64,000 bases of DNA from NCBI GenBank assembly GCA_001801025.1, contig MGWO01000013.1, forward strand, positions 202,476-266,475, read 5' to 3'. The stretch comes from Gallionellales bacterium GWA2_54_124. Its GTDB lineage: Bacteria; Pseudomonadota; Gammaproteobacteria; Burkholderiales; Gallionellaceae. Positions 1-64,000 of the stretch are shown piece after piece. The stretch's first letter is position 1; every line of letters starts with the position of its first letter. The notes under the pieces were generated by a model. That model was not told the origin of the DNA. It saw only the letters and a program-made list of their open reading frames with translations, and made no database searches. Position numbers and translations under genes: made by a program.

Positions 1-40
1 CACCCAAAGCCGCCGGCAGTGCAAACCGAATACACCCTGT

Positions 41-1201
41 TTAATCAGCCTGTTTACGCAAAAACGATGGAATGTCATAAGTTTCTACACCATTTTTCTC
101 CATCGCCTCAACGGCTGCACGACGCCCACTGCGAAATGCGGTAGGTGTTTCAAGTTCAGCATAGTTCACATTAGAGACTGGCATGTCGTGCGTACCCGTA
201 CGTTTGCTCTCTTGCTCAACGTACACCAATTCAGGCTTGGACTTGCGTCCGCCCAATCCCGTCGCAACCACAGTTACGCGCAGATCATCGCCCATTGATT
301 CGTCGAACACAGAACCTAAAATCACAGTCGCTTCTTCTGCAGCAAATTGCACGCACGCCATGACTTCATCCATTTCTCTGAGTTTCAATGAACTGGTCGA
401 CGTGATATTAACCAGCACACCGCGTGCGCCGGTCAGATCCATATCTTCGAGCAACGGACTCGCGATAGCGCGCTCCGCGGCGACTCTCGCACGGTCAGGA
501 CCGGATGCAACAGCCGAACCCATCATCGCCATGCCGTTTTCCGACATCACGGTGCATACGTCAGCGAAGTCGACATTGATCAAGCCCGGTGCATTGATCA
601 CCTCGGCGATACCGGCCACCGCGCCTTGCAATACGCCGTTCGCTGCCTTAAAAGCTTCCGGCACCGTCACATCATTACCCAGCACTTCCATCAATTTGGA
701 GTTAGGCACGATAATCAGCGAATCGACATGTTCCTGCAGCGCTTTGATCCCATCGGCTGCGAATCGCATACGATTACCTTCATAAGCGAACGGCTTGGTC
801 ACCACTGCCACAGTCAGAATATTCATCTCGCGGGCAATTTGTGCAACGATCGGTGCTGCGCCTGTACCCGTTCCGCCGCCCATACCGGCTGTGATAAACA
901 CCATGTTAGCACCGCTGATCATAGACTTAATACGCTCACGATCCTCTTCAGCTGCCGCTTTACCGACAGATGGCTTAGCACCGGCTCCCAGCCCCTTGGT
1001 AATCGCAGCGCCGATTTGCAGCTGCGTCGGTGCTCGACTGCGATTCAAAGCCTGTGCATCGGTGTTGATGGCGATGAATTCAACACCCTGTACGCCTTGT
1101 TCAATCATATGATCGACCGCATTACCACCGCACCCGCCTACACCGATTACCTTGATTACTGCATCCTGAGATTCCGCTTCCATGATTTCAAACATCGCCA
1201 T
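41..1201 (-). CDS. ftsZ: Cell division protein FtsZ
   Basis: 386 aa ORF; tubulin-like GGGTGTGAAP motif (MVFITAGMGGGTGTGAAPIVAQ); dcw context. Confidence 0.98.
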   Translation of the reverse strand: MAMFEIMEAESQDAVIKVIGVGGCGGNAVDHMIEQGVQGVEFIAINTDAQALNRSRAPTQLQIGAAITKGLGAGAKPSVGKAAAEEDRERIKSMISGANMVFITAGMGGGTGTGAAPIVAQIAREMNILTVAVVTKPFAYEGNRMRFAADGIKALQEHVDSLIIVPNSKLMEVLGNDVTVPEAFKAANGVLQGAVAGIAEVINAPGLINVDFADVCTVMSENGMAMMGSAVASGPDRARVAAERAIASPLLEDMDLTGARGVLVNITSTSSLKLREMDEVMACVQFAAEEATVILGSVFDESMGDDLRVTVVATGLGGRKSKPELVYVEQESKRTGTHDMPVSNVNYAELETPTAFRSGRRAAVEAMEKNGVETYDIPSFLRKQAD

Positions 1202-1268
1202 CTCCCTTAAATGAATACAAAAATTTACCGGTCAAAATCTGACCACCTCAATACAAAAACCTAATTTG

Positions 1269-2492
1269 TTAAAACCACGACTTCATTTTTGCGAATACAT
1301 CACCAAATGAATTGCCCTGCATTCGTGTCGCTTCATTATTTTTATGGTACTCAAGCCCGTACAGCAGCAATCCCACGCCTGTCGCCATACGCGGCGTTTT
1401 CACGACATCCAGCAACCCCCCTACGTACTTTGGAATACCCAGTCTGACCGGCAAATGGAATATTTCTTCGCCCAGCTCAACCATACCTTGCATGGCACTG
1501 CTACCGCCGGTAATCACAATCCCTGATGACAATAAGTCGTCAAACCCGCTGCGGCGCAACTCCGCCTGCACCAGCGAATACAGTTCCTCGACGCGCGGCT
1601 CAATCACTTCAGCCAGTGTTTGCCGCGACAACATGCGAGGGCCGCGATCGCCTACGCCTGGCACTTCGATCGTACCGTCGTCCGCCAGCTGGCGAAGCGC
1701 ACAGCCGTGACGGATCTTGATGTCTTCGGCATCCTGAGTCGGTGTGCGCAACGCCATCGCGATATCGTTAGTGATCTGATCGCCGGCAATTGGAATCACT
1801 GCGGTGTGACGTATCGAACCGCCGGTAAATACGGCGATATCGGTTGTGCCGCCGCCGATATCGACCAGACACACACCCAAATCCATCTCATCGTCTGCCA
1901 GAACCGCGCGACTCGATGCCAGCGGCTGCAGGATCAGCTCATTGACCTCCAGCCCGCAACGGTGAATGCACTTCATGATATTTTGCACGGCCGCAACAGC
2001 CCCCGTAACAATATGCACCTCAACATCAAGCCGCATCCCGCTCATGCCCAACGGCTTTTTAATACCATCCTGCCCGTCTATGCTGAAAGCCTGTTCCAGC
2101 ACATGCAGTTTCTGCTGATCGGCCGGCATGCTGATGGAGCTGGCGGTTTCCAGCACACGGTCAACATCCGCCTGCGTGACTTCCTTTTCCTTGATCTTCA
2201 CCATACCGCTGGAATTCACACTGCGAATGTGACTGCCTGCTATACCGGTGTGCACCTCGGTGATTTTGCAATCCGCCATCAGTTCAGCTTCTTCGAGCGC
2301 GCGCTGGATTGCACCTACCGTCGCCTCAATGTTGACCACCATGCCCTTTTTCAGGCCCGATGATTCGTGCATGCCCATACCGATCACTTCCAGTGCCCCG
2401 TCAGGTTTGACTTCACCGACAATAGCCACAATCTTGGACGTGCCGATATCTAGGCCAACTACCAGATTTTTCGCTTCCTTATTTCTGCTCAT
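1269..2492 (-). CDS. ftsA: Cell division protein FtsA
   Basis: Actin-like fold motifs (VVGLDIGTSKIVAIVGE, LVDIGGGTTDIAVF); upstream of ftsZ; start chosen at MSRNKEAKN (ORF opens at 2519). Confidence 0.96.
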   Translation of the reverse strand: MSRNKEAKNLVVGLDIGTSKIVAIVGEVKPDGALEVIGMGMHESSGLKKGMVVNIEATVGAIQRALEEAELMADCKITEVHTGIAGSHIRSVNSSGMVKIKEKEVTQADVDRVLETASSISMPADQQKLHVLEQAFSIDGQDGIKKPLGMSGMRLDVEVHIVTGAVAAVQNIMKCIHRCGLEVNELILQPLASSRAVLADDEMDLGVCLVDIGGGTTDIAVFTGGSIRHTAVIPIAGDQITNDIAMALRTPTQDAEDIKIRHGCALRQLADDGTIEVPGVGDRGPRMLSRQTLAEVIEPRVEELYSLVQAELRRSGFDDLLSSGIVITGGSSAMQGMVELGEEIFHLPVRLGIPKYVGGLLDVVKTPRMATGVGLLLYGLEYHKNNEATRMQGNSFGDVFAKMKSWF

Positions 2493-2530
2493 CGCACGCT
2501 CTCCACTGCCGTTTTCCAAAATATTCGAAT

Positions 2531-3247
2531 CTATGCATTGCCTTGCCGCCTTCTAACCGCGTAACCGTTTCGGTAGCGCATATCAACCACCTGAATTTCA
2601 CGCTCGGCATCCCCCTGCGGCGCCAACCCGTAAGGATAGACCGCGATAAAGCGTGCCAGTCGCTGACTGAGCGCCTCACGCCCCAGCTCGACCACCATGT
2701 CGTTGCTCAATCGCAACTGCCATGCGTGGCGCGGCGACAGCGACAGTTGCTTCACCTGCAAATTCAAGGCCGCCAGTTGTGCGCCAAACTTCGCATATTG
2801 CTGCGCCACCTCGGCTGAAGTGCCTTCATATCCTGTAAATCTTGGCAACACCTGCATCGTCTCGGCTGTAAACACCTCGCCCTGCCTGTTCACCAAAGCC
2901 ACATCATTCCAACGTGCTAAAGCCTGATGTTCTTCAAACTGTACAACCAGCCCGTTCGGAAATTCACGGCGCACGCTGACATTACGTACCCAGGACAATT
3001 TCTCCAGTGAGCGCCGGAGTGTGTCGATATCCACGGTCAAAAAATTTCCCTGCACCACCTGCCTGACAACCGCCCTCACCTCATCGCTCATTACCCGCTC
3101 CGGCGCATTCGCCAGCCGGACACTCTTGATAGGCAGCAGCTTCGGCATATGAACTACGTAGTGAGCCCCGCCGTACAACACGACAACGATGCTGCAAAAA
3201 AACAGCATGCTGGCCATGCCGCGCAGCAGAGGCGCGTTATCCCACAT
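2531..3247 (-). CDS. ftsQ: Cell division protein FtsQ (POTRA domain)
   Basis: Single N-terminal TM plus POTRA-like region ([37 protein letters not shown]); dcw position. Confidence 0.93.
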
Positions 3248-5186
3248 GCGCCATTCCTAATACGCGCAACACCAGCTCATCAAAACTGATTCCCGCCTGA
3301 CGAGCGGCCATCGGCACCAGACTGTGGTCTGTCATCCCCGGCGAGGTATTAGCTTCCAGTACGTAAGGCTGGCCCTCTTCGCTCATCAGAAAATCCACGC
3401 GCCCCCAACCTTGTCCGCCAATCAGGGCAAATGCGGCCTTGGCCAGCCCCTGCATCTTTGCTTCACTCGCTGCATCCAGTCCGCTCGGACAGCGATAACA
3501 GGTATCGTCGCGCAGGTATTTAGCTTCAAAGTCATAAAATTCGTTGGCAGGCTCAATTTTGATCACCGGCAGCACCTGATCACCCAGAATTGCCACGGTA
3601 TATTCGCCGCCACCGATGAAGCGTTCCGCGATGACCAGAGGATCGTGACGGGCTGCCTCACGATAAGCCGCCTGCAACTCACCCGCGGCCTTCACCTTGC
3701 TGATCCCAACACTTGAACCTTCGTTGGCCGGTTTCACGAACAGCGGCAAACCCAGTTTCCCTATGACTTCCTGCGGCGAGCTGTGCTCACCTAGCATCAT
3801 AAAATCAGGTACCGGCAATCCACCCGCCTGCCAAACTAGCTTGCTGCGCCATTTGTCCATTCCCAGCGAAGACGCCATCACGCCGCTCCCCGTGTAAGGA
3901 ATACCCATCAATTCCAGTGCGCCCTGCACCGTACCATCCTCACCGAATCTACCGTGCAGCGCGATAAATACGCGATCGAATCCCTGATCTTGCAACTCAT
4001 GCAAATTTTGCTTAGCGGGGTCAAACGCATGTGCATCCACTCCGCTGCGCAGCAATGAAGCTAATACCGCAGCACCGCTCTTGAGTGACACTTCCCGCTC
4101 GGCTGAACGCCCGCCGAACAGCACGGCAACCTTGCCGAAAGCAGCAGGATTAAGGATAGAGGATTGAGGATTCAGCGTTTTAAAATCAGTCTTACTGTTA
4201 GCCATCTTTACGCTCGCCTCTCCGATGATTTTCACTTCAGGATGTAAATCCACCCCTGTTTGCGTCATGACCGTCTGCCTTACCTGACAAATCAGGGTTT
4301 CGATATCATCGGCCGTTGCGCTATTCACATTGACAATAAAATTGGCATGTTTTTCAGACACCTGTGCACCGCCAATTTTTTTACCCTTCAAGCCGCACTG
4401 TTCTATCAGACGCGCCGCGTAATCATTTGGCGGATTGCGAAAGACCGACCCGGCATTGGGCAGATTCAGCGGCTGACTGTTGATGCGTTTAGCCAGTAAA
4501 TCCTTAATAGTTTGGCGTGCGATCTGCCCGTCGCCCGGCGAAAAGGACAACCAGGCGCCGACGAGAAATTCTTCCGGGGAATGGGGAGTGGGGAGTGGGG
4601 AGTCACGGCTTTCCCACTTTCCACTTGCCACTTGCCACTGACTGCGCAATGCCACACTCCGATAGCCTATTTCGTATTCCTGCGGCGTTCTCACCTTCAA
4701 CTCGCCGCTGCGCGTTACCACCTGTACGCGCGTAACGTGCTGCCAGATTTCACTGCCATAGCAACCGGCATTCATCGCCAGCATGCCGCCCAGCGTCCCC
4801 GGTATCCCGGCGCAAAATTCCGCGCCGGCTAAATCATTGTTGGCGGCAAAGCGCGCAAGCTTCGCGCCCGGCACACCCGCCTGCACGTAGATCAGTCCGT
4901 CCTGCCGCATCGCAAGTTCTGTGAGTGCACCGTGCATCAACAGTACCGTGCCGCGCACACCGCCATCCCTCACCAGCAAATTACTGCCAAGACCCACCGC
5001 AACCAGTGGCTCGTCCAGTGGACGGCTGCACAAGTACACCCGTAAATCATCCATATCTGCAGGTTGATACACGCGATCCGCCGCACCACCCGCACGCCAG
5101 CTGGTATGACGGCGCATGGACTGATCAAGGCTCAGCTTGCCTCTCAGTACCGCTGCGATAAATTGTCCCGGCTCGCTCATATTCAT
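3237..5186 (-). CDS. murB-ddl: Uninterrupted MurB (UDP-N-acetylenolpyruvoylglucosamine reductase) - Ddl (D-alanine:D-alanine ligase) ORF
   Basis: 649 aa ORF; N-terminal MurB motifs ([13 protein letters not shown]-like [32 protein letters not shown]), C-terminal Ddl motifs ([38 protein letters not shown]); no stop between them. Confidence 0.93.
4146..4173. repeat. Heptamer tandem array, GGATT family (4 units)
   Basis: AGGATTA AGGATAG AGGATTG AGGATTC; encodes [10 protein letters not shown] in the MurB-Ddl linker. Confidence 0.95.
4576..4641. repeat. Two facing heptamer arrays inside murB (4+4 units)
   Basis: GGGGAAT (GGGGAGT)x3 - CACGGCTTTC - CCACTTT CCACTTG CCACTTG CCACTGA. Confidence 0.95.
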
Positions 5187-6583
5187 GTCTTTGCCATCTG
5201 TTTGACCGTCCCCGGCACATTGCCGATCGAACCTGCCCCCATCGTGACCACGACATCGCCGTCACGCGCCCATTGCATAATCGACTGCGGCATATCGGCA
5301 ATATGTTCGACAAAAATTGCCTCCGACTGCCCCGCCAGTCGTAAGGCGTGCATCATGGCGCGCCCATCTGCTGCAACCAGTCGTGCCTCGCCTGCGGCGT
5401 ACACTTCAGCGAGCAGCAAGGCATCTACACCGCACAGAATTTTCACAAAATCTTCGAACAGATCGCGTGTGCGCGTATAGCGGTGCGGCTGAAAGGCCAG
5501 CACCAGGCGGCGTCCGGGAAATGCGCCGCGCACGGCCGCCAAGGTGGCTGCCATTTCCACCGGGTGATGCCCGTAATCGTCGATCAGCGTGAAACTGCCG
5601 CCATCGGTCAGCGTAATCTCGCCATAACGCTGAAAACGTCTGCCGACGCCTTCGAATTCATCTAAGGCCGCAATAATAGCGTCGTCTGCTGCGCCGACTT
5701 CCAGTGCGATGGCGATAGCCGCCAGCGCATTCAATACGTTATGACGTCCCGGCAGATTGAGCGTGATTTCCAGATCACGGGGCGTGCCGTTCTGCCTGCA
5801 TTGCGCGGTAAAGCACATCTTGCCGCCCTGATGCCGTACATTGATGGCACGGATCTGTGCTTCTTCAGAAAATCCGTAGGTTGTCACAGGCTTCGTCACG
5901 CGCGGCAGAATCTCGCGAATATTCGCGTCATCCACGCACACCATTGCCCGCCCGTAAAACGGTAAGTGTTCAATAAAATCAATAAAAGCCTGCTTTAATT
6001 TTGCAAAATCGTGGCCGTACGTTTCCATATGGTCTTCATCGATATTTGTCACAACGGCCAGTATCGGCTGCAGATACAGGAAGGAGGCATCAGACTCATC
6101 CGCTTCAACGACGATAAATTCTCCGGTGCCCAGCTTCGCGTTCGTGCCGCTGCTGTTGAGCTTGCCACCGATCACGAAGGTCGGATCAAAACCGCCGCGC
6201 GCCAGCACACTGGCGGTCAGCGAGGTGGTGGTAGTCTTGCCGTGCGTACCCGCCACGGCAATTCCCTGACGCAGACGCATCAATTCCGCCAGCATCATCG
6301 CGCGCGGCACAACGGGGATATGCCTCGCTCGGGCGGCGACCACCTCAGGATTGTCCTGACTCACGGCGGTTGAGACCACCACCACATCGGCGCTGGTCAA
6401 ATTCACCTCGCTGTGTCCGATTGCAACGGAAACCCCTAACTCTCGCAGACGGTTTGTTGCCGCATTTTCTGCCAGATCGGATCCGCTTACGCTAAAACCC
6501 AGATTGAACAGCACTTCTGCAATACCGTTCATACCGGAGCCGCCGATACCCACAAAATGAATTTGTTTGATCTTGTGTCTCAT
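5183..6583 (-). CDS. murC: UDP-N-acetylmuramate--L-alanine ligase
   Basis: [29 protein letters not shown] motifs; start at MRHKIKQ (ORF opens at 6601). Confidence 0.97.
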
Positions 6584-7638
6584 TGTGCTAACTCCTTGCA
6601 TATGTTTGCCACATCCCCTGCCGCGTCCGTCTTAGCCAGACTGCGTGCCTGCTGCGCCATCGTCAGCAACTTTTCACGGCTGAGTTCCATCAACTGTTTT
6701 GCCAATTTCGCCGCATCAAGTTCAGTCTGAGGCAGCAAAATGGCCGCACCCTGTTCGCTCAAAAACCGCGCGTTGTGTGTCTGATGATCATCAACCGCAA
6801 ACGGAAATGGCACCAAAATACTGGCCACACCGGCGGCCGCGAGCTCTGCCACCGTAAGCGCACCCGAGCGGCAAATCACAAGATCCGCCCGTGCATAAGC
6901 GGCTGCCATATCGCCAATGAAGGACAGCACATCGGCCTCAACACCCGCGTTTTCGTATAATTTTGTCACTGCACCGTGGTGCTGCTTGCCGGTTTGGTGC
7001 ACGACATTCGGTCGCACGTCCACATCCAACAGCGCCAGTGCAGCTGGCATCGCCTCATTTAGTGCGCGCGCACCCAGACTGCCGCCGACGACCAGTACAT
7101 TCAAACGACCTGTGCGTGCGGCATATCTGTCGGCAGGCGCTTGTATTTCGGCAATGACACTGCGCACCGGATTGCCGCACCACTGTGCTTTCGGCAAAAC
7201 ATCGGGAAAGCCTGTCATCACCCGTGTCGCAAAACGCGCCAGTACCTTGTTGCTCAATCCTGCGACCGAATTTTGCTCATGTATCACTAGCGGCCGATGC
7301 AGTATCGCTGCCATCAGTCCACCCGGAAACGTGATATAGCCGCCCATACCTAACACGACATCCGGCCGGTGGCGGAAAATTGCGACCGCGCTTTGCCCGA
7401 GTGCAATGATCAAATTGACCGGTAGCATCAACTTTCGCAACAAGCCGTTACCGCGCAAGCCGGAAAATCTGACCAGCGCCATCGGATAGCCGTGTTTTGG
7501 CACCAGATCCGCTTCCATACTGTTCGGTGCGCCCAGCCAGGTCACCTGCCAGCCTTGTTCGCGCAGCAGATCGGCCACCGCGAGTGCCGGAAAGATATGC
7601 CCGCCCGTGCCGCCTGCCATGATCAGTATTGAACGGTT
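6580..7638 (-). CDS. murG: UDP-GlcNAc:undecaprenyl-PP-MurNAc-pentapeptide transferase MurG
   Basis: [43 protein letters not shown]; start at MNRSILIM (ORF opens at 7668). Confidence 0.97.
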
Positions 7639-7695
7639 CATAAATAGTAACCCGCTGAATGACCACAATCAGGCTCAACACAACAAGGTTTTACC

Positions 7696-7723
7696 TGAAT
7701 CATGAATCCTGAATCCTCGATCC
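7696..7723. repeat. Heptamer tandem array, TGAATCC family (4 units), murG-ftsW gap
   Basis: TGAATCA TGAATCC TGAATCC TCGATCC. Confidence 0.92.
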
Positions 7724-7729
7724 TGATCT

Positions 7730-8893
7730 TCATGCTGGCATCCCTCGTGCAATACGACGGTTTTCATAGTCGACGCGGAGCAATACGGCGGCGGCGATAC
7801 AATTGACCACCACGCCACTGCCACCGAAGCTCAAAAAGGGCAGTGTCAGTCCTTTGGTAGGCAACACGCCCATATTCACACCGATGTTGATCGTTGCCTG
7901 CACGCCGACCCACACCCCTATCCCTTGAGCGACCAGCGCCGAGTAATTCCGTTCCAAAAATGCGGCATGCCGTCCGATCTGCAATGCGCGTATCACGACC
8001 AGCGCGAACAAGCCAATCACACAGACCACGCCCACCAAACCCAATTCTTCTGCGATCACTGCCATCAGAAAATCGGTATGCGCTTCGGGCAGATAAAATA
8101 ATTTTTCAACGCTGCCACCCAGCCCTACGCCAAAACGCTCACCTCGCCCGAAAGCGATCAGCGCATGACTTAATTGATAGCCTTTGCCGTATGGATCAGC
8201 CCAGGGGTCCATGAATCCGATCACGCGTTGTAAACGGTAAGGCGACGATAAAATCAGCGCGGCGAAGGCCATCGGCAGCATAAACACCAGCAGGCCAAAT
8301 ACTTTTAAGTTAAATCCACCCAGCCAGAGCGTGCAAATAGAGATGGCCAGCACCACCACAAACGCGCCCATATCGGGTTCGAGCAGCAGCAGCCCACCGA
8401 CGACCGCCATCACGCCAAACATAGGCAGAAAGGTTTTGATAATCGAATTGCTCTCTCGCCCTTTGCGCACGGTGTAATCGGCGGCATACATCACGGCAAA
8501 CAACTTCATCAATTCTGAGGGCTGAAGGTTAATCACAAACAGCGACAACCAGCGTCGGCTGCCATTGACTTCGCGCCCGACATGGGGAATCAGCACCAGC
8601 ACCAGCAGGGCGGCACCCGCCACAAAGAGATAGGGCGAGTAGTTTTGCCATGTCTGCACTGGCACTTGAAAGGCCAGCGCGCCGGCAACCAATCCCACCG
8701 CGATGAACATGCTGTGCCGCATCAAATAATAGCTCGCTTGATGACCGGTAAATTTGCTACCTTCGGCCGTTGCGATTGAGGAGGAATACACCATCACCAA
8801 GCCCACCGACAGCAGCGCGATGAACACCCAGATCAGCAGCATATCGAACTGCACCTGAGGCGGCCTTGTGTGTGTTTTGACTAATGAGGCCAT
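7730..8893 (-). CDS. ftsW: Lipid II flippase/glycosyltransferase FtsW
   Basis: SEDS family polytopic protein; [51 protein letters not shown]. Confidence 0.97.
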
Positions 8894-10266
8894 GCACCCT
8901 CCTCATTTAAGCGGTGCACTTCATCGATGAACACCTGTGCGCGGTGTCCATAGTTGCGGTACATATCGAAACTTGCACAGGCCGGCGACAGCAGGATCGC
9001 ATCCCCCGACTGCGCGATGCTCGCCGCTTGCCTGACTGCATCCTGCATATCCGCTGCATGCATCAGCGGTACATCGCACCCTACCAGCGCGGCGGCGATC
9101 AAAGGCGCATCGCGCCCGATCAGCACAACCGCGCGGGCGTGATGTGAGACGGCTGATTTTAGTGGTGAAAAATCCTGCTCCTTGCCCACGCCACCGGCGA
9201 TCAGCACCGCAGGGCAGCCCAAGCCTTCTAATGCGGCGACCGTCGCGCCCACGTTGGTGCCCTTGGAATCGTCATAAAACGTGATGTCATGCAGTACCGC
9301 GACCTTCTCAACACGATGCGGCAACCCCTTGAAACTGCGCAATGCGGCCAGCAAAACGGACATCGACATATCAATCGATCGGCACAGCGCGAGGGCTGCC
9401 AGCGCATTGGCAACATTGTGCAAACCTGCCAGTTGCATGTCTGACGCCTTGATGAGTCGCGAACTGCCCTGCACCAGCCAAATGTCATCACCGTCCCGCT
9501 CGATGCCGAAATCGCTTTCGCTCGCGGGTTTGTTCAATCCAAAACTGATGCATGCGACCGCCGTATGTTTCATCGCAATGCTGCGCGCATCGTCTCGGTT
9601 GAGCACCTGCAAGCGACAGCCGCCGAGTATCTGCTGCTTGGCCGCCGCGTACTCATCCATGCCGGCATAGCGATCCAGATGATCTTCGCTGACATTCAAC
9701 ACAGTCGCCGCATCAGCCATCAGGCTGCGGGTCGTTTCCAGCTGAAAGCTCGACAATTCCAGCACCCAAACCCCGGGTTGCTGATCACCGCGCTGCAACA
9801 CCACATCGAGCACTGCCGGCGAAATATTGCCGGCCGCCACCGCATCGAGTCCCGCCGCGCGACACAAATGCTCGACGAGAGTTGTGACCGTCGTTTTGCC
9901 GTTTGAGCCGGTGATGGCAATAATCTTAGCCCCGCCTTTTGCATCCTGCATCTGTTGTGCGAACAGTTCTATGTCGCCCACAACAGGGATGCCGCGTGCT
10001 GTGGCCCGTGCGATATGCGGTTCGGCCAGCGGGACGCCGGGACTGATGGCAATCAGGTCAATGCCGTCAAACAGGGCATCGGTAAAATCGCCGCAAAATA
10101 GCTGATCGCCAGGCACGAACCGGGCGACTTCATCCAAGCCCGGCGGCGCTTTGCGACTGTCTGCCACGCGCAGACGCGCGCCCTGGGCGCTTAACCAGCG
10201 CACCATCGATAATCCAGTCTCACCGAGACCTAATATCAGGACAAATTTGTCGCTCAGCGTTTTCAT
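8881..10266 (-). CDS. murD: UDP-N-acetylmuramoylalanine--D-glutamate ligase
   Basis: [35 protein letters not shown] motifs. Confidence 0.97.
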
Positions 10267-11348
10267 CTTAGTTTTAACGTCGCCAGTCCCAGCAATACCA
10301 ACAGCATGGTGATAATCCAGAAGCGCACCACGACCTGCGTTTCCTTCCAGCCCTTTAGTTCATAGTGATGGTGCAGCGGCGCCATGCGAAATACGCGGCG
10401 ACCTGTCAGCTTGAAGGAGGCGACCTGAATTACGACCGACAGTGTTTCCACGACGAACACGCCCCCCATAATGAACAGCACCAATTCCTGACGTACAATG
10501 ACAGCCACCACGCCCAGCGCAGCACCTAAGGCCAGCGCACCGACATCGCCCATAAACACTTCCGCGGGGTAAGCGTTGAACCACAAAAATGCCAGCCCCG
10601 CCCCTGCGATACCGCCACAAAATACAGCCAGTTCTCCCGCGCCCGGGATATAGGGAATACCCAGATATTTAGCGAACACGGCATTGCCTGCGACATAGGA
10701 AAATAGTGCCAGCGCACTGGCCACCATCACCGTTGGCATGATCGCCAAGCCATCCAGACCGTCCGTGAGATTAACCGCGTTGCTGGTTCCGACAATCACA
10801 AAGTAGACGACTGCAATAAACGTGACGGCACTCAGCGGAAAGACAAAAAACTTCATGAATGGCACGATCAGTTCGGTCTGAGCCGGCAGCGTCGAGGTTT
10901 TCCACAGATAGACGGCGACCACCAGTGCGATCAAAGACTGCCAGATCATTTTCGCCTTCGCTGACAAGCCTTTTGGATTGCGATGCACGACTTTACGATA
11001 GTCGTCTATCCAGCCGATCACGCCGAAACCCAGCGTGGTGAGCAGCACTACCCAAACATAATGGTTGTGCAGATCCCCCCACAGCAGCGTGGTAATACCA
11101 ATCGAGGTGAGAATCAGCGCGCCGCCCATGGTCGGCGTACCCGCCTTGACCAGATGCGTCTGGGGCCCGTCGGTACGCACCGACTGGCCGATCTTGTAAG
11201 CGGTCAGCTTGCGGATCATCGCAGGGCCCACCATAAACGAGATACCCAGTGCGGTCATCGCCGCCAATACGGTACGCAGCGTAATGTAATTGAATACACT
11301 AAAAAAACGTATATCCTGAGCCAGCCATTGTGTGAGCGCTAATAACAT
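10263..11348 (-). CDS. mraY: Phospho-N-acetylmuramoyl-pentapeptide transferase
   Basis: [38 protein letters not shown] motifs. Confidence 0.98.
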
Positions 11349-11350
11349 TC

Positions 11351-12784
11351 TTATTCCTTTGGTAAGTAAGCAGTGGTCAGTGGTAAGTTGGCTGTGTTGA
11401 TTCCACTCGCCACTTCCGACTCACTACTCACCAGATGCTTTACGACGCGTTCCATTTTCATGAAGCGCGACCCTTTCACCAGCACAGTTGTGCCGTCTTT
11501 TAATTCTTTGTCCAGCACGTCGAACAGTGCCTCGATACGCTCAAAATGCAGGGCACGAGCACCGAATTCGCGCACCGCCTCCCGAGTTAACTCGCCCAGC
11601 GCATACAACTTTTCGATGCCGGATTCGCGTGCAGCAATCCCGATACCTGCGTGAAATTGCGCTGCATCCTCACCCAACTCGCCCATATCGCCCAGCACCA
11701 ATACGCGCTGCCCGCTCATTCCGGCCAGTACTGCGATCGCAGCTTTCAAAGAGGCCGGATTCGCGTTATAGGTATCGTCGATCAGCACGGCGCCGCCTCT
11801 CGCGAACTTGCGCTGCAATCTGCCGTCGACGCCGCCGAATTTTGCTAACCCTGCGACGATGCTCTCCAACGATAAATTCAGCGCGATGGCCGCAGCGGTG
11901 ACCGCAAGTGCATTGCGCGCGTTATGCTCGCCTGGCACTTGCATATCCACCGTGAAATCGCCTACAGGTGTTTTGGCATCAAGACGCAGACCCTCACCGT
12001 TCGGCTGCCATGAGCCGCTGATGTCAGACTGCACGCTTAAACCGAATTCCAGTAATGAATGCGCACCGGCAAGACTGCGCCAAAGCGGCGCAAACTCATC
12101 ATCCGCATTGATAATCGCGCTGCCGCCCGACTGCAAGCCTGAAAATATTTCGCCTTTAGCATGCGCTACCGCCTCGACCGAGCCCATACCTTCGAGATGG
12201 GCGCCGCTGGCATTGTTAATCAGCGCTACATTCGGACAGGCAATCCGCGTCAAGTAGTCGATTTCGCCCGGATGATTCATGCCCATTTCAATGACCGCAT
12301 AGCGGTGCTGCGCGTTGAGTTGCAACAGCGTCAGCGGCATGCCGATGTCGTTGTTGAAATTACCTTTGGTTGCCAGCACCGCGTCGTCCGATCCCGCCGC
12401 GATGCGCAGTACGCTCGCCAGCATTTCCTTGACCGTCGTCTTGCCATTGCTGCCGGTAATCGCCACCATCGGAATGGTGAACTTTTGACGCCAGTGCGCT
12501 GCCAGTTGCCCCAATGCGATGCGCGTATCCGCGACCAAAATTACCGGGCAGCTAAATTCCTGTCCCACCTGGAATGACTCTTCATTGACGAGCGCTGCAA
12601 CAGCACCGGACTGCATCGCTTGCGCAATAAAATCGGCGCCATCGAATTTCTCACCGCGCAACGCGATATACAAATCACCCGTTTTGATCTTGCGCGTATC
12701 GGTTGATACCGCCATAAATCGCACATCTGACGGCCCTTTAATTTTCCCGTTCAGTATTTTGGCGGCTTGTGCGAGCAACATCAT
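11351..12784 (-). CDS. murF: UDP-N-acetylmuramoyl-tripeptide--D-alanyl-D-alanine ligase
   Basis: [40 protein letters not shown]-terminal about 25 residues encoded by a heptamer array; start uncertain (ORF opens at 12811). Confidence 0.96.
11361..11432. repeat. Two facing heptamer arrays at the murF 3' end (4+4 units, 16-nt loop)
   Basis: GGTAAGT AAGCAGT GGTCAGT GGTAAGT - TGGCTGTGTTGATTCC - ACTCGCC ACTTCCG ACTCACT ACTCACC. Confidence 0.9.
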
Positions 12785-14292
12785 GCTGTAACTCCTGACT
12801 GATTCATCCAAATTTTCAATGACTGTGTCGCCACACTCACATCGCTAAACAGATGCTTCACACCCTTAATTTCCTGATAATTTTCATGCCCTTTACCTGC
12901 AATCAACACGATATCGGTACGCCCGGCCCTAGCAATCGCATAAGCGATAGCATCAGACCGGTCGCTGATCACCTCGTGCCTGCCATCAGACATACCCGCA
13001 ATCACCTCGCCTATGATCTGCTGTGCATCTTCGCTGCGCGGGTTATCGCTGGTGACGATGCAACGATCGGCAAATTTTTCTGCAACGCGCCCCATCATGG
13101 CGCGTTTGCCGCGATCCCGATCCCCGCCGCAACCGAATACGCAAATCAGCTGCCCCGCCTCATTCGCGCCTTGACCTGCCTCACGCAGTGCCAGCAACAC
13201 TTTTTCAAGTGCATCGGGGGTATGCGCGTAATCCACGATCACCAGCGGCTGATTCAGCCCGCCCAGTTTTTGCATTCTCCCGGTGACAGGCTGCACCGCA
13301 TTCAATGATGCAACCGCGGCGTCGAGGGTCATGTCGCTTACCAGCAGCACGCCCAGTGCGCCGAGCAAATTCGACACATTGAATCTTCCTACCATCTGAG
13401 TGCACAGCACGGCCGCCCCCCAACTGGAACGAACTTCAACTTTCATTCCGTGACTGCCCATATCCAGCACCACGCCGTACACCATGCGCAGGCCGTGCCG
13501 TTCAGCCAAGCGAAGCGCTTCATCCGTCATGCCGTACCCAATCACTTCGACCGTCTTGTCAGCTAACTGCAGCGCCAGCTCCGCACCAAAGGCATCGTCG
13601 AGATTGATCACGGCATAGTTGAGCGACTGCCAGTCAAACAGCCGCCGCTTAGTTGCCGCGTAGTTTTCCATATCGCCGTGATAATCCAGATGATCGCGGC
13701 TCAAATTCGTCAGCAAGGCCACATCGAAGCGCACGCCGTTGACCCGCCCCTGTGCCAGCGCATGAGATGACACCTCCATCGCAGTCGCGCGCGCGCCCTT
13801 GTTCAGATAATCGGCTAACAAGCTATGTACGCGAATCGCATCGGGCGTGGTATTTGCGCTCGCTTGCAAGTCATGGGCGAAACCGTTGCCGAGCGTGCCG
13901 ATCATCGCGCAATTTTTTTCCGCATCATTCAGCGCCTGCGCGATCCAGTGACAGGTAGACGTTTTGCCATTTGTCCCTGTCACACCGATCATCCAGAGTG
14001 CTTTCGATGGTTCACCGTAAACGTCATCCGCCAGAAATCCCGCGTTGTAACGTAAATCAGAAATTCCAATATTGGGAACCGTCCATGCCGCGTCCCAGAC
14101 AAAATTGTGCACATCCCAAATTACGGCAGCCGCGCCCTGAAGAATTGCCTGCGCGATAAACTGCCGTCCGTCCGTCTTTTCACCGGGACAGGCCACAAAC
14201 ACGTCGCCTTTTTTCAGCGCACGACTATCCGTCACCAGATGTTTTACCTGTACGCCCAACTGTGACTGCAACTGACTCAGGGTGGGCATCAT
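12781..14292 (-). CDS. murE: UDP-N-acetylmuramoyl-L-alanyl-D-glutamate--2,6-diaminopimelate ligase
   Basis: GVTGTNGKTSTCHWIAQAL; DNPRSEDAQQI (DAP-specific DNPR motif). Confidence 0.97.
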   Translation of the reverse strand: MMPTLSQLQSQLGVQVKHLVTDSRALKKGDVFVACPGEKTDGRQFIAQAILQGAAAVIWDVHNFVWDAAWTVPNIGISDLRYNAGFLADDVYGEPSKALWMIGVTGTNGKTSTCHWIAQALNDAEKNCAMIGTLGNGFAHDLQASANTTPDAIRVHSLLADYLNKGARATAMEVSSHALAQGRVNGVRFDVALLTNLSRDHLDYHGDMENYAATKRRLFDWQSLNYAVINLDDAFGAELALQLADKTVEVIGYGMTDEALRLAERHGLRMVYGVVLDMGSHGMKVEVRSSWGAAVLCTQMVGRFNVSNLLGALGVLLVSDMTLDAAVASLNAVQPVTGRMQKLGGLNQPLVIVDYAHTPDALEKVLLALREAGQGANEAGQLICVFGCGGDRDRGKRAMMGRVAEKFADRCIVTSDNPRSEDAQQIIGEVIAGMSDGRHEVISDRSDAIAYAIARAGRTDIVLIAGKGHENYQEIKGVKHLFSDVSVATQSLKIWMNQSGVTA

Positions 14293-16043
14293 ATTTCCTC
14301 CCTGACAATTTCAGCTGGTGCTGCAATCACATTGTCCAGCGGAGCATCGTTCGGTACATTTAGTAAATGCAACGCACCTGCGACCACCTGACTGAACACG
14401 GGTGCCGCTACCAGACCGCCGTAATATTGCCCGGCGCTTGGCTCATCTATCATGACGGCAACAATCAGACGCGGTGCTGATACAGGCGCCAATCCGACAA
14501 AGGAGGCGACATATCGGTTTGAGTAATGCCGCCCGTCAAGCTTATGCGCCGTACCTGTTTTCCCCGCCACACGATAGCCTGCCACTTGCGCGAGCGGCGC
14601 CGTGCCCCCCGGCATCACCACCGATTCCATCATTACGCGCAACTGTGCTGCCGTTTTACTGGAAAATACCGGTTTGCCTGCTGCCGGCTGGTCGAGTTTG
14701 AGCATCGAAACGGGTTTGATTTCGCCATCGCCTGCAAACACCGTATAGGCACGCGCCAGCTGCAACAGATTGACCGAAATGCCGTGCCCGTAGGACATAG
14801 TGGCCTGCTCGATGGGTTTCCAGCTTTTTGCATCTCGCAACATGCCGATTGCCTCACCCGGAAAATTGCTGCCGGTGTGATGACCGAAGCCCGCATCGTA
14901 AAATGTTTGCCACATCACTTCAGGCTCCATGGACAACGCGATTTTTGCCGCGCCCACATTGCTCGATTTTTGTATCACCTGAGATACACTCAGCATGGGT
15001 TCGGCGTGGGTATCGTGAATTTTTTTATTGCCCACCGTAAACACGCCGTTTTCGGTGTTGATCATCGTATCAGGACGCACCTTGCCAATATTCAGCGCTG
15101 TGGCTATGGTGAAGGGCTTCATGGTGGAACCCGGTTCAAACACATCGGCCACCGCGCGATTGCGCATTGCCTGCGTGCTCACGCGTGTGCGGTTATTGGG
15201 GTTGTAGCTCGGATAATTGGCCAGAGCCAACACTTCGCCGCTATTCGCGTCCAGCACCACGATCGCGCCTGCCTTAGCCTGATGTTGCGCGACGGCGAGC
15301 TTTAACTCCCGATAGGCCAGATGCTGAATTTTACTGTCCAGACTTAATGCAATATCGCCACCGGGCTTCGGTGGCGTGAGACTTCCCGCATCCTCGACAA
15401 TATGACCTCGCCTGTCCTTGATCACGCGTTGACTACCCAGTTTACCGGCAAGCTGGTTCTGCAGCACCAGTTCCAACCCTTCCTGTCCGTTGTCATCCTG
15501 ACCGGTAAAGCCTAGCATCTGTGCAAATTCCTCACCGGCCGGATAATAGCGACGATATTCATGCTGCAAGGAAATCCCCGGTAAATTCAGTTTTGCCACA
15601 CTTCCTGACTGCTCAGGCGGCAACTGCCGTTTCAGAAACACAAAATCCCGCTTCACATCGGCCAGATGGTCATGTACATCGCTCACCCGCATGCCCAGTG
15701 CCTGTGCAAGCTGATTTAATTGTTGCTCGCTAATCTTAGTTTCATTGGCATCATCAATTTTGATATCGGAGGGGCTTGCCCAAACCGATTCGACTGGCGT
15801 GCTAACTGCGAGTGGCTCACCGTTACGATCTGTGATCATGCCCCGATGCGCACTGACCTCAACGATCCGGCTGTAGCGTTGATTGCCTTTCTCCTGCAAA
15901 AAATCATCCCGTATACCCTGAAGATAAATCGCTCGTCCGACCAACCCTGCCAGACACAACAACAACATCGCGAACAGCACAATCGCACGCCATCCCGGCA
16001 ATTTCGCCGCGATGTTATCGTTTGATTTAGCCGTATATTTCAT
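14289..16043 (-). CDS. ftsI: Peptidoglycan transpeptidase FtsI (PBP3)
   Basis: Class B PBP; FEPGSTMKPFTIATAL (SxxK), KSSNVGAAK (SxN), AGKTGTAHK (KTG). Confidence 0.97.
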   Translation of the reverse strand: MKYTAKSNDNIAAKLPGWRAIVLFAMLLLCLAGLVGRAIYLQGIRDDFLQEKGNQRYSRIVEVSAHRGMITDRNGEPLAVSTPVESVWASPSDIKIDDANETKISEQQLNQLAQALGMRVSDVHDHLADVKRDFVFLKRQLPPEQSGSVAKLNLPGISLQHEYRRYYPAGEEFAQMLGFTGQDDNGQEGLELVLQNQLAGKLGSQRVIKDRRGHIVEDAGSLTPPKPGGDIALSLDSKIQHLAYRELKLAVAQHQAKAGAIVVLDANSGEVLALANYPSYNPNNRTRVSTQAMRNRAVADVFEPGSTMKPFTIATALNIGKVRPDTMINTENGVFTVGNKKIHDTHAEPMLSVSQVIQKSSNVGAAKIALSMEPEVMWQTFYDAGFGHHTGSNFPGEAIGMLRDAKSWKPIEQATMSYGHGISVNLLQLARAYTVFAGDGEIKPVSMLKLDQPAAGKPVFSSKTAAQLRVMMESVVMPGGTAPLAQVAGYRVAGKTGTAHKLDGRHYSNRYVASFVGLAPVSAPRLIVAVMIDEPSAGQYYGGLVAAPVFSQVVAGALHLLNVPNDAPLDNVIAAPAEIVREEI

Positions 16044-16351
16044 GGTTTATGGCTGGTTCCGTTATCGAGAGGCGAGGACTGCCCAACCCGTATCAATTTA
16101 ATTTGTTCTTTTTTTGGTAACTGCATCTGCAACTGCTTTGTTGCTACTCTTTCCACGCGAGCGGAGGCTGCCAGCGTGCTTTGCTCTAACTGCAACTGCC
16201 CCCACTCGATTTCCATCTGGTGGGCGTGCTCTTTTTCCTGCTGCAATGCAATAAATAATTTACGCGCCTGATGCTGTGAGGTCACCACGCTCAATGCGCC
16301 TGTGATCACCAGCACCAGCAGCAGGCCCTGCAAAAATCCGTTACGCCACAT
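16040..16351 (-). CDS. ftsL: Cell division protein FtsL
   Basis: Short single-TM coiled-coil protein between rsmH and ftsI; start uncertain (ORF opens at 16369). Confidence 0.9.
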
Positions 16352-17276
16352 CGCTGCGTTCTGCCACACGCATCACGGCGCTACGCGCACGCGGATTGCT
16401 ATTCAGCTCGTCCTTGCCAGCCTTAATCGCACGCCCGATTAAATTCAACTTACCCTTGGGCACTTCACTGGCACGGATAGGCACATTGCGCGGCAATTTG
16501 TCCGCATCGTTCAAATCGCGCAGGTAATGTTTGACCATGCGGTCTTCCAGTGAATGAAAACTGATGACTGCCAGTCGCCCTCCCGGCTTCAGATGAGCGA
16601 CGCACTGAGGCAACACCTGCTCTAATTCCTCGAGTTCCTGATTGAGATAAATCCGTATAGCCTGAAAGGTCCTTGTCGCCGGATTTTTTCCGGTTTCGCG
16701 GGTACGTACCGTCTTGCCAACCAGCTCGACGAGCTGCCCCGTGGTCTGGATGGGTTGAATTTCACGCGCAACAATAATCGCTCTTGCAATCTGCTTAGCA
16801 AACCGTTCTTCGCCGTAATCACGTATAACCTCCGTCAGCAAACCCTCGTCTGCCGTTTCCAACCATTGCGCGGCGGTCGAGCCGCGACTGTTATCCATAC
16901 GCATGTCTAACGGCGCATCGAACCTGAAACTAAAACCGCGCGCGGCCTCATCCAGTTGCGGCGAAGACACACCCAAATCAAGCAAAATTCCGTCAACATA
17001 CTCAACACCCAGCTCGCGCAACACCTCAGCCAAATGCGTAAATCCACTATGCACCATCTTAAAACGCGCATCCTTCCACGCCAGACCATGACTGACCGCG
17101 GTCATATCTTTATCCAGCGCAATCAGGCGCCCATTGGTGCCCAGTTGCTGCAAAATCAGTGCACTGTGCCCGCCACGGCCGAAGGTGCAATCCAGATAGA
17201 TGCCATCCGGTTTAATCGCCAGCGCCTCGACAGCCTCAGACAGCAGCACTGTGGTATGAATCAGCGCATCACTCAC
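16341..17276 (-). CDS. rsmH: 16S rRNA (cytosine(1402)-N(4))-methyltransferase
   Basis: [33 protein letters not shown]; likely GTG start at 17276 (the ATG-initiated ORF opens at 17351 inside mraZ). Confidence 0.96.
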
Positions 17277-17719
17277 AGCGAAAATCCTTCCAGTTCTGCC
17301 GGCAAATCGCCCGACATCAACAACAACGAGGCTTGCTGCTGCGCCTGCCACTTGACCTCATCCCACAACTCGAATTTATTACCCTGACCGATCAGCATCA
17401 CATTTTTGTCGAGCGCGGCATAACTGCGCAGCACCGGAGATATCAAAACCCGTCCTGCACTGTCCATCTGCACATCCTCGGCATGTCCCACCAACAGACG
17501 CTGCAGGGCGCGGCTTCTAGGATTGAATGCAGAGAGTTTGTTCAATTTATCGCGAATAGGCAGCCATTCAGGTTCCGGGTAGACCAGCAGGCAACCATCC
17601 GCATCTGCCGTCAGCACCAAATTTCCGGCGCAGCCACTCAGCAGTTCGTCGCGATACCTTGCCGGTATTGCGAGCCTGCCTTTGCCATCCAGATTAAGTT
17701 GTGCTGCACCTTGGAACAT
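17273..17719 (-). CDS. mraZ: Transcriptional regulator MraZ
   Basis: [27 protein letters not shown] (SpoVT/AbrB-like); first gene of dcw; start at MFQGAA. Confidence 0.97.
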
Positions 17720-17726
17720 TCGACAA

Positions 17727-17765
17727 CCTCCACAATTACCCACTTTTTACCACTTACACCCACTA
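17727..17765 (-). promoter_or_regulatory. Candidate MraZ operator: four GTGG-type direct repeats with 10-nt period upstream of mraZ
   Basis: Minus strand reads GTGGGTGTAA GTGGTAAAAA GTGGGTAATT GTGGAGG; CCAC on plus at 17730, 17740, 17750, 17760. Matches the known TGGGN-N5 direct-repeat architecture of MraZ boxes. Confidence 0.85.
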
Positions 17766-18342
17766 TATTGAAAAAACCCCCTTGGGTCAAGCAAAAAACA
17801 GATTTTTTCTTTAAAAGACAATGAGTTAGAGCCGAATGCTAATGAAAATAAAATATGCTTATAAAGCAATGAATTGCACAATTAAGCTAAAGTTGTTTGT
17901 AATGAACAGAAATAGACTCAGGCCTGCCGAGCTGCAATGATGACGAGGAATAAAAGCTGTCGAATGAGAAGAAAACCGGAAAATAATAATCTACATGACA
18001 GGCAAAACCGGAAGTGGCGGCAAGAACCTCAGATAGCTCGCAGTCCTTTCACCGCGTCATTCAAGCTGACTTGACTATAACGATAAAACACCTATAAGAT
18101 AGTAATCAAATACTTTCTAAATTTAGGTTTAAGCATGATTAAAAAATCCAGATTGAAAACAAGTTGCTTGTTTGCAGTGTGTATTGCAGAGCCTGCTCTG
18201 CTGTTTAACCATTATTGCTGTCACTCACAATAAAAAAAACATTACGACTTTTAAGCGCACAAAACATGCTCTCGATCATCGCGCACATGGAAGAGCATGC
18301 GATGGCCAGTATGCGGAACAGTCAACTTATTGGAGCAAGGTT

Positions 18343-18966
18343 ATGAATCAAGAAATCATCAAACGCCGCATGCCGAGTGAAGAACGGCAAAGCGAGATTG
18401 TGCGCGTCGCTATTCATCTGGCCGCCGAAAAGGGTATAGACAGCGTCACGACACAGGATATGGCCGATGCGATGAAAGTGACCCAAGGGGCTATTTTCAA
18501 GCATTTTCCGACCAAGGACGATATCTGGCTGGCCGTCATGCAGTGGATACGCGGCAAACTGATGACGGTAGTGGAAAAGGCCGCATCCGGGGCGACAGAT
18601 CCGATGGATGCGATTGAACGGATGTTCTTCGCGCATATTACTTTTATCGGCAAGCATCCTTCCATTCCGCGGTTGCTGTTTTCAGAAATGCTGCATAAAA
18701 GAAACAGTAAGCTCCGCGACCTGATTCAGGAAATCATCTCAGGTTATGAAGGGAAAATTGCCGCCCTGCTCGAAATGGCAAAAGATCAGGCACTGGTGGC
18801 GAGAGAGCTGGACAGCAAAAATGCGGCGGTGCTCTACATCGGGATGATTCAAGGGCTTTTCATGCAGGTTTCTATTTTTGGCGGCAAGCGCACCTTGCTG
18901 GAGGAGGCCAAAAAAACCTTCCCGATTTATCTGCACGGCATCAAAAAACGTAGCGATGATCTTTAA
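18343..18966 (+). CDS. TetR/AcrR-family transcriptional regulator
   Basis: N-terminal HTH (IVRVAIHLAAEKGIDSVTTQDMADAMKVTQGAIFKHFPTKDDIWLAVM); internal ATG at 18343 preferred over the ORF start at 18172. Confidence 0.9.
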   Translation: MNQEIIKRRMPSEERQSEIVRVAIHLAAEKGIDSVTTQDMADAMKVTQGAIFKHFPTKDDIWLAVMQWIRGKLMTVVEKAASGATDPMDAIERMFFAHITFIGKHPSIPRLLFSEMLHKRNSKLRDLIQEIISGYEGKIAALLEMAKDQALVARELDSKNAAVLYIGMIQGLFMQVSIFGGKRTLLEEAKKTFPIYLHGIKKRSDDL

Positions 18967-18991
18967 CAATTCACCCATGAAAGGCAGCTCA

Positions 18992-19414
18992 ATGAAAAAA
19001 AGAATCGCATTCTTGATCGGCACCCTGTTGTTTACCACGCTCACAGCCGCAGAGCCGCTTGCACTGCAGCGGGTAATGAAAGACTTGGGGAAACATATGC
19101 AAATCGTAACCGATGGCATATCCCGCGAAGACTGGGCGCTAGTTGAACACACCGCTCATCAGATCGGCGAGCATTCTGAGGCACCGCCGGATGAAAAAAT
19201 CCGCATCATCAGTTTCATGGGAAGCAATATGGGAAAATTCAAGACCTTCGACGCGCAAACCCATGAAGCCGCACATGAAATGGCAGAAGCCGCCCATAAA
19301 AAAGAGGGGCTCAAGGTGATCGCAGCCTTCCAAAAAATACAGACCGGCTGCCTTGCCTGCCACCAGACCTTCCGTCCTGCCTTCACAGAGCACTTCTACG
19401 GAAAACCCAAATAA
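18992..19414 (+). CDS. Secreted c-type (cytochrome c'-like) haem protein
   Basis: Signal peptide MKKRIAFLIGTLLFTTLTAAE; C-terminal CLACH haem motif followed by TFRP. Confidence 0.8.
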   Translation: MKKRIAFLIGTLLFTTLTAAEPLALQRVMKDLGKHMQIVTDGISREDWALVEHTAHQIGEHSEAPPDEKIRIISFMGSNMGKFKTFDAQTHEAAHEMAEAAHKKEGLKVIAAFQKIQTGCLACHQTFRPAFTEHFYGKPK

Positions 19415-19450
19415 AACCTTTTTTAAAATCATCTGCTTAAAGGGAACGTC

Positions 19451-19918
19451 ATGCAAAACTACAAATTGAGCTGGAGTCTGGTGGTCGTTTTATCCATCAT
19501 CGTCGCGCTGTTAGGTTACAAATTTACCGTAGGTGAAGTGCAACCGTCCGATGATGGCCGCCAGGCTCTCATGCTAAGTAAGGACGAACGCAATACGTTG
19601 TTGCTTGAGATGCGCAACTGGCTGCAAAACTCACAAGCCATATTGGCAGCGGCATCCGAAAAGGATTTCGATACCGTCATTAAATCAGCAAAAGCATCCG
19701 GAATGGCTGCGGAAGCCGATACACCAGGCTCGTTATTCCGAAAGATTCCCGTTGAAATGAAAGCGCTCGGTTTTGGAACACGCAAGAAATTTGACGAGAT
19801 TGCCGCCGATGCAGAACAATTCAAAGACAGCAATCGTATCGTCGCCAAATTGAGTGAAGCTATGAACAACTGCGTCGCATGCCATGCGACCTATCGTTTT
19901 ATTGAAACGGCACAATAG
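19451..19918 (+). CDS. Membrane-anchored or secreted cytochrome c'-like protein
   Basis: N-terminal hydrophobic segment; C-terminal CVACHATYR motif. Confidence 0.8.
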   Translation: MQNYKLSWSLVVVLSIIVALLGYKFTVGEVQPSDDGRQALMLSKDERNTLLLEMRNWLQNSQAILAAASEKDFDTVIKSAKASGMAAEADTPGSLFRKIPVEMKALGFGTRKKFDEIAADAEQFKDSNRIVAKLSEAMNNCVACHATYRFIETAQ

Positions 19919-20048
19919 CGCTGGATCAGGCCCAGGCCCGTCAGAACTTTTGCAAGCCGGGATCATTGCCCCCTGCAAAAGGGTTCAGTAGTAAGATTCA
20001 ACCGTATTGCAATCAACTAAAACTGACCCGGGCCGTCTAGCGCAGCAC

Positions 20049-20384
20049 TCAACGACCTCCGCGCATCCCCCCTCCTTGACCACCACCCATTCCGCCACCC
20101 GGCCCCCGGGCCGGCACGCCATCCGGAATAGCGAGGCCTTTTTCTCTGGCTTTCTCCTTCATCTCCTCATGATGCTCTTTACGTATGACCTTTCGCGCCT
20201 CGTCTAAAGTTGCATTGCGCATTTTTTTGCGCTGCTCGTTTTGCTCTTCTGATGACATCAATTGCCTGCCGGTTGTCTGCTGAATTCCGGATGGCTCCTG
20301 TGCCGCAATATCGCCCGCCAACGCGACACCAAATGACACAAGCAAAGTACCGGACAATACTGACAAAACCATTTTCTTGTACAT
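20049..20384 (-). CDS. Small secreted protein with charged helix and Gly-rich C-terminus, unknown function
   Basis: Signal peptide MYKKMVLSVLSGTLLVSFGVALA; tail GPGGGMGGGQGGGMRGGR. Confidence 0.65.
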   Translation of the reverse strand: MYKKMVLSVLSGTLLVSFGVALAGDIAAQEPSGIQQTTGRQLMSSEEQNEQRKKMRNATLDEARKVIRKEHHEEMKEKAREKGLAIPDGVPARGPGGGMGGGQGGGMRGGR

Positions 20385-20493
20385 TTTTATCTCCGATTAG
20401 AAAGTTAAAATACGATGTATCAACTTCACTTTGAGGGGAATACCGATTGTATTGCTTAAATCCGAAACTCACTACAACGGCAGACTTCATACA

Positions 20494-22983
20494 TCAGATA
20501 AACAGCGTCGTACCGGATTCTGAGGCCTCGCCCAAAAAGGCTGCTACGCCGCCAATTTCCACGCCGTCAATCAACTCGGACTGGTGTATTCCCATTACAT
20601 CCATGGACATTTGACAGGCGATCATCTGTGCCCCGCCGTCCACCAGACTTTGCAGCAAATGCCCCGGGGTCTCCACCCCCTTGTCGTGCATCACCTTACG
20701 GATCATTTTAGCGCCCAAGCCGTGCATATCCATTTTCGAAATCGAGTTAAGATGATCTACCCCTGACGGCAACATGGAACTGAACATCCGATCCATCATC
20801 GGCTTATCCCGTGCAGGCGCATTTTCACGACGCAGCACATCAAGCCCCCAGAAGGTGAAAAACAGGCTGACCGGCTTACCCATCGCCAGCGCACCATTAG
20901 CGATGATCATACTGGCCATCACCTTGTCCAGATCGTCCGAAAACACGACCAGAGTAAGTTTGTCACGGTTCACTGCTGGCACGGATGTCACAGGTGCGAT
21001 CTTATTCTTGCGCAACAGCACGACAATCAGTCCCTTGTCGGATTTAAGCGACAAGACATCGTTGCCTGTCTTCTTAGCCCATGCGCGGATATCCCGGCCA
21101 AAAGCGGGGTCGGAGACGGTCACTTCCAGCAACTCTCCTGCATCGAGTGCTTCCATCGCCTTGTATGTCTTCATGATGGGGCCCGGGCATTGCAGACCGA
21201 CCGCGTTCAGCGTGTGCAACTCGCCATCTGGCGCGACCAGAGCAGCACTACCGCTACGCTCAGCTTCAATCTCTTCTGGCGCACGACGCTTGATGTCTTC
21301 ATAGTCGAAGATATCCGGATTGGATTGCTTGTCCACCGCCCACGAGTAAGTCTTGTAGCCGCCTGACAGATTGCTGACCTGAGTGAAACCATGCTGTTTA
21401 AGAATGCGATAAGCCAGATAGCCGCGCAGACCAATCTGGCAGAACACCACCACGGGTGCATTGCGATCCAGTTCGTCCAAATGTTCACGAATCTGATTGA
21501 CATCGAAATTGCGCGCCGTCGCGATACTGCCGAATTCGTACTCTTCGGCCGTGCGCACATCGATGAGTTGAAGTTCAGATGACTTTGCGAGCAATCGCTC
21601 ATGCAATTCGCGCCAGCCTATCATCTCGTGGGATTGATTGAGCAAATTGACGGCAACATAGCCTGCGATATTAATCGGATCCTTAGCAGCACCGAAGGAC
21701 GGCGCGTAAGCCAATTCCAGCTCGGCCAGATCTTCCACATTCAGGTTGCCATGTATTGCGGTCGAAATCACATCAATCCGCTTATCCGCCCCGTCCGCTC
21801 CCACCGCCTGCGCGCCGAGTATTTTTCCCTCCGGCGTAAATAACAATTTCAAACTGATCTGCTTAGCGCCGGGGTAATAGCTCGCGTGCGAACCGCTATG
21901 TGTAATGCAGCTGAGAAATGGGATTCCCGCCGCGGTCAGTTGTTTCTCGTTCAGACCGGTGGTTGCAGCAGCCAGATCAAACGCCTTAAGAATCGACGTG
22001 CTCTGAGTGCCACGATATTGCTGTGCATTGCCGAACACAATATTATCGGCGGCCATGCGCCCCTGACGGTTGGCAGGTCCTGCCAGCGGAATCAATGCCT
22101 GAAGACCACTGATGAACTGAGTGACCTCGATCGCATCGCCTACTGCATAAATATCCGGATCGGAGGTCTGCAAATAGCTGTCCACCTTAATCCCGCCAGT
22201 ACTGCCCAATTCCAAACCGCAGGCGCGCGCCAGCGTGGTTTCCGGACGCACCCCGATCGCCAGCACCACCATATCTGCCTGCAGACGGCGGCCACTGCCA
22301 AGATATACAACGGTATGGTCATCTCTGTCCTCAAAGCGCTCCACCTTATCCGACAGGTAAAGTTCGACATTCTTGTCTTTCATGTGGGAATGAACGATGG
22401 CGGCCATCTCGTAATCAAGCGGCAGCAGGATCTGGTCGGCGCCTTCCACCAGCGTAGTAAAAATTCCTTTTTCATGGAGATTTTCGGCGACTTCAATGCC
22501 GATAAAACCACCGCCGATTACCACCGCGCGGCGCGGCGCATGCTGTTCGAGATGCGCCATGATACGATCCAGATCGGGAATATTGCGCAAACCGAAGATG
22601 CGCGGTGAATCGATACCGGGCAGTTTGGGGCGCACGGGTTCAGCACCCGGCGAGAGCAGCAGCTTATCATAAGACTCGTCATACTCATCGCCACTGGCAA
22701 GATCGCGCAGACGTACCACTTTAGCATTGCGATCAATGGCGATAGCCTCTGTTTTACTGCGCACGTCCACTCGGTAGCGCGCCTCGAATGCCGGTTCAGA
22801 AGTGACGAGCAGCTGATCGCGTTGTTCAATAGTACCTGATATGTAATAAGGCAAGCCGCAGTTGGCGAAACTGATATACGGGCCGCGCTCTATCATGAGT
22901 ATCTCGGCACGCTCATCATTGCGGCGAATCCGCGCTGCCGCGGTGGCGCCTCCGGCGACACCCCCTATAATAATCACTTTCAT
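20494..22983 (-). CDS. Multidomain CoA-disulfide reductase-like FAD oxidoreductase fused to rhodanese, TusA-like and DsrE-like domains
   Basis: 829 aa: KVIIIGGVAGGATAAARIRR and SFANCGLPYYISG (CoADR); VVFCQIGLRGYLA (rhodanese); LQCPGPIMKTYKAM (TusA CPxP); C-terminal DsrE-like with ACQMSMDVMGI. Confidence 0.9.
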   Translation of the reverse strand: MKVIIIGGVAGGATAAARIRRNDERAEILMIERGPYISFANCGLPYYISGTIEQRDQLLVTSEPAFEARYRVDVRSKTEAIAIDRNAKVVRLRDLASGDEYDESYDKLLLSPGAEPVRPKLPGIDSPRIFGLRNIPDLDRIMAHLEQHAPRRAVVIGGGFIGIEVAENLHEKGIFTTLVEGADQILLPLDYEMAAIVHSHMKDKNVELYLSDKVERFEDRDDHTVVYLGSGRRLQADMVVLAIGVRPETTLARACGLELGSTGGIKVDSYLQTSDPDIYAVGDAIEVTQFISGLQALIPLAGPANRQGRMAADNIVFGNAQQYRGTQSTSILKAFDLAAATTGLNEKQLTAAGIPFLSCITHSGSHASYYPGAKQISLKLLFTPEGKILGAQAVGADGADKRIDVISTAIHGNLNVEDLAELELAYAPSFGAAKDPINIAGYVAVNLLNQSHEMIGWRELHERLLAKSSELQLIDVRTAEEYEFGSIATARNFDVNQIREHLDELDRNAPVVVFCQIGLRGYLAYRILKQHGFTQVSNLSGGYKTYSWAVDKQSNPDIFDYEDIKRRAPEEIEAERSGSAALVAPDGELHTLNAVGLQCPGPIMKTYKAMEALDAGELLEVTVSDPAFGRDIRAWAKKTGNDVLSLKSDKGLIVVLLRKNKIAPVTSVPAVNRDKLTLVVFSDDLDKVMASMIIANGALAMGKPVSLFFTFWGLDVLRRENAPARDKPMMDRMFSSMLPSGVDHLNSISKMDMHGLGAKMIRKVMHDKGVETPGHLLQSLVDGGAQMIACQMSMDVMGIHQSELIDGVEIGGVAAFLGEASESGTTLFI

Positions 22984-23291
22984 CTTGCATCCTTAAAAGG
23001 GTAGTTAAACCGTCGATTACACATCGAGAGCAGTCGAAAATATCGTTTAGCAACGCTCATCGCAGTAGTTACCAGACACACTCAACAAAACGCTAGCCGA
23101 CAGAGACTGCAACCGTTCGATAGCGATTAATAAGCTACGATCAGCTGGAATTTTCAGCCTAAATGATTTTAATTACAAGCATATTATAATATTCTTACAT
23201 AGAAGTCTTTATTGCGACATTTATCACAGATCACTGATAACACTTCAAATATCATGTACCACCATTCCCACCCTTCACTCAGGATCTCAGC

Positions 23292-23696
23292 ATGAAATTA
23301 ACCACTAAAAAAATATCACTGACGCTAGCGACCCTGTTAGTTATGATGCTCGGCGCTCAACGCTTACAAGCCACAACGGATGTAGATATTGATGTAACAC
23401 AAGCACACACCCTGAATAGGCAAGGGGCGTTGTTACTGGATGTGCGGGAGCCCAGCGAATATACTGAAGTGCATGCGCCCAATGCCACACTGATTCCGTT
23501 GGGCCAGCTGAGTGCAAGACTCAATGAAATTTCGGCATACAAAGACAAACCCATCGTCGTGATGTGCCGCTCCGGGAGGCGCTCTGCAAAGGCCGTCCAT
23601 CTGTTGCAGGAAGCGGGATACAGTCACGTTAACAATATAGCGGGCGGCATACTGGCGTGGGAAAAATCAGAACTGAAAGTAGTGCGTCCGAATTGA
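23292..23696 (+). CDS. Periplasmic rhodanese-like domain protein
   Basis: N-terminal signal-like segment; LLDVREPSEY and VVMCRSGRRS active-site loop. Confidence 0.88.
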   Translation: MKLTTKKISLTLATLLVMMLGAQRLQATTDVDIDVTQAHTLNRQGALLLDVREPSEYTEVHAPNATLIPLGQLSARLNEISAYKDKPIVVMCRSGRRSAKAVHLLQEAGYSHVNNIAGGILAWEKSELKVVRPN

Positions 23697-23717
23697 AAAA
23701 TCACGAATATCAGACGC

Positions 23718-23747
23718 AAAAAAGGCCATCGTCAAGATGGCCCTTTA
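23718..23747. terminator. Bidirectional intrinsic terminator between convergent rhodanese and ahpC genes
   Basis: AAAAAAGGCCATC GTCAA GATGGCCCTTT hairpin with A and T flanks. Confidence 0.8.
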
Positions 23748-23770
23748 CTTGTAAAACGAGGTGAAACGGC

Positions 23771-24376
23771 TTACAAACTCTGTGCGTGATCAGCCAGATA
23801 TTGTGCAACCCCTTCCGTGGATGCGTTCATACCGGCTTTACCCTTTTTCCAGCCTGCAGGACACACTTCACCATGCATTTCGAAAAATTGCAGCGCATCG
23901 ACCATACGCAGCATCTCGTCGATATCGCGGCCTAACGGCAACATGTTCACAACCTGATGCATCACCACACCTGTCTTATCGATCAGGAAAGAGCCGCGCA
24001 ATGCAACACCTGCACCGGCCAGTTCAACGTCATAGGCCTGGCAGATTTCATGTTTGATATCAGCCACCAGCGGATAACCAACCTGACCGATACCGCCCTT
24101 ATTGACCGGTGTATTTTTCCATGCAAGATGGGTAAATTGCGAGTCAATCGACACGCCGATGACTTCCACGCCACGGTTTTTGAACTCCGCCAGACGATGA
24201 TCAAATGCAATCAACTCGGAAGGGCAGACGAACGTAAAATCGAGCGGGTAAAAAAAGATCACCGCAGCCTTGCCTGCAATGTGGCTCTTCAGATTGAACG
24301 ATTCGTTAATTTCGTTGTTGCCCATTACGGCGGCGGCGGTAAAATCGGGTGCTGCTTTGCCTACGAGAACTGCCAT
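23771..24376 (-). CDS. Peroxiredoxin (AhpC/2-Cys Prx)
   Basis: FFYPLDFTFVCPSELIAF; GEVCPAGWKKG. Confidence 0.95.
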   Translation of the reverse strand: MAVLVGKAAPDFTAAAVMGNNEINESFNLKSHIAGKAAVIFFYPLDFTFVCPSELIAFDHRLAEFKNRGVEVIGVSIDSQFTHLAWKNTPVNKGGIGQVGYPLVADIKHEICQAYDVELAGAGVALRGSFLIDKTGVVMHQVVNMLPLGRDIDEMLRMVDALQFFEMHGEVCPAGWKKGKAGMNASTEGVAQYLADHAQSL

Positions 24377-24442
24377 GTTTATCTCCTGAAGTTGAATGTA
24401 TCGGGTGATGCAATTTAGGGTATTAACCTCATTTCGTCAACC

Positions 24443-26236
24443 TTAAGCATCTTGTGGAATTAAGTTTGCACCGGCGGAAAACTGAACGCTGTGCAACTGT
24501 GCATAGACGCCTTTTTTAGCCAGCAATTCGCTGTGGGTGCCGATCTCGGCGATTTCACCTTTATGCATTACGACGATGCGGTCTGCTTTTTCGATCGTGG
24601 ATAGCCGGTGTGCAATCACCAGCGTGGTACGCCCCTGCATCAGCGTTTCCAATGCCGCCTGCACATGACGCTCAGACTCAGAATCCAGAGCCGAGGTCGC
24701 CTCATCCAAAATCAGCACCGGCGCATCCTTTAAAATCGCACGGGCAATCGCAATGCGCTGACGCTGACCGCCGGAAAGCTTGACGCCGCGCTCCCCCACC
24801 AGCGTATTCAAGCCTTCTGGCCATTCGCGTATAAACTCCATCGCGTGAGCCGCCGTGGCCGCCGAGATGATCTCGGACTCGCTGACCACCCGCGTCTGCC
24901 CGTAGGCAATGTTCGCGGCAAGCGTGTCATTGAACAGCAACACCTCCTGACTCACCAGCGCAATATTGGCGCGCAAACTTGTCAGCGTCAGCTCGTTCAG
25001 ATTATATCCGTCCAGCGTAATGCGCCCGCTGCCCGGCAGATAAAACCGGGGAACCAGATTGGCAAGCGTACTTTTACCGCTACCCGATGCGCCGACCAAC
25101 GCCACCGTTTCTCCTGCAGGAATATCCAGACAAATATCGCTCAGCGCCTGGCGAATAACACTTTTTTCATCGGTCGACTCACTTTGATAGGCAAAATTAA
25201 GATGTTCAATATGCAATGCACCCCTCGCACGCCCGATGGCAACCGTTCCGGCATCCGGTTCACTAGCGGTATCGAGCAGTTCAAACACACTCTCCGCTGC
25301 GGCAAGGCCGCGCTGCATATGCTCGCTAATACCCGTCAAACGCTTGATGGGGGCTGTCAACATCAGCATCGCCGCGACAAACGACAAAAAACCGCCGACG
25401 CTGGTCGCATCGGTCTTCGCTTGCGCGGTGGCCAGATAAATAATGACTGCCAGCGCAACGGCTGCAACCAGTTGCACCAAGGGCACGTTCGCCGCCGCCG
25501 CTGCCGCCTGTTTCATGGCATGACGGCGCATCCAGTTGGTCTCGCTGGTAAAGCGCTGCTCTTCATACTGCTGACCGCCGAACAGCTTGACGACTTTATG
25601 CGCGCCCACGCTCTCTTCGATGACTTGCGTGACATTTCCCATCGCGCGCTGCGAATCACGGCTGGAATTGCGCAGGCGGCGATTGATGGTGTAAATTACC
25701 AGTGCGACGGCCGGCGTGACGATCAGCGAGAGCAAGGTGAGTTTCCAGTTCAGATATAACAGCCACCCCATCAGTCCTACGATGATAATGGAGTCGCGGA
25801 TCGTGACGGTGACAACGCTCGTTGCCGCTGCCGTGACCTGAGTGACATCGAACGTGAGTTTGGAAATCAGATTGCCGGTGGCATGGTTGTCGTAATACGC
25901 CGTCGGCAGGGTCAGCAGTTTGCGGAACATCTCACCGCGCAAATCCATCACCACCTTGTTGCCCACCCAGTTGATCGCATAGGATGCAACGAATCCTGCG
26001 ATTCCGCGCACCAAAAAAATCAGAATGATGATCAGCGGCGCCCAGCGGATAACGAAATCATCCTTCTGCACAAACGTGCCGTCCAGCATGGGTTTGAGCA
26101 GCGCCGGCAACAGCGGCTCGGTCGCCGCCGCAATCGCCGTCCCGACAATGGACGCGGCAAACACGCGCCAATACGGTTTCACATAGGAGAGCAGACGCAA
26201 ATACAACTGAGAGGTCGAAAGATTCATGGCGCGCAC
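24443..26236 (-). CDS. msbA: Lipid A export ATP-binding/permease protein MsbA
   Basis: ABC exporter with TM domain and NBD (GASGSGKSTLANLVPRFY, LSGGQRQRIAIARAILKDAPVLILDEATSALD). Confidence 0.9.
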   Translation of the reverse strand: MRAMNLSTSQLYLRLLSYVKPYWRVFAASIVGTAIAAATEPLLPALLKPMLDGTFVQKDDFVIRWAPLIIILIFLVRGIAGFVASYAINWVGNKVVMDLRGEMFRKLLTLPTAYYDNHATGNLISKLTFDVTQVTAAATSVVTVTIRDSIIIVGLMGWLLYLNWKLTLLSLIVTPAVALVIYTINRRLRNSSRDSQRAMGNVTQVIEESVGAHKVVKLFGGQQYEEQRFTSETNWMRRHAMKQAAAAAANVPLVQLVAAVALAVIIYLATAQAKTDATSVGGFLSFVAAMLMLTAPIKRLTGISEHMQRGLAAAESVFELLDTASEPDAGTVAIGRARGALHIEHLNFAYQSESTDEKSVIRQALSDICLDIPAGETVALVGASGSGKSTLANLVPRFYLPGSGRITLDGYNLNELTLTSLRANIALVSQEVLLFNDTLAANIAYGQTRVVSESEIISAATAAHAMEFIREWPEGLNTLVGERGVKLSGGQRQRIAIARAILKDAPVLILDEATSALDSESERHVQAALETLMQGRTTLVIAHRLSTIEKADRIVVMHKGEIAEIGTHSELLAKKGVYAQLHSVQFSAGANLIPQDA

Positions 26237-26268
26237 TTTATCAGAAAAGCAGGGCGTTCGGACTGGCC

Positions 26269-26862
26269 TTAAAGATCAATGCCGGCCTGCGCGCGAATAC
26301 CGGCACGGAAGGCATGCTTGACATCATTAATTTCGCTGACGGTATCGGCAAGATCAATCAAATCTTTTGAAGCCGCGCGCCCGGTAATCACCACATGCTG
26401 ACTGACAGGGCGAGCAGCCAGATCAGCGCACACCTGCGCTGCATCCAGATAACCGTAATTGAGCAGATAGGTCAGTTCGTCGAGCACCACAAGATGCAAG
26501 GACGCATCCTGCAACAGCGTTTGTGCAACGGCCCAGCCGCGTAATGCGCTCGCGACATCCGATTCGCGATCTTGCGTATCCCAGGTAAAACCGTCACCCA
26601 GCACATACCATTGCACGCCAGACTGACGGGAGAAAAACGCCTCTTCACCGGTGTCGCGGCGCGATTTAAGAAATTGCGCCACACCAACCCGATGACCATA
26701 CCCCAGACTGCGTGCCACCATCCCGAAGGCTGAACTCGATTTTCCCTTGCCGTTACCCGTCAGAACAAGCAACAGCCCCTTATCCCGATCGGCGCTGGCA
26801 ATAGCCGCATCCACCACGGCCTTTTTGCGGGCCATGCGGTTGCGGTGATGACTATCAGGCAT
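26269..26862 (-). CDS. btuR: Cob(I)yrinic acid a,c-diamide adenosyltransferase
   Basis: KGLLLVLTGNGKGKSSSAFGMVARSLGYGHRVGVAQFLK P-loop; VVLDELTYLLNYGYLD; start at MPDSHH (ORF opens at 26940). Confidence 0.93.
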   Translation of the reverse strand: MPDSHHRNRMARKKAVVDAAIASADRDKGLLLVLTGNGKGKSSSAFGMVARSLGYGHRVGVAQFLKSRRDTGEEAFFSRQSGVQWYVLGDGFTWDTQDRESDVASALRGWAVAQTLLQDASLHLVVLDELTYLLNYGYLDAAQVCADLAARPVSQHVVITGRAASKDLIDLADTVSEINDVKHAFRAGIRAQAGIDL

Positions 26863-27424
26863 GTTCGGCGTCAGTCGCAGCACTGCTGCGTGCGAACACG
26901 ACATACAACAAGGTGGCGGGAACCAGATAAATGACGGCACCGCTCACGTAAGGCACATAGTACTGGGTAACTTCAGACGCATACTGCATGGCGCTCATCC
27001 CCGCATACCGATCCGAAAACAGGTAAAACGAAGCATTTGAGATCACAAAGGCCGCATTGACGGCGGCCAGCGACAGCGCAGAAAACCAGCCCAGACTGCG
27101 CAGGTTATTCTGGTGCAGACCTGCGTAATAGCGGCCTGCGAACCACAGCACGGCATAGGTTGGAATCAAAAAACCATAGGCTGGCGTCATACAGTAATCG
27201 CTCACGCCGAATTGGGTGACCGCGGTGAAATCAAGCAGAGCAGCCTCCATCAACAACAAACCGAAAAACAGCGGACTGGCCATCACAGCTCCCGCAAGCA
27301 GAAACACTGCCAGCGACGCATCGGGCAGATGCAGACCCGTGCCAAAATGATGCATACGGGTGAATGCCATAAGCGCAACAAGCGCCACTAAAATGGCGGT
27401 TTTTTTAATCTGGATGTGATTCAT
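26855..27424 (-). CDS. btuM: BtuM-like cobalamin transporter (solitary ECF S-component type)
   Basis: 189 aa multi-TM protein between btuB and btuR; YCMTPAYGFLIP with a cysteine at about residue 78, as expected for the cobalt-ligating Cys of BtuM. Confidence 0.75.
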   Translation of the reverse strand: MNHIQIKKTAILVALVALMAFTRMHHFGTGLHLPDASLAVFLLAGAVMASPLFFGLLLMEAALLDFTAVTQFGVSDYCMTPAYGFLIPTYAVLWFAGRYYAGLHQNNLRSLGWFSALSLAAVNAAFVISNASFYLFSDRYAGMSAMQYASEVTQYYVPYVSGAVIYLVPATLLYVVFARSSAATDAEHA

Positions 27425-27481
27425 TACATCTCCTTAAATTGGGTAGCGGCGCAATGATACCAAACTGCGCAACTACCCGCT

Positions 27482-27511
27482 AAAAAACAAGGCGGCAACA
27501 CCGCCCTTGCC
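27482..27511 (-). terminator. Intrinsic terminator downstream of btuB
   Basis: Minus strand CAAGGGCGG TGTTG CCGCCTTG TTTTTTA. Confidence 0.75.
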
Positions 27512-27531
27512 GGCATCAAAATGAAGGATAC

Positions 27532-29550
27532 TTAAAACTGATAACTTGCATTCAACGAAAAATTTCGCCCCTGCATCGGATAAGCGTTATACACGCCCGG
27601 CGTAGTAGTACTGGATACAGCATGAGTATAATACTGCCTGTTGAACAGATTATTCACACTCGCAGCCAGCTGCCACGCGCCTTCCCGATGAGTGAGTTTC
27701 ATATCCACCGTCGTGTACGCAGGCATTTTTTGCCCGAAAGTATTCGCCTGATCATTATCAAAATGTTGCTGGCCAACGTACATGGCGCTGCCGCTCAGCG
27801 AAGTTTTTTCCGTCAACTTGAGTGCAGTTGACAGCGCGAGCCGTTGGCGCGGCACCAAAGGAATATTATTGCCGGACACGTTTATCCCGCCATAAGTACC
27901 GTTAGAAAATTTAGCCACGGTATAACTGTAGGCTGCACCCACTTCTAGGGAATCGCTATAAGCGTGCGTGCTTTCGAGTTCAAGACCGTAACGGTGCGTT
28001 GGTGAAAGATTCATGTTGGTAAAGGTGATGGCATTGTAATGAATTTCATTATTCAAGTTCATCTGGTATACAGCAGCTCGGATCTTGTCCTTTCCGCTCT
28101 TGAAGTCTAGGCCAATTTCACTGTCCTGCGAGGTTTGCGGCTCCAGCATGGCAACTTTTGAATCAAAGAATGGCCCGCCGTACTGAGCAAAAATCTCATC
28201 CACGGTCGCAATCCGGAAACTACGACCAATTCGACCAAACACAGCCAGTTTTTGATTCAGGTTATGACGCAATCCGAATTCGTATGCATTCGCCGTCCTC
28301 ACCTGATTGTCCGAAGCGTAGGCGGCAGGATTGACCGCATCACGCGCCTGATAACTCACCCTTTGTGAACGCGCGCCCAAGGTCAGCTTGGTATCAGCCC
28401 CCAGTTGATTGACATTTTGCAGATATAACGCACGATCGGACTGCCCCGCCAGAAGCTTTGTCGTCGGCGTCCCAATGCTTGCCGGAGCGTTTGAACGGCC
28501 GGAATCATATTTCCAGTTGGACATATCCATGCCCACAGTCAACTCGTTTGCCGAGCCGCCTAGCTGGTAAGGCATCTTTATACGCGGAGTAAAGGAAAGC
28601 AGATTAAGCGCTGTATCCAGATACGCACCGCCAAACGCAGCGAAATAGGCCGTTCGTTTAGTGTCCCGATAAGAAAGCTCCCCCGCAAACTCACCGAACT
28701 CAAATTGTTGTGCAGCACCCAGACTGACATGCCCACCCTTGCGTGTACCATAATCAAGCGGCGTTGTTGTACCCCTGGGGTCAGTCAAGAGCTGATTAAC
28801 GCCCGTATTCGGGTTCACGCTCCGATTTCCCGGATATCGTACCGTCTGATTATCCGCACCGAACTTCATGAACGCATCACCCTGACCTACATCGCCCCGG
28901 ATATCCGCTTCCAGATTGTTTTGTGTGACATTGTTATTGGCGCGATAGTTGGCGGTATTCAAACCACTGGCCGTAACACGCATACCGACCCGGTCACCTG
29001 AACCTGAAAGCGCCAACTGCCATTCCCTGGCGCCATAGCTTCCTGCCCCGAGACTTGCAATGCCATGCAAGTCCTTGCCCGGATGTTTGGTCACGATGTG
29101 AATCGTACCCCCGCCAGCACCGCCTCCATAAAGTACAGCACCACTGCCGTTGACAATTTCAATGCGCTCTATGGAGTCGAGCGGAATGGCCGACCAGTGT
29201 ATCGAAGTCAGCTCTATATCATTAAGTGGCTGACCATCGAGCAAAACCAGCGTGTTTTGATTCCCTGTCATACCAAAACCGCGCATGTCGATCGCTAAAT
29301 CTGACGTGCCGTCGGTACTGCGCACATGAATACCGGCGTGTTGTGCCAGCAGGCTGGGCAATGTTTTGGAAGCACTCTTTTCAATATCAGCAGCGGTAAT
29401 GACTGTGACGTTAACAGCCGTATTTTCCGAGGTAGTTGCGAAACGTGTCGCCGTAACGACCACCTCATCAAGGCTTGAAGTTTCAGCAAAAGCTGCCGCA
29501 GGAAGTGTGATCGCACCGAACAGTGCGACGATAATAAGTTTTTGATGCAT
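27532..29550 (-). CDS. btuB: TonB-dependent cobalamin receptor BtuB
   Basis: Signal peptide, TonB box-like ETSSLDEVVVTATRF, plug and beta-barrel ending NASYQF; start at MHQKLIIV (ORF opens at 29646); preceded by a cobalamin riboswitch. Confidence 0.88.
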   Translation of the reverse strand: MHQKLIIVALFGAITLPAAAFAETSSLDEVVVTATRFATTSENTAVNVTVITAADIEKSASKTLPSLLAQHAGIHVRSTDGTSDLAIDMRGFGMTGNQNTLVLLDGQPLNDIELTSIHWSAIPLDSIERIEIVNGSGAVLYGGGAGGGTIHIVTKHPGKDLHGIASLGAGSYGAREWQLALSGSGDRVGMRVTASGLNTANYRANNNVTQNNLEADIRGDVGQGDAFMKFGADNQTVRYPGNRSVNPNTGVNQLLTDPRGTTTPLDYGTRKGGHVSLGAAQQFEFGEFAGELSYRDTKRTAYFAAFGGAYLDTALNLLSFTPRIKMPYQLGGSANELTVGMDMSNWKYDSGRSNAPASIGTPTTKLLAGQSDRALYLQNVNQLGADTKLTLGARSQRVSYQARDAVNPAAYASDNQVRTANAYEFGLRHNLNQKLAVFGRIGRSFRIATVDEIFAQYGGPFFDSKVAMLEPQTSQDSEIGLDFKSGKDKIRAAVYQMNLNNEIHYNAITFTNMNLSPTHRYGLELESTHAYSDSLEVGAAYSYTVAKFSNGTYGGINVSGNNIPLVPRQRLALSTALKLTEKTSLSGSAMYVGQQHFDNDQANTFGQKMPAYTTVDMKLTHREGAWQLAASVNNLFNRQYYTHAVSSTTTPGVYNAYPMQGRNFSLNASYQF

Positions 29551-29699
29551 CGTTAATTCCCGAATAAATCCCAAGCGTCCCCGTTGGAATGTTGTATTTT
29601 CAGGAAATACTGCGAGTGAATGCGATGAAATCACGAGACGGAACAAGGCTTTCGCCGCGCTTTCTCATGAATTCCGATGCGCCGCCCGCAGCATCTCCC

Positions 29700-29882
29700 G
29701 TACCGTTGCGATAAGGCCGGTATCCGGGCTCACAAGTCTTGATTTACCGCCTTCCCATGATGACTCACAGTGGCTCAATGGCAAATCCACACTCGACGAC
29801 CGTTGCGGGGGCAGCTCAGGCTTTGTCGCCAGCACAGGAAAATTTCCTGCGCCAAACAACGCACCTGCTTCCCGTTTAACTT
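29700..29882 (-). ncRNA. Cobalamin riboswitch
   Basis: Minus strand contains GGGAAGCAGGTGC...GAGCTGCCCCCGCAACGGT...GCCACTGTGAGTCATCATGGGAAGGCGG...GAGCCCGGATACCGGCC, the classical conserved elements including the B12 box. Confidence 0.93.
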
Positions 29883-30024
29883 GACTGCAAAGCAGCAAAG
29901 CACCTTAAAGCGGCGCACACTTTAACACGCGCGCCTCTCAGCACAAAACGGGTTTTTATAAAACGCTTCTAAATGCGCGTCTTAACAATTGACTTTCCAG
30001 CACTTTTCAAACTATATTAGCCGC

Positions 30025-30225
30025 ATGGAAAATGAACTAAATTTACTGGAGCAAAAACTCGGACAGCTGATCAAAATCAGCAGCCAGTTGCGCACGGAAA
30101 ACCATCAATTGCGCCAGGAACTGGCTCAGGCACAAAGCGATAACCGGCTATGCAATGACAAAATTGAAAGTGCGCGGGAGCGTCTGGAAAAATTGCTGCC
30201 CACCTTCCCTGAGGAACTGTCATGA
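30025..30225 (+). CDS. ZapB-like short coiled-coil protein (TIGR02449-type)
   Basis: MENELNLLEQKLGQLIKISSQLRTENHQLRQELAQAQ; directly upstream of zapA; start at 30025. Confidence 0.8.
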   Translation: MENELNLLEQKLGQLIKISSQLRTENHQLRQELAQAQSDNRLCNDKIESARERLEKLLPTFPEELS

Positions 30226-30533
30226 GCGGCCAAAAAAACATGCTGGACGTGAAGATTCTCGATAGAGAACTGCGCGTTGCCTGCCCTGAAGATGAGCGCG
30301 AAGCTCTGCTGTCTGCTGTCGCCTACCTAGACAAAAAGATGACCGAAATTCGCGATGCCGGAAAAATCGTGAATGTCGAACGCATCGCAATCATGGCCGC
30401 GCTCAATATTGCGCATGAATTGCTTTCTACCAAAGTCGGACGCGGGGTTGACCTCTCGGACTTAACGCGTAGAATGACTGCCATGCAGACAGCGATCGAT
30501 CAGGCGTTAGCCGAACAGGACAATCTGTTTTAA
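30222..30533 (+). CDS. zapA: Cell division protein ZapA
   Basis: LDVKILDRELRVACPEDEREALLSAVAYLDKKM. Confidence 0.94.
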   Translation: MSGQKNMLDVKILDRELRVACPEDEREALLSAVAYLDKKMTEIRDAGKIVNVERIAIMAALNIAHELLSTKVGRGVDLSDLTRRMTAMQTAIDQALAEQDNLF

Positions 30534-30557
30534 CCGGCCACACCAAGATTTCGAGTT

Positions 30558-30735
30558 GACCCCTGCGGTGTTCGTCAGACCCATATATTCTTTGAACCAA
30601 GTAACTTTACAGGTCGCGACCCACACGCCGTTGTTGTGAACGTCCCTTGCGGATGATCCTGATATGGCAGGGAAGTGACCCTCTTGAACCTTTAGGTTCG
30701 AGATGCTGGGTCAACGGCACAGGCGGGGGGCTTTA
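30558..30735 (+). ncRNA. ssrS: 6S RNA (ends approximate)
   Basis: Downstream of zapA; CCCCTGCGGTGTTCGTCAG ... CTTGAACCTTTAGGTTCGAGATGCTGGGTCAACGGCACAGGCGGGGGG; closing stem CCCCTGC/GCGGGGG; intrinsic terminator follows. Confidence 0.85.
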
Positions 30736-30738
30736 TTT

Positions 30739-30769
30739 AAGTGCGACCCTGCGGTCGCACTTTTTATTT
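30739..30769 (+). terminator. Intrinsic terminator downstream of 6S RNA
   Basis: GTGCGACC CTGC GGTCGCAC TTTTTATTT, perfect 8-bp stem. Confidence 0.9.
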
Positions 30770-30819
30770 GTCCCTCAAAAACAGTTGCGAACACGCCATA
30801 CAATCCTCGCGACAACGGG

Positions 30820-32073
30820 TTAACCGCCTATCAACTGGGTGACCGCATAGATTGCCAGACCGAACAGGCCACCGACCAGCGTGCCGTTGATGCGAATATA
30901 CTGAAGGTCGCGGCCCAAATACAACTCCAGCCGGTTAACCATCTCATTATCGTCCCAGTTGGCGAACTCCTCCCGAATCAAATCGCCCACTGCCCCCTTG
31001 TTAGCATTGGCGGCCTGAATCAATGCCGTCTGAATCTGATCATTGATCCACGAGCGCACGGCCTCATTACTCACCAACTGAGATTCAAGCTGATAAACCA
31101 GCGCGGCAATTTTTCCGGCAATCACCGATTCAGGTTCAGACATATCGCGCACCACCCACCCGCGCAACTGATCCCACAACGACTCGATCTGCGCTGCAAA
31201 TTCCGGACGACTCAATAAGGCTTCTTTCTGAGCGTTCATCCATGCCTGCAATTCGGGATCCTGTTGCAGTCGCTGCAGATAGCTTTGCACCTGCTCGTTG
31301 TATTCACGATACAACCCATTGGTTTCGTCCTCGGCCACCGCGCGCAACTTGTTGACCACCGCTGTGCGTATCGTCGGCACAAACGGCTCTATCATGCTCT
31401 GCACAAAGGCGTTATCGCTCCAGCCCTTGATAAAAGCCGAGATCGTTTCGTGATTGTCCGGATGATCCACATAGTCGGCAAACCGGTTCAGCCCGCCATG
31501 CAAAATCTTGTTGTGGCGCTCACCGCGTGTGACCAGCTCCAGACTGCCCGCCAGCAATCCTGAAAGGTCAATGTTCCGCAGCTTGCTGCGCGTCGCCTGT
31601 GCGATAAAATCATGAACTCGCCTATCGTCCAGCGCCTTCACGCCATAAATAAACCCCGCGCTTAAATACCCTGCCACCCGCTTGCGGTTATCTGGCAGCG
31701 TCAGCCACTGCGACAGATGCAGCGCAGCATCATAGCGCTTGAGTCGCTGCGCGATCACGTCCGCGCTCAAAAACTGCCCGACGACAAAATCCGCCAGACT
31801 ATCGGCAATGCTGCGTTTGTTGCGGGTCACAATCGCGGTGTGCGGAACAGGAATCCCCATCGGATGGCGGAACAAGGCGACCACCGCGAACCAGTCGGCT
31901 AGGGCACCTATCATCGCAGCTTCCGCAAAGGCCGCTAAATATCCCAGCGCGAATAACTTACCCAGAATATAAAAACAGGCCGCCAGCCCCAATAAACCGG
32001 CGGCAATCCATTTCATTCTGGCAAGATCTCGTGCTCTTGTGGTATTTTCAAATGCAGTTACGATATCGCTCAT
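30820..32073 (-). CDS. DUF445 family membrane protein (YjiN-like)
   Basis: N-terminal TM then AMIGALADWFAVVALFRHPMGIPVPHTAIV motif typical of DUF445. Confidence 0.9.
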   Translation of the reverse strand: MSDIVTAFENTTRARDLARMKWIAAGLLGLAACFYILGKLFALGYLAAFAEAAMIGALADWFAVVALFRHPMGIPVPHTAIVTRNKRSIADSLADFVVGQFLSADVIAQRLKRYDAALHLSQWLTLPDNRKRVAGYLSAGFIYGVKALDDRRVHDFIAQATRSKLRNIDLSGLLAGSLELVTRGERHNKILHGGLNRFADYVDHPDNHETISAFIKGWSDNAFVQSMIEPFVPTIRTAVVNKLRAVAEDETNGLYREYNEQVQSYLQRLQQDPELQAWMNAQKEALLSRPEFAAQIESLWDQLRGWVVRDMSEPESVIAGKIAALVYQLESQLVSNEAVRSWINDQIQTALIQAANANKGAVGDLIREEFANWDDNEMVNRLELYLGRDLQYIRINGTLVGGLFGLAIYAVTQLIGG

Positions 32074-32275
32074 GATTTATTCTCGTTGTATCGTTATAGA
32101 ACCAGCCGCACAGAGTAACGCAACTTCTCAGTTCATGCCAATGAACACGAAGGCGATCGTTCGCGTATTATTAGCACCTGCTCTTTACACAGCACTACAC
32201 ACAAGGCATTACAAAATCGCAAAAAATTGATTTTTAAATACTATTTAACAACAACCCGACAATATAAAATATTCC

Positions 32276-32740
32276 ATGCGTTACTGGCTTATGAAATCCG
32301 AACCCGCCGACGTCAGCATAGACGATCTGGCCAGCTTCCCCGATCAAAGTGTCGCCTGGTATGGCGTGCGCAACTATCAGGCTCGCAATTTTATGCGCGA
32401 CCAGATGAGCATCGGCGACGGCGTGCTGTTTTATCACTCGAACTGCAAAATCCCCGGCATTGCCGGCATCGCACGCGTATCGACCACAGCCTATCCGGAC
32501 GCAAAACAATACGATAAAACCAGCAAGTATTTTGACGAAAAGGCCACCCAGGAGCAGCCCCGCTGGTTCAATGTCGATGTGCAACTGGTCAAAAAAATCC
32601 CGCTCATTTCGCTCAGTGAGTTGCGCCTGCACCCTGAACTTGAACGCATGCGCACTTTGCAACAGGGCAATCGGCTGTCCATCACGCCGCTCGATCCGGC
32701 CGAGTGGAATTACATCACCACGCAACTGGTTCGCGACTGA
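32276..32740 (+). CDS. EVE domain protein
   Basis: MRYWLMKSEPADVSIDDL...VAWYGVRNYQARNFMRDQMSIGDGVLFYHSNC. Confidence 0.95.
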   Translation: MRYWLMKSEPADVSIDDLASFPDQSVAWYGVRNYQARNFMRDQMSIGDGVLFYHSNCKIPGIAGIARVSTTAYPDAKQYDKTSKYFDEKATQEQPRWFNVDVQLVKKIPLISLSELRLHPELERMRTLQQGNRLSITPLDPAEWNYITTQLVRD

Positions 32741-32741
32741 T

Positions 32742-33533
32742 ATGGAATGGGCCTACCTGCTGCTGGGTGCAACCGTCGGCCTGCTGGGCGGACTGTTTGG
32801 CATCGGCGGCGGCACGGTGCTCGTCCCCGTCCTGCTGCTGCTGTTTGAAGCACAGCATTTCCCGCCCGAACACCTGCTGCATCTGGCACTCGGCACCTCG
32901 ATGGCAACCATCATTTTCACAGCCCTTGCCAGCCTCTATAAACACCACCAGCACAAGGCGGTTAACTGGGGCGTGGTGCGCACCATCACGCCCGGCATTC
33001 TGATCGGCACAGGCTTAGGCTCACTGCTTGCCACCAGCATTCCGCCCCATTTTGTCGGGATTCTATTTGCGCTGTTCGTCTACTTCGCCGCCGCACAAAT
33101 CCTGTTCGACCTGCGCCCGCCCGTCTCGCGCCAACTGCCCGGCAAACTGATCGTCGGACTGTTCGGTGTATTCGCAGGCACCGTGAGCAGCTTAGTTTCC
33201 ATCGGCGGTGGCACGGTTATCATCCCCTTCCTGTTGCGCAGCAACCTCCCCATCCGGCAGGCTATCGGCACCTCGGCAGCAATCAGCTTTCCGGTGGCCA
33301 TCGGCGGCACGATAGGCTATGTGGCAACCGGCCTCTATACCTCAGGACTCCCCCCGCTGAGTCTGGGCTACGTTTATCTGCCCTGTCTGCTCTGGACAGC
33401 CGCAGCCAGCGTCATCACCGCGCCGCTGGGGGCCAAAGCCGCACACCGGATGAATATAGGCGTGCTGCGCAAATTATTCGCCGTGCTGCTTTTGCTGCTC
33501 GCCACCAATTTACTCTTCAAGGTCTTAGGATAA
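32742..33533 (+). CDS. TSUP family (TauE/SafE) permease
   Basis: GLLGGLFGIGGGTVLVPVLLLLF, VSSLVSIGGGTVIIPFLLR; start at MEWAYLLLG (ORF opens at 32460). Confidence 0.92.
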   Translation: MEWAYLLLGATVGLLGGLFGIGGGTVLVPVLLLLFEAQHFPPEHLLHLALGTSMATIIFTALASLYKHHQHKAVNWGVVRTITPGILIGTGLGSLLATSIPPHFVGILFALFVYFAAAQILFDLRPPVSRQLPGKLIVGLFGVFAGTVSSLVSIGGGTVIIPFLLRSNLPIRQAIGTSAAISFPVAIGGTIGYVATGLYTSGLPPLSLGYVYLPCLLWTAAASVITAPLGAKAAHRMNIGVLRKLFAVLLLLLATNLLFKVLG

Positions 33534-35471
33534 ATGGTTTCCATTCTGAGCACATCATCACAAACCGATGCGATGTCCTGGCTGCATGGCCTTGCCGGTT
33601 TATTTTCACCTGACGAAATCGATGTCATCGCTCGCGCCTGCAAACTTGCCGAACCGCTCTACAGAGGACAGACTGAGCTCACCGGCACGCCGCTGATACA
33701 ACACGCGCTGGGATCTGCCTCGATCTTAATCGGCATGAACATGGATTATGAAACCATCGCGGCGACGATCCTGCATGCTGTTCCTGAGTATCTGGACGAC
33801 TGGTCTGAGAAGTTGCAAGCTGATTTTGGCGTTCCCGTCATGACGCTGGTCGAGGGCATTTCGCGTCTGGAACAAATCAAACAATTTCGCGAGTTGCGCA
33901 GTACTGACAAGAAAATCGACAACAACCAGCAAATCGATGTGCTGCGAAAAATGTTGCTGGCAATGGTCAGCGATATTCGCGTGGTGCTGATTAAATTAGC
34001 CGAACGCACCCAGACACTGCGCTGCCTGTCGGGGGCCCGTCCCGATGAGCAAAAGCTGATCGCTCAGGAGACACAGAGCCTGTTCGCGCCGCTGGCAAAC
34101 CGCCTCGGCGTGTGGCAGATCAAATGGGAGCTGGAAGATTTGTCCGTGCGCTATCTCGACCCTGCACTGTACAAACAGGTCGCAAGACTGCTCGATGAGC
34201 GCCGTGTCGATCGTGAACGCTACATCGATGACGTCGTACAGCAATTGAAACGCACCCTCGCCGCCGCCGGCATTGAAGCCGAGGTAACGGGCCGCCCCAA
34301 GCACATTTACAGCATCATCAACAAAATGAAGCGCAAGCAACTGGCGTTTGATGAACTGTACGACGTGCGCGCGGTGCGCATCCTGGTGAACGATGTGCAA
34401 AGCTGCTACGCATCGCTCAGTCTGGTGCATGAACTCTGGACGCCGATCGGCAGCGAATACGACGACTACATCGCGCGCCCCAAGAGCAACAATTACCGCT
34501 CGCTGCATACCGCGGTGATCGGCCCGCGCGAACAAAATTTCGAGGTGCAGATTCGCACCCGCGAAATGCACCAGTATTCCGAGTTGGGCGTCGCCGCTCA
34601 CTGGCGCTACAAGGAAGGCGGCAAGACGGACGCCAAACTCGATGAAAAAATCATCTGGCTGCGACAAATACTGGAATGGAAAGACGACCTGACGGATCGC
34701 GGCGATTTGCAGGCGCAATTCAAAAACGAGTTATTTCACGATCAGGTCTACGTGCTCACGCCACAAGGCCGCGTCGTTGACTTGCCCAAAGGCGCGACAC
34801 CGGTCGATTTCGCCTACATGCTGCATACCGATCTGGGACACCGCACGCGCGGCGCGAAAGTCGATGGCGCCATCGTACCGCTTAACTACAAGTTACAAAA
34901 CGGTCAGCGCGTGGAAATCTTAACCACGAAGCAAGGCGGCCCCAGCCGCGACTGGCTCACCCCTGCGCTAGGCTTTTTACAAGGTGCTAGAGCACGCGCC
35001 AAGGTGCGGGCCTGGTTCAAGAACCAGAACATCGATGAGAGTATCGCGCAAGGTAGAATACAATTAGATCGCGAATTGCAACGCCACGGCGTCATTTCGG
35101 TGAATCAGGAAAAACTCGCGCAACGCCTGCATTTTAATAAGCTGGACGATCTGCTCGCCGCCCTCGGTCGCAACGAAATCACCCAGCGCCGCATTGCAGT
35201 GGCGCTCAGCGCTGAACTGCCCAATAAAATAATCGCGATTGCAAAACCCGTGTTCAGAGCACCGGCGGAAAAACGTTCAGCGACAGGGATTTTGATCGAA
35301 GGGCTGGGCAATCTGGTGACCCGCCCGGCCAAATGCTGCAACCCCGCGCCCCCCGATGTCATCATCGCTTATGTCACACGCGACCGGGGGATCACCATAC
35401 ACCGTAAAGATTGCGCCTTCGCGCGGCAACTGACCAGCGACCGGTTGCTCAGTGCGCAGTGGAGCAGATAG
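33534..35471 (+). CDS. relA: (p)ppGpp synthetase RelA, C-terminally short
   Basis: Synthetase motifs (EYDDYIARPKSNNYRSLHTAVIGP, EVQIRTREMHQYSELGVAAHWRYKE), TGS domain (VYVLTPQGRVVDLPKGATPVDFAY); ends shortly after the GITIHRKDCAF segment. Confidence 0.93.
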   Translation: MVSILSTSSQTDAMSWLHGLAGLFSPDEIDVIARACKLAEPLYRGQTELTGTPLIQHALGSASILIGMNMDYETIAATILHAVPEYLDDWSEKLQADFGVPVMTLVEGISRLEQIKQFRELRSTDKKIDNNQQIDVLRKMLLAMVSDIRVVLIKLAERTQTLRCLSGARPDEQKLIAQETQSLFAPLANRLGVWQIKWELEDLSVRYLDPALYKQVARLLDERRVDRERYIDDVVQQLKRTLAAAGIEAEVTGRPKHIYSIINKMKRKQLAFDELYDVRAVRILVNDVQSCYASLSLVHELWTPIGSEYDDYIARPKSNNYRSLHTAVIGPREQNFEVQIRTREMHQYSELGVAAHWRYKEGGKTDAKLDEKIIWLRQILEWKDDLTDRGDLQAQFKNELFHDQVYVLTPQGRVVDLPKGATPVDFAYMLHTDLGHRTRGAKVDGAIVPLNYKLQNGQRVEILTTKQGGPSRDWLTPALGFLQGARARAKVRAWFKNQNIDESIAQGRIQLDRELQRHGVISVNQEKLAQRLHFNKLDDLLAALGRNEITQRRIAVALSAELPNKIIAIAKPVFRAPAEKRSATGILIEGLGNLVTRPAKCCNPAPPDVIIAYVTRDRGITIHRKDCAFARQLTSDRLLSAQWSR

Positions 35472-35474
35472 CGA

Positions 35475-36188
35475 TTAACCGCCCAGATAGGCGCGCTGTA
35501 CCGCGTCGCTACCCAGCAAGTCAGCCGATGCACCCGACAGGGTAATCGATCCGCCCTCCATCACGTAGCTGCGCGAAGAGACCTGCAGCGCGAGTCTGGC
35601 ATTTTGCTCAACCAGAAGTATGCTCATACCCTGAGCCGCGACCTCACGGATCGTTTCAAAAATCTTCTTCACCATCAGGGGCGCAAGTCCCATGCTGGGT
35701 TCATCGAGCATCAACAGGCGCGGACGGCTCATCAAGGCACGCGCCATCGCCAGCATCTGCTGCTCGCCCCCTGACAGGGTACCGGCCAGTTGATCGCGGC
35801 GCTCCACCAGACGCGGGAACAAGGCATACATGCGCGCCAGATCGTCGTCAATCGCAGCATGATCGCGGCGACTGTACGCACCCATCAAGAGATTTTCGGC
35901 CACCGTCAGACGCGCAAATACGCCGCGACCTTCCGGTACCAGAGCAATGCCCATAGATACGCGCTGATGCGCGGGAACGGCGTTTAAAACACGACCATCG
36001 TAATCAATTTGCCCGCCAACTGGCGCGATGAGTCCGGCCAGTGCCTTGAGCGTAGTCGTTTTTCCCGCACCGTTGCTGCCGATCAGCGCGACCAGCTCAC
36101 CCTGCCCGATATGGAAATCGATCCCCTTGACGGCATGAATTCCGCCATAGCCGACTTCCAGCCCGCTTATTTCCAGAAGTTTATTCAC
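35475..36188 (-). CDS. livF: Branched-chain amino acid ABC transporter ATP-binding protein LivF
   Basis: LEISGLEVGYGGIHAVKGIDF, GSNGAGKTTTLKALAGL, LSGGEQQMLAMARALM; likely GTG start at 36188. Confidence 0.92.
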   Translation of the reverse strand: MNKLLEISGLEVGYGGIHAVKGIDFHIGQGELVALIGSNGAGKTTTLKALAGLIAPVGGQIDYDGRVLNAVPAHQRVSMGIALVPEGRGVFARLTVAENLLMGAYSRRDHAAIDDDLARMYALFPRLVERRDQLAGTLSGGEQQMLAMARALMSRPRLLMLDEPSMGLAPLMVKKIFETIREVAAQGMSILLVEQNARLALQVSSRSYVMEGGSITLSGASADLLGSDAVQRAYLGG

Positions 36189-36951
36189 TCTCCGCTCCAA
36201 TATAGGCGGCGATGACGCCGGGATTGTTGCGCACTTCATCCGGGGCGCCCTCAGCGATTTTACGGCCGTAGTCAAGCACCGCCACCCGGTCGCACAATCC
36301 CATGATCAGCTTCACATCGTGTTCGATCAGCATCACGGTGACGCCGGTGGAACGGATGTCCTGAAGCAACGCTTTCAGGCTCTCAGTTTCCGTGGCGTTC
36401 ATGCCGGCCGCAGGTTCATCGAGCGCCAGCAGCAGCGGCTCGGTGGCCAGCGCGCGGGCGATTTCCAGACGACGCTGTTCGCCGTAGGACAGATTTTTGG
36501 CCAGCGTCTGATGAGGCTTGCTGATGCCGACATAGTCCAGCAATTGGCGCGCGCGCACAACGGACGCGCGCTCTTCATCCCGCGTCGCCCGGTTCTTGAA
36601 CAGTGCACCGAACACGCCGGCACGGGTTCGCGCATGGCGCCCGATCAGCACATTTTCCAGCGCGGTAAGATTGGCGAACAGGCGAATATTCTGGAAGGTG
36701 CGCGCAATACCCGCCTGCGCCAGTAAATGCGGCGCACCGGTTTGAAAAAGGCGGCCATTGAAGCTGAATTCACCTGAACTTGCCTGATACAGGCCGGTGA
36801 CCACGTTAAACAGCGTGGTTTTCCCCGCCCCGTTCGGTCCTATCAGCCCGTAGATTTCGCCAGCGTTGATATGCAACGAAACATCCGTCAGGGCGGAGAG
36901 CCCGCCGAACTGCTTGCCGATGCCTGTCAGCGTCAGTAAAGGTTCGTTCAT
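36181..36951 (-). CDS. livG: Branched-chain amino acid ABC transporter ATP-binding protein LivG
   Basis: [40 protein letters not shown]. Confidence 0.93.
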   Translation of the reverse strand: MNEPLLTLTGIGKQFGGLSALTDVSLHINAGEIYGLIGPNGAGKTTLFNVVTGLYQASSGEFSFNGRLFQTGAPHLLAQAGIARTFQNIRLFANLTALENVLIGRHARTRAGVFGALFKNRATRDEERASVVRARQLLDYVGISKPHQTLAKNLSYGEQRRLEIARALATEPLLLALDEPAAGMNATETESLKALLQDIRSTGVTVMLIEHDVKLIMGLCDRVAVLDYGRKIAEGAPDEVRNNPGVIAAYIGAESE

Positions 36952-38066
36952 CGTGCGACCTCGTCAGACTCCAACTCACGGCGACGCACGCGCGAAGGCC
37001 ATAAACCTGCGGGGCGATACAACATCACAACAATCAACGCGACACCGAACAGCAACATTCGCAGACTTTCCGGATCAATCAGTGTCTTGCCGAACAGCGC
37101 CTGTTGCAGTGGCACCACGCTATGGCGCAGCACTTCGGGCAATAAGGCGAGCAACAAGCCGCCCAGAATCACGCCGTAGATGTGCCCCATGCCGCCTAAC
37201 ACCACCATGCACAACACCATGACCGATTCCATCAGGCTGAAACTCTCAGGGCTGACAAAACCTTGAAAACCTGCAAACAAAGTGCCCGAGACGCCGCCGA
37301 ACATCGCGCCCATTGCGAAGGCCAGCAACTTCAGATTACGTGTATTGATGCCCATTGCGGAGGCGGCAATCTCATCCTCGCGTATCGCCATCCAGGCGCG
37401 TCCAATGCGCGACTTCTCAAGACGGCTGGACACAAATACCACAAGCAGCGTAAAAGCTAAAAACAGGTAGAAATACAGGTGCACCGAGGGCAGCGTAATC
37501 CCCATCACTTGCTGCGTGCTATTCAGCGAAACACCCGCGACACTGATCGGATCGATGCGGCTGATGCCTTGCGGCCCGTTGGTGAAATTCACCGGCGCAT
37601 TCAGGTTATTCATGAAGATGCGGATAATTTCACCGAATCCCAGCGTCACGATGGCCAGATAATCGCCTCTCAAACGCAAGGTCGGCGCGCCGAGCAAAAC
37701 GCCAAAACCGCCTGCAAGCAAGGCGGCCAGCGGCAACACAATCCAGAACGACAAATGCAAGCCGTCTGGAAACAGCAAGGGATATGCCATCGCCAGATGG
37801 GGAGATCCGGTCAGCGCATAACAATACGCGCCCACCGCGAAAAATGCGATGTAGCCCAGATCCAGCAGCCCCGCGTAACCGACCACGATGTTGAGCCCTA
37901 ACGCCAGCATGATATAGAGCATGGCGAAATCGACGATGCGCACCCAACCGCGCCCGAGCAGTGCATCCGTGGCGAATGGTAATAGCAACACCGCAACCAG
38001 CAATAGGCAAAATAGCAAACGTTGCCGGTGGCCGTGCGTCAGGATAGATTTAAGCACGTTCGGCAA
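36948..38066 (-). CDS. livM: Branched-chain amino acid ABC transporter permease LivM
   Basis: LGLNIVVGYAGLLDLGYIAFFAVGAY. Confidence 0.92.
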   Translation of the reverse strand: MPNVLKSILTHGHRQRLLFCLLLVAVLLLPFATDALLGRGWVRIVDFAMLYIMLALGLNIVVGYAGLLDLGYIAFFAVGAYCYALTGSPHLAMAYPLLFPDGLHLSFWIVLPLAALLAGGFGVLLGAPTLRLRGDYLAIVTLGFGEIIRIFMNNLNAPVNFTNGPQGISRIDPISVAGVSLNSTQQVMGITLPSVHLYFYLFLAFTLLVVFVSSRLEKSRIGRAWMAIREDEIAASAMGINTRNLKLLAFAMGAMFGGVSGTLFAGFQGFVSPESFSLMESVMVLCMVVLGGMGHIYGVILGGLLLALLPEVLRHSVVPLQQALFGKTLIDPESLRMLLFGVALIVVMLYRPAGLWPSRVRRRELESDEVAR

Positions 38067-38973
38067 GCCGCTCTCCCAGTAAACCTGATGGACGAAACAC
38101 CAGCACTGCGATCAGCACGAAGAAGGCGAACACGTCCTGATACTGACTACCCAAAAACCCGCCCGTCAGATCGCCGATATAACCCGCGCCCAGACTTTCA
38201 ATCAAACCTAACAACAATCCGCCCAGCATCGCACCACGCAGATTGCCGATCCCGCCCAGCACGGCTGCGGTAAACGCCTTCAATCCCAGCAAAAAACCCA
38301 TGTAGTAATGCGCAAGTCCGTAATTGGCGCTCACCATCAACCCTGCGATGGCCGCCAAGGCTGAACCCAGCATAAAGGTGACCGAAATCACCCGATTGAC
38401 ATCCACGCCCATCAGTTGCGCAGCATGCTGATTCTCCGCCACCGCCCGCATTGCACACCCTAAGGAGGTGCGATGTACGATTGCCATCAGCCCGGCCATT
38501 AATCCCAGCGCCGTGATGATTATGACAATTTGAATATCGTTGATAATTGCGCCGCCAACGTGGTGTGACTGATTGTTGATCAACTGAGGGAAAGCGTGGT
38601 ACTCACGCCCCCAGATCATCATCGCCAGATTTTGCAGCACGATGGAGACGCCGATCGCGGTGATCAACGGCGCCAGTCTCGGCGCATGGCGCAGGGGCCT
38701 GTAGGCGATACGCTCGATGCCGAAACCCAGCAGCATGCAGCCTGCCATGGCTAGCAACAGGCTGACCGGCAAGGCCAGCAATGGCGGCACGCCCCAGCCG
38801 ATCAACGCGGTCAGTGCTGACAGCGCCAGCATCGCGCCCACCATCACCACCTCACCGTGGGCGAAGTTGATCAGACCCAGTATGCCGTACACCATGGTAT
38901 AGCCCAACGCCACCAGCGCATATACGCTGCCTTGCACCAGACCGTTGATAATTTGCTGAAAGAATATTTCCAT
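38050..38973 (-). CDS. livH: Branched-chain amino acid ABC transporter permease LivH
   Basis: QIINGLVQGSVYALVALGYTMVYGILGLINFAHGEVVM. Confidence 0.94.
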   Translation of the reverse strand: MEIFFQQIINGLVQGSVYALVALGYTMVYGILGLINFAHGEVVMVGAMLALSALTALIGWGVPPLLALPVSLLLAMAGCMLLGFGIERIAYRPLRHAPRLAPLITAIGVSIVLQNLAMMIWGREYHAFPQLINNQSHHVGGAIINDIQIVIIITALGLMAGLMAIVHRTSLGCAMRAVAENQHAAQLMGVDVNRVISVTFMLGSALAAIAGLMVSANYGLAHYYMGFLLGLKAFTAAVLGGIGNLRGAMLGGLLLGLIESLGAGYIGDLTGGFLGSQYQDVFAFFVLIAVLVFRPSGLLGERLAERA

Positions 38974-39003
38974 TGCGGGTGCGATTAAAATCCGTTTTAA
39001 GGA

Positions 39004-40158
39004 TTATTTTGCCGCGCCAACGGTTTCCAGCACCTGCCACTTGCCCTGCTTGACCTGATACAACGTCACCGCGCCGCCCTTCAGATCTCCGTTACCATCG
39101 AACTGAATATCAGCCGTTACGCCCTGATGCGACAGACTGGCTAACGCTGGCATATATTTGGCGGGATCGGCCGAATCGGCTTTTTGCATTGCGGCAATCA
39201 TCACATTGACCGCATCATAACAATAGGGTGCGTATAACTGAATAGGCTGATATTTGGCGACAAAACGACCCGAAAAATCTTTCCCGCCCGGCATTTTATC
39301 CAGCGGCACGCCGGGCAGTGAGGCATACGCACCCTCTGCCGCATCGCCTGCTAGTTTGACAAATTCAGGCGTGTAACCGCCATCGCCCATCATAAGCTTC
39401 ACGTTCAGAGCGAGCGCCTTGATTTGTCTGGCCATCGGTCCGCCCTGCGCATCCATGCCGCCGTAGAACAGTAAATCCGGCTGTTTTCCTTTAACTGCGG
39501 TCAACACAGCCGTGAAATCCACCGACTTATCGCTGGTATATTCATGCGCGACAATTTGGGCACCGGCGGCACGAGCGGCTTTGATGAATTCATCCGCGAG
39601 CCCCTGTCCGTAGGCCGTACGGTCGTCGATGATAGCGATTTTCACAGCGCCGAGATTTTTCACCGCATATTCACCCAGCGCACGACCTTGCTGCGCATCG
39701 TTCGCCATCACACGAAAAGCAGTCTTAAAGCCCTGTTTGGTATAGCTGACCGCTGTAGCGGAAGGTGAAATTTGCGGTATGGCATTATCGCTGTAGATTT
39801 TTGCAGCTGGAATGGTGGTTCCGGAATTAAGATGGCCAATCACACCCGCCACTTTATTGTCCACCAGCTTTTGCGCGACGATGGTCGCCGTCTTGGGATC
39901 GGCCTGATCATCTTCGCTGATCAACTCGAAATGTACCTTTTTGCCGCCTATCGTGATGCCCTTTGCATTCGCATCGTCGATCGCCATGCGTGTGCCATTT
40001 TCGTTGTCTTTACCCAGATGTGCCTGAGGACCGGTCAGAGGCGCGACGGCCCCGATACGCACGATCAACTCGCCGGCCGCCTGATCGGTGGCTGATTTTC
40101 CGCATGAGGCCAGTGCGAACAAGGCTGCGAGCAACAGTGAAACAGAGCGTAATGACAT
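39004..40158 (-). CDS. Branched-chain amino acid ABC transporter substrate-binding protein
   Basis: Lipoprotein signal (LLAALFALASCGKS); IGAVAPLTGPQAHLGKDNENGTRMAIDDANAKG. Confidence 0.93.
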   Translation of the reverse strand: MSLRSVSLLLAALFALASCGKSATDQAAGELIVRIGAVAPLTGPQAHLGKDNENGTRMAIDDANAKGITIGGKKVHFELISEDDQADPKTATIVAQKLVDNKVAGVIGHLNSGTTIPAAKIYSDNAIPQISPSATAVSYTKQGFKTAFRVMANDAQQGRALGEYAVKNLGAVKIAIIDDRTAYGQGLADEFIKAARAAGAQIVAHEYTSDKSVDFTAVLTAVKGKQPDLLFYGGMDAQGGPMARQIKALALNVKLMMGDGGYTPEFVKLAGDAAEGAYASLPGVPLDKMPGGKDFSGRFVAKYQPIQLYAPYCYDAVNVMIAAMQKADSADPAKYMPALASLSHQGVTADIQFDGNGDLKGGAVTLYQVKQGKWQVLETVGAAK

Positions 40159-40242
40159 ATTTGAATTCCTGAGAAATAGCGTAGTGGCGACAAGCGGTCA
40201 ATTATGCATAGCCGCCACACTGCTTGTCAATTTGACAGGCAA

Positions 40243-40271
40243 CAAAAAAGCCGGCTCGCACCGACTTTTAT
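40243..40271 (-). terminator. Likely intrinsic terminator downstream of the cytochrome c gene
   Basis: Plus strand AAAAAAGCCGG CTCGCA CCGACTTTT; imperfect stem with T-tract on the minus strand. Confidence 0.5.
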
Positions 40272-40291
40272 GGAGATTACTCAGAAGCGAC

Positions 40292-40675
40292 TTATTTGGC
40301 CAGTGCCAGAATAAAGCGCACCAACTCCTTCATTTGTTCAGGCTTCTTACCGGATGCATCGTTCGCCGGCATCGGCATGGTTCCCCAGTTACCCGCACCA
40401 CCCTTGGACACTTTCGTGATCAAACGCGCTTCAGCAGTGGCATCCCCCTTATATTTGTTGGCAATATCCATCCACGACGGACCAACGACCTTCTTGTCAA
40501 TCGCATGACAAGCGGTGCAATTATTCTCCCTGGCAGCTAAGGGCATCGTTTTAGCAGAATCGGCAACCGACGCCACAACAGCTTTAGGCGCAACGGCATG
40601 AACCTCCTCAGTCTTGTTGCAAGCGCTCAGAACAAACGCAAACAGCACGACTAGAAAAACGTAACTTTTTTTCAT
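40292..40675 (-). CDS. Monohaem cytochrome c (class I)
   Basis: Lipobox-like LSACNK; NCTACHAIDKKVVGPSWMDIANKY; distal Met region. Confidence 0.9.
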   Translation of the reverse strand: MKKSYVFLVVLFAFVLSACNKTEEVHAVAPKAVVASVADSAKTMPLAARENNCTACHAIDKKVVGPSWMDIANKYKGDATAEARLITKVSKGGAGNWGTMPMPANDASGKKPEQMKELVRFILALAK

Positions 40676-40750
40676 GGAATTCTCGGTTTAAGGCGTACGA
40701 CAAATGAAAAAGCGAAGCCGACGAATCAGCTTCGCTTCAGTACCGCTAGA

Positions 40751-41068
40751 TTACTTCAAGCCAGCGATGAACTTAGCCAGATCTTTGATATCAGCATCGG
40801 ATGCGCCCATGCCCTTAGGAGGCATATTGCCCATCTTCCAGCCAAATGCGCCACCGTGCGTAATGCTTGCAGCGATCTTGCTTTCAGCTTCTTTGTCGCC
40901 AGCATACTTCTTAGCAACATCGTTCCAAGCTGGACCAACTACCTTTTTGTCGATAGCGTGGCATGCGCCGCACTTTGCTTTGCCGTTTGCTGGCATATCA
41001 ACAGCCATAGCCGAACCTGCGATCATCAAACCTGCTGCAACTGCGATACTTGCGATAATAGATTTCAT
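40751..41068 (-). CDS. Monohaem cytochrome c (c551/c552-like)
   Basis: Signal peptide; KCGACHAIDKKVVGPAWNDVAKKYAGDKEAE; paralogous to the upstream cytochrome; start at MKSIIAS (ORF opens at 41092). Confidence 0.9.
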   Translation of the reverse strand: MKSIIASIAVAAGLMIAGSAMAVDMPANGKAKCGACHAIDKKVVGPAWNDVAKKYAGDKEAESKIAASITHGGAFGWKMGNMPPKGMGASDADIKDLAKFIAGLK

Positions 41069-41243
41069 ATGTTCTCTCCGTTTTATGATCAAAAAACTTA
41101 TAAAGATGCGGAGGTTTCTCCTCCGCTAGTGATTCTAAACAACTCCGCTCAGTTTGCCTATCAACTTTTCTGAACGTGAGCAAATAACGTTCTGAAATGC
41201 ACTCCGGTTGACACCGTTATTGCAAATACAGCACACACAGGCA

Positions 41244-41483
41244 TCAATGAGCTGGCTGAGCATCCGGTACGATTTTTTCCAGCACAGGCTCTTTTAACCC
41301 GGCAGCAGGCTTCGCCTCTTCAGCCGCATGATGTTTATCGTGCATAGGGCAAGGCTGGCTGACTTGTTCTGCACAAGGATGCTTATGCGCCTTATGCTTT
41401 ACGGAACCATGATTGACATCGCAGGCATAGGCTTGCGCGCCATTGAACAATGCCAGAAACAGAATTACTTTGCGCATTTGCAT
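41244..41483 (-). CDS. Small secreted His/Cys-rich protein, unknown
   Basis: Signal-like N-terminus; ACDVNHGSVKHKAHKHPCAEQVSQPCPMHDKHH. Confidence 0.55.
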   Translation of the reverse strand: MQMRKVILFLALFNGAQAYACDVNHGSVKHKAHKHPCAEQVSQPCPMHDKHHAAEEAKPAAGLKEPVLEKIVPDAQPAH

Positions 41484-41488
41484 ATTCC

Positions 41489-42394
41489 TTATACAGACTC
41501 AGCGCGATATTCGACGATCAGCGTATGTGTGGCGCCCGCTGCGACCGTCACCACATTGTCGATTGCATTCACCGACTCCACGCACACCATTTCACGCCAG
41601 CCGTCAGGCTGCCCCATATCGCCCATCTTATTAGCTTTTTCGACCCACGGTGTCCACACCACGGTAGACAAGCTACCGGATTTAGCAATGTGAATGCGAC
41701 GGGCCAGCTTATCGTCATGAATCACGCAAGTCGCACCGGTATTGATGTACACGCGATCAACTTCTGCCGCAAACGTGATCGCGCCATCCTGACGACGCAG
41801 GTTAGAGCCACCCACCTTATCCCAATATTCGCAGCCTTCAAGTCCCGTCACGCTGATAGCACCGATGTCGCTGATCTGAAAATAGGTATGCAACGCTTCA
41901 CCGATCACAAAATCAGTCTCACCGGTATTTTCCGTGGTCATTTCCATGCGCAGTGTTTCACCGGCAACCACGGTCAAATCGACATTGCATTCATGCGGCC
42001 ACTGCGCGCGCGTTTTGTCGGAAGGCTCCAGACGCAAGGTCAGCCGTGTCGCGCCATCGGGTTCAGAACCCGATTCGATCACGCGCCAGGGCACGGTGCG
42101 CGCAAATCCGTGCCCCGGAAAGCCGGATTCGGTCGCATGTGCACCGAACCACGGCCAGCACACCGGTGCGCCGCCGCGAATCGATTTACCGACTGCAGGT
42201 TTAGTGTCGCGCGACAGCCACACCACGGGAACCGCCTGACTTTTAGGCTGCCAGCTCATCAGGTGTGCGCCCTGCAAGCACACCGATGCCCGACCCAATG
42301 CGTTGTCGATTTCTGCGACGATCAAGCCACTCGCGTCTTCACGAAAGCTAAGCTGCCCTTTGATGCCGAATTGCGAATTCAATGCTGTAGTCAT
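41489..42394 (-). CDS. D-hexose-6-phosphate mutarotase (aldose 1-epimerase family)
   Basis: GGAPVCWPWFGAHATESGFPGHGFAR; start at MTTALNS (ORF opens at 42445). Confidence 0.9.
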   Translation of the reverse strand: MTTALNSQFGIKGQLSFREDASGLIVAEIDNALGRASVCLQGAHLMSWQPKSQAVPVVWLSRDTKPAVGKSIRGGAPVCWPWFGAHATESGFPGHGFARTVPWRVIESGSEPDGATRLTLRLEPSDKTRAQWPHECNVDLTVVAGETLRMEMTTENTGETDFVIGEALHTYFQISDIGAISVTGLEGCEYWDKVGGSNLRRQDGAITFAAEVDRVYINTGATCVIHDDKLARRIHIAKSGSLSTVVWTPWVEKANKMGDMGQPDGWREMVCVESVNAIDNVVTVAAGATHTLIVEYRAESV

Positions 42395-42416
42395 GTTTAA
42401 CTCCAATGGATAGTGA

Positions 42417-42437
42417 TAATTGTTAATTTTCAATTTG
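42417..42437. repeat. Short AATT-type heptamer array over the ilvD stop codon (3 units)
   Basis: TAATTGT TAATTTT CAATTTG. Confidence 0.5.
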
Positions 42438-44270
42438 AGAGACATCTCTCACCGCGCCTTTATCAGCGCTAGTAGTCATTGCGGCATAGGCGCGCAAGGC
42501 AACCGAAACATGCCGCTCACGACTGACCGGTTTCCAGGCCAGACGGCCGCGCGACTCCATTTCGGTGCGACGACGGGTCATCTCCTCATCTGAGATACTC
42601 AAAACGATGCTGCGATTGGGAATGTCGATTTCTATCGTATCGCCCTCGACAACCAGACCGATCGCGCCGCCCGCAGCCGCTTCAGGCGAGACGTGTCCGA
42701 TGGAAAGCCCCGAGGTGCCGCCGGAAAAACGCCCGTCGGTGAGCAAGGCGCAGACTTTTCCTAAACCTTTCGATTTCAGATACGCGGTCGGATAGAGCAT
42801 CTCCTGCATACCCGGCCCGCCCTTAGGCCCCTCGTAGCGGATCACCACCACGTCACCCGCGACGATGGTATCGGCAAGCACGGCAGCGACCGCATCGTCC
42901 TGACTCTCAAACACGCGCGCACGCCCGGTAAATTTTAAAATACTCTCATCCACGCCTGCCGTCTTGACGATACAGCCGTCCACTGCCACATTGCCGTGCA
43001 GCACCGCTAAACCGCCATCCTGCGAATAGGCATGCGCCTTGTCGCGGATGCAGCCCGTAGCACGATCAGAATCCGTTTCCGGGTACAGCATCGATTGCGA
43101 AAATGCGATGGTGGTGACGATACCACCGGGTGCGGCTCTGAAAAACTTGTCCGCCGTCCCATCGGTATTTTGCACGATATCCCATGCGGCCAACCCGTCG
43201 CGCAGCGTCTTGCTGTGCACCGAACCCACCTCGCCATGCAGCAAACCGGCACGATCGAGTTCACCCAAAATCGCCGGAATTCCCCCAGCGCGGTGCACGT
43301 CTTCCATATGATATTCACTTGATGGCGCAACCTTGCACAACGTGGGTACATGGCGCGACAAACGATCCATATCCTTCATCGTGAAATCGACCTCTGCTTC
43401 GCGCGCGATCGCCAACAGGTGCAGCACGGTATTGGTCGAACCGCCCATCGCGATATCCAGCGTCATGGCGTTTTCGAAGGCATTAAACGTCGCGATATTG
43501 CGCGGCAAGACAGAGGCATCGTCCTGTTCGTAATAACGTTTACACAAATCAACGATCACGCGCCCTGCACGCAAAAATAACTGTTTACGCTCGGCATGGG
43601 TCGCAACCAGCGAACCGTTGCCGGGCAGGGACAGACCCAGCGCCTCGGTCAGGCAATTCATTGAATTTGCCGTGAACATGCCGGAACAGGAACCGCAGGT
43701 AGGACAAGCGGAGCGCTCGATCGCATCCACCTCCGCGTCACTGTAATGATTGTCGGCTGCGGCCACCATCGCATCGACCAGATCAAGCCCGCGGGTCGCG
43801 CCGTTCCAGTTTACCTTGCCCGCTTCCATCGGACCGCCCGAGACGAACACCACCGGAATATTCAGGCGCATCGCCGCCATCAGCATGCCGGGCGTAATTT
43901 TATCGCAATTGGAAATGCACACCAGTGCATCGGCGCAATGGGCATTGACCATATATTCGACGGAATCTGCGATTAGATCGCGACTGGGCAGCGAATACAG
44001 CATGCCGCTGTGTCCCATCGCGATACCGTCATCCACCGCAATCGTGTTGAATTCTTTGGCAATTCCACCAGCACGCTCAATTTCACGTGCAACTAACTGC
44101 CCCATGTCTTTCAAGTGCACATGCCCCGGCACGAACTGAGTGAATGAATTGGCAATCGCGATAATGGGTTTGCCAAAATCGCCCTCTTTCATCCCGGTCG
44201 CGCGCCACAGGGAGCGCGCACCGGCCATATTGCGACCATGGGTGGAAGTACGTGAACGGTAAACTGGCAT
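42423..44270 (-). CDS. ilvD: Dihydroxy-acid dehydratase
   Basis: [47 protein letters not shown]. Confidence 0.97.
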
Positions 44271-44332
44271 GATGTCTCTCTAAAATGAAGGGGTAGGCTA
44301 TAATCAGGTTGTCAATTCTACCTGATTCCAAC

Positions 44333-45121
44333 ATGCTCGTTTATCCACATATCAATCCGATTGCATTGCAACTGGGCCCGCTGGCGATTCACTGGTACGG
44401 CCTGATGTATATGGCAGGCTTTCTGACTTTTTTGTGGCTGGGCCGACGCCGCATCGTTACGCTGAACTACACGCAGATCACCCACAAGACGCTGGACGAT
44501 CTGCTTTTTTACGGCGTGCTGGGCGTCATTTTAGGCGGACGATTGGGTGAGGTGTTGTTTTACAACCCGTCGTACTATTTTGCCAACCCGCTCAAAATTC
44601 TCGCGGTCTGGGAAGGTGGCATGTCGTTTCACGGCGGGTTTCTGGGCGTACTGGTCGCGATGGCCCTATTCGCCTATCAGCAAAAGTTGCGCTGGCTGGA
44701 ACTGATGGACTTCATCGCCCCGCTGGTGCCGCCGGGCCTAGCCTTCGGCCGACTAGGCAATTTTATCAACGGCGAATTATGGGGACGGCCGACCGATGCA
44801 CCTTGGGGCATGATTTTTCCTCACGTCGACAATCTGCCGCGTCACCCTTCCCAGCTTTATGAGTTCGCGCTCGAAGGTATCGCACTGTTTATTGTTCTCT
44901 GGCTGTACGCGAAGAAACCGCGCCCTGTCGGCGCCGTATCCGGACTGTTTTTGATCGGCTATGGCAGCTTCCGATTCTTGGGCGAATTCGCCCGCAATCC
45001 GGATGACGGAATCTTTGGACTGATGAGCCTTGGCATCAGCATGGGGCAATGGCTAAGTTTGCCGATGGTACTGACAGGAGTCGCCATGATGGTATGGAGC
45101 TACCGACACCCTGCGGCTTGA
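44333..45121 (+). CDS. lgt: Prolipoprotein diacylglyceryl transferase
   Basis: [37 protein letters not shown]; start at 44333. Confidence 0.97.
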
Positions 45122-45173
45122 CACAGCCACACAGCTCTCGCACACTGACTGCAATTCACTCAGCGACACTCCT

Positions 45174-46451
45174 TTGGACGACTTCTCTACAGCTTCATTA
45201 TTTGGCATCTTGATCTTGCTGCTGGTTTGCGGCGCGTGGTTCTCTGCTGCTGAGACCGGCATGATGGCGATCAACCGCCACCGCCTCAACCATTTAATCC
45301 ACAAAGGTAACAAGAGCGCTAAGCTAACCGGAAGGTTGCTATCTAAAATAGACAAGCTGTTAGGCTCCATCCTGTTCGGCAACACTTTGCTCAATGTGGC
45401 GGCAGCTGCAGTCACCAATATCGTCATTATGCGTCTATTCGGCGCAAGCGAACTGGCGCTGCTGATCGGCACGCTGCTGATTACTTTTGTGTTATTGGTG
45501 TTCAGCGAAATCATGCCCAAGATCATCGCGGCGAGCTATCCGGAACGCATCGCACTGCCGTCTAGCTATCTGCTCACCCCGCTGATCACCCTGTTTCACC
45601 CAGTCGTATCGGTCGCTGGCGGCATCGTAAAAGGCGTACTCTGGCTCTTACACATCAAAGTTCAGACCGATCAGAGCAAACAGAAAATAACACTGGAAGA
45701 ATTGCGCGGCATGGTACTGGAAGCCGAACACTTCCTGCCACGCAAACACCAGAAAATGCTGCTCAACCTCGTGGATCTCGAACGGATCACGGTCAACGAC
45801 GTGATGATCCCGCGCAATCAGATCGAATCGCTGAACATCAACGCAGATCAGGACACGCTGCGCGAACAGATCATCACCTGCCACCACACGCTGCTGCCGG
45901 TTTATGCCGACACACCGGGCAACATCTTAGGCATCCTGCACATCAAGCGCGTCCCGGCGCTTTTTCAAGAGGGCAATTTCAACACGACAGAATTGCGCGA
46001 TGTACTGCAGGAACCCTATTTCATACCGTCAGATACGCCCCTGCTCCAGCAACTGCAACAGTTTCAGGAACGTCACACGCGCATGGGGCTGGTGGTAGAC
46101 GAATACGGCGAACTGCGGGGACTGGTGACGCTTGAAAATATATTAGAAGAAATCGTCGGTGAATTCACCACGCAGTCCCCCTCACAAACAGGTAAATTTC
46201 TGCGCCAGGAAGATGGCAGCATTTTGCTGGAGGGCAGCACCACCTTACGCGAACTTAACCGAAAGCTCGGCTTACACCTGCCGATGGACAGTGCTAAAAC
46301 GCTGAACGGACTGATACTGGAACAACTGGAAGATATTCCGGAAACGGGTACCAGCCTGAAAATCGCAGGCTACCCCATTGAAATCATTCAAACTCAAGAT
46401 CGTATCGTCAAGGTCGCCCGCCTGTTTCCAAAAATTAAACTCAGTGAGTAA
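45174..46451 (+). CDS. CNNM/CBS-domain HlyC/CorC family protein
   Basis: DUF21 TM region (WFSAAETGMMAINRHRLNHL), CBS pair, CorC_HlyC C-terminal domain; exact start uncertain. Confidence 0.9.
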   Translation: MDDFSTASLFGILILLLVCGAWFSAAETGMMAINRHRLNHLIHKGNKSAKLTGRLLSKIDKLLGSILFGNTLLNVAAAAVTNIVIMRLFGASELALLIGTLLITFVLLVFSEIMPKIIAASYPERIALPSSYLLTPLITLFHPVVSVAGGIVKGVLWLLHIKVQTDQSKQKITLEELRGMVLEAEHFLPRKHQKMLLNLVDLERITVNDVMIPRNQIESLNINADQDTLREQIITCHHTLLPVYADTPGNILGILHIKRVPALFQEGNFNTTELRDVLQEPYFIPSDTPLLQQLQQFQERHTRMGLVVDEYGELRGLVTLENILEEIVGEFTTQSPSQTGKFLRQEDGSILLEGSTTLRELNRKLGLHLPMDSAKTLNGLILEQLEDIPETGTSLKIAGYPIEIIQTQDRIVKVARLFPKIKLSE

Positions 46452-46517
46452 TCAGTAAAAAGCAGGCCGTAAACATTCACATCACCCCCACTCACCAATT
46501 ACCACTTACCACTCTCT
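46443..46517. repeat. Degenerate facing heptamer arrays between the CNNM/CBS gene and pilC
   Basis: AGTGAGT AATCAGT ... ACTCACC AATTACC ACTTACC ACTCTCT. Confidence 0.75.
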
Positions 46518-46594
46518 ACCCCATTGGCTTTACAATCCACCTAAAGCTCGGCATCATACCGCGCAATGTCGGATAGCAACTCAGAGGAAACTTC

Positions 46595-47806
46595 ATGGCT
46601 GTCGCACAACAAAAAGCAAAAGAATACACCTATACCTGGGAAGGCAAAGACAAGTCCGGCAAGCTCGTCAAAGGTGAAATGCGTTCTATCGGCGAAGCGA
46701 ATTTGTCCGCCTATCTGCGACGCCAAGGCATTACCGTTGCCAAAATAAAACGGGCGCGCAGCAGCGCCAAGGCAATCACCCAGAAAGACATCACCTTATT
46801 CACCCGGCAACTGGCGACCATGCTAAAAGCCGGTGTGCCGCTATTGCAGGCATTCGATATTGTCGGCAAAGGGCACCACAACCCGTCCGTTTCAAGACTC
46901 TTGTTCTCCATCAAAACGGATATTGAAACCGGCAGCAGCCTGCAACAAGCCTTTAAAAAGCACCCCCTCTATTTCGATGATTTGTATTGCAATCTGATAG
47001 GTGCCGGCGAATCTGCCGGTATTCTGGACAGTTTGCTCGAACGTCTGGCGACTTATCAGGAAAAAATTCTGGCCATCAAGAGCAAAATCAAATCCGCTTT
47101 GTTCTATCCGGTTTCGATTATCGTGGTGGCCTTCATCATCACGGCCGTGATCATGATTTTCGTCATTCCCGCCTTCAAGGAATTATTCTCAAGCTTTGGC
47201 GCTGATTTACCGGCCCCTACCTTATTCATCATGGCGATTTCAGATTTCTTCGTCAGCTACTGGTGGGCCATTTTCGGCGGCATAGGCGGGGGCTTCTACA
47301 CCTTTTTCTATTTCTTGAAGCGCAGCCGCCCGATGCAGCACTTGATGGACAGGGTGCTCCTTAAACTTCCCATTTTCGGGGAACTGGTAAAAAAAGCCAC
47401 CATCGCGCGCTGGAGCCGCACCTTATCCACGATGTTTGCGGCAGGCGTGCCGCTGGTCGAAGCCTTTAATTCAGTTGCAGGCGCTGCGGGTAATGCCGTG
47501 TATTTCGATGCGACCAAAAACATACAGCGCGAAGTGAGCACCGGCAACAGCCTGACCGTCGCCATGCAAAATACCGAGGTATTCCCCAGCATGGTAATCC
47601 AGATGGTATCGATCGGCGAAGAGGCAGGTTCGCTCGATGCGATGCTCTCCAAGGTAGCCGACTTTTACGAAGCCGAAGTGGATGATGCGGTAGAAGCACT
47701 CTCAAGCCTCATGGAACCCATCATCATGGTAGTGCTGGGCACTTTGATCGGCGGCATGGTGGTGGCAATGTATCTGCCTATTTTCAAAATGGGCCAAGTC
47801 GTATAA
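46595..47806 (+). CDS. pilC: Type IV pilus inner-membrane platform protein PilC
   Basis: YTYTWEGKDKSGKLVKGEMRS; LFTRQLATMLKAGVPLLQAFDIV; GT2SF domain repeat. Confidence 0.95.
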   Translation: MAVAQQKAKEYTYTWEGKDKSGKLVKGEMRSIGEANLSAYLRRQGITVAKIKRARSSAKAITQKDITLFTRQLATMLKAGVPLLQAFDIVGKGHHNPSVSRLLFSIKTDIETGSSLQQAFKKHPLYFDDLYCNLIGAGESAGILDSLLERLATYQEKILAIKSKIKSALFYPVSIIVVAFIITAVIMIFVIPAFKELFSSFGADLPAPTLFIMAISDFFVSYWWAIFGGIGGGFYTFFYFLKRSRPMQHLMDRVLLKLPIFGELVKKATIARWSRTLSTMFAAGVPLVEAFNSVAGAAGNAVYFDATKNIQREVSTGNSLTVAMQNTEVFPSMVIQMVSIGEEAGSLDAMLSKVADFYEAEVDDAVEALSSLMEPIIMVVLGTLIGGMVVAMYLPIFKMGQVV

Positions 47807-47824
47807 CTACTGATCGTAGCGACT

Positions 47825-47910
47825 GGGAAGTGGTCAGTAGTAAAACATGATGCAGACTCAAGAAAAGTGTATGGCTTTTCCCACTCACCACTTACTACTC
47901 ACCACTCACC
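47825..47910. repeat. Facing heptamer arrays between pilC and pilD
   Basis: GGGAAGT GGTCAGT AGTAAAA ... ACTCACC ACTTACT ACTCACC ACTCACC. Confidence 0.9.
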
Positions 47911-47920
47911 TCTCAAAAAT

Positions 47921-48787
47921 ATGAACTTACTCGATCTACTTGAATCATCCGCCCCGCTGTTTATCGGCATCTGCACGCTGCTGGGACTGATGGTCGGCAG
48001 TTTTTTAAACGTGGTCATTCATCGCCTGCCTAAAATGATGGAACTGGGGTGGAGGTCACAATGTGCCGAATTGCGCGGCGAAACACCTGTTGCAGGTGAA
48101 ACGTACAATCTAATGGTGCCGCGCTCCGCCTGCCCGCAGTGTCAGCACGCCATCAGTGCATGGGAAAACATCCCTGTGATCAGCTATCTGCTGCTGCGCG
48201 GCAAGTGTTCAGACTGTCATGCGGCCATATCCCCCCGCTACCCGATCATCGAAACTTTCAGCGGTCTGCTTTGCGGATTTGCCGCATTTCATTTCGGCTT
48301 CGGACTGACGTCCATCGCCGCACTTATACTGATCTGGGCCTTAATCGCGCTAACGGCGATCGACTTTGACACTCAGTTACTACCGGACGACATCACCCTG
48401 CCGCTGATCTGGGCCGGACTCGTGTTCAACCTGTACGGCGCTTTTACTTCATTGCACGATGCATTCTTAGGCGCCGTTTTTGGCTATCTCGCCTTATGGT
48501 CAGTCTTTTGGCTCTTTAAACTGATCACCGGCAAAGAAGGCATGGGCTACGGGGACTTTAAGCTGCTGGCCGCCTTAGGCGCCTGGCTGGGCTGGCAACT
48601 GCTGCCGCTGATCATCATCCTGTCTTCACTGGTCGGTGCCATCGTCGGCATCGCCTTAATCATCGCAGTCAAAAGAGGCCGCGAGATTCCCATTCCGTTC
48701 GGGCCGTATCTTGCCGGCGGCGGACTGATCGCACTGTTTTGGGGGCAGATACTGACACAAAGCTATTTGCAGCTATTGGCACCATGA
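47921..48787 (+). CDS. pilD: Prepilin peptidase/N-methyltransferase PilD
   Basis: GSFLNVVIHRLPKMME, CPQCQHAISAWENIPVISYLLLRGKCSDC; start at MNLLDLL after the repeat (ORF opens at 47867 inside the repeat). Confidence 0.95.
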   Translation: MNLLDLLESSAPLFIGICTLLGLMVGSFLNVVIHRLPKMMELGWRSQCAELRGETPVAGETYNLMVPRSACPQCQHAISAWENIPVISYLLLRGKCSDCHAAISPRYPIIETFSGLLCGFAAFHFGFGLTSIAALILIWALIALTAIDFDTQLLPDDITLPLIWAGLVFNLYGAFTSLHDAFLGAVFGYLALWSVFWLFKLITGKEGMGYGDFKLLAALGAWLGWQLLPLIIILSSLVGAIVGIALIIAVKRGREIPIPFGPYLAGGGLIALFWGQILTQSYLQLLAP

Positions 48788-49416
48788 GCCAGGTATCGCA
48801 GACGTGCATCGGTCTGACAGGCGGGATAGGCTGCGGAAAAAGCACGGTCGCACGCCTGTTTGAAGAAAAAGGGGTTCGCATCATCGATACCGATGCGATC
48901 GCCCATCAGTTAACGCAAACGGGCGGCAACGCCATCGATGCGATTCGCACCCACTTCGGCTCGGAGTATGTGCTGGCTTCCGGCGCCATGGATCGCCCGA
49001 AAATGCGCGACCTGGTTTTCTCAGACTGCGCCGCAAAAGTCCAGCTGGAAAACATCCTGCACCCGATGATTTTAACTGCCTGTTCGCAGCAAATCGCCAC
49101 CCCGAGCTTAGCGCCGTATACCCTGCTGATGGCGCCGCTCCTGCTGGAACACCCGTCCTTCCTGAAACTGGTACAGCGCGTTCTACTGGTCGATTGCAGC
49201 GAGCAACAGCAGATTTCACGCGTCATGCAGCGTAGCGGACTTGACGAAACCCAAATCCGTGCGATTATTGCGCTGCAAATGTCGCGTAATGAACGGATTT
49301 CTCGCTCGGATGACCTCATCAAAAACGACGGCACGCCGGACGAGTTAACCGTTCAGGTAAACAACTTTCACAACGATTACCAGCAGATAAGCAACAACCA
49401 TTTGACGGCAGGCTGA
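48784..49416 (+). CDS. coaE: Dephospho-CoA kinase
   Basis: IGLTGGIGCGKSTVARLFEEKGVRIIDTDAIAHQLT. Confidence 0.96.
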   Translation: MSQVSQTCIGLTGGIGCGKSTVARLFEEKGVRIIDTDAIAHQLTQTGGNAIDAIRTHFGSEYVLASGAMDRPKMRDLVFSDCAAKVQLENILHPMILTACSQQIATPSLAPYTLLMAPLLLEHPSFLKLVQRVLLVDCSEQQQISRVMQRSGLDETQIRAIIALQMSRNERISRSDDLIKNDGTPDELTVQVNNFHNDYQQISNNHLTAG

Positions 49417-49475
49417 TATTCAATATATCTTCCGGCCTTAGCATCTTTTTTTATCGAATTTAAGACCATAACGAC

Positions 49476-50237
49476 GTGATCAGCTACGAATTCCCCATCA
49501 ATGAAAAAGTACGCACCTGGTTGCGTCTTGAGGATTTGTTCGCGCGTATGAATTACTTTTTAGCAGGCGAAATCAGCATGGAACATCATGTTGCCCTCAC
49601 CACGCTGTTTGAAATTCACGAAGTTGCCAGCCGCCCGGATCTTAAATCTGAATTACTGCAGGAGCTCGAGCGCCAAAAACGCGCACTGGCCTGCTTGCAC
49701 AATAATCCGGCCATTTCCGAGCAGGCGCTCGATAGTATCCTGACAGAAATCGAACAAGCTTCATCAGCCCTCCTCGCTATGACGGGTAAAGTGGGTGCGA
49801 TACTGCGGGAAAACGAATGGCTGATGAGCATAAAACAGCGCGCCAGCATGCCAGGCGGCACCTGCCAGTTCGACCTCCCTTCTTACCATTACTGGCAAAA
49901 GCAACCCGTTGCCTTACGACGTGCCAACCTTCAGGAATGGCTCTCACCACTGCTGCCTATTAGCGCTGCCATCAGCATTTTGCTCCGCCTGCTGCGTGAA
50001 AATGGCAGAACAATCAGTTTTACTGCGCATCAGGGCACTTTTCAGCAAATGCAAGGCGGGCGCGCGGCTCAACTGTTGCGCGTGCGACTGGCAGCTAACC
50101 TGCCCTGCATACCTGAACTCGGCGCAAACAAATATGCGATCAACATTCGTTTCATCGTCGCGAACTACGAAGCAAAATCATCGCTGCTAGAACAAGACGT
50201 TCCCTTTGACCTGACTTTCTGCACCCTGACAACGTGA
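49476..50237 (+). CDS. zapD: Cell division protein ZapD
   Basis: [21 protein letters not shown]; pilD-coaE-zapD-yacG context. Confidence 0.94.
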
Positions 50238-50425
50238 GTAAACCACCTATCGTGCCGTGCCCGCGCTGCGGCAAAGAATCCCTCTGGGATACAAACAATC
50301 GCTTTCGCCCGTTTTGCAGCGAACGTTGCAAAATGATCGATCTGGGAAAATGGGCCGATGAAGAATTTCGCGTTGCCGTGCCAGACGACGAACAGGACTT
50401 TACCGCACCGACTTACCAAGCCTGA
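50234..50425 (+). CDS. yacG: DNA gyrase inhibitor YacG
   Basis: Zn motif [39 protein letters not shown]. Confidence 0.96.
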
Positions 50426-51357
50426 CGCAACAGCGCGATACCGTGCGCGCCCTGCTGCCACGCTGTCAACATATCCTCGCGGGTTAGCCCGCCTAGCGCA
50501 TAGACCGGTATGGATGATCCTGCCGCCAGCGCCGAAAATCTCGCCCAGCCCAGATGTGCGGCACCCGGATGGCTCTTCGTTGGCAACACGGGGCTTAACA
50601 TCGCAAAATCACAGCCTAATCCTTGCGCACGGTGCAATTCCTCTGCCGTATGACAGGAAGCCGAACACCAGGCCACAGGCGGACGCTCAGTCAATTGCTC
50701 CAATTGAACTGAAGTCAGATGCACGCCGTCCGCACCGACTTCCTGCGCAAGCGTGACATCGCCGTTGATCAACACCTTCGCACCGGCAGCATGTGCCATT
50801 GCAACCGTACGAATAGCCAGTTCACGAAGCGCATCAGGCGTTAAGTGCTTTTCCCGTAACTGGATCAACCTCAGCCCGCTGTCCAGCTGTACTTGCAGCC
50901 TGCTTAAAAACACCTCCACGCCTAATTCGCCGGCATTGCTGATCGCGTAGAGCGCAGGCAATTCCAGCGCGCGCAGAATAGGCGCATTCGCCGGCAGCAC
51001 AGGCGATACCCTCACGTCCCAAGCCAGCTGCCACGAAAATTGCTGACCTTCATGCGGATAGAGCTCCCCTTGCCACTCGGTGACCCGAAAAAAACTTAGT
51101 TTCACCGTTGCGTGCGGATAGGTAAACACGCGCTCAAGCCAAGGATAGGCGTTGAGAACTTCAATGCCCAGCTCCTCATGTAACTCGCGAACCAGCGCAT
51201 CGCGTGCGGTTTCGCCTGACTCGACCTTACCACCCGGGAACTCCCAGTATCCCGCCCATATTTTGTCGGCGGGTCGCTGTGCGAGCAAAAATGTGCCGTC
51301 CGGACGCTGCAACACGGCAGCGGCCACCTCAACTACCTTTGTGTTCAATGCGCTCAA
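50413..51357 (-). CDS. Nudix hydrolase (MutT-like) fused to thiamine phosphate synthase-like domain
   Basis: Nudix box [26 protein letters not shown]-terminal TIM-barrel [22 protein letters not shown]...GADGVHLTS. Confidence 0.93.
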
Positions 51358-51995
51358 CGAAATTTCTCCGGATTATTTTCTGGCGAACATGCCCCCCATC
51401 TTGGCATCAATGTATTAGCGACCCCCAGATGATCCAAAATGCGTGCGACCACAAAATCTACCATATCCTGCACGCTCTGCGGCTGATAATAAAAGCCGGG
51501 ATTAGGCGGCATGATGACAGCCCCTGCTTGGGCGAGTTTGAGCATATTTTCCAGATGAATCACCGAAAAAGGCATTTCACGCGGTGCCAGAATCAAGGTG
51601 CGCTTTTCCTTGAGCATCACATCCGCCGCGCGCGCGATCAGATCATCGCTGATACCGCAGGCCACCTTAGCCAGCGTGCCCATCGTGCAGGGGCAGATCA
51701 CCATCGCATCGCCCGGATTGGAACCGGAGGCCATCGGCGCATACCAGTCGTCTCGACCGAACACCTGCAACTCACCGCTAAAGTCCCCCATGCGCTCCCG
51801 CAGCACGCGCACAGCTTCCGGCGGACGACTGGACAGCACCAGTCCCATTTCCTGTTTGGCAACGATTTGCGCCGCCTGTGAATACACCAGATGCACGCGC
51901 TGCCCGCTTTTCAACAGACATTCGAGCAGACGCATGCCGTAAGGCATTCCCGATGCACCGGTAAAAGCAAGGTTAATGGTTTTCACAACAGACAC
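51354..51995 (-). CDS. ubiX: Flavin prenyltransferase UbiX
   Basis: LAFTGASGMPYGMRLLECL; VICPCTMGTLAKVACGISDDLIARAADVMLKEKRTLILAPREMPFS. Confidence 0.96.
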   Translation of the reverse strand: MSVVKTINLAFTGASGMPYGMRLLECLLKSGQRVHLVYSQAAQIVAKQEMGLVLSSRPPEAVRVLRERMGDFSGELQVFGRDDWYAPMASGSNPGDAMVICPCTMGTLAKVACGISDDLIARAADVMLKEKRTLILAPREMPFSVIHLENMLKLAQAGAVIMPPNPGFYYQPQSVQDMVDFVVARILDHLGVANTLMPRWGACSPENNPEKFR

Positions 51996-52001
51996 TCCAG
52001 A

Positions 52002-52622
52002 CTATATAGTTTCTGCATTATCCATGAAACGGGCGGCAATCAGCCCGTTCACTGTGCCGAACAGCAGGGCGGCGGCGGCAAAAATGGGCATCAGGTAGGC
52101 GATCCCGGCATTCGGGATCAGCCACAGATACACCAGCGCCATCTGCCCTGCAATATGCGCAAAGGCCGCGCATACGCTGTGCGTGACAGGGCCGAACCAG
52201 CGCGGTGGCAGATGTTGCGCCAGTGCCAGCACCAGCAGGCTCAGCAGCGCACCGGTCAGCCCCAGAAAAAACCCCGGCGTTAAAAAGTTGCCGAACAACA
52301 AACTGCCGGCGAACACACGCAGCAGCGAAACCCATGCGGCCGTACGCCAACCGTAACGCGCCAGCACAATCAGCGTGACGATATTGGCAAGCCCGGGCTT
52401 CACCCCGGGCAAAGGCGATGGAATTGCCCCCTCCAGTATCGTCAAACCCAGTGCCACCGCCGCCATCCGCGCGATATGATGATCCTCTGCATTGGCGTGA
52501 AGCAAAATTCGGGAATCAGAATTCGGGATTCGGGATTCAGATTTTCCTGCATCCTGCATACCGGCTGCTGACACCTGCATCCTGCATCCTGCATCCTGCA
52601 TCTCAGTAGTTGAGGCTGTCAT
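52002..52622 (-). CDS. Gx transporter family / heptaprenyl diphosphate synthase component I-like membrane protein
   Basis: ILEGAIPSPLPGVKPGLANIVTLIVLARYGWRTAAWVSLLRVFAGSLLFGNFLTPGFFLGLTGALLSL; N-terminal about 40 aa encoded by a heptamer array, so the native start may be internal. Confidence 0.85.
   Translation of the reverse strand: MTASTTEMQDAGCRMQVSAAGMQDAGKSESRIPNSDSRILLHANAEDHHIARMAAVALGLTILEGAIPSPLPGVKPGLANIVTLIVLARYGWRTAAWVSLLRVFAGSLLFGNFLTPGFFLGLTGALLSLLVLALAQHLPPRWFGPVTHSVCAAFAHIAGQMALVYLWLIPNAGIAYLMPIFAAAALLFGTVNGLIAARFMDNAETI
52507..52602. repeat. Largest heptamer locus (5+8 units) at the 5' end of the Gx-family gene
   Basis: ATTCGGG AATCAGA ATTCGGG ATTCGGG ATTCAGA - TTTTC - CTGCATC CTGCATA CCGGCTG CTGACAC (CTGCATC)x4. 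Confidence 0.95.
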
Positions 52623-52983
52623 ATCGCTTGTGACTTCCGGCCAGTTCCACGCTTACCTGATTGGGCAGGCACAGCGCGACTTCCCCTGCCTGTTGCAGCC
52701 AGCCCTGACGTACACAGTACTGGCGCGGACCGGGATCTTTTGCGATACGCACCTTGCGATTCTCTATCGATATCAGGCTGACACCCAGAGGGCCTGGCAC
52801 TTCTATTTGCTGGTTCCGCGACAGGGACACCTCACGAAAAAGTTTGCCGCCACTGCGTATGATGGCCTTGTCGGCTATTTCGCCCGACCAGAACATCAGT
52901 GCAAGCAACACCACACCGCCCGTACCCATAATCAGCGTCAGCCAGTCACCCGGCTTGATGTGATCTAATGCGGGCGGTGACAT
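52603..52983 (-). CDS. NusG domain II-containing protein
   Basis: 126 aa single TM plus extracytoplasmic domain; GWLQQAGEVALCLPNQVSVEL; next to the Gx gene as is common. Confidence 0.75.
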   Translation of the reverse strand: MSPPALDHIKPGDWLTLIMGTGGVVLLALMFWSGEIADKAIIRSGGKLFREVSLSRNQQIEVPGPLGVSLISIENRKVRIAKDPGPRQYCVRQGWLQQAGEVALCLPNQVSVELAGSHKRYDSLNY

Positions 52984-52987
52984 GGCG

Positions 52988-53824
52988 TTAGGATAGTTCG
53001 CGGTGGCGCAACAATACCTGCTGCTGCGACTGAAAATGACGGCTCAGTTTCTCGCTGATATATACGGAACGATGCTGGCCTCCGGTACAGCCGATCGCAA
53101 TGGTCAAATAGCTGCGATTATCGGCAATAAAATGAGGCAGCCAGCGCTCGACAAAGCGACTGATGTCAGCAAACATCTCCTGAGTAGCCGGAGTATTTTC
53201 AAGAAATTCGATCACCGGCGCATCGCGACCGGTCAAAGGACGCAGCAGCGGATCATAAAAAGGGTTGGGCAAACAGCGCACATCAAAAACATAGTCCGCA
53301 TCAAGCGGAATGCCGTGCTTGAATCCGAAAGACTCAAATAAAAGCGTCATGCGTGCGCGATCTAATTTGATGAACTGCTTGATCCAGGCGCGCAAGGCGT
53401 TAGCGCCCAGCTCGCTGGTATCGATGTGATGCCCTATGTTGCTAATTTCGGAGAGCAACTCGCGCTCACACTCGACACATTCCGGCAGTGTCCTGACACC
53501 GTCGCTCAAGGGGTGCATGCGGCGCGTCTCGGAAAAACGCTTCACCAGCGTATCGGACTTGGCATCGAGAAACAGCACGTGCACCGCCAGATCTTTTTGC
53601 ATCAAATGCAGCAATATTTCAGGCAGTCGTTGCACGCTGTTGGCGCTGCGCACATCGATGCTGACCGCCATTTTGTCATAGCCTGCCGACAACAAATACT
53701 CAATCAAGCCCTTGAGCAATTCAGCCGGCAGGTTGTCAACGCAATAAAATCCGTTGTCTTCGAGCACCTTGAGCGCCACGCTTTTACCCGAACCTGACAG
53801 GCCGCTTAATAAAAATAACTGCAT
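52988..53824 (-). CDS. rapZ: RNase adapter protein RapZ
   Basis: [50 protein letters not shown]. Confidence 0.97.
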
Positions 53825-53826
53825 CG

Positions 53827-54765
53827 TCAGCCTCCGGCCAACATCTGATCATGCCGGCTGATAAATTCCTGCATGGTATTAATTCCGCGTTGTTGCAATA
53901 CAAAATTACGCGCCGCCGCCTCAACTAACACGGCGAGATTGCGTCCAGCCACCACAGGGATATTCACTGTGTTGATTTTCACGCCGATAATCTCCTGATG
54001 CGTGGCCACAAGCGGCAGACGCTCCATTTGCGACAGTTCACCATCTTGCGAGCGATGCAAATGCACAATCAACTTTAGGCTCTTTTTGCGACGCACGGCG
54101 GTTTCACCGAACATGGTGCGTATATTTAGCATACCGAGACCGCGCACCTCAAGAAAATCGCGCAACAATTCCGGACAGCGACCTTCTAGTGTATCGGGGG
54201 CGATGCGATGCAGTTCGACTACATCATCGGCAACCAGCCCGCTGCCACGCGTGATGAGCTCGAGCCCCAACTCGCTTTTCCCCACGGCACTCTCGCCGGT
54301 AATCATCACCCCGACACCCAGCACATCGAGAAATACACCGTGGCGCGTCGTCGATTCGGCTAATTCCTTAGCCAGATAGTGCCGGATCAGCCACATCAGA
54401 TGTACGCTGGGCTTGGAAGATGAAAAGAGAGGAATACTGGAGCGATTGGCAAACGCCATCAACTCGGGTGGAATTTCGTTATCGCCCGCCACGATCAGGC
54501 AGGTTGTGCCATTTTGTTCTATTTGTTCAAACGCCAGATTGCGTTCATCGAGACTCAGATTGCGAAGATAATCGAGTTCCGCCGTACTTAATACCTGAAC
54601 CCAACTTGGATGGATCAGACTCAGATGTCCGACCATTTCGCGATTGGAAGCCTCTACGGCTTCGCTATCAATAATTCTGTCTACACCATCGGTGCCTGCG
54701 ACGCGCCTAAGTTCCAGCCTGACTTGTTTGTCTTCAAACAATTGCCGGATATTGACCTGACTCAT
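53827..54765 (-). CDS. hprK: HPr kinase/phosphorylase
   Basis: [36 protein letters not shown]. Confidence 0.96.
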
Positions 54766-55229
54766 GCAGCACTGTCCCAGTCAGCAAACAGTTGGTAAAT
54801 GCAAGCGGGATCGTCACAAGCTGTCAATTGCTCGCGGAATTTGGCATCGCTGAACATCTGCGCCAATTCCCCTAACAACTGCAAATGCAAGTCCGTCGCC
54901 AACTCCGGAACCAGTAACACAAAAATCAGTGTGACAGGCTGTCCGTCCGGCGCATCAAAAGGGATAGGGTGTGTTGTTCTGACGAACGCTGCCGTCGCAT
55001 CCCGCAATTTTGGAATTCGCCCATGCGGTATCGCAACCCCCTGTCCCAGTCCTGTTGAACCCAGCTTCTCACGCGCAAACAGGCTGTCAAATACCTGACT
55101 GCGCCCAATTTGCATCTCGTTTTCAAACAGCATACCGACGCGTTCAAAGACGCGCTTTTTGCTGGTGGATTCGGAATCCAGCAGAATATTGCCTGGGGAG
55201 AAGATTTTGCTGATCAAATTCATCGTCAT
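54762..55229 (-). CDS. ptsN: PTS IIA-like nitrogen regulatory protein PtsN
   Basis: GVAIPHGRIPKLRDATAAFVRT (His site); hprK-ptsN-hpf-rpoN context. Confidence 0.95.
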   Translation of the reverse strand: MTMNLISKIFSPGNILLDSESTSKKRVFERVGMLFENEMQIGRSQVFDSLFAREKLGSTGLGQGVAIPHGRIPKLRDATAAFVRTTHPIPFDAPDGQPVTLIFVLLVPELATDLHLQLLGELAQMFSDAKFREQLTACDDPACIYQLFADWDSAA

Positions 55230-55272
55230 CGCGCCTTAAACAATGGGCGGCAATCATGCCGCCCGTGGTGTT

Positions 55273-55593
55273 CTACTCTTCTGCTGCAACCTGGGTTTCA
55301 TCGTGGCGACGATCAGCCAGCTTTTCCTTATGCTTGATCACCTGACGATCCAGTTTATCGACCAGTGCATCGATGGCAGCATACAGGTTTTCATCTTCGC
55401 ATTCGACAAATACGTTCTTGCCGCTGATATGAACGGTTGCTTCCGCTTTTTGTTTGAGCTTATCAACAGAAAGAATGATGTTCACATCCAGCACATTGTC
55501 AAAATGACGCTTAATCTTGCTAAACTTACCCGTCGCATAGTCGCGAATGGCAGGTGTGATTTCCAGGTGGCGTCCGGTTATATGGAGGTTCAT
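55273..55593 (-). CDS. hpf: Ribosome hibernation promoting factor
   Basis: MNLHITGRHLEITPAIRDYATGKFSKIKRHFDNVLDV. Confidence 0.96.
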   Translation of the reverse strand: MNLHITGRHLEITPAIRDYATGKFSKIKRHFDNVLDVNIILSVDKLKQKAEATVHISGKNVFVECEDENLYAAIDALVDKLDRQVIKHKEKLADRRHDETQVAAEE

Positions 55594-55608
55594 TTTATGC
55601 TCCTTGTT

Positions 55609-57006
55609 TTAGAGTGATTTACGGAGATTCACCGGGAGTATATGCAGCGCTTCCCGATACTTTGCTATGGTGCGTCGGGCAACAACTATGCCCTGCTGCG
55701 CCAAGATTTCTGACATTCGGCCGTCCGTTAGTGGTTTGCTTGTATCTTCACCGCCGACCAGTTGTTTAATCAGTTCGCGTATTGCGGCAGAAGAACAGAC
55801 GCCGCCACTTTCCGTGACCAGACCGCTGCCAAAGAAATATTTAAATTCATAAATTCCACGCGGCGTACGCATAAATTTTTGCGTCGTGCCGCGTGAAACA
55901 GTTGACTCGTGCATCTCAAGCACATCGGCTATTTCGCGCAAAACCAGCGGGCGCATAGCGATGTCACCGTGTTCAAGAAAAGCCCCCTGCCTATCGACAA
56001 TCGCCTGCGCGACCCGCAATATGGTATCAAAACGCTGCCGCAGACTCTTAATCAGCCAGCTCGCTTCCTGCAATTGCGACACCAGCGGCGCGCCCGATTT
56101 ATCATCCCGCTGCTGCAAAATATTCGCATACATCTGATTTACGCGCAGCTTCGGCATCGCATCTGCATTCAGTCTGGCGCGCCATTTTCCCTTATGCTGC
56201 TCGACAATCACATCCGGCACGACATAGTCAGCCACACTCCGGTCAAACTCGCAACCGGGCTTAGGGTTCAGGCTGACAATCAATTCCTGTGCCACACGCA
56301 AACTGGCATCGGAGCAACGCAGCAGTTTTTTAATTCTGGCAAAATCATGTGCGGCCAAAAGATCAAGATTCCCGTTCACAAGACTCATCGCCAGCTCACG
56401 CCCCGGCGTCTGCTCCGGCAACGCCTTCAACTGCAAGGCCAGACATTCACTCAACGTCCGCGCCCCAAGCCCCGGACGATCAAGATACTGCAGCTGTACC
56501 AGCGCCGTTTCAAGATCATCCAAGGTCAAGCCCAGTTCCACCGGCAACAACCCGGCTAATTCTGCCAAATCCTGCAACATATAACCATTTTCATCCAGCG
56601 CATCGATCAGCATCCCGATCACCTGCCTGTCCCGACCATCTAACTGACTGACCGATAGCTGGCTGTGCAAATACTCCCGCATGCTGGCCTGCAGCGCCGC
56701 CTGCTCAGGATACGCGTCGCTTTCATCATCAGCGCCGCGCGTCTCGGCATTCCACTCAAACGGCTCATCCTCGCCGCGTTCCGATTCGGCATTATCCGCC
56801 TGTGCATGGTCTTCACGAACAGGTTCGCCTGATAATGCGTGATATACAGACTCATCACCCAATTCCAGCATCGGATTTTCATCGAGCATCCGATCAATTT
56901 CCTGTTGCATATCCAGCGTAGAGAGCTGAAGCAAGCGAATGGATTGTTGCAACTGAGGCGTGAGCGTCAGCTGCTGAGACATGCGAAGTTGTAAAGAGGC
57001 TTTCAT
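55609..57006 (-). CDS. rpoN: RNA polymerase sigma-54 factor
   Basis: LTLTPQLQQSIRLLQLSTLDMQQEID; RPLTDGRMSEILAQQGIVVARRTIAKYREAL (RpoN box ARRTIAKYRE). Confidence 0.98.
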   Translation of the reverse strand: MKASLQLRMSQQLTLTPQLQQSIRLLQLSTLDMQQEIDRMLDENPMLELGDESVYHALSGEPVREDHAQADNAESERGEDEPFEWNAETRGADDESDAYPEQAALQASMREYLHSQLSVSQLDGRDRQVIGMLIDALDENGYMLQDLAELAGLLPVELGLTLDDLETALVQLQYLDRPGLGARTLSECLALQLKALPEQTPGRELAMSLVNGNLDLLAAHDFARIKKLLRCSDASLRVAQELIVSLNPKPGCEFDRSVADYVVPDVIVEQHKGKWRARLNADAMPKLRVNQMYANILQQRDDKSGAPLVSQLQEASWLIKSLRQRFDTILRVAQAIVDRQGAFLEHGDIAMRPLVLREIADVLEMHESTVSRGTTQKFMRTPRGIYEFKYFFGSGLVTESGGVCSSAAIRELIKQLVGGEDTSKPLTDGRMSEILAQQGIVVARRTIAKYREALHILPVNLRKSL

Positions 57007-57049
57007 TACTTAATTATTCAATATCCGCGATCATTCTACCCAAATCACC

Positions 57050-57772
57050 TCAAAGCTTGAAGTTTTCACCCAGATAGACTTTTCGGACACCTTCATTGTA
57101 GATGATTTCATCCGGTTTGCCTTCCGCCATTACCGCGCCTGCATTAATGATATAGGCGCGATCGCAGATACCCAGTGTTTCCCGCACGTTGTGATCGGTG
57201 ATGAGCACACCGATGTTGCGCTCTTTGAGGAAACGGATAATTTTCTGAATATCCAGTACCGCAATCGGATCGACCCCGGCAAACGGCTCATCGAGCAGAA
57301 TAAAACGCGGATTGGTTGCCAGCGCGCGGGCAATTTCCACCCGGCGACGCTCGCCGCCTGACAGACTGATCGCCGGATTGTTTCTTATTCCCTGTATGTG
57401 CAGATCGTGGAGTAACTCTTCTAAGCGGCGGTCGATTTCCTCATCGGACAAGTCCTGCAATTCCAGCACGGCCTGAATATTTTGCGCCACGGTCATGCGC
57501 CTGAAAATGGACGCCTCCTGTGGCAAATACCCCAAACCCAGTCGTGCACGGCGATGGATAGGAAGATGGGTAATATCCCTGTCATCGATGGTAATTTTTC
57601 CACCATCGGCAGCGACAAGCCCCACGATCATATAAAAGGACGTGGTTTTTCCGGCACCATTAGGACCTAGCAATCCGACCACTTCACCGCTTTTGACCGA
57701 CAACGACGCATCATGCACTACCGTGCGCAATCCATACTTTTTCTTTAACGCGACCGCACGCAATTCGCTCAT
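57050..57772 (-). CDS. lptB: LPS export ABC transporter ATP-binding protein LptB
   Basis: [54 protein letters not shown]. Confidence 0.97.
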
Positions 57773-58314
57773 TTTCGTTCCAGAGCAGGCTTGGTCTCTG
57801 CACCCTCTTTAGGTTTGGGGAACAGAACCGCATGCACGCGGCCCGGCGTACCCGCTGCAGAATTTTTGCTGTCAGCCTGAAAAATTTCTGTTTTTGAATT
57901 GTAGGTCACGTGATCACCGCGCACCTCGTCCTGCGCACGCTTGACCCGCGCCTGAATGTAAAAATCGACCGTATCAGCCCGCGTATCGTATTCGATGCGC
58001 TCGCCAAAGCCTTCCACATATTCGTCGAGGCCTTCGCGCTTTTGCCTGAAACTGGCTGTGCGACCATAGGCTGTGCCGCGCTGAAATCCGGCCTTATCCT
58101 GCACCACGACCACTTTGTCACCGCGAAACACCATGGTGCCCTGCGTCAAAACCACATGCCCTGTAAAAGTACTGATTTGTTTTGCATCATCGACAACGAC
58201 CTGATCCGCATCGATATCAATGGGTTTATCACGGTCGGCTCGCTCAGCCTGACAGAGCCCTGATACGGAGAACAGCAGCAAAAACAACGAAAATTTATTT
58301 AACATGGTGTTCAC
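57769..58314 (-). CDS. lptA: LPS transport periplasmic protein LptA
   Basis: Signal peptide; [31 protein letters not shown]. Confidence 0.95.
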
Positions 58315-58870
58315 TTCTGACGTGAGAGAGCAATTTCATAGTACGCGCTTTATTATCCATTTCAAGACCGATCGCATGCACCGTATTGCTTAAATTGACC
58401 ATGGTGACGGGTCTATCCGTATTTGCCCAGTCCTGATTCGGCAATACGCGCAAATATTCGGTTTTCAGCGTCATCGCAGACTGATCGCCGCCAGCCTCTC
58501 GCCGCACAACGACAGCTTCATGAAACAAAACTTCATCGCCACGGCTTGAAACATTACCCCGGTTTCCATTGACATATAAAGGCGGACGTTCAGACGACAG
58601 CATCGTCACGCGAGGTAAATCAAGCTCTGTGGTATCGTGATCCGGATAGTGCCGCATCTGTTTCGCCGACAGTAAAAAGCGCGGCTCGCCCTGCAAGTCC
58701 ATTTTAGTTGCATGAAAATTGTCCATAATTCCATCGGGATCATGCCGCTGATTATTGGCTGCAACAGCAATTTCCTGCTGCACCTGCTTATCCAGCCAGT
58801 AAACCCCCGCAAGCAATACCAGCAAAGGCAACAACGGCAACCAATAGCGGTACCTGGAAACAAAAATCAT
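58295..58870 (-). CDS. lptC: LPS export protein LptC
   Basis: Single TM, between kdsC and lptA; DNFHATKMDLQGEPRFLLSAKQMRHYPDHDTTELDLP. Confidence 0.94.
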   Translation of the reverse strand: MIFVSRYRYWLPLLPLLVLLAGVYWLDKQVQQEIAVAANNQRHDPDGIMDNFHATKMDLQGEPRFLLSAKQMRHYPDHDTTELDLPRVTMLSSERPPLYVNGNRGNVSSRGDEVLFHEAVVVRREAGGDQSAMTLKTEYLRVLPNQDWANTDRPVTMVNLSNTVHAIGLEMDNKARTMKLLSHVRSEHHVK

Positions 58871-59385
58871 TTCAAATAGGGTGCCAACTGAGCATCCAGC
58901 GTACCCTGCGCGGACATAATCAACTCACAGACTTCACGGACGGCACCATAACCACCGCTACGCTTTGTCATATAGTGCGAATGTGCTTGCACTAATTGCG
59001 GCGACTCAGGGACGGTAATTGCGAGCCCCACATGACGCATCACACACAGGTCAACGACATCATCCCCCATGTAAGCGGCAGCATCCCGTGACAATTGCAG
59101 CTTGCCGAGCAAATCGACCATCGCTTCAAGTTTGCGCTCGACCCCCTGATACACATGAGCAATACCGAGATTCTGCGCGCGCATTTCAACACAACGTGAA
59201 GTCCGGCCGGTAATGATAGCGACCTCGACGCCACTGGCACGGAGCATTTTAATGCCATGACCATCGAGCGAATTGAAGCGTTTAAATTCTTCACCCGAAT
59301 CCGACAGAAACAAACCGCCATCGGTCATCACACCATCCACATCGAAAGCAACCAGACGGATCAATTTTGCACGGCTTAAAAACAT
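58867..59385 (-). CDS. kdsC: 3-deoxy-D-manno-octulosonate 8-phosphate phosphatase KdsC
   Basis: HAD motif LVAFDVDGVMTDGGLFLSDSGEEFKRF. Confidence 0.96.
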   Translation of the reverse strand: MFLSRAKLIRLVAFDVDGVMTDGGLFLSDSGEEFKRFNSLDGHGIKMLRASGVEVAIITGRTSRCVEMRAQNLGIAHVYQGVERKLEAMVDLLGKLQLSRDAAAYMGDDVVDLCVMRHVGLAITVPESPQLVQAHSHYMTKRSGGYGAVREVCELIMSAQGTLDAQLAPYLK

Positions 59386-59422
59386 AGAAACCTCGCGAGA
59401 GTGGTAGTAAGTAAAAACGTCT

Positions 59423-60409
59423 TTAAATCACTTTTGCGTGCAGCAAATCGTGCATATTCAATGCACCGACCAGTTGATGCTGCGTGTTGACCACTAGCAT
59501 TTGACTGATATTGTGTTGCTCCATCAACTGCACAGCCTCGACCGCCAAGCTCTCTTCGCCTATGCAGCGGGGATTGACGGACATCACACTCTTGACCGGT
59601 GTGGTACCGAAATCCAGCTTCTTTTCCAGCGTACGCCGCAAATCGCCATCGGTAAAAATCCCCAACACCCCACCGTGAGCATCAACTATCGCAGTCATAC
59701 CGACGCCTTTACGGGACATTTCCATCAGCGCCTCGCTCAGCATCGCCCCCTCCTGCACCAACGGCATACGCGAACCGCTGCGCATTACATCGCGCACCAG
59801 CGTCAACAAACGCCGCCCCAGACTGCCGCCCGGATGGGATCTGGCAAAATTTTCAGCACTAAACCCCTTCGCATCGAGCAGCGCAACGGCCAGCGCATCA
59901 CCTAACGCCAAGGATGCGGTGGTACTGGCGGTCGGCGCCAACCCCATCGGGCATGCTTCCTTGTCAACCGCGGCGTTCAGATGCACATCGGCCACGCGAG
60001 CCAGACTGGAGGCGGGATTACCGGTCATGCTGATCAGCTTTGCCCCCTGACGTTTCAGGATAGGCACGATCGTCATCAATTCCTGACTCTCGCCCGAATA
60101 AGACAGTGCAATAAACACATCGGAACTGGCGACCATACCCAGATCACCGTGACTGGCCTCACCCGGATGCACAAAGTAAGCGGGCGTACCGGTACTGGAC
60201 ATGGTGGCAGCGATTTTTCGGGCGATATGACCGGATTTACCCATACCGCTGACAATCACACGACCTTCACAACGCAGAATCACATCCAGCGCTTGCAGAA
60301 AATGATCATCCAGACGCTGGCTTAACGCCAGAACAGCAGCGGCTTCGATATCGAGAACCTGACGACCCAGTTGAAGCGCGCGCGGCGCATCGGCAAGAAA
60401 TTTATTCAT
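59423..60409 (-). CDS. kdsD: Arabinose-5-phosphate isomerase KdsD
   Basis: SIS domain (VIVSGMGKSGHIARKIAATMSSTGTPAYFVHP) plus CBS pair. Confidence 0.96.
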   Translation of the reverse strand: MNKFLADAPRALQLGRQVLDIEAAAVLALSQRLDDHFLQALDVILRCEGRVIVSGMGKSGHIARKIAATMSSTGTPAYFVHPGEASHGDLGMVASSDVFIALSYSGESQELMTIVPILKRQGAKLISMTGNPASSLARVADVHLNAAVDKEACPMGLAPTASTTASLALGDALAVALLDAKGFSAENFARSHPGGSLGRRLLTLVRDVMRSGSRMPLVQEGAMLSEALMEMSRKGVGMTAIVDAHGGVLGIFTDGDLRRTLEKKLDFGTTPVKSVMSVNPRCIGEESLAVEAVQLMEQHNISQMLVVNTQHQLVGALNMHDLLHAKVI

Positions 60410-60543
60410 ACCGCATTATAGCAAGCCATTGAGGCATGGATAGTCGTAAGTCAGGCAATAAATTGCGCTCGCGCTGTTTTTAAATCTTTGCAAACTGAGC
60501 AAGAGTACGGCATTATCAAATCATTGATTTTCTCCTCACGAAG

Positions 60544-62517
60544 ATGGACAACTCGCTCTCTCTGGTATTGATACTGCTCGCTACCGCCGTCATGGTCGTT
60601 GTGGTATGCCGCATTCTGCGCCTGCCGGTGATGCTGGGCTATCTTGCCGTGGGAATTTTAATCGGCCCGCATGCCTTTGGCTGGATACCCGACGCGCCCA
60701 GCACGCGACATCTGGGCGAATTCGGCGTCGTTTTTCTGATGTTCAGCATCGGTCTTGAATTCAGCCTAACCCGCCTCAAAGCGATGCATCGCACCGTGTT
60801 TGGCTTAGGCGGAGCACAAGTGCTGTCAACCATATTGCTGGTCATGGCAGGGGCAACATTACTCGGCGTTGACTGGCGTGCAGGACTGGCATTAGGCGGC
60901 ATTCTGGCCATGTCATCGACTGCAATTGTCAGTAAAATGCTGGTTGAACGCGCCGAACTCAATTTACCCTACGGCCAGCAGATGATGGGCGTGCTGCTGT
61001 TTCAGGATCTGGCTGTCGTCCCGCTTTTGATCATTATCCCGGCACTGGCATCGCAGCCGGACAATCTTCACTTAACACTGGGATTGGCGATGGTCAAGGC
61101 AACGATCGTTTTACTGATCCTGCTGGTCTTTGGTCAGCACGTCATGCGGCGCTGGTTTCATATCGTGGCAAGCCAAAAGTCCTCTGAACTTTTCACCCTG
61201 AACGTGCTGTTCATCACGCTAGGACTGGCCTACTTAACGGAACTGGCCGGTCTATCAATGGCGTTGGGCGCCTTTGTCGCCGGCATGCTGATCTCTGAGA
61301 CCGAATACCGCTATCAGGTTGAAGAGGACATCAAACCGTTTCGCGACGTCCTGCTAGGCCTGTTCTTCGTTACCATCGGCATGATGCTCAATCCGGCGAG
61401 CATCGTCAGCAATCTCGGCTGGATCGTGCTGGCGCTGCCTCTGCTGATCCTGTTTAAAGCGCTGTTAGTCGCAATTCTGGCGCGCATTTTTGAAGGAGAA
61501 TGGAGCATTGCATTGCGCAGCGGCATCGGCCTCGCACAAGCGGGTGAATTCGGATTTGTTCTCCTGACGCTGACCGATGGAGCGCATTTACTACAGGGCG
61601 AGACGATGCAAATCACGCTCGCCACGATGCTGTTATCTATGCTGACCGCCCCCTTTTTGATCCAATACGGCGAAGCCATCTCGAGACGTTTTTCCGATGA
61701 GTGGACCAACCGCGCATTGCAGATGCACCAGATCGCAATCAAAAGCATGTCAAGTACCGGCCACGTAATTTTATGCGGCTACGGACGCAGCGGACAAAAA
61801 CTGGCCAGCATCCTTGAGGATGAAAAACTACGCTTCATCGCACTCGACCTTGACTCTCGGCGCGTTCGTGAAGCGGCGGCGGGAAATAAAAGTGTGGTCT
61901 ACGGCGATGCTGCCAAGCGTGAAGTGCTAATGGCAGCCGGCCTGATGCGCGCGCGCGTGCTGGTGGTCACCTACAAGGACAAACATTCAACCCTGGCCAT
62001 TTTGCGCCACGTGAAAGAATTGCGCCCTGACCTGCCTGTCGTGGTGCGCGCCAACGACGACACCCATGTGGAATTATTTAAAAATGCGGGTGCTGCCGAA
62101 GTGGTCGCCGAAGTGCTCGAAGGGAGTGTGATGCTGGCATCTCAGGCCTTGCTGCTGGCCGGCGTTCCGCTTAACCGCGTCATTCGTCACGTTCAGGAAA
62201 ATCGCGCACGCCGCTATGCGATGTTCAATGGATACATGAATAACGCACAAAACAGCGGTATTGAAATCAGCGAGGACATGCAACCGCGTTTTCTGAATGT
62301 AATGCTCAAACCCGACTCCTTCGCCGTTGGAAAAAGGTTGCGTGACAGCGAACTGGACACCCTGAACATCGAGGTCAAAGCCCTGCGCCGCTACAATGTT
62401 CACGGGGCACAACCGAGCGAAGATATGGTGTTACGCAGCGGAGATGTGCTTGTACTGCTGGGACTTCCGGCAGCACTCTTAGATGCAGAAATCAGACTGC
62501 ATAAAGGCGGACTGTAA
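60544..62517 (+). CDS. CPA2-family monovalent cation:proton antiporter (KefB/KefC-like, TrkA-N/TrkA-C domains)
   Basis: GILIGPHAFGWI..FGVVFLMFSIGLEFSLTRL; HVILCGYGRSGQKLASILE Rossmann; C-terminal TrkA-C. Confidence 0.93.
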   Translation: MDNSLSLVLILLATAVMVVVVCRILRLPVMLGYLAVGILIGPHAFGWIPDAPSTRHLGEFGVVFLMFSIGLEFSLTRLKAMHRTVFGLGGAQVLSTILLVMAGATLLGVDWRAGLALGGILAMSSTAIVSKMLVERAELNLPYGQQMMGVLLFQDLAVVPLLIIIPALASQPDNLHLTLGLAMVKATIVLLILLVFGQHVMRRWFHIVASQKSSELFTLNVLFITLGLAYLTELAGLSMALGAFVAGMLISETEYRYQVEEDIKPFRDVLLGLFFVTIGMMLNPASIVSNLGWIVLALPLLILFKALLVAILARIFEGEWSIALRSGIGLAQAGEFGFVLLTLTDGAHLLQGETMQITLATMLLSMLTAPFLIQYGEAISRRFSDEWTNRALQMHQIAIKSMSSTGHVILCGYGRSGQKLASILEDEKLRFIALDLDSRRVREAAAGNKSVVYGDAAKREVLMAAGLMRARVLVVTYKDKHSTLAILRHVKELRPDLPVVVRANDDTHVELFKNAGAAEVVAEVLEGSVMLASQALLLAGVPLNRVIRHVQENRARRYAMFNGYMNNAQNSGIEISEDMQPRFLNVMLKPDSFAVGKRLRDSELDTLNIEVKALRRYNVHGAQPSEDMVLRSGDVLVLLGLPAALLDAEIRLHKGGL

Positions 62518-62606
62518 CCCCCTCTGCGCATCTCACTGCCTGACAAAAACAACCTCACTTAACGATGCTCAACACCTGCCGACATCATCAACTATTTCAA
62601 TTTAAA

Positions 62607-63695
62607 TCAAAACGTGTCATCCGGCACGCGACAGCCTTCCAGTATCGTTCTGACTGGCGCGGGAATGGCAGATGATAAAGCATCACTGACCCGCAACCAC
62701 GCCCCGTTTGTTTGCACAGCGTGCAGAGGCTTCGCCGGCACTGACACCCGCAGCGGCGTAATGTGCAACTTAAAATGCGTGAAAGTATGGGTAAAGGGCG
62801 CTAGCGCATCACGCTGATGCTCATCCGCCTCAACGCCATACTGAGCACACCAGAACAATGCGGCAGCTTCGTCATCGAATTGTGGCAAACACCAGAGTCC
62901 GCCCCAAATTCCAGCAGGCTCGCGCCGCTCCATAAACACGTCACCACCGGCCATCAACAGCAAAAAACAGGCCGCCCTCTCCGGCACGAGGCGGCGCTGG
63001 CGCGGGGTCGGCAAATCTGCGACACACCCCGTTTGATGCGCGACGCAATCGGGTTGCACCGGACACAAAACGCATTTCGGCCGGCTTCGGGTACACAACG
63101 TTGCACCCATATCCATCAGCGCTTGCGTGTAGCGGTCGACATCGTTTAGCGGCAACAGTGCTTCAGCCTGTTGCCAGAGCTGCTCCTCTACAGACTTGAT
63201 CGCAGGGGAACCATAAATACCGCAGTAACGAGCCAGCACTCGCCTGACATTGCCATCTAAAATCGCGCGGTTTTGCTGATAGGCCAGCGCACAGATCGCG
63301 GCAGCCGTTGAGCGTCCGATACCGGGCAGCGCGAGTATCAATTCAAACTGACGAGGAAACTCTCCGCCATGCTGTGCCACGACTATTTGCGCAGCGCGGT
63401 GCAAATTGCGCCCGCGCGCGTAATAACCCAAGCCGCTCCAGTGAGCTAACACCTGTTCTTCTGTGGCAGAGGCTAACACGGCAATCGTCGGAAACGATGC
63501 AATAAAACGCTGATAGTATGGAATGACGGTGACAACCTGTGTCTGTTGCAACATGATCTCAGACAGCCAGACACAATAAGGATCGGCACACTGCCAGGGC
63601 AGATCGTGCCGCCCGTGGATACGCTGCCATGCGATGAGGGATGACGAAAAACTAGACAATTCCGTTCGCCCGCGAAATACAGAGCCGACCGTCAA
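62607..63695 (-). CDS. mutY: A/G-specific adenine glycosylase MutY
   Basis: LPWQCADPYCVWLSEIMLQQTQVVTVIPYYQRF; HhH ILALPGIGRSTAAAICALAY; 4Fe-4S C..C..C cluster; start uncertain. Confidence 0.96.
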   Translation of the reverse strand: MTVGSVFRGRTELSSFSSSLIAWQRIHGRHDLPWQCADPYCVWLSEIMLQQTQVVTVIPYYQRFIASFPTIAVLASATEEQVLAHWSGLGYYARGRNLHRAAQIVVAQHGGEFPRQFELILALPGIGRSTAAAICALAYQQNRAILDGNVRRVLARYCGIYGSPAIKSVEEQLWQQAEALLPLNDVDRYTQALMDMGATLCTRSRPKCVLCPVQPDCVAHQTGCVADLPTPRQRRLVPERAACFLLLMAGGDVFMERREPAGIWGGLWCLPQFDDEAAALFWCAQYGVEADEHQRDALAPFTHTFTHFKLHITPLRVSVPAKPLHAVQTNGAWLRVSDALSSAIPAPVRTILEGCRVPDDTF

Positions 63696-63723
63696 TCAAA
63701 ACGCTTCGCACCGTGGTGCGTCA

Positions 63724-64000
63724 TTAAATAACCTTGGAATAGCGCGCGTGCTCAGTGCGAGTACGCAGATACTTATCAAACACCATGCAGATATTACGTA
63801 TCAGCATGCGTCCCTTGGGCGTAACGCTGATCCACTGAGGGGAAATCTCGAGCAAACCTTCTTTCTCATACTCTCGCAACTCTTCGAGCTCGGTTGCGAA
63901 GTAGCTGTCAAAATCGATCAGGTAGGCAATATTGAGCGACTCTTTTGAGAGCTCGAAATGACACATCAGATCCTGAATAATGGCGCGACGCACCAGGTCA
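63724..64000 (-). CDS. hemN: Oxygen-independent coproporphyrinogen III oxidase, C-terminal part (truncated by window edge)
   Basis: RRAIIQDLMCHFELSK...YEKEGLLEISPQWISVTPKGRMLIRNICMVFDKYLR...YSKVI resembles the HemN C-terminus. Confidence 0.85.
   Translation of the reverse strand, partial: DLVRRAIIQDLMCHFELSKESLNIAYLIDFDSYFATELEELREYEKEGLLEISPQWISVTPKGRMLIRNICMVFDKYLRTRTEHARYSKVI

Follow-up and report, generated by a model that had tools for sequence, protein, structure and literature searches.

Heptamer arrays of a hairpin-like class, probably tolerated in frame, at the start of a Gx-family gene and within other conserved genes of Gallionellaceae

The window analysed here is a stretch of 64,000 nucleotides in contig C13 of a 2.9 Mb Gallionellaceae genome, and the locus of interest lies among the genes for UbiX, a Gx-family protein, a NusG domain II protein (NusG_II) and RapZ. 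The Gx gene occupies 52002..52622 on the minus strand, and its family assignment, proposed in a first-pass annotation made from the letters alone, is borne out by a match to PF07456 (E=6e-40), with close homologues among named relatives in Gallionella, Ferrigenium and Sideroxydans. The NusG_II gene (PF07009; 52603..52983, minus strand) shares its final 20 nt with the start of Gx, the Gx ATG at 52622 overlapping the NusG_II stop.

Two opposed heptamer blocks with 13 units in total span 52507-52602, and the unit order given in the first-pass annotation stands up to direct reading of the sequence and to TRF, which independently detects both arrays. On the plus strand, the units at 52507-52541 are ATTCGGG, AATCAGA, ATTCGGG, ATTCGGG and ATTCAGA, and those at 52547-52602 are CTGCATC, CTGCATA, CCGGCTG, CTGACAC and four copies of CTGCATC. 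In the sense of Gx (minus strand), the 5' arm (52547..52602; four GATGCAG units, then GTGTCAG, CAGCCGG, TATGCAG and GATGCAG) begins immediately past the NusG_II stop codon and is separated by a spacer or loop (52542..52546; TTTTC on the plus strand, GAAAA on the minus strand) from the 3' arm (52507..52541; units of the type CTGAATC, CCGAATC, CCGAATT, CTGATTC and CCGAATT). The units are degenerate, the element has no GTAG at its start, and, as regards a G-quadruplex reading, the ATTCGGG arm holds by eye three GGG tracts only. Together the arms make up about codons 7-39 of Gx. The earlier annotation had the minus-strand reading frame start inside the array; the N-terminus that it quoted is indeed the one read from the ATG at 52622, but this ATG stands just upstream of the array, within the end of the NusG_II gene. 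The N-terminal 43 residues of Gx are modelled as unstructured, and the first helix is placed, at modest confidence, at residue 45.

NusG_II-Gx junctions were extracted from 81 distinct Gallionellaceae loci. In 23 of them the two genes overlap and there is no array: the shared stretch, TATGACAGCCTCAACTATTAA, codes for the last residues of NusG_II (YDSLNY, stop) and for the first ones of Gx (MTASTIK), which are followed directly by the conserved core LxTTAEDHHIARM. Two more loci have a 10-nt gap, and in the remaining 56, the window included, the NusG_II stop and the core are 37-227 nt apart, the insert lying after the stop at about codon 7 of Gx. Most inserts carry a period-7 signal, a few consist of other sequence (e.g., L085, L089, L022, L036 and L106), and in some carriers there is a single arm, or the insert is not made of heptamers. 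Because L265 and L267, two of the four outgroups taken from other families, also show the overlap without an array, the empty, overlapping junction is most simply read as the ancestral state. On a weakly supported NusG+Gx tree, the insert was gained or lost at least 20 times.

A second copy of the start region, called by a pattern over the last 11 codons, lies downstream of the insert in 11 of the 56 carriers (e.g., ATGACCAGCTCAACCATTAAA in L008), and the insert lengths of these 11 fall 5/4/2 over the three frames, which amounts to no frame constraint. Among the 45 carriers with no second start, by contrast, the insert is in frame with the ancestral ATG in 37 (binomial p=2e-11) and at 21 of 28 distinct insert lengths (p=8e-6), counts that are not fully independent, the loci being related. 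Thirty-two of the 45, the window included, are open throughout from the ancestral ATG, and the coding frame of these 32 inserts is stop-free while the other two frames contain stops. Given the 37 of 45 in frame and the unconstrained second-start carriers, translation of the array is the most likely case, and would give Gx a disordered N-terminal extension of 33 residues. The comparison of start sites in orthologues, which the first-pass annotation had suggested as a check, therefore speaks to the choice that it had left between a repeat-derived extension and a mis-predicted start: the ancestral frame is kept, and the extension is the alternative favoured. If translation of Gx instead began at the array's end or beyond it (e.g., at the TTG in ...AATTTTGCTT), the array would be an untranslated leader, and there is an in-frame TTG at that end. 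Moreover, in 13 of the 56 carriers the ancestral frame is not open and there is no clear duplicated start; these need a start of another kind, so that some lineages do begin Gx elsewhere than at the ancestral ATG, and new starts may be present in a few of the 13 as well (e.g., L022 and L036). An untranslated array, however, would not hold the frame as it is held here, in 37 of 45 against 4 of 11 with a second start, and a mis-predicted start is very unlikely. At the level of sequence, the junction comparison shows presence and absence of the element, an apparently ancestral absence, and conservation of frame with an internal control.

It had further been suggested that changes in unit number shift the frame of Gx and act as a phase-variable switch. 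Tandem heptamers can slip, seven is no multiple of three, and the insert is out of frame in 8 of the 45 carriers; a free-running switch, however, would put about two thirds of the assemblies out of frame. In several of the out-of-frame carriers (L006, L033, L106, L022 and L036) the start has been lost or moved, and these are therefore not transient OFF states. Close relatives exactly one unit apart in length (95 vs 102 and 118 vs 125) do occur among second-start loci, and such 7-nt differences are confined to pairs in which a second start leaves the array untranslated in at least one member (L010 vs L008/L011; L045 vs L052), whereas translated arrays of close relatives differ by 0, 21, 39 or other multiples of three and are often equal in length (L071/L078, L100/L113 and L094/L096). 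With the degeneracy of the units in the window added to this, the suggestion of phase variation by unit change gains no support from the comparison between species, and a switch at this locus is very unlikely.

The Gx array is not the only one within a gene. In murB, paired arrays of GGGGAGT and CCACTTG lie in frame at 4576..4639 (minus strand), and a run of AGGATTG, also in frame, covers the MurB/Ddl junction at 4146..4172 (minus strand). MurB and Ddl form a single uninterrupted 649-aa reading frame in the window (3237-5186, minus strand), either a fusion or a junction that happens to be in frame, while a stop separates the two genes in the relatives checked. The same MurB loop, unstructured in the model (residues 185-203, pLDDT below 50), bears an insert of 54-108 nt in 18 or 19 of 22 same-genus orthologues, always a multiple of three in length, with units as different as GGATCGA, GAGAAGG, GTGAAAC, CAAGGTC and GGATTTG, and in some cases not heptameric (e.g., L147, L148 and L149). 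An essential gene would be expected to keep such inserts in frame anyway, and the MurB inserts therefore show tolerance and test nothing. In L155, MurB has an additional in-frame insert (SPQGGGRGCKATEVATTT) at another place. The MurB pattern is repeated in DnaE and in a BioH-like hydrolase, with the same site occupied, units differing by species and lengths that are always a multiple of three; the coding frame is stop-free in 20 MurB, 11 DnaE and 20 BioH-like inserts, and the other frames have stops. At the BioH-like site, some relatives have palindromes of other kinds, several of them starting with GTAG; those with GTAG stand at the codon position of the heptamer hairpin in L237, L238, L241, L242, L245 and L247, as if one class of element could replace another. 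In-frame arrays within genes of the window's genome are found at 147522-151079 and 342528-343349 of contig C13 and at 272046-274697, 274690-277989 and 486259-488259 of contig C7, with which loci L121, L131, L177 and L188 are listed; besides DnaE and the BioH-like hydrolase, the genes bearing arrays on these contigs encode a PD-(D/E)XK nuclease, a UvrD-like helicase and an ABC transporter ATPase.

The arms of the Gx array had been described as pairing in register. Such pairing is literally present in the window, but it is weak there, the four innermost unit pairs matching at 19 of their 28 positions (GATTCAG/CTGCATC 6, GATTCGG/CTGCATA 4, AATTCGG/CCGGCTG 4 and GAATCAG/CTGACAC 5). The predicted fold of the array is not significant against dinucleotide shuffles (z-score 0.18), and RNA folding of the single locus was dropped as evidence for a hairpin on that account. 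Across loci, the arms of one locus match each other better than they match arms of other loci, with p=5e-5 for Gx, MurB and the BioH-like site, which is the floor of 20,000 cross-locus permutations, and p=0.001 for DnaE; the permutation controls for purine/pyrimidine bias, and not fully for phylogeny or for a palindromic origin of the element. As own pairs exceed pairs across loci, the 5' and 3' arms are not independent. Arm pairing reaches significance only for the family of loci taken together, and not at the Gx locus of the window. The comparison also shows, again from sequence, a coding frame free of stops and arms that covary from locus to locus.

Complementarity that persists through sequence turnover, at identical codon positions filled across species, could also be a sign of functional RNA: a hairpin selected to control the stability or translation of the NusG_II-Gx message, with similar hairpins controlling other genes and the peptide as a by-product. 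The hairpin is, however, missing at the 23 of 81 empty Gx junctions, many relatives have an empty DnaE or BioH-like site or only a short insert there, and some carriers have a single arm only. The host genes have no common pathway, a search of Rfam gave no match, the fold in the window is not significant, and complementarity would result without selection from the arrival of a hairpin or from template switching. A selected RNA is thus an unlikely reading, and heptamer elements that are tolerated in frame are preferred to it.

In the 382 kb of contig C13, 15 strong period-7 arrays were counted, where a Markov-shuffled copy had 0 and other periods gave 0-3, and the excess of period 7 is not due to chance. 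The census of arrays covered 1.18 of 2.9 Mb; of its 28 clusters, about half are inside a predicted gene or touch one. Many kinds of unit are represented, and the units differ both among loci of the genome and among species at one locus. Within the window, a run of CCTGAAT (7694..7726, minus strand) falls in the gap that separates the gene at 6580-7668 from that at 7730-8893, a few nucleotides past the stop of the latter, and a run of CCACTCA (47881..47915, plus strand) lies just upstream of a plus-strand gene that starts near 47922. The census hints, on few arrays, at a preference for positions just after stop codons. Elsewhere in contig C13, long and pure intergenic runs of the AGTGGTA type (156800-156883, 12 copies; 340942-340986, about 6 copies) are the best candidates for length variation in the genome. 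At 359032-359607 (minus strand), a prepilin-like motif (GASLIELIMFIV) has an array just upstream of it, and a putative leader peptide would therefore be encoded by the array. Genome-wide homogenisation of unit type, which would give MurB and Gx of one genome the same heptamer, seemed persuasive by eye in two genomes, G021 and G020, but tested at p=0.115 and was dropped.

Degenerate heptanucleotide repeats are known from the P6b stem of the cyanobacterial tRNA-Leu intron, where two classes occupy the two sides of the stem and copy number changes while pairing is kept, in an intron and thus outside translated sequence. Within coding sequence, the Rickettsia palindromic elements (RPEs) and the intragenic GTAG/CGTC REPs are short palindromes inserted in frame into housekeeping genes, among them DnaE and RecB-type genes, to which they add 20-30 or more residues, and when intergenic they often lie just past stop codons (PMC3733652). 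The Gallionellaceae inserts in MurB, DnaE and the BioH-like gene resemble them in being in frame and stop-free, with every length a multiple of three, and in a palindromic structure that holds for the locus family (p=5e-5 to 0.001) and not for the window locus; the GTAG palindromes that replace the heptamer hairpin at the BioH-like site in some relatives add to the likeness with GTAG REPs. They differ in that each RPE or REP family has a recognisable consensus, whereas the units in Gallionellaceae vary by species and locus and the arms are tandem heptamers. Degenerate tandem heptamers are found genome-wide in Xanthomonas (GGGAATC) and in Nostoc/Anabaena (GGGGA(T/C)T), often as two opposed, stem-loop-capable arrays close together near the end of the upstream gene, and have been studied as G-quadruplexes; those of Xanthomonas are 89-93% intergenic, with one G-rich unit per genome (PMC4692102). 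Degeneracy and the period-7 enrichment of contig C13 are shared with these systems, whereas Gallionellaceae have many coexisting units and arrays in frame in conserved genes. Numerous sets of tandem heptamers across the genome are likewise described for the TAACTGA direct repeats of marine Beggiatoaceae (PMC4679880), which are of one fixed heptamer, nearly all direct and intergenic, with a post-transcriptional role proposed, in contrast to the varied, in-gene units seen here. By analogy, the element would work like RPEs and intragenic REPs and be built like the heptamers of Xanthomonas and Nostoc. Among the papers searched, there was none joining Gallionella and heptamer repeats, and none on topic, judged by title and abstract, for Gallionella and palindromic repeats.

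The window locus is probably one copy of a genus-wide class of hairpin-like heptamer elements, tolerated in the frame of Gx and not a switch. In elements of this class, two arrays of degenerate heptamers would form the arms, the 5' arm being as a rule rich in purines and the 3' arm in pyrimidines. A hairpin-forming element would have arisen directly past the NusG_II stop codon and, because the Gx ATG overlaps that stop, have become codons of Gx. Copies that were in frame and stop-free would have persisted, translated as a disordered tail before the first membrane helix, while in other lineages a duplication of the start region downstream of the array would have allowed escape from the frame constraint. 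The peptide is presumably made without having an essential role, and no observation requires a function for it. Slippage would alter the number of heptamers, and the arms would be kept complementary by intra-hairpin copying (template switching) or by replacement through new insertions. Recurrent insertion of hairpin-forming heptamers, tolerated in coding sequence only in frame, is the best reading of the whole, and in these iron oxidisers of the Gallionella type the inserts would most likely be translated as flexible tails or loops of otherwise normal proteins. A bolder proposal, put forward tentatively and at somewhat less than even chance, is that Gallionellaceae harbour an unrecognised class of hairpin-forming heptamers that repeatedly colonises the same codons of essential genes in frame, both arms being rewritten together by intra-hairpin copying or by new-element replacement, with loops of MurB, DnaE, Gx and other proteins continually rewritten through hairpin turnover at the level of DNA.

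For start predictors and phase-variation screens, loci of this kind carry a warning, as both will misread them; the puzzling start of Gx itself becomes decidable. The locus belongs to a set of heptamer hairpins within genes that extends across the genome, a context not visible in the first-pass annotation. The family would provide a comparative case of tandem-repeat hairpins that enter essential coding sequence and are held there by frame selection, for which the second-start lineages serve as a built-in control, and a system in which to study how complementarity between hairpin arms survives the turnover of their sequence.
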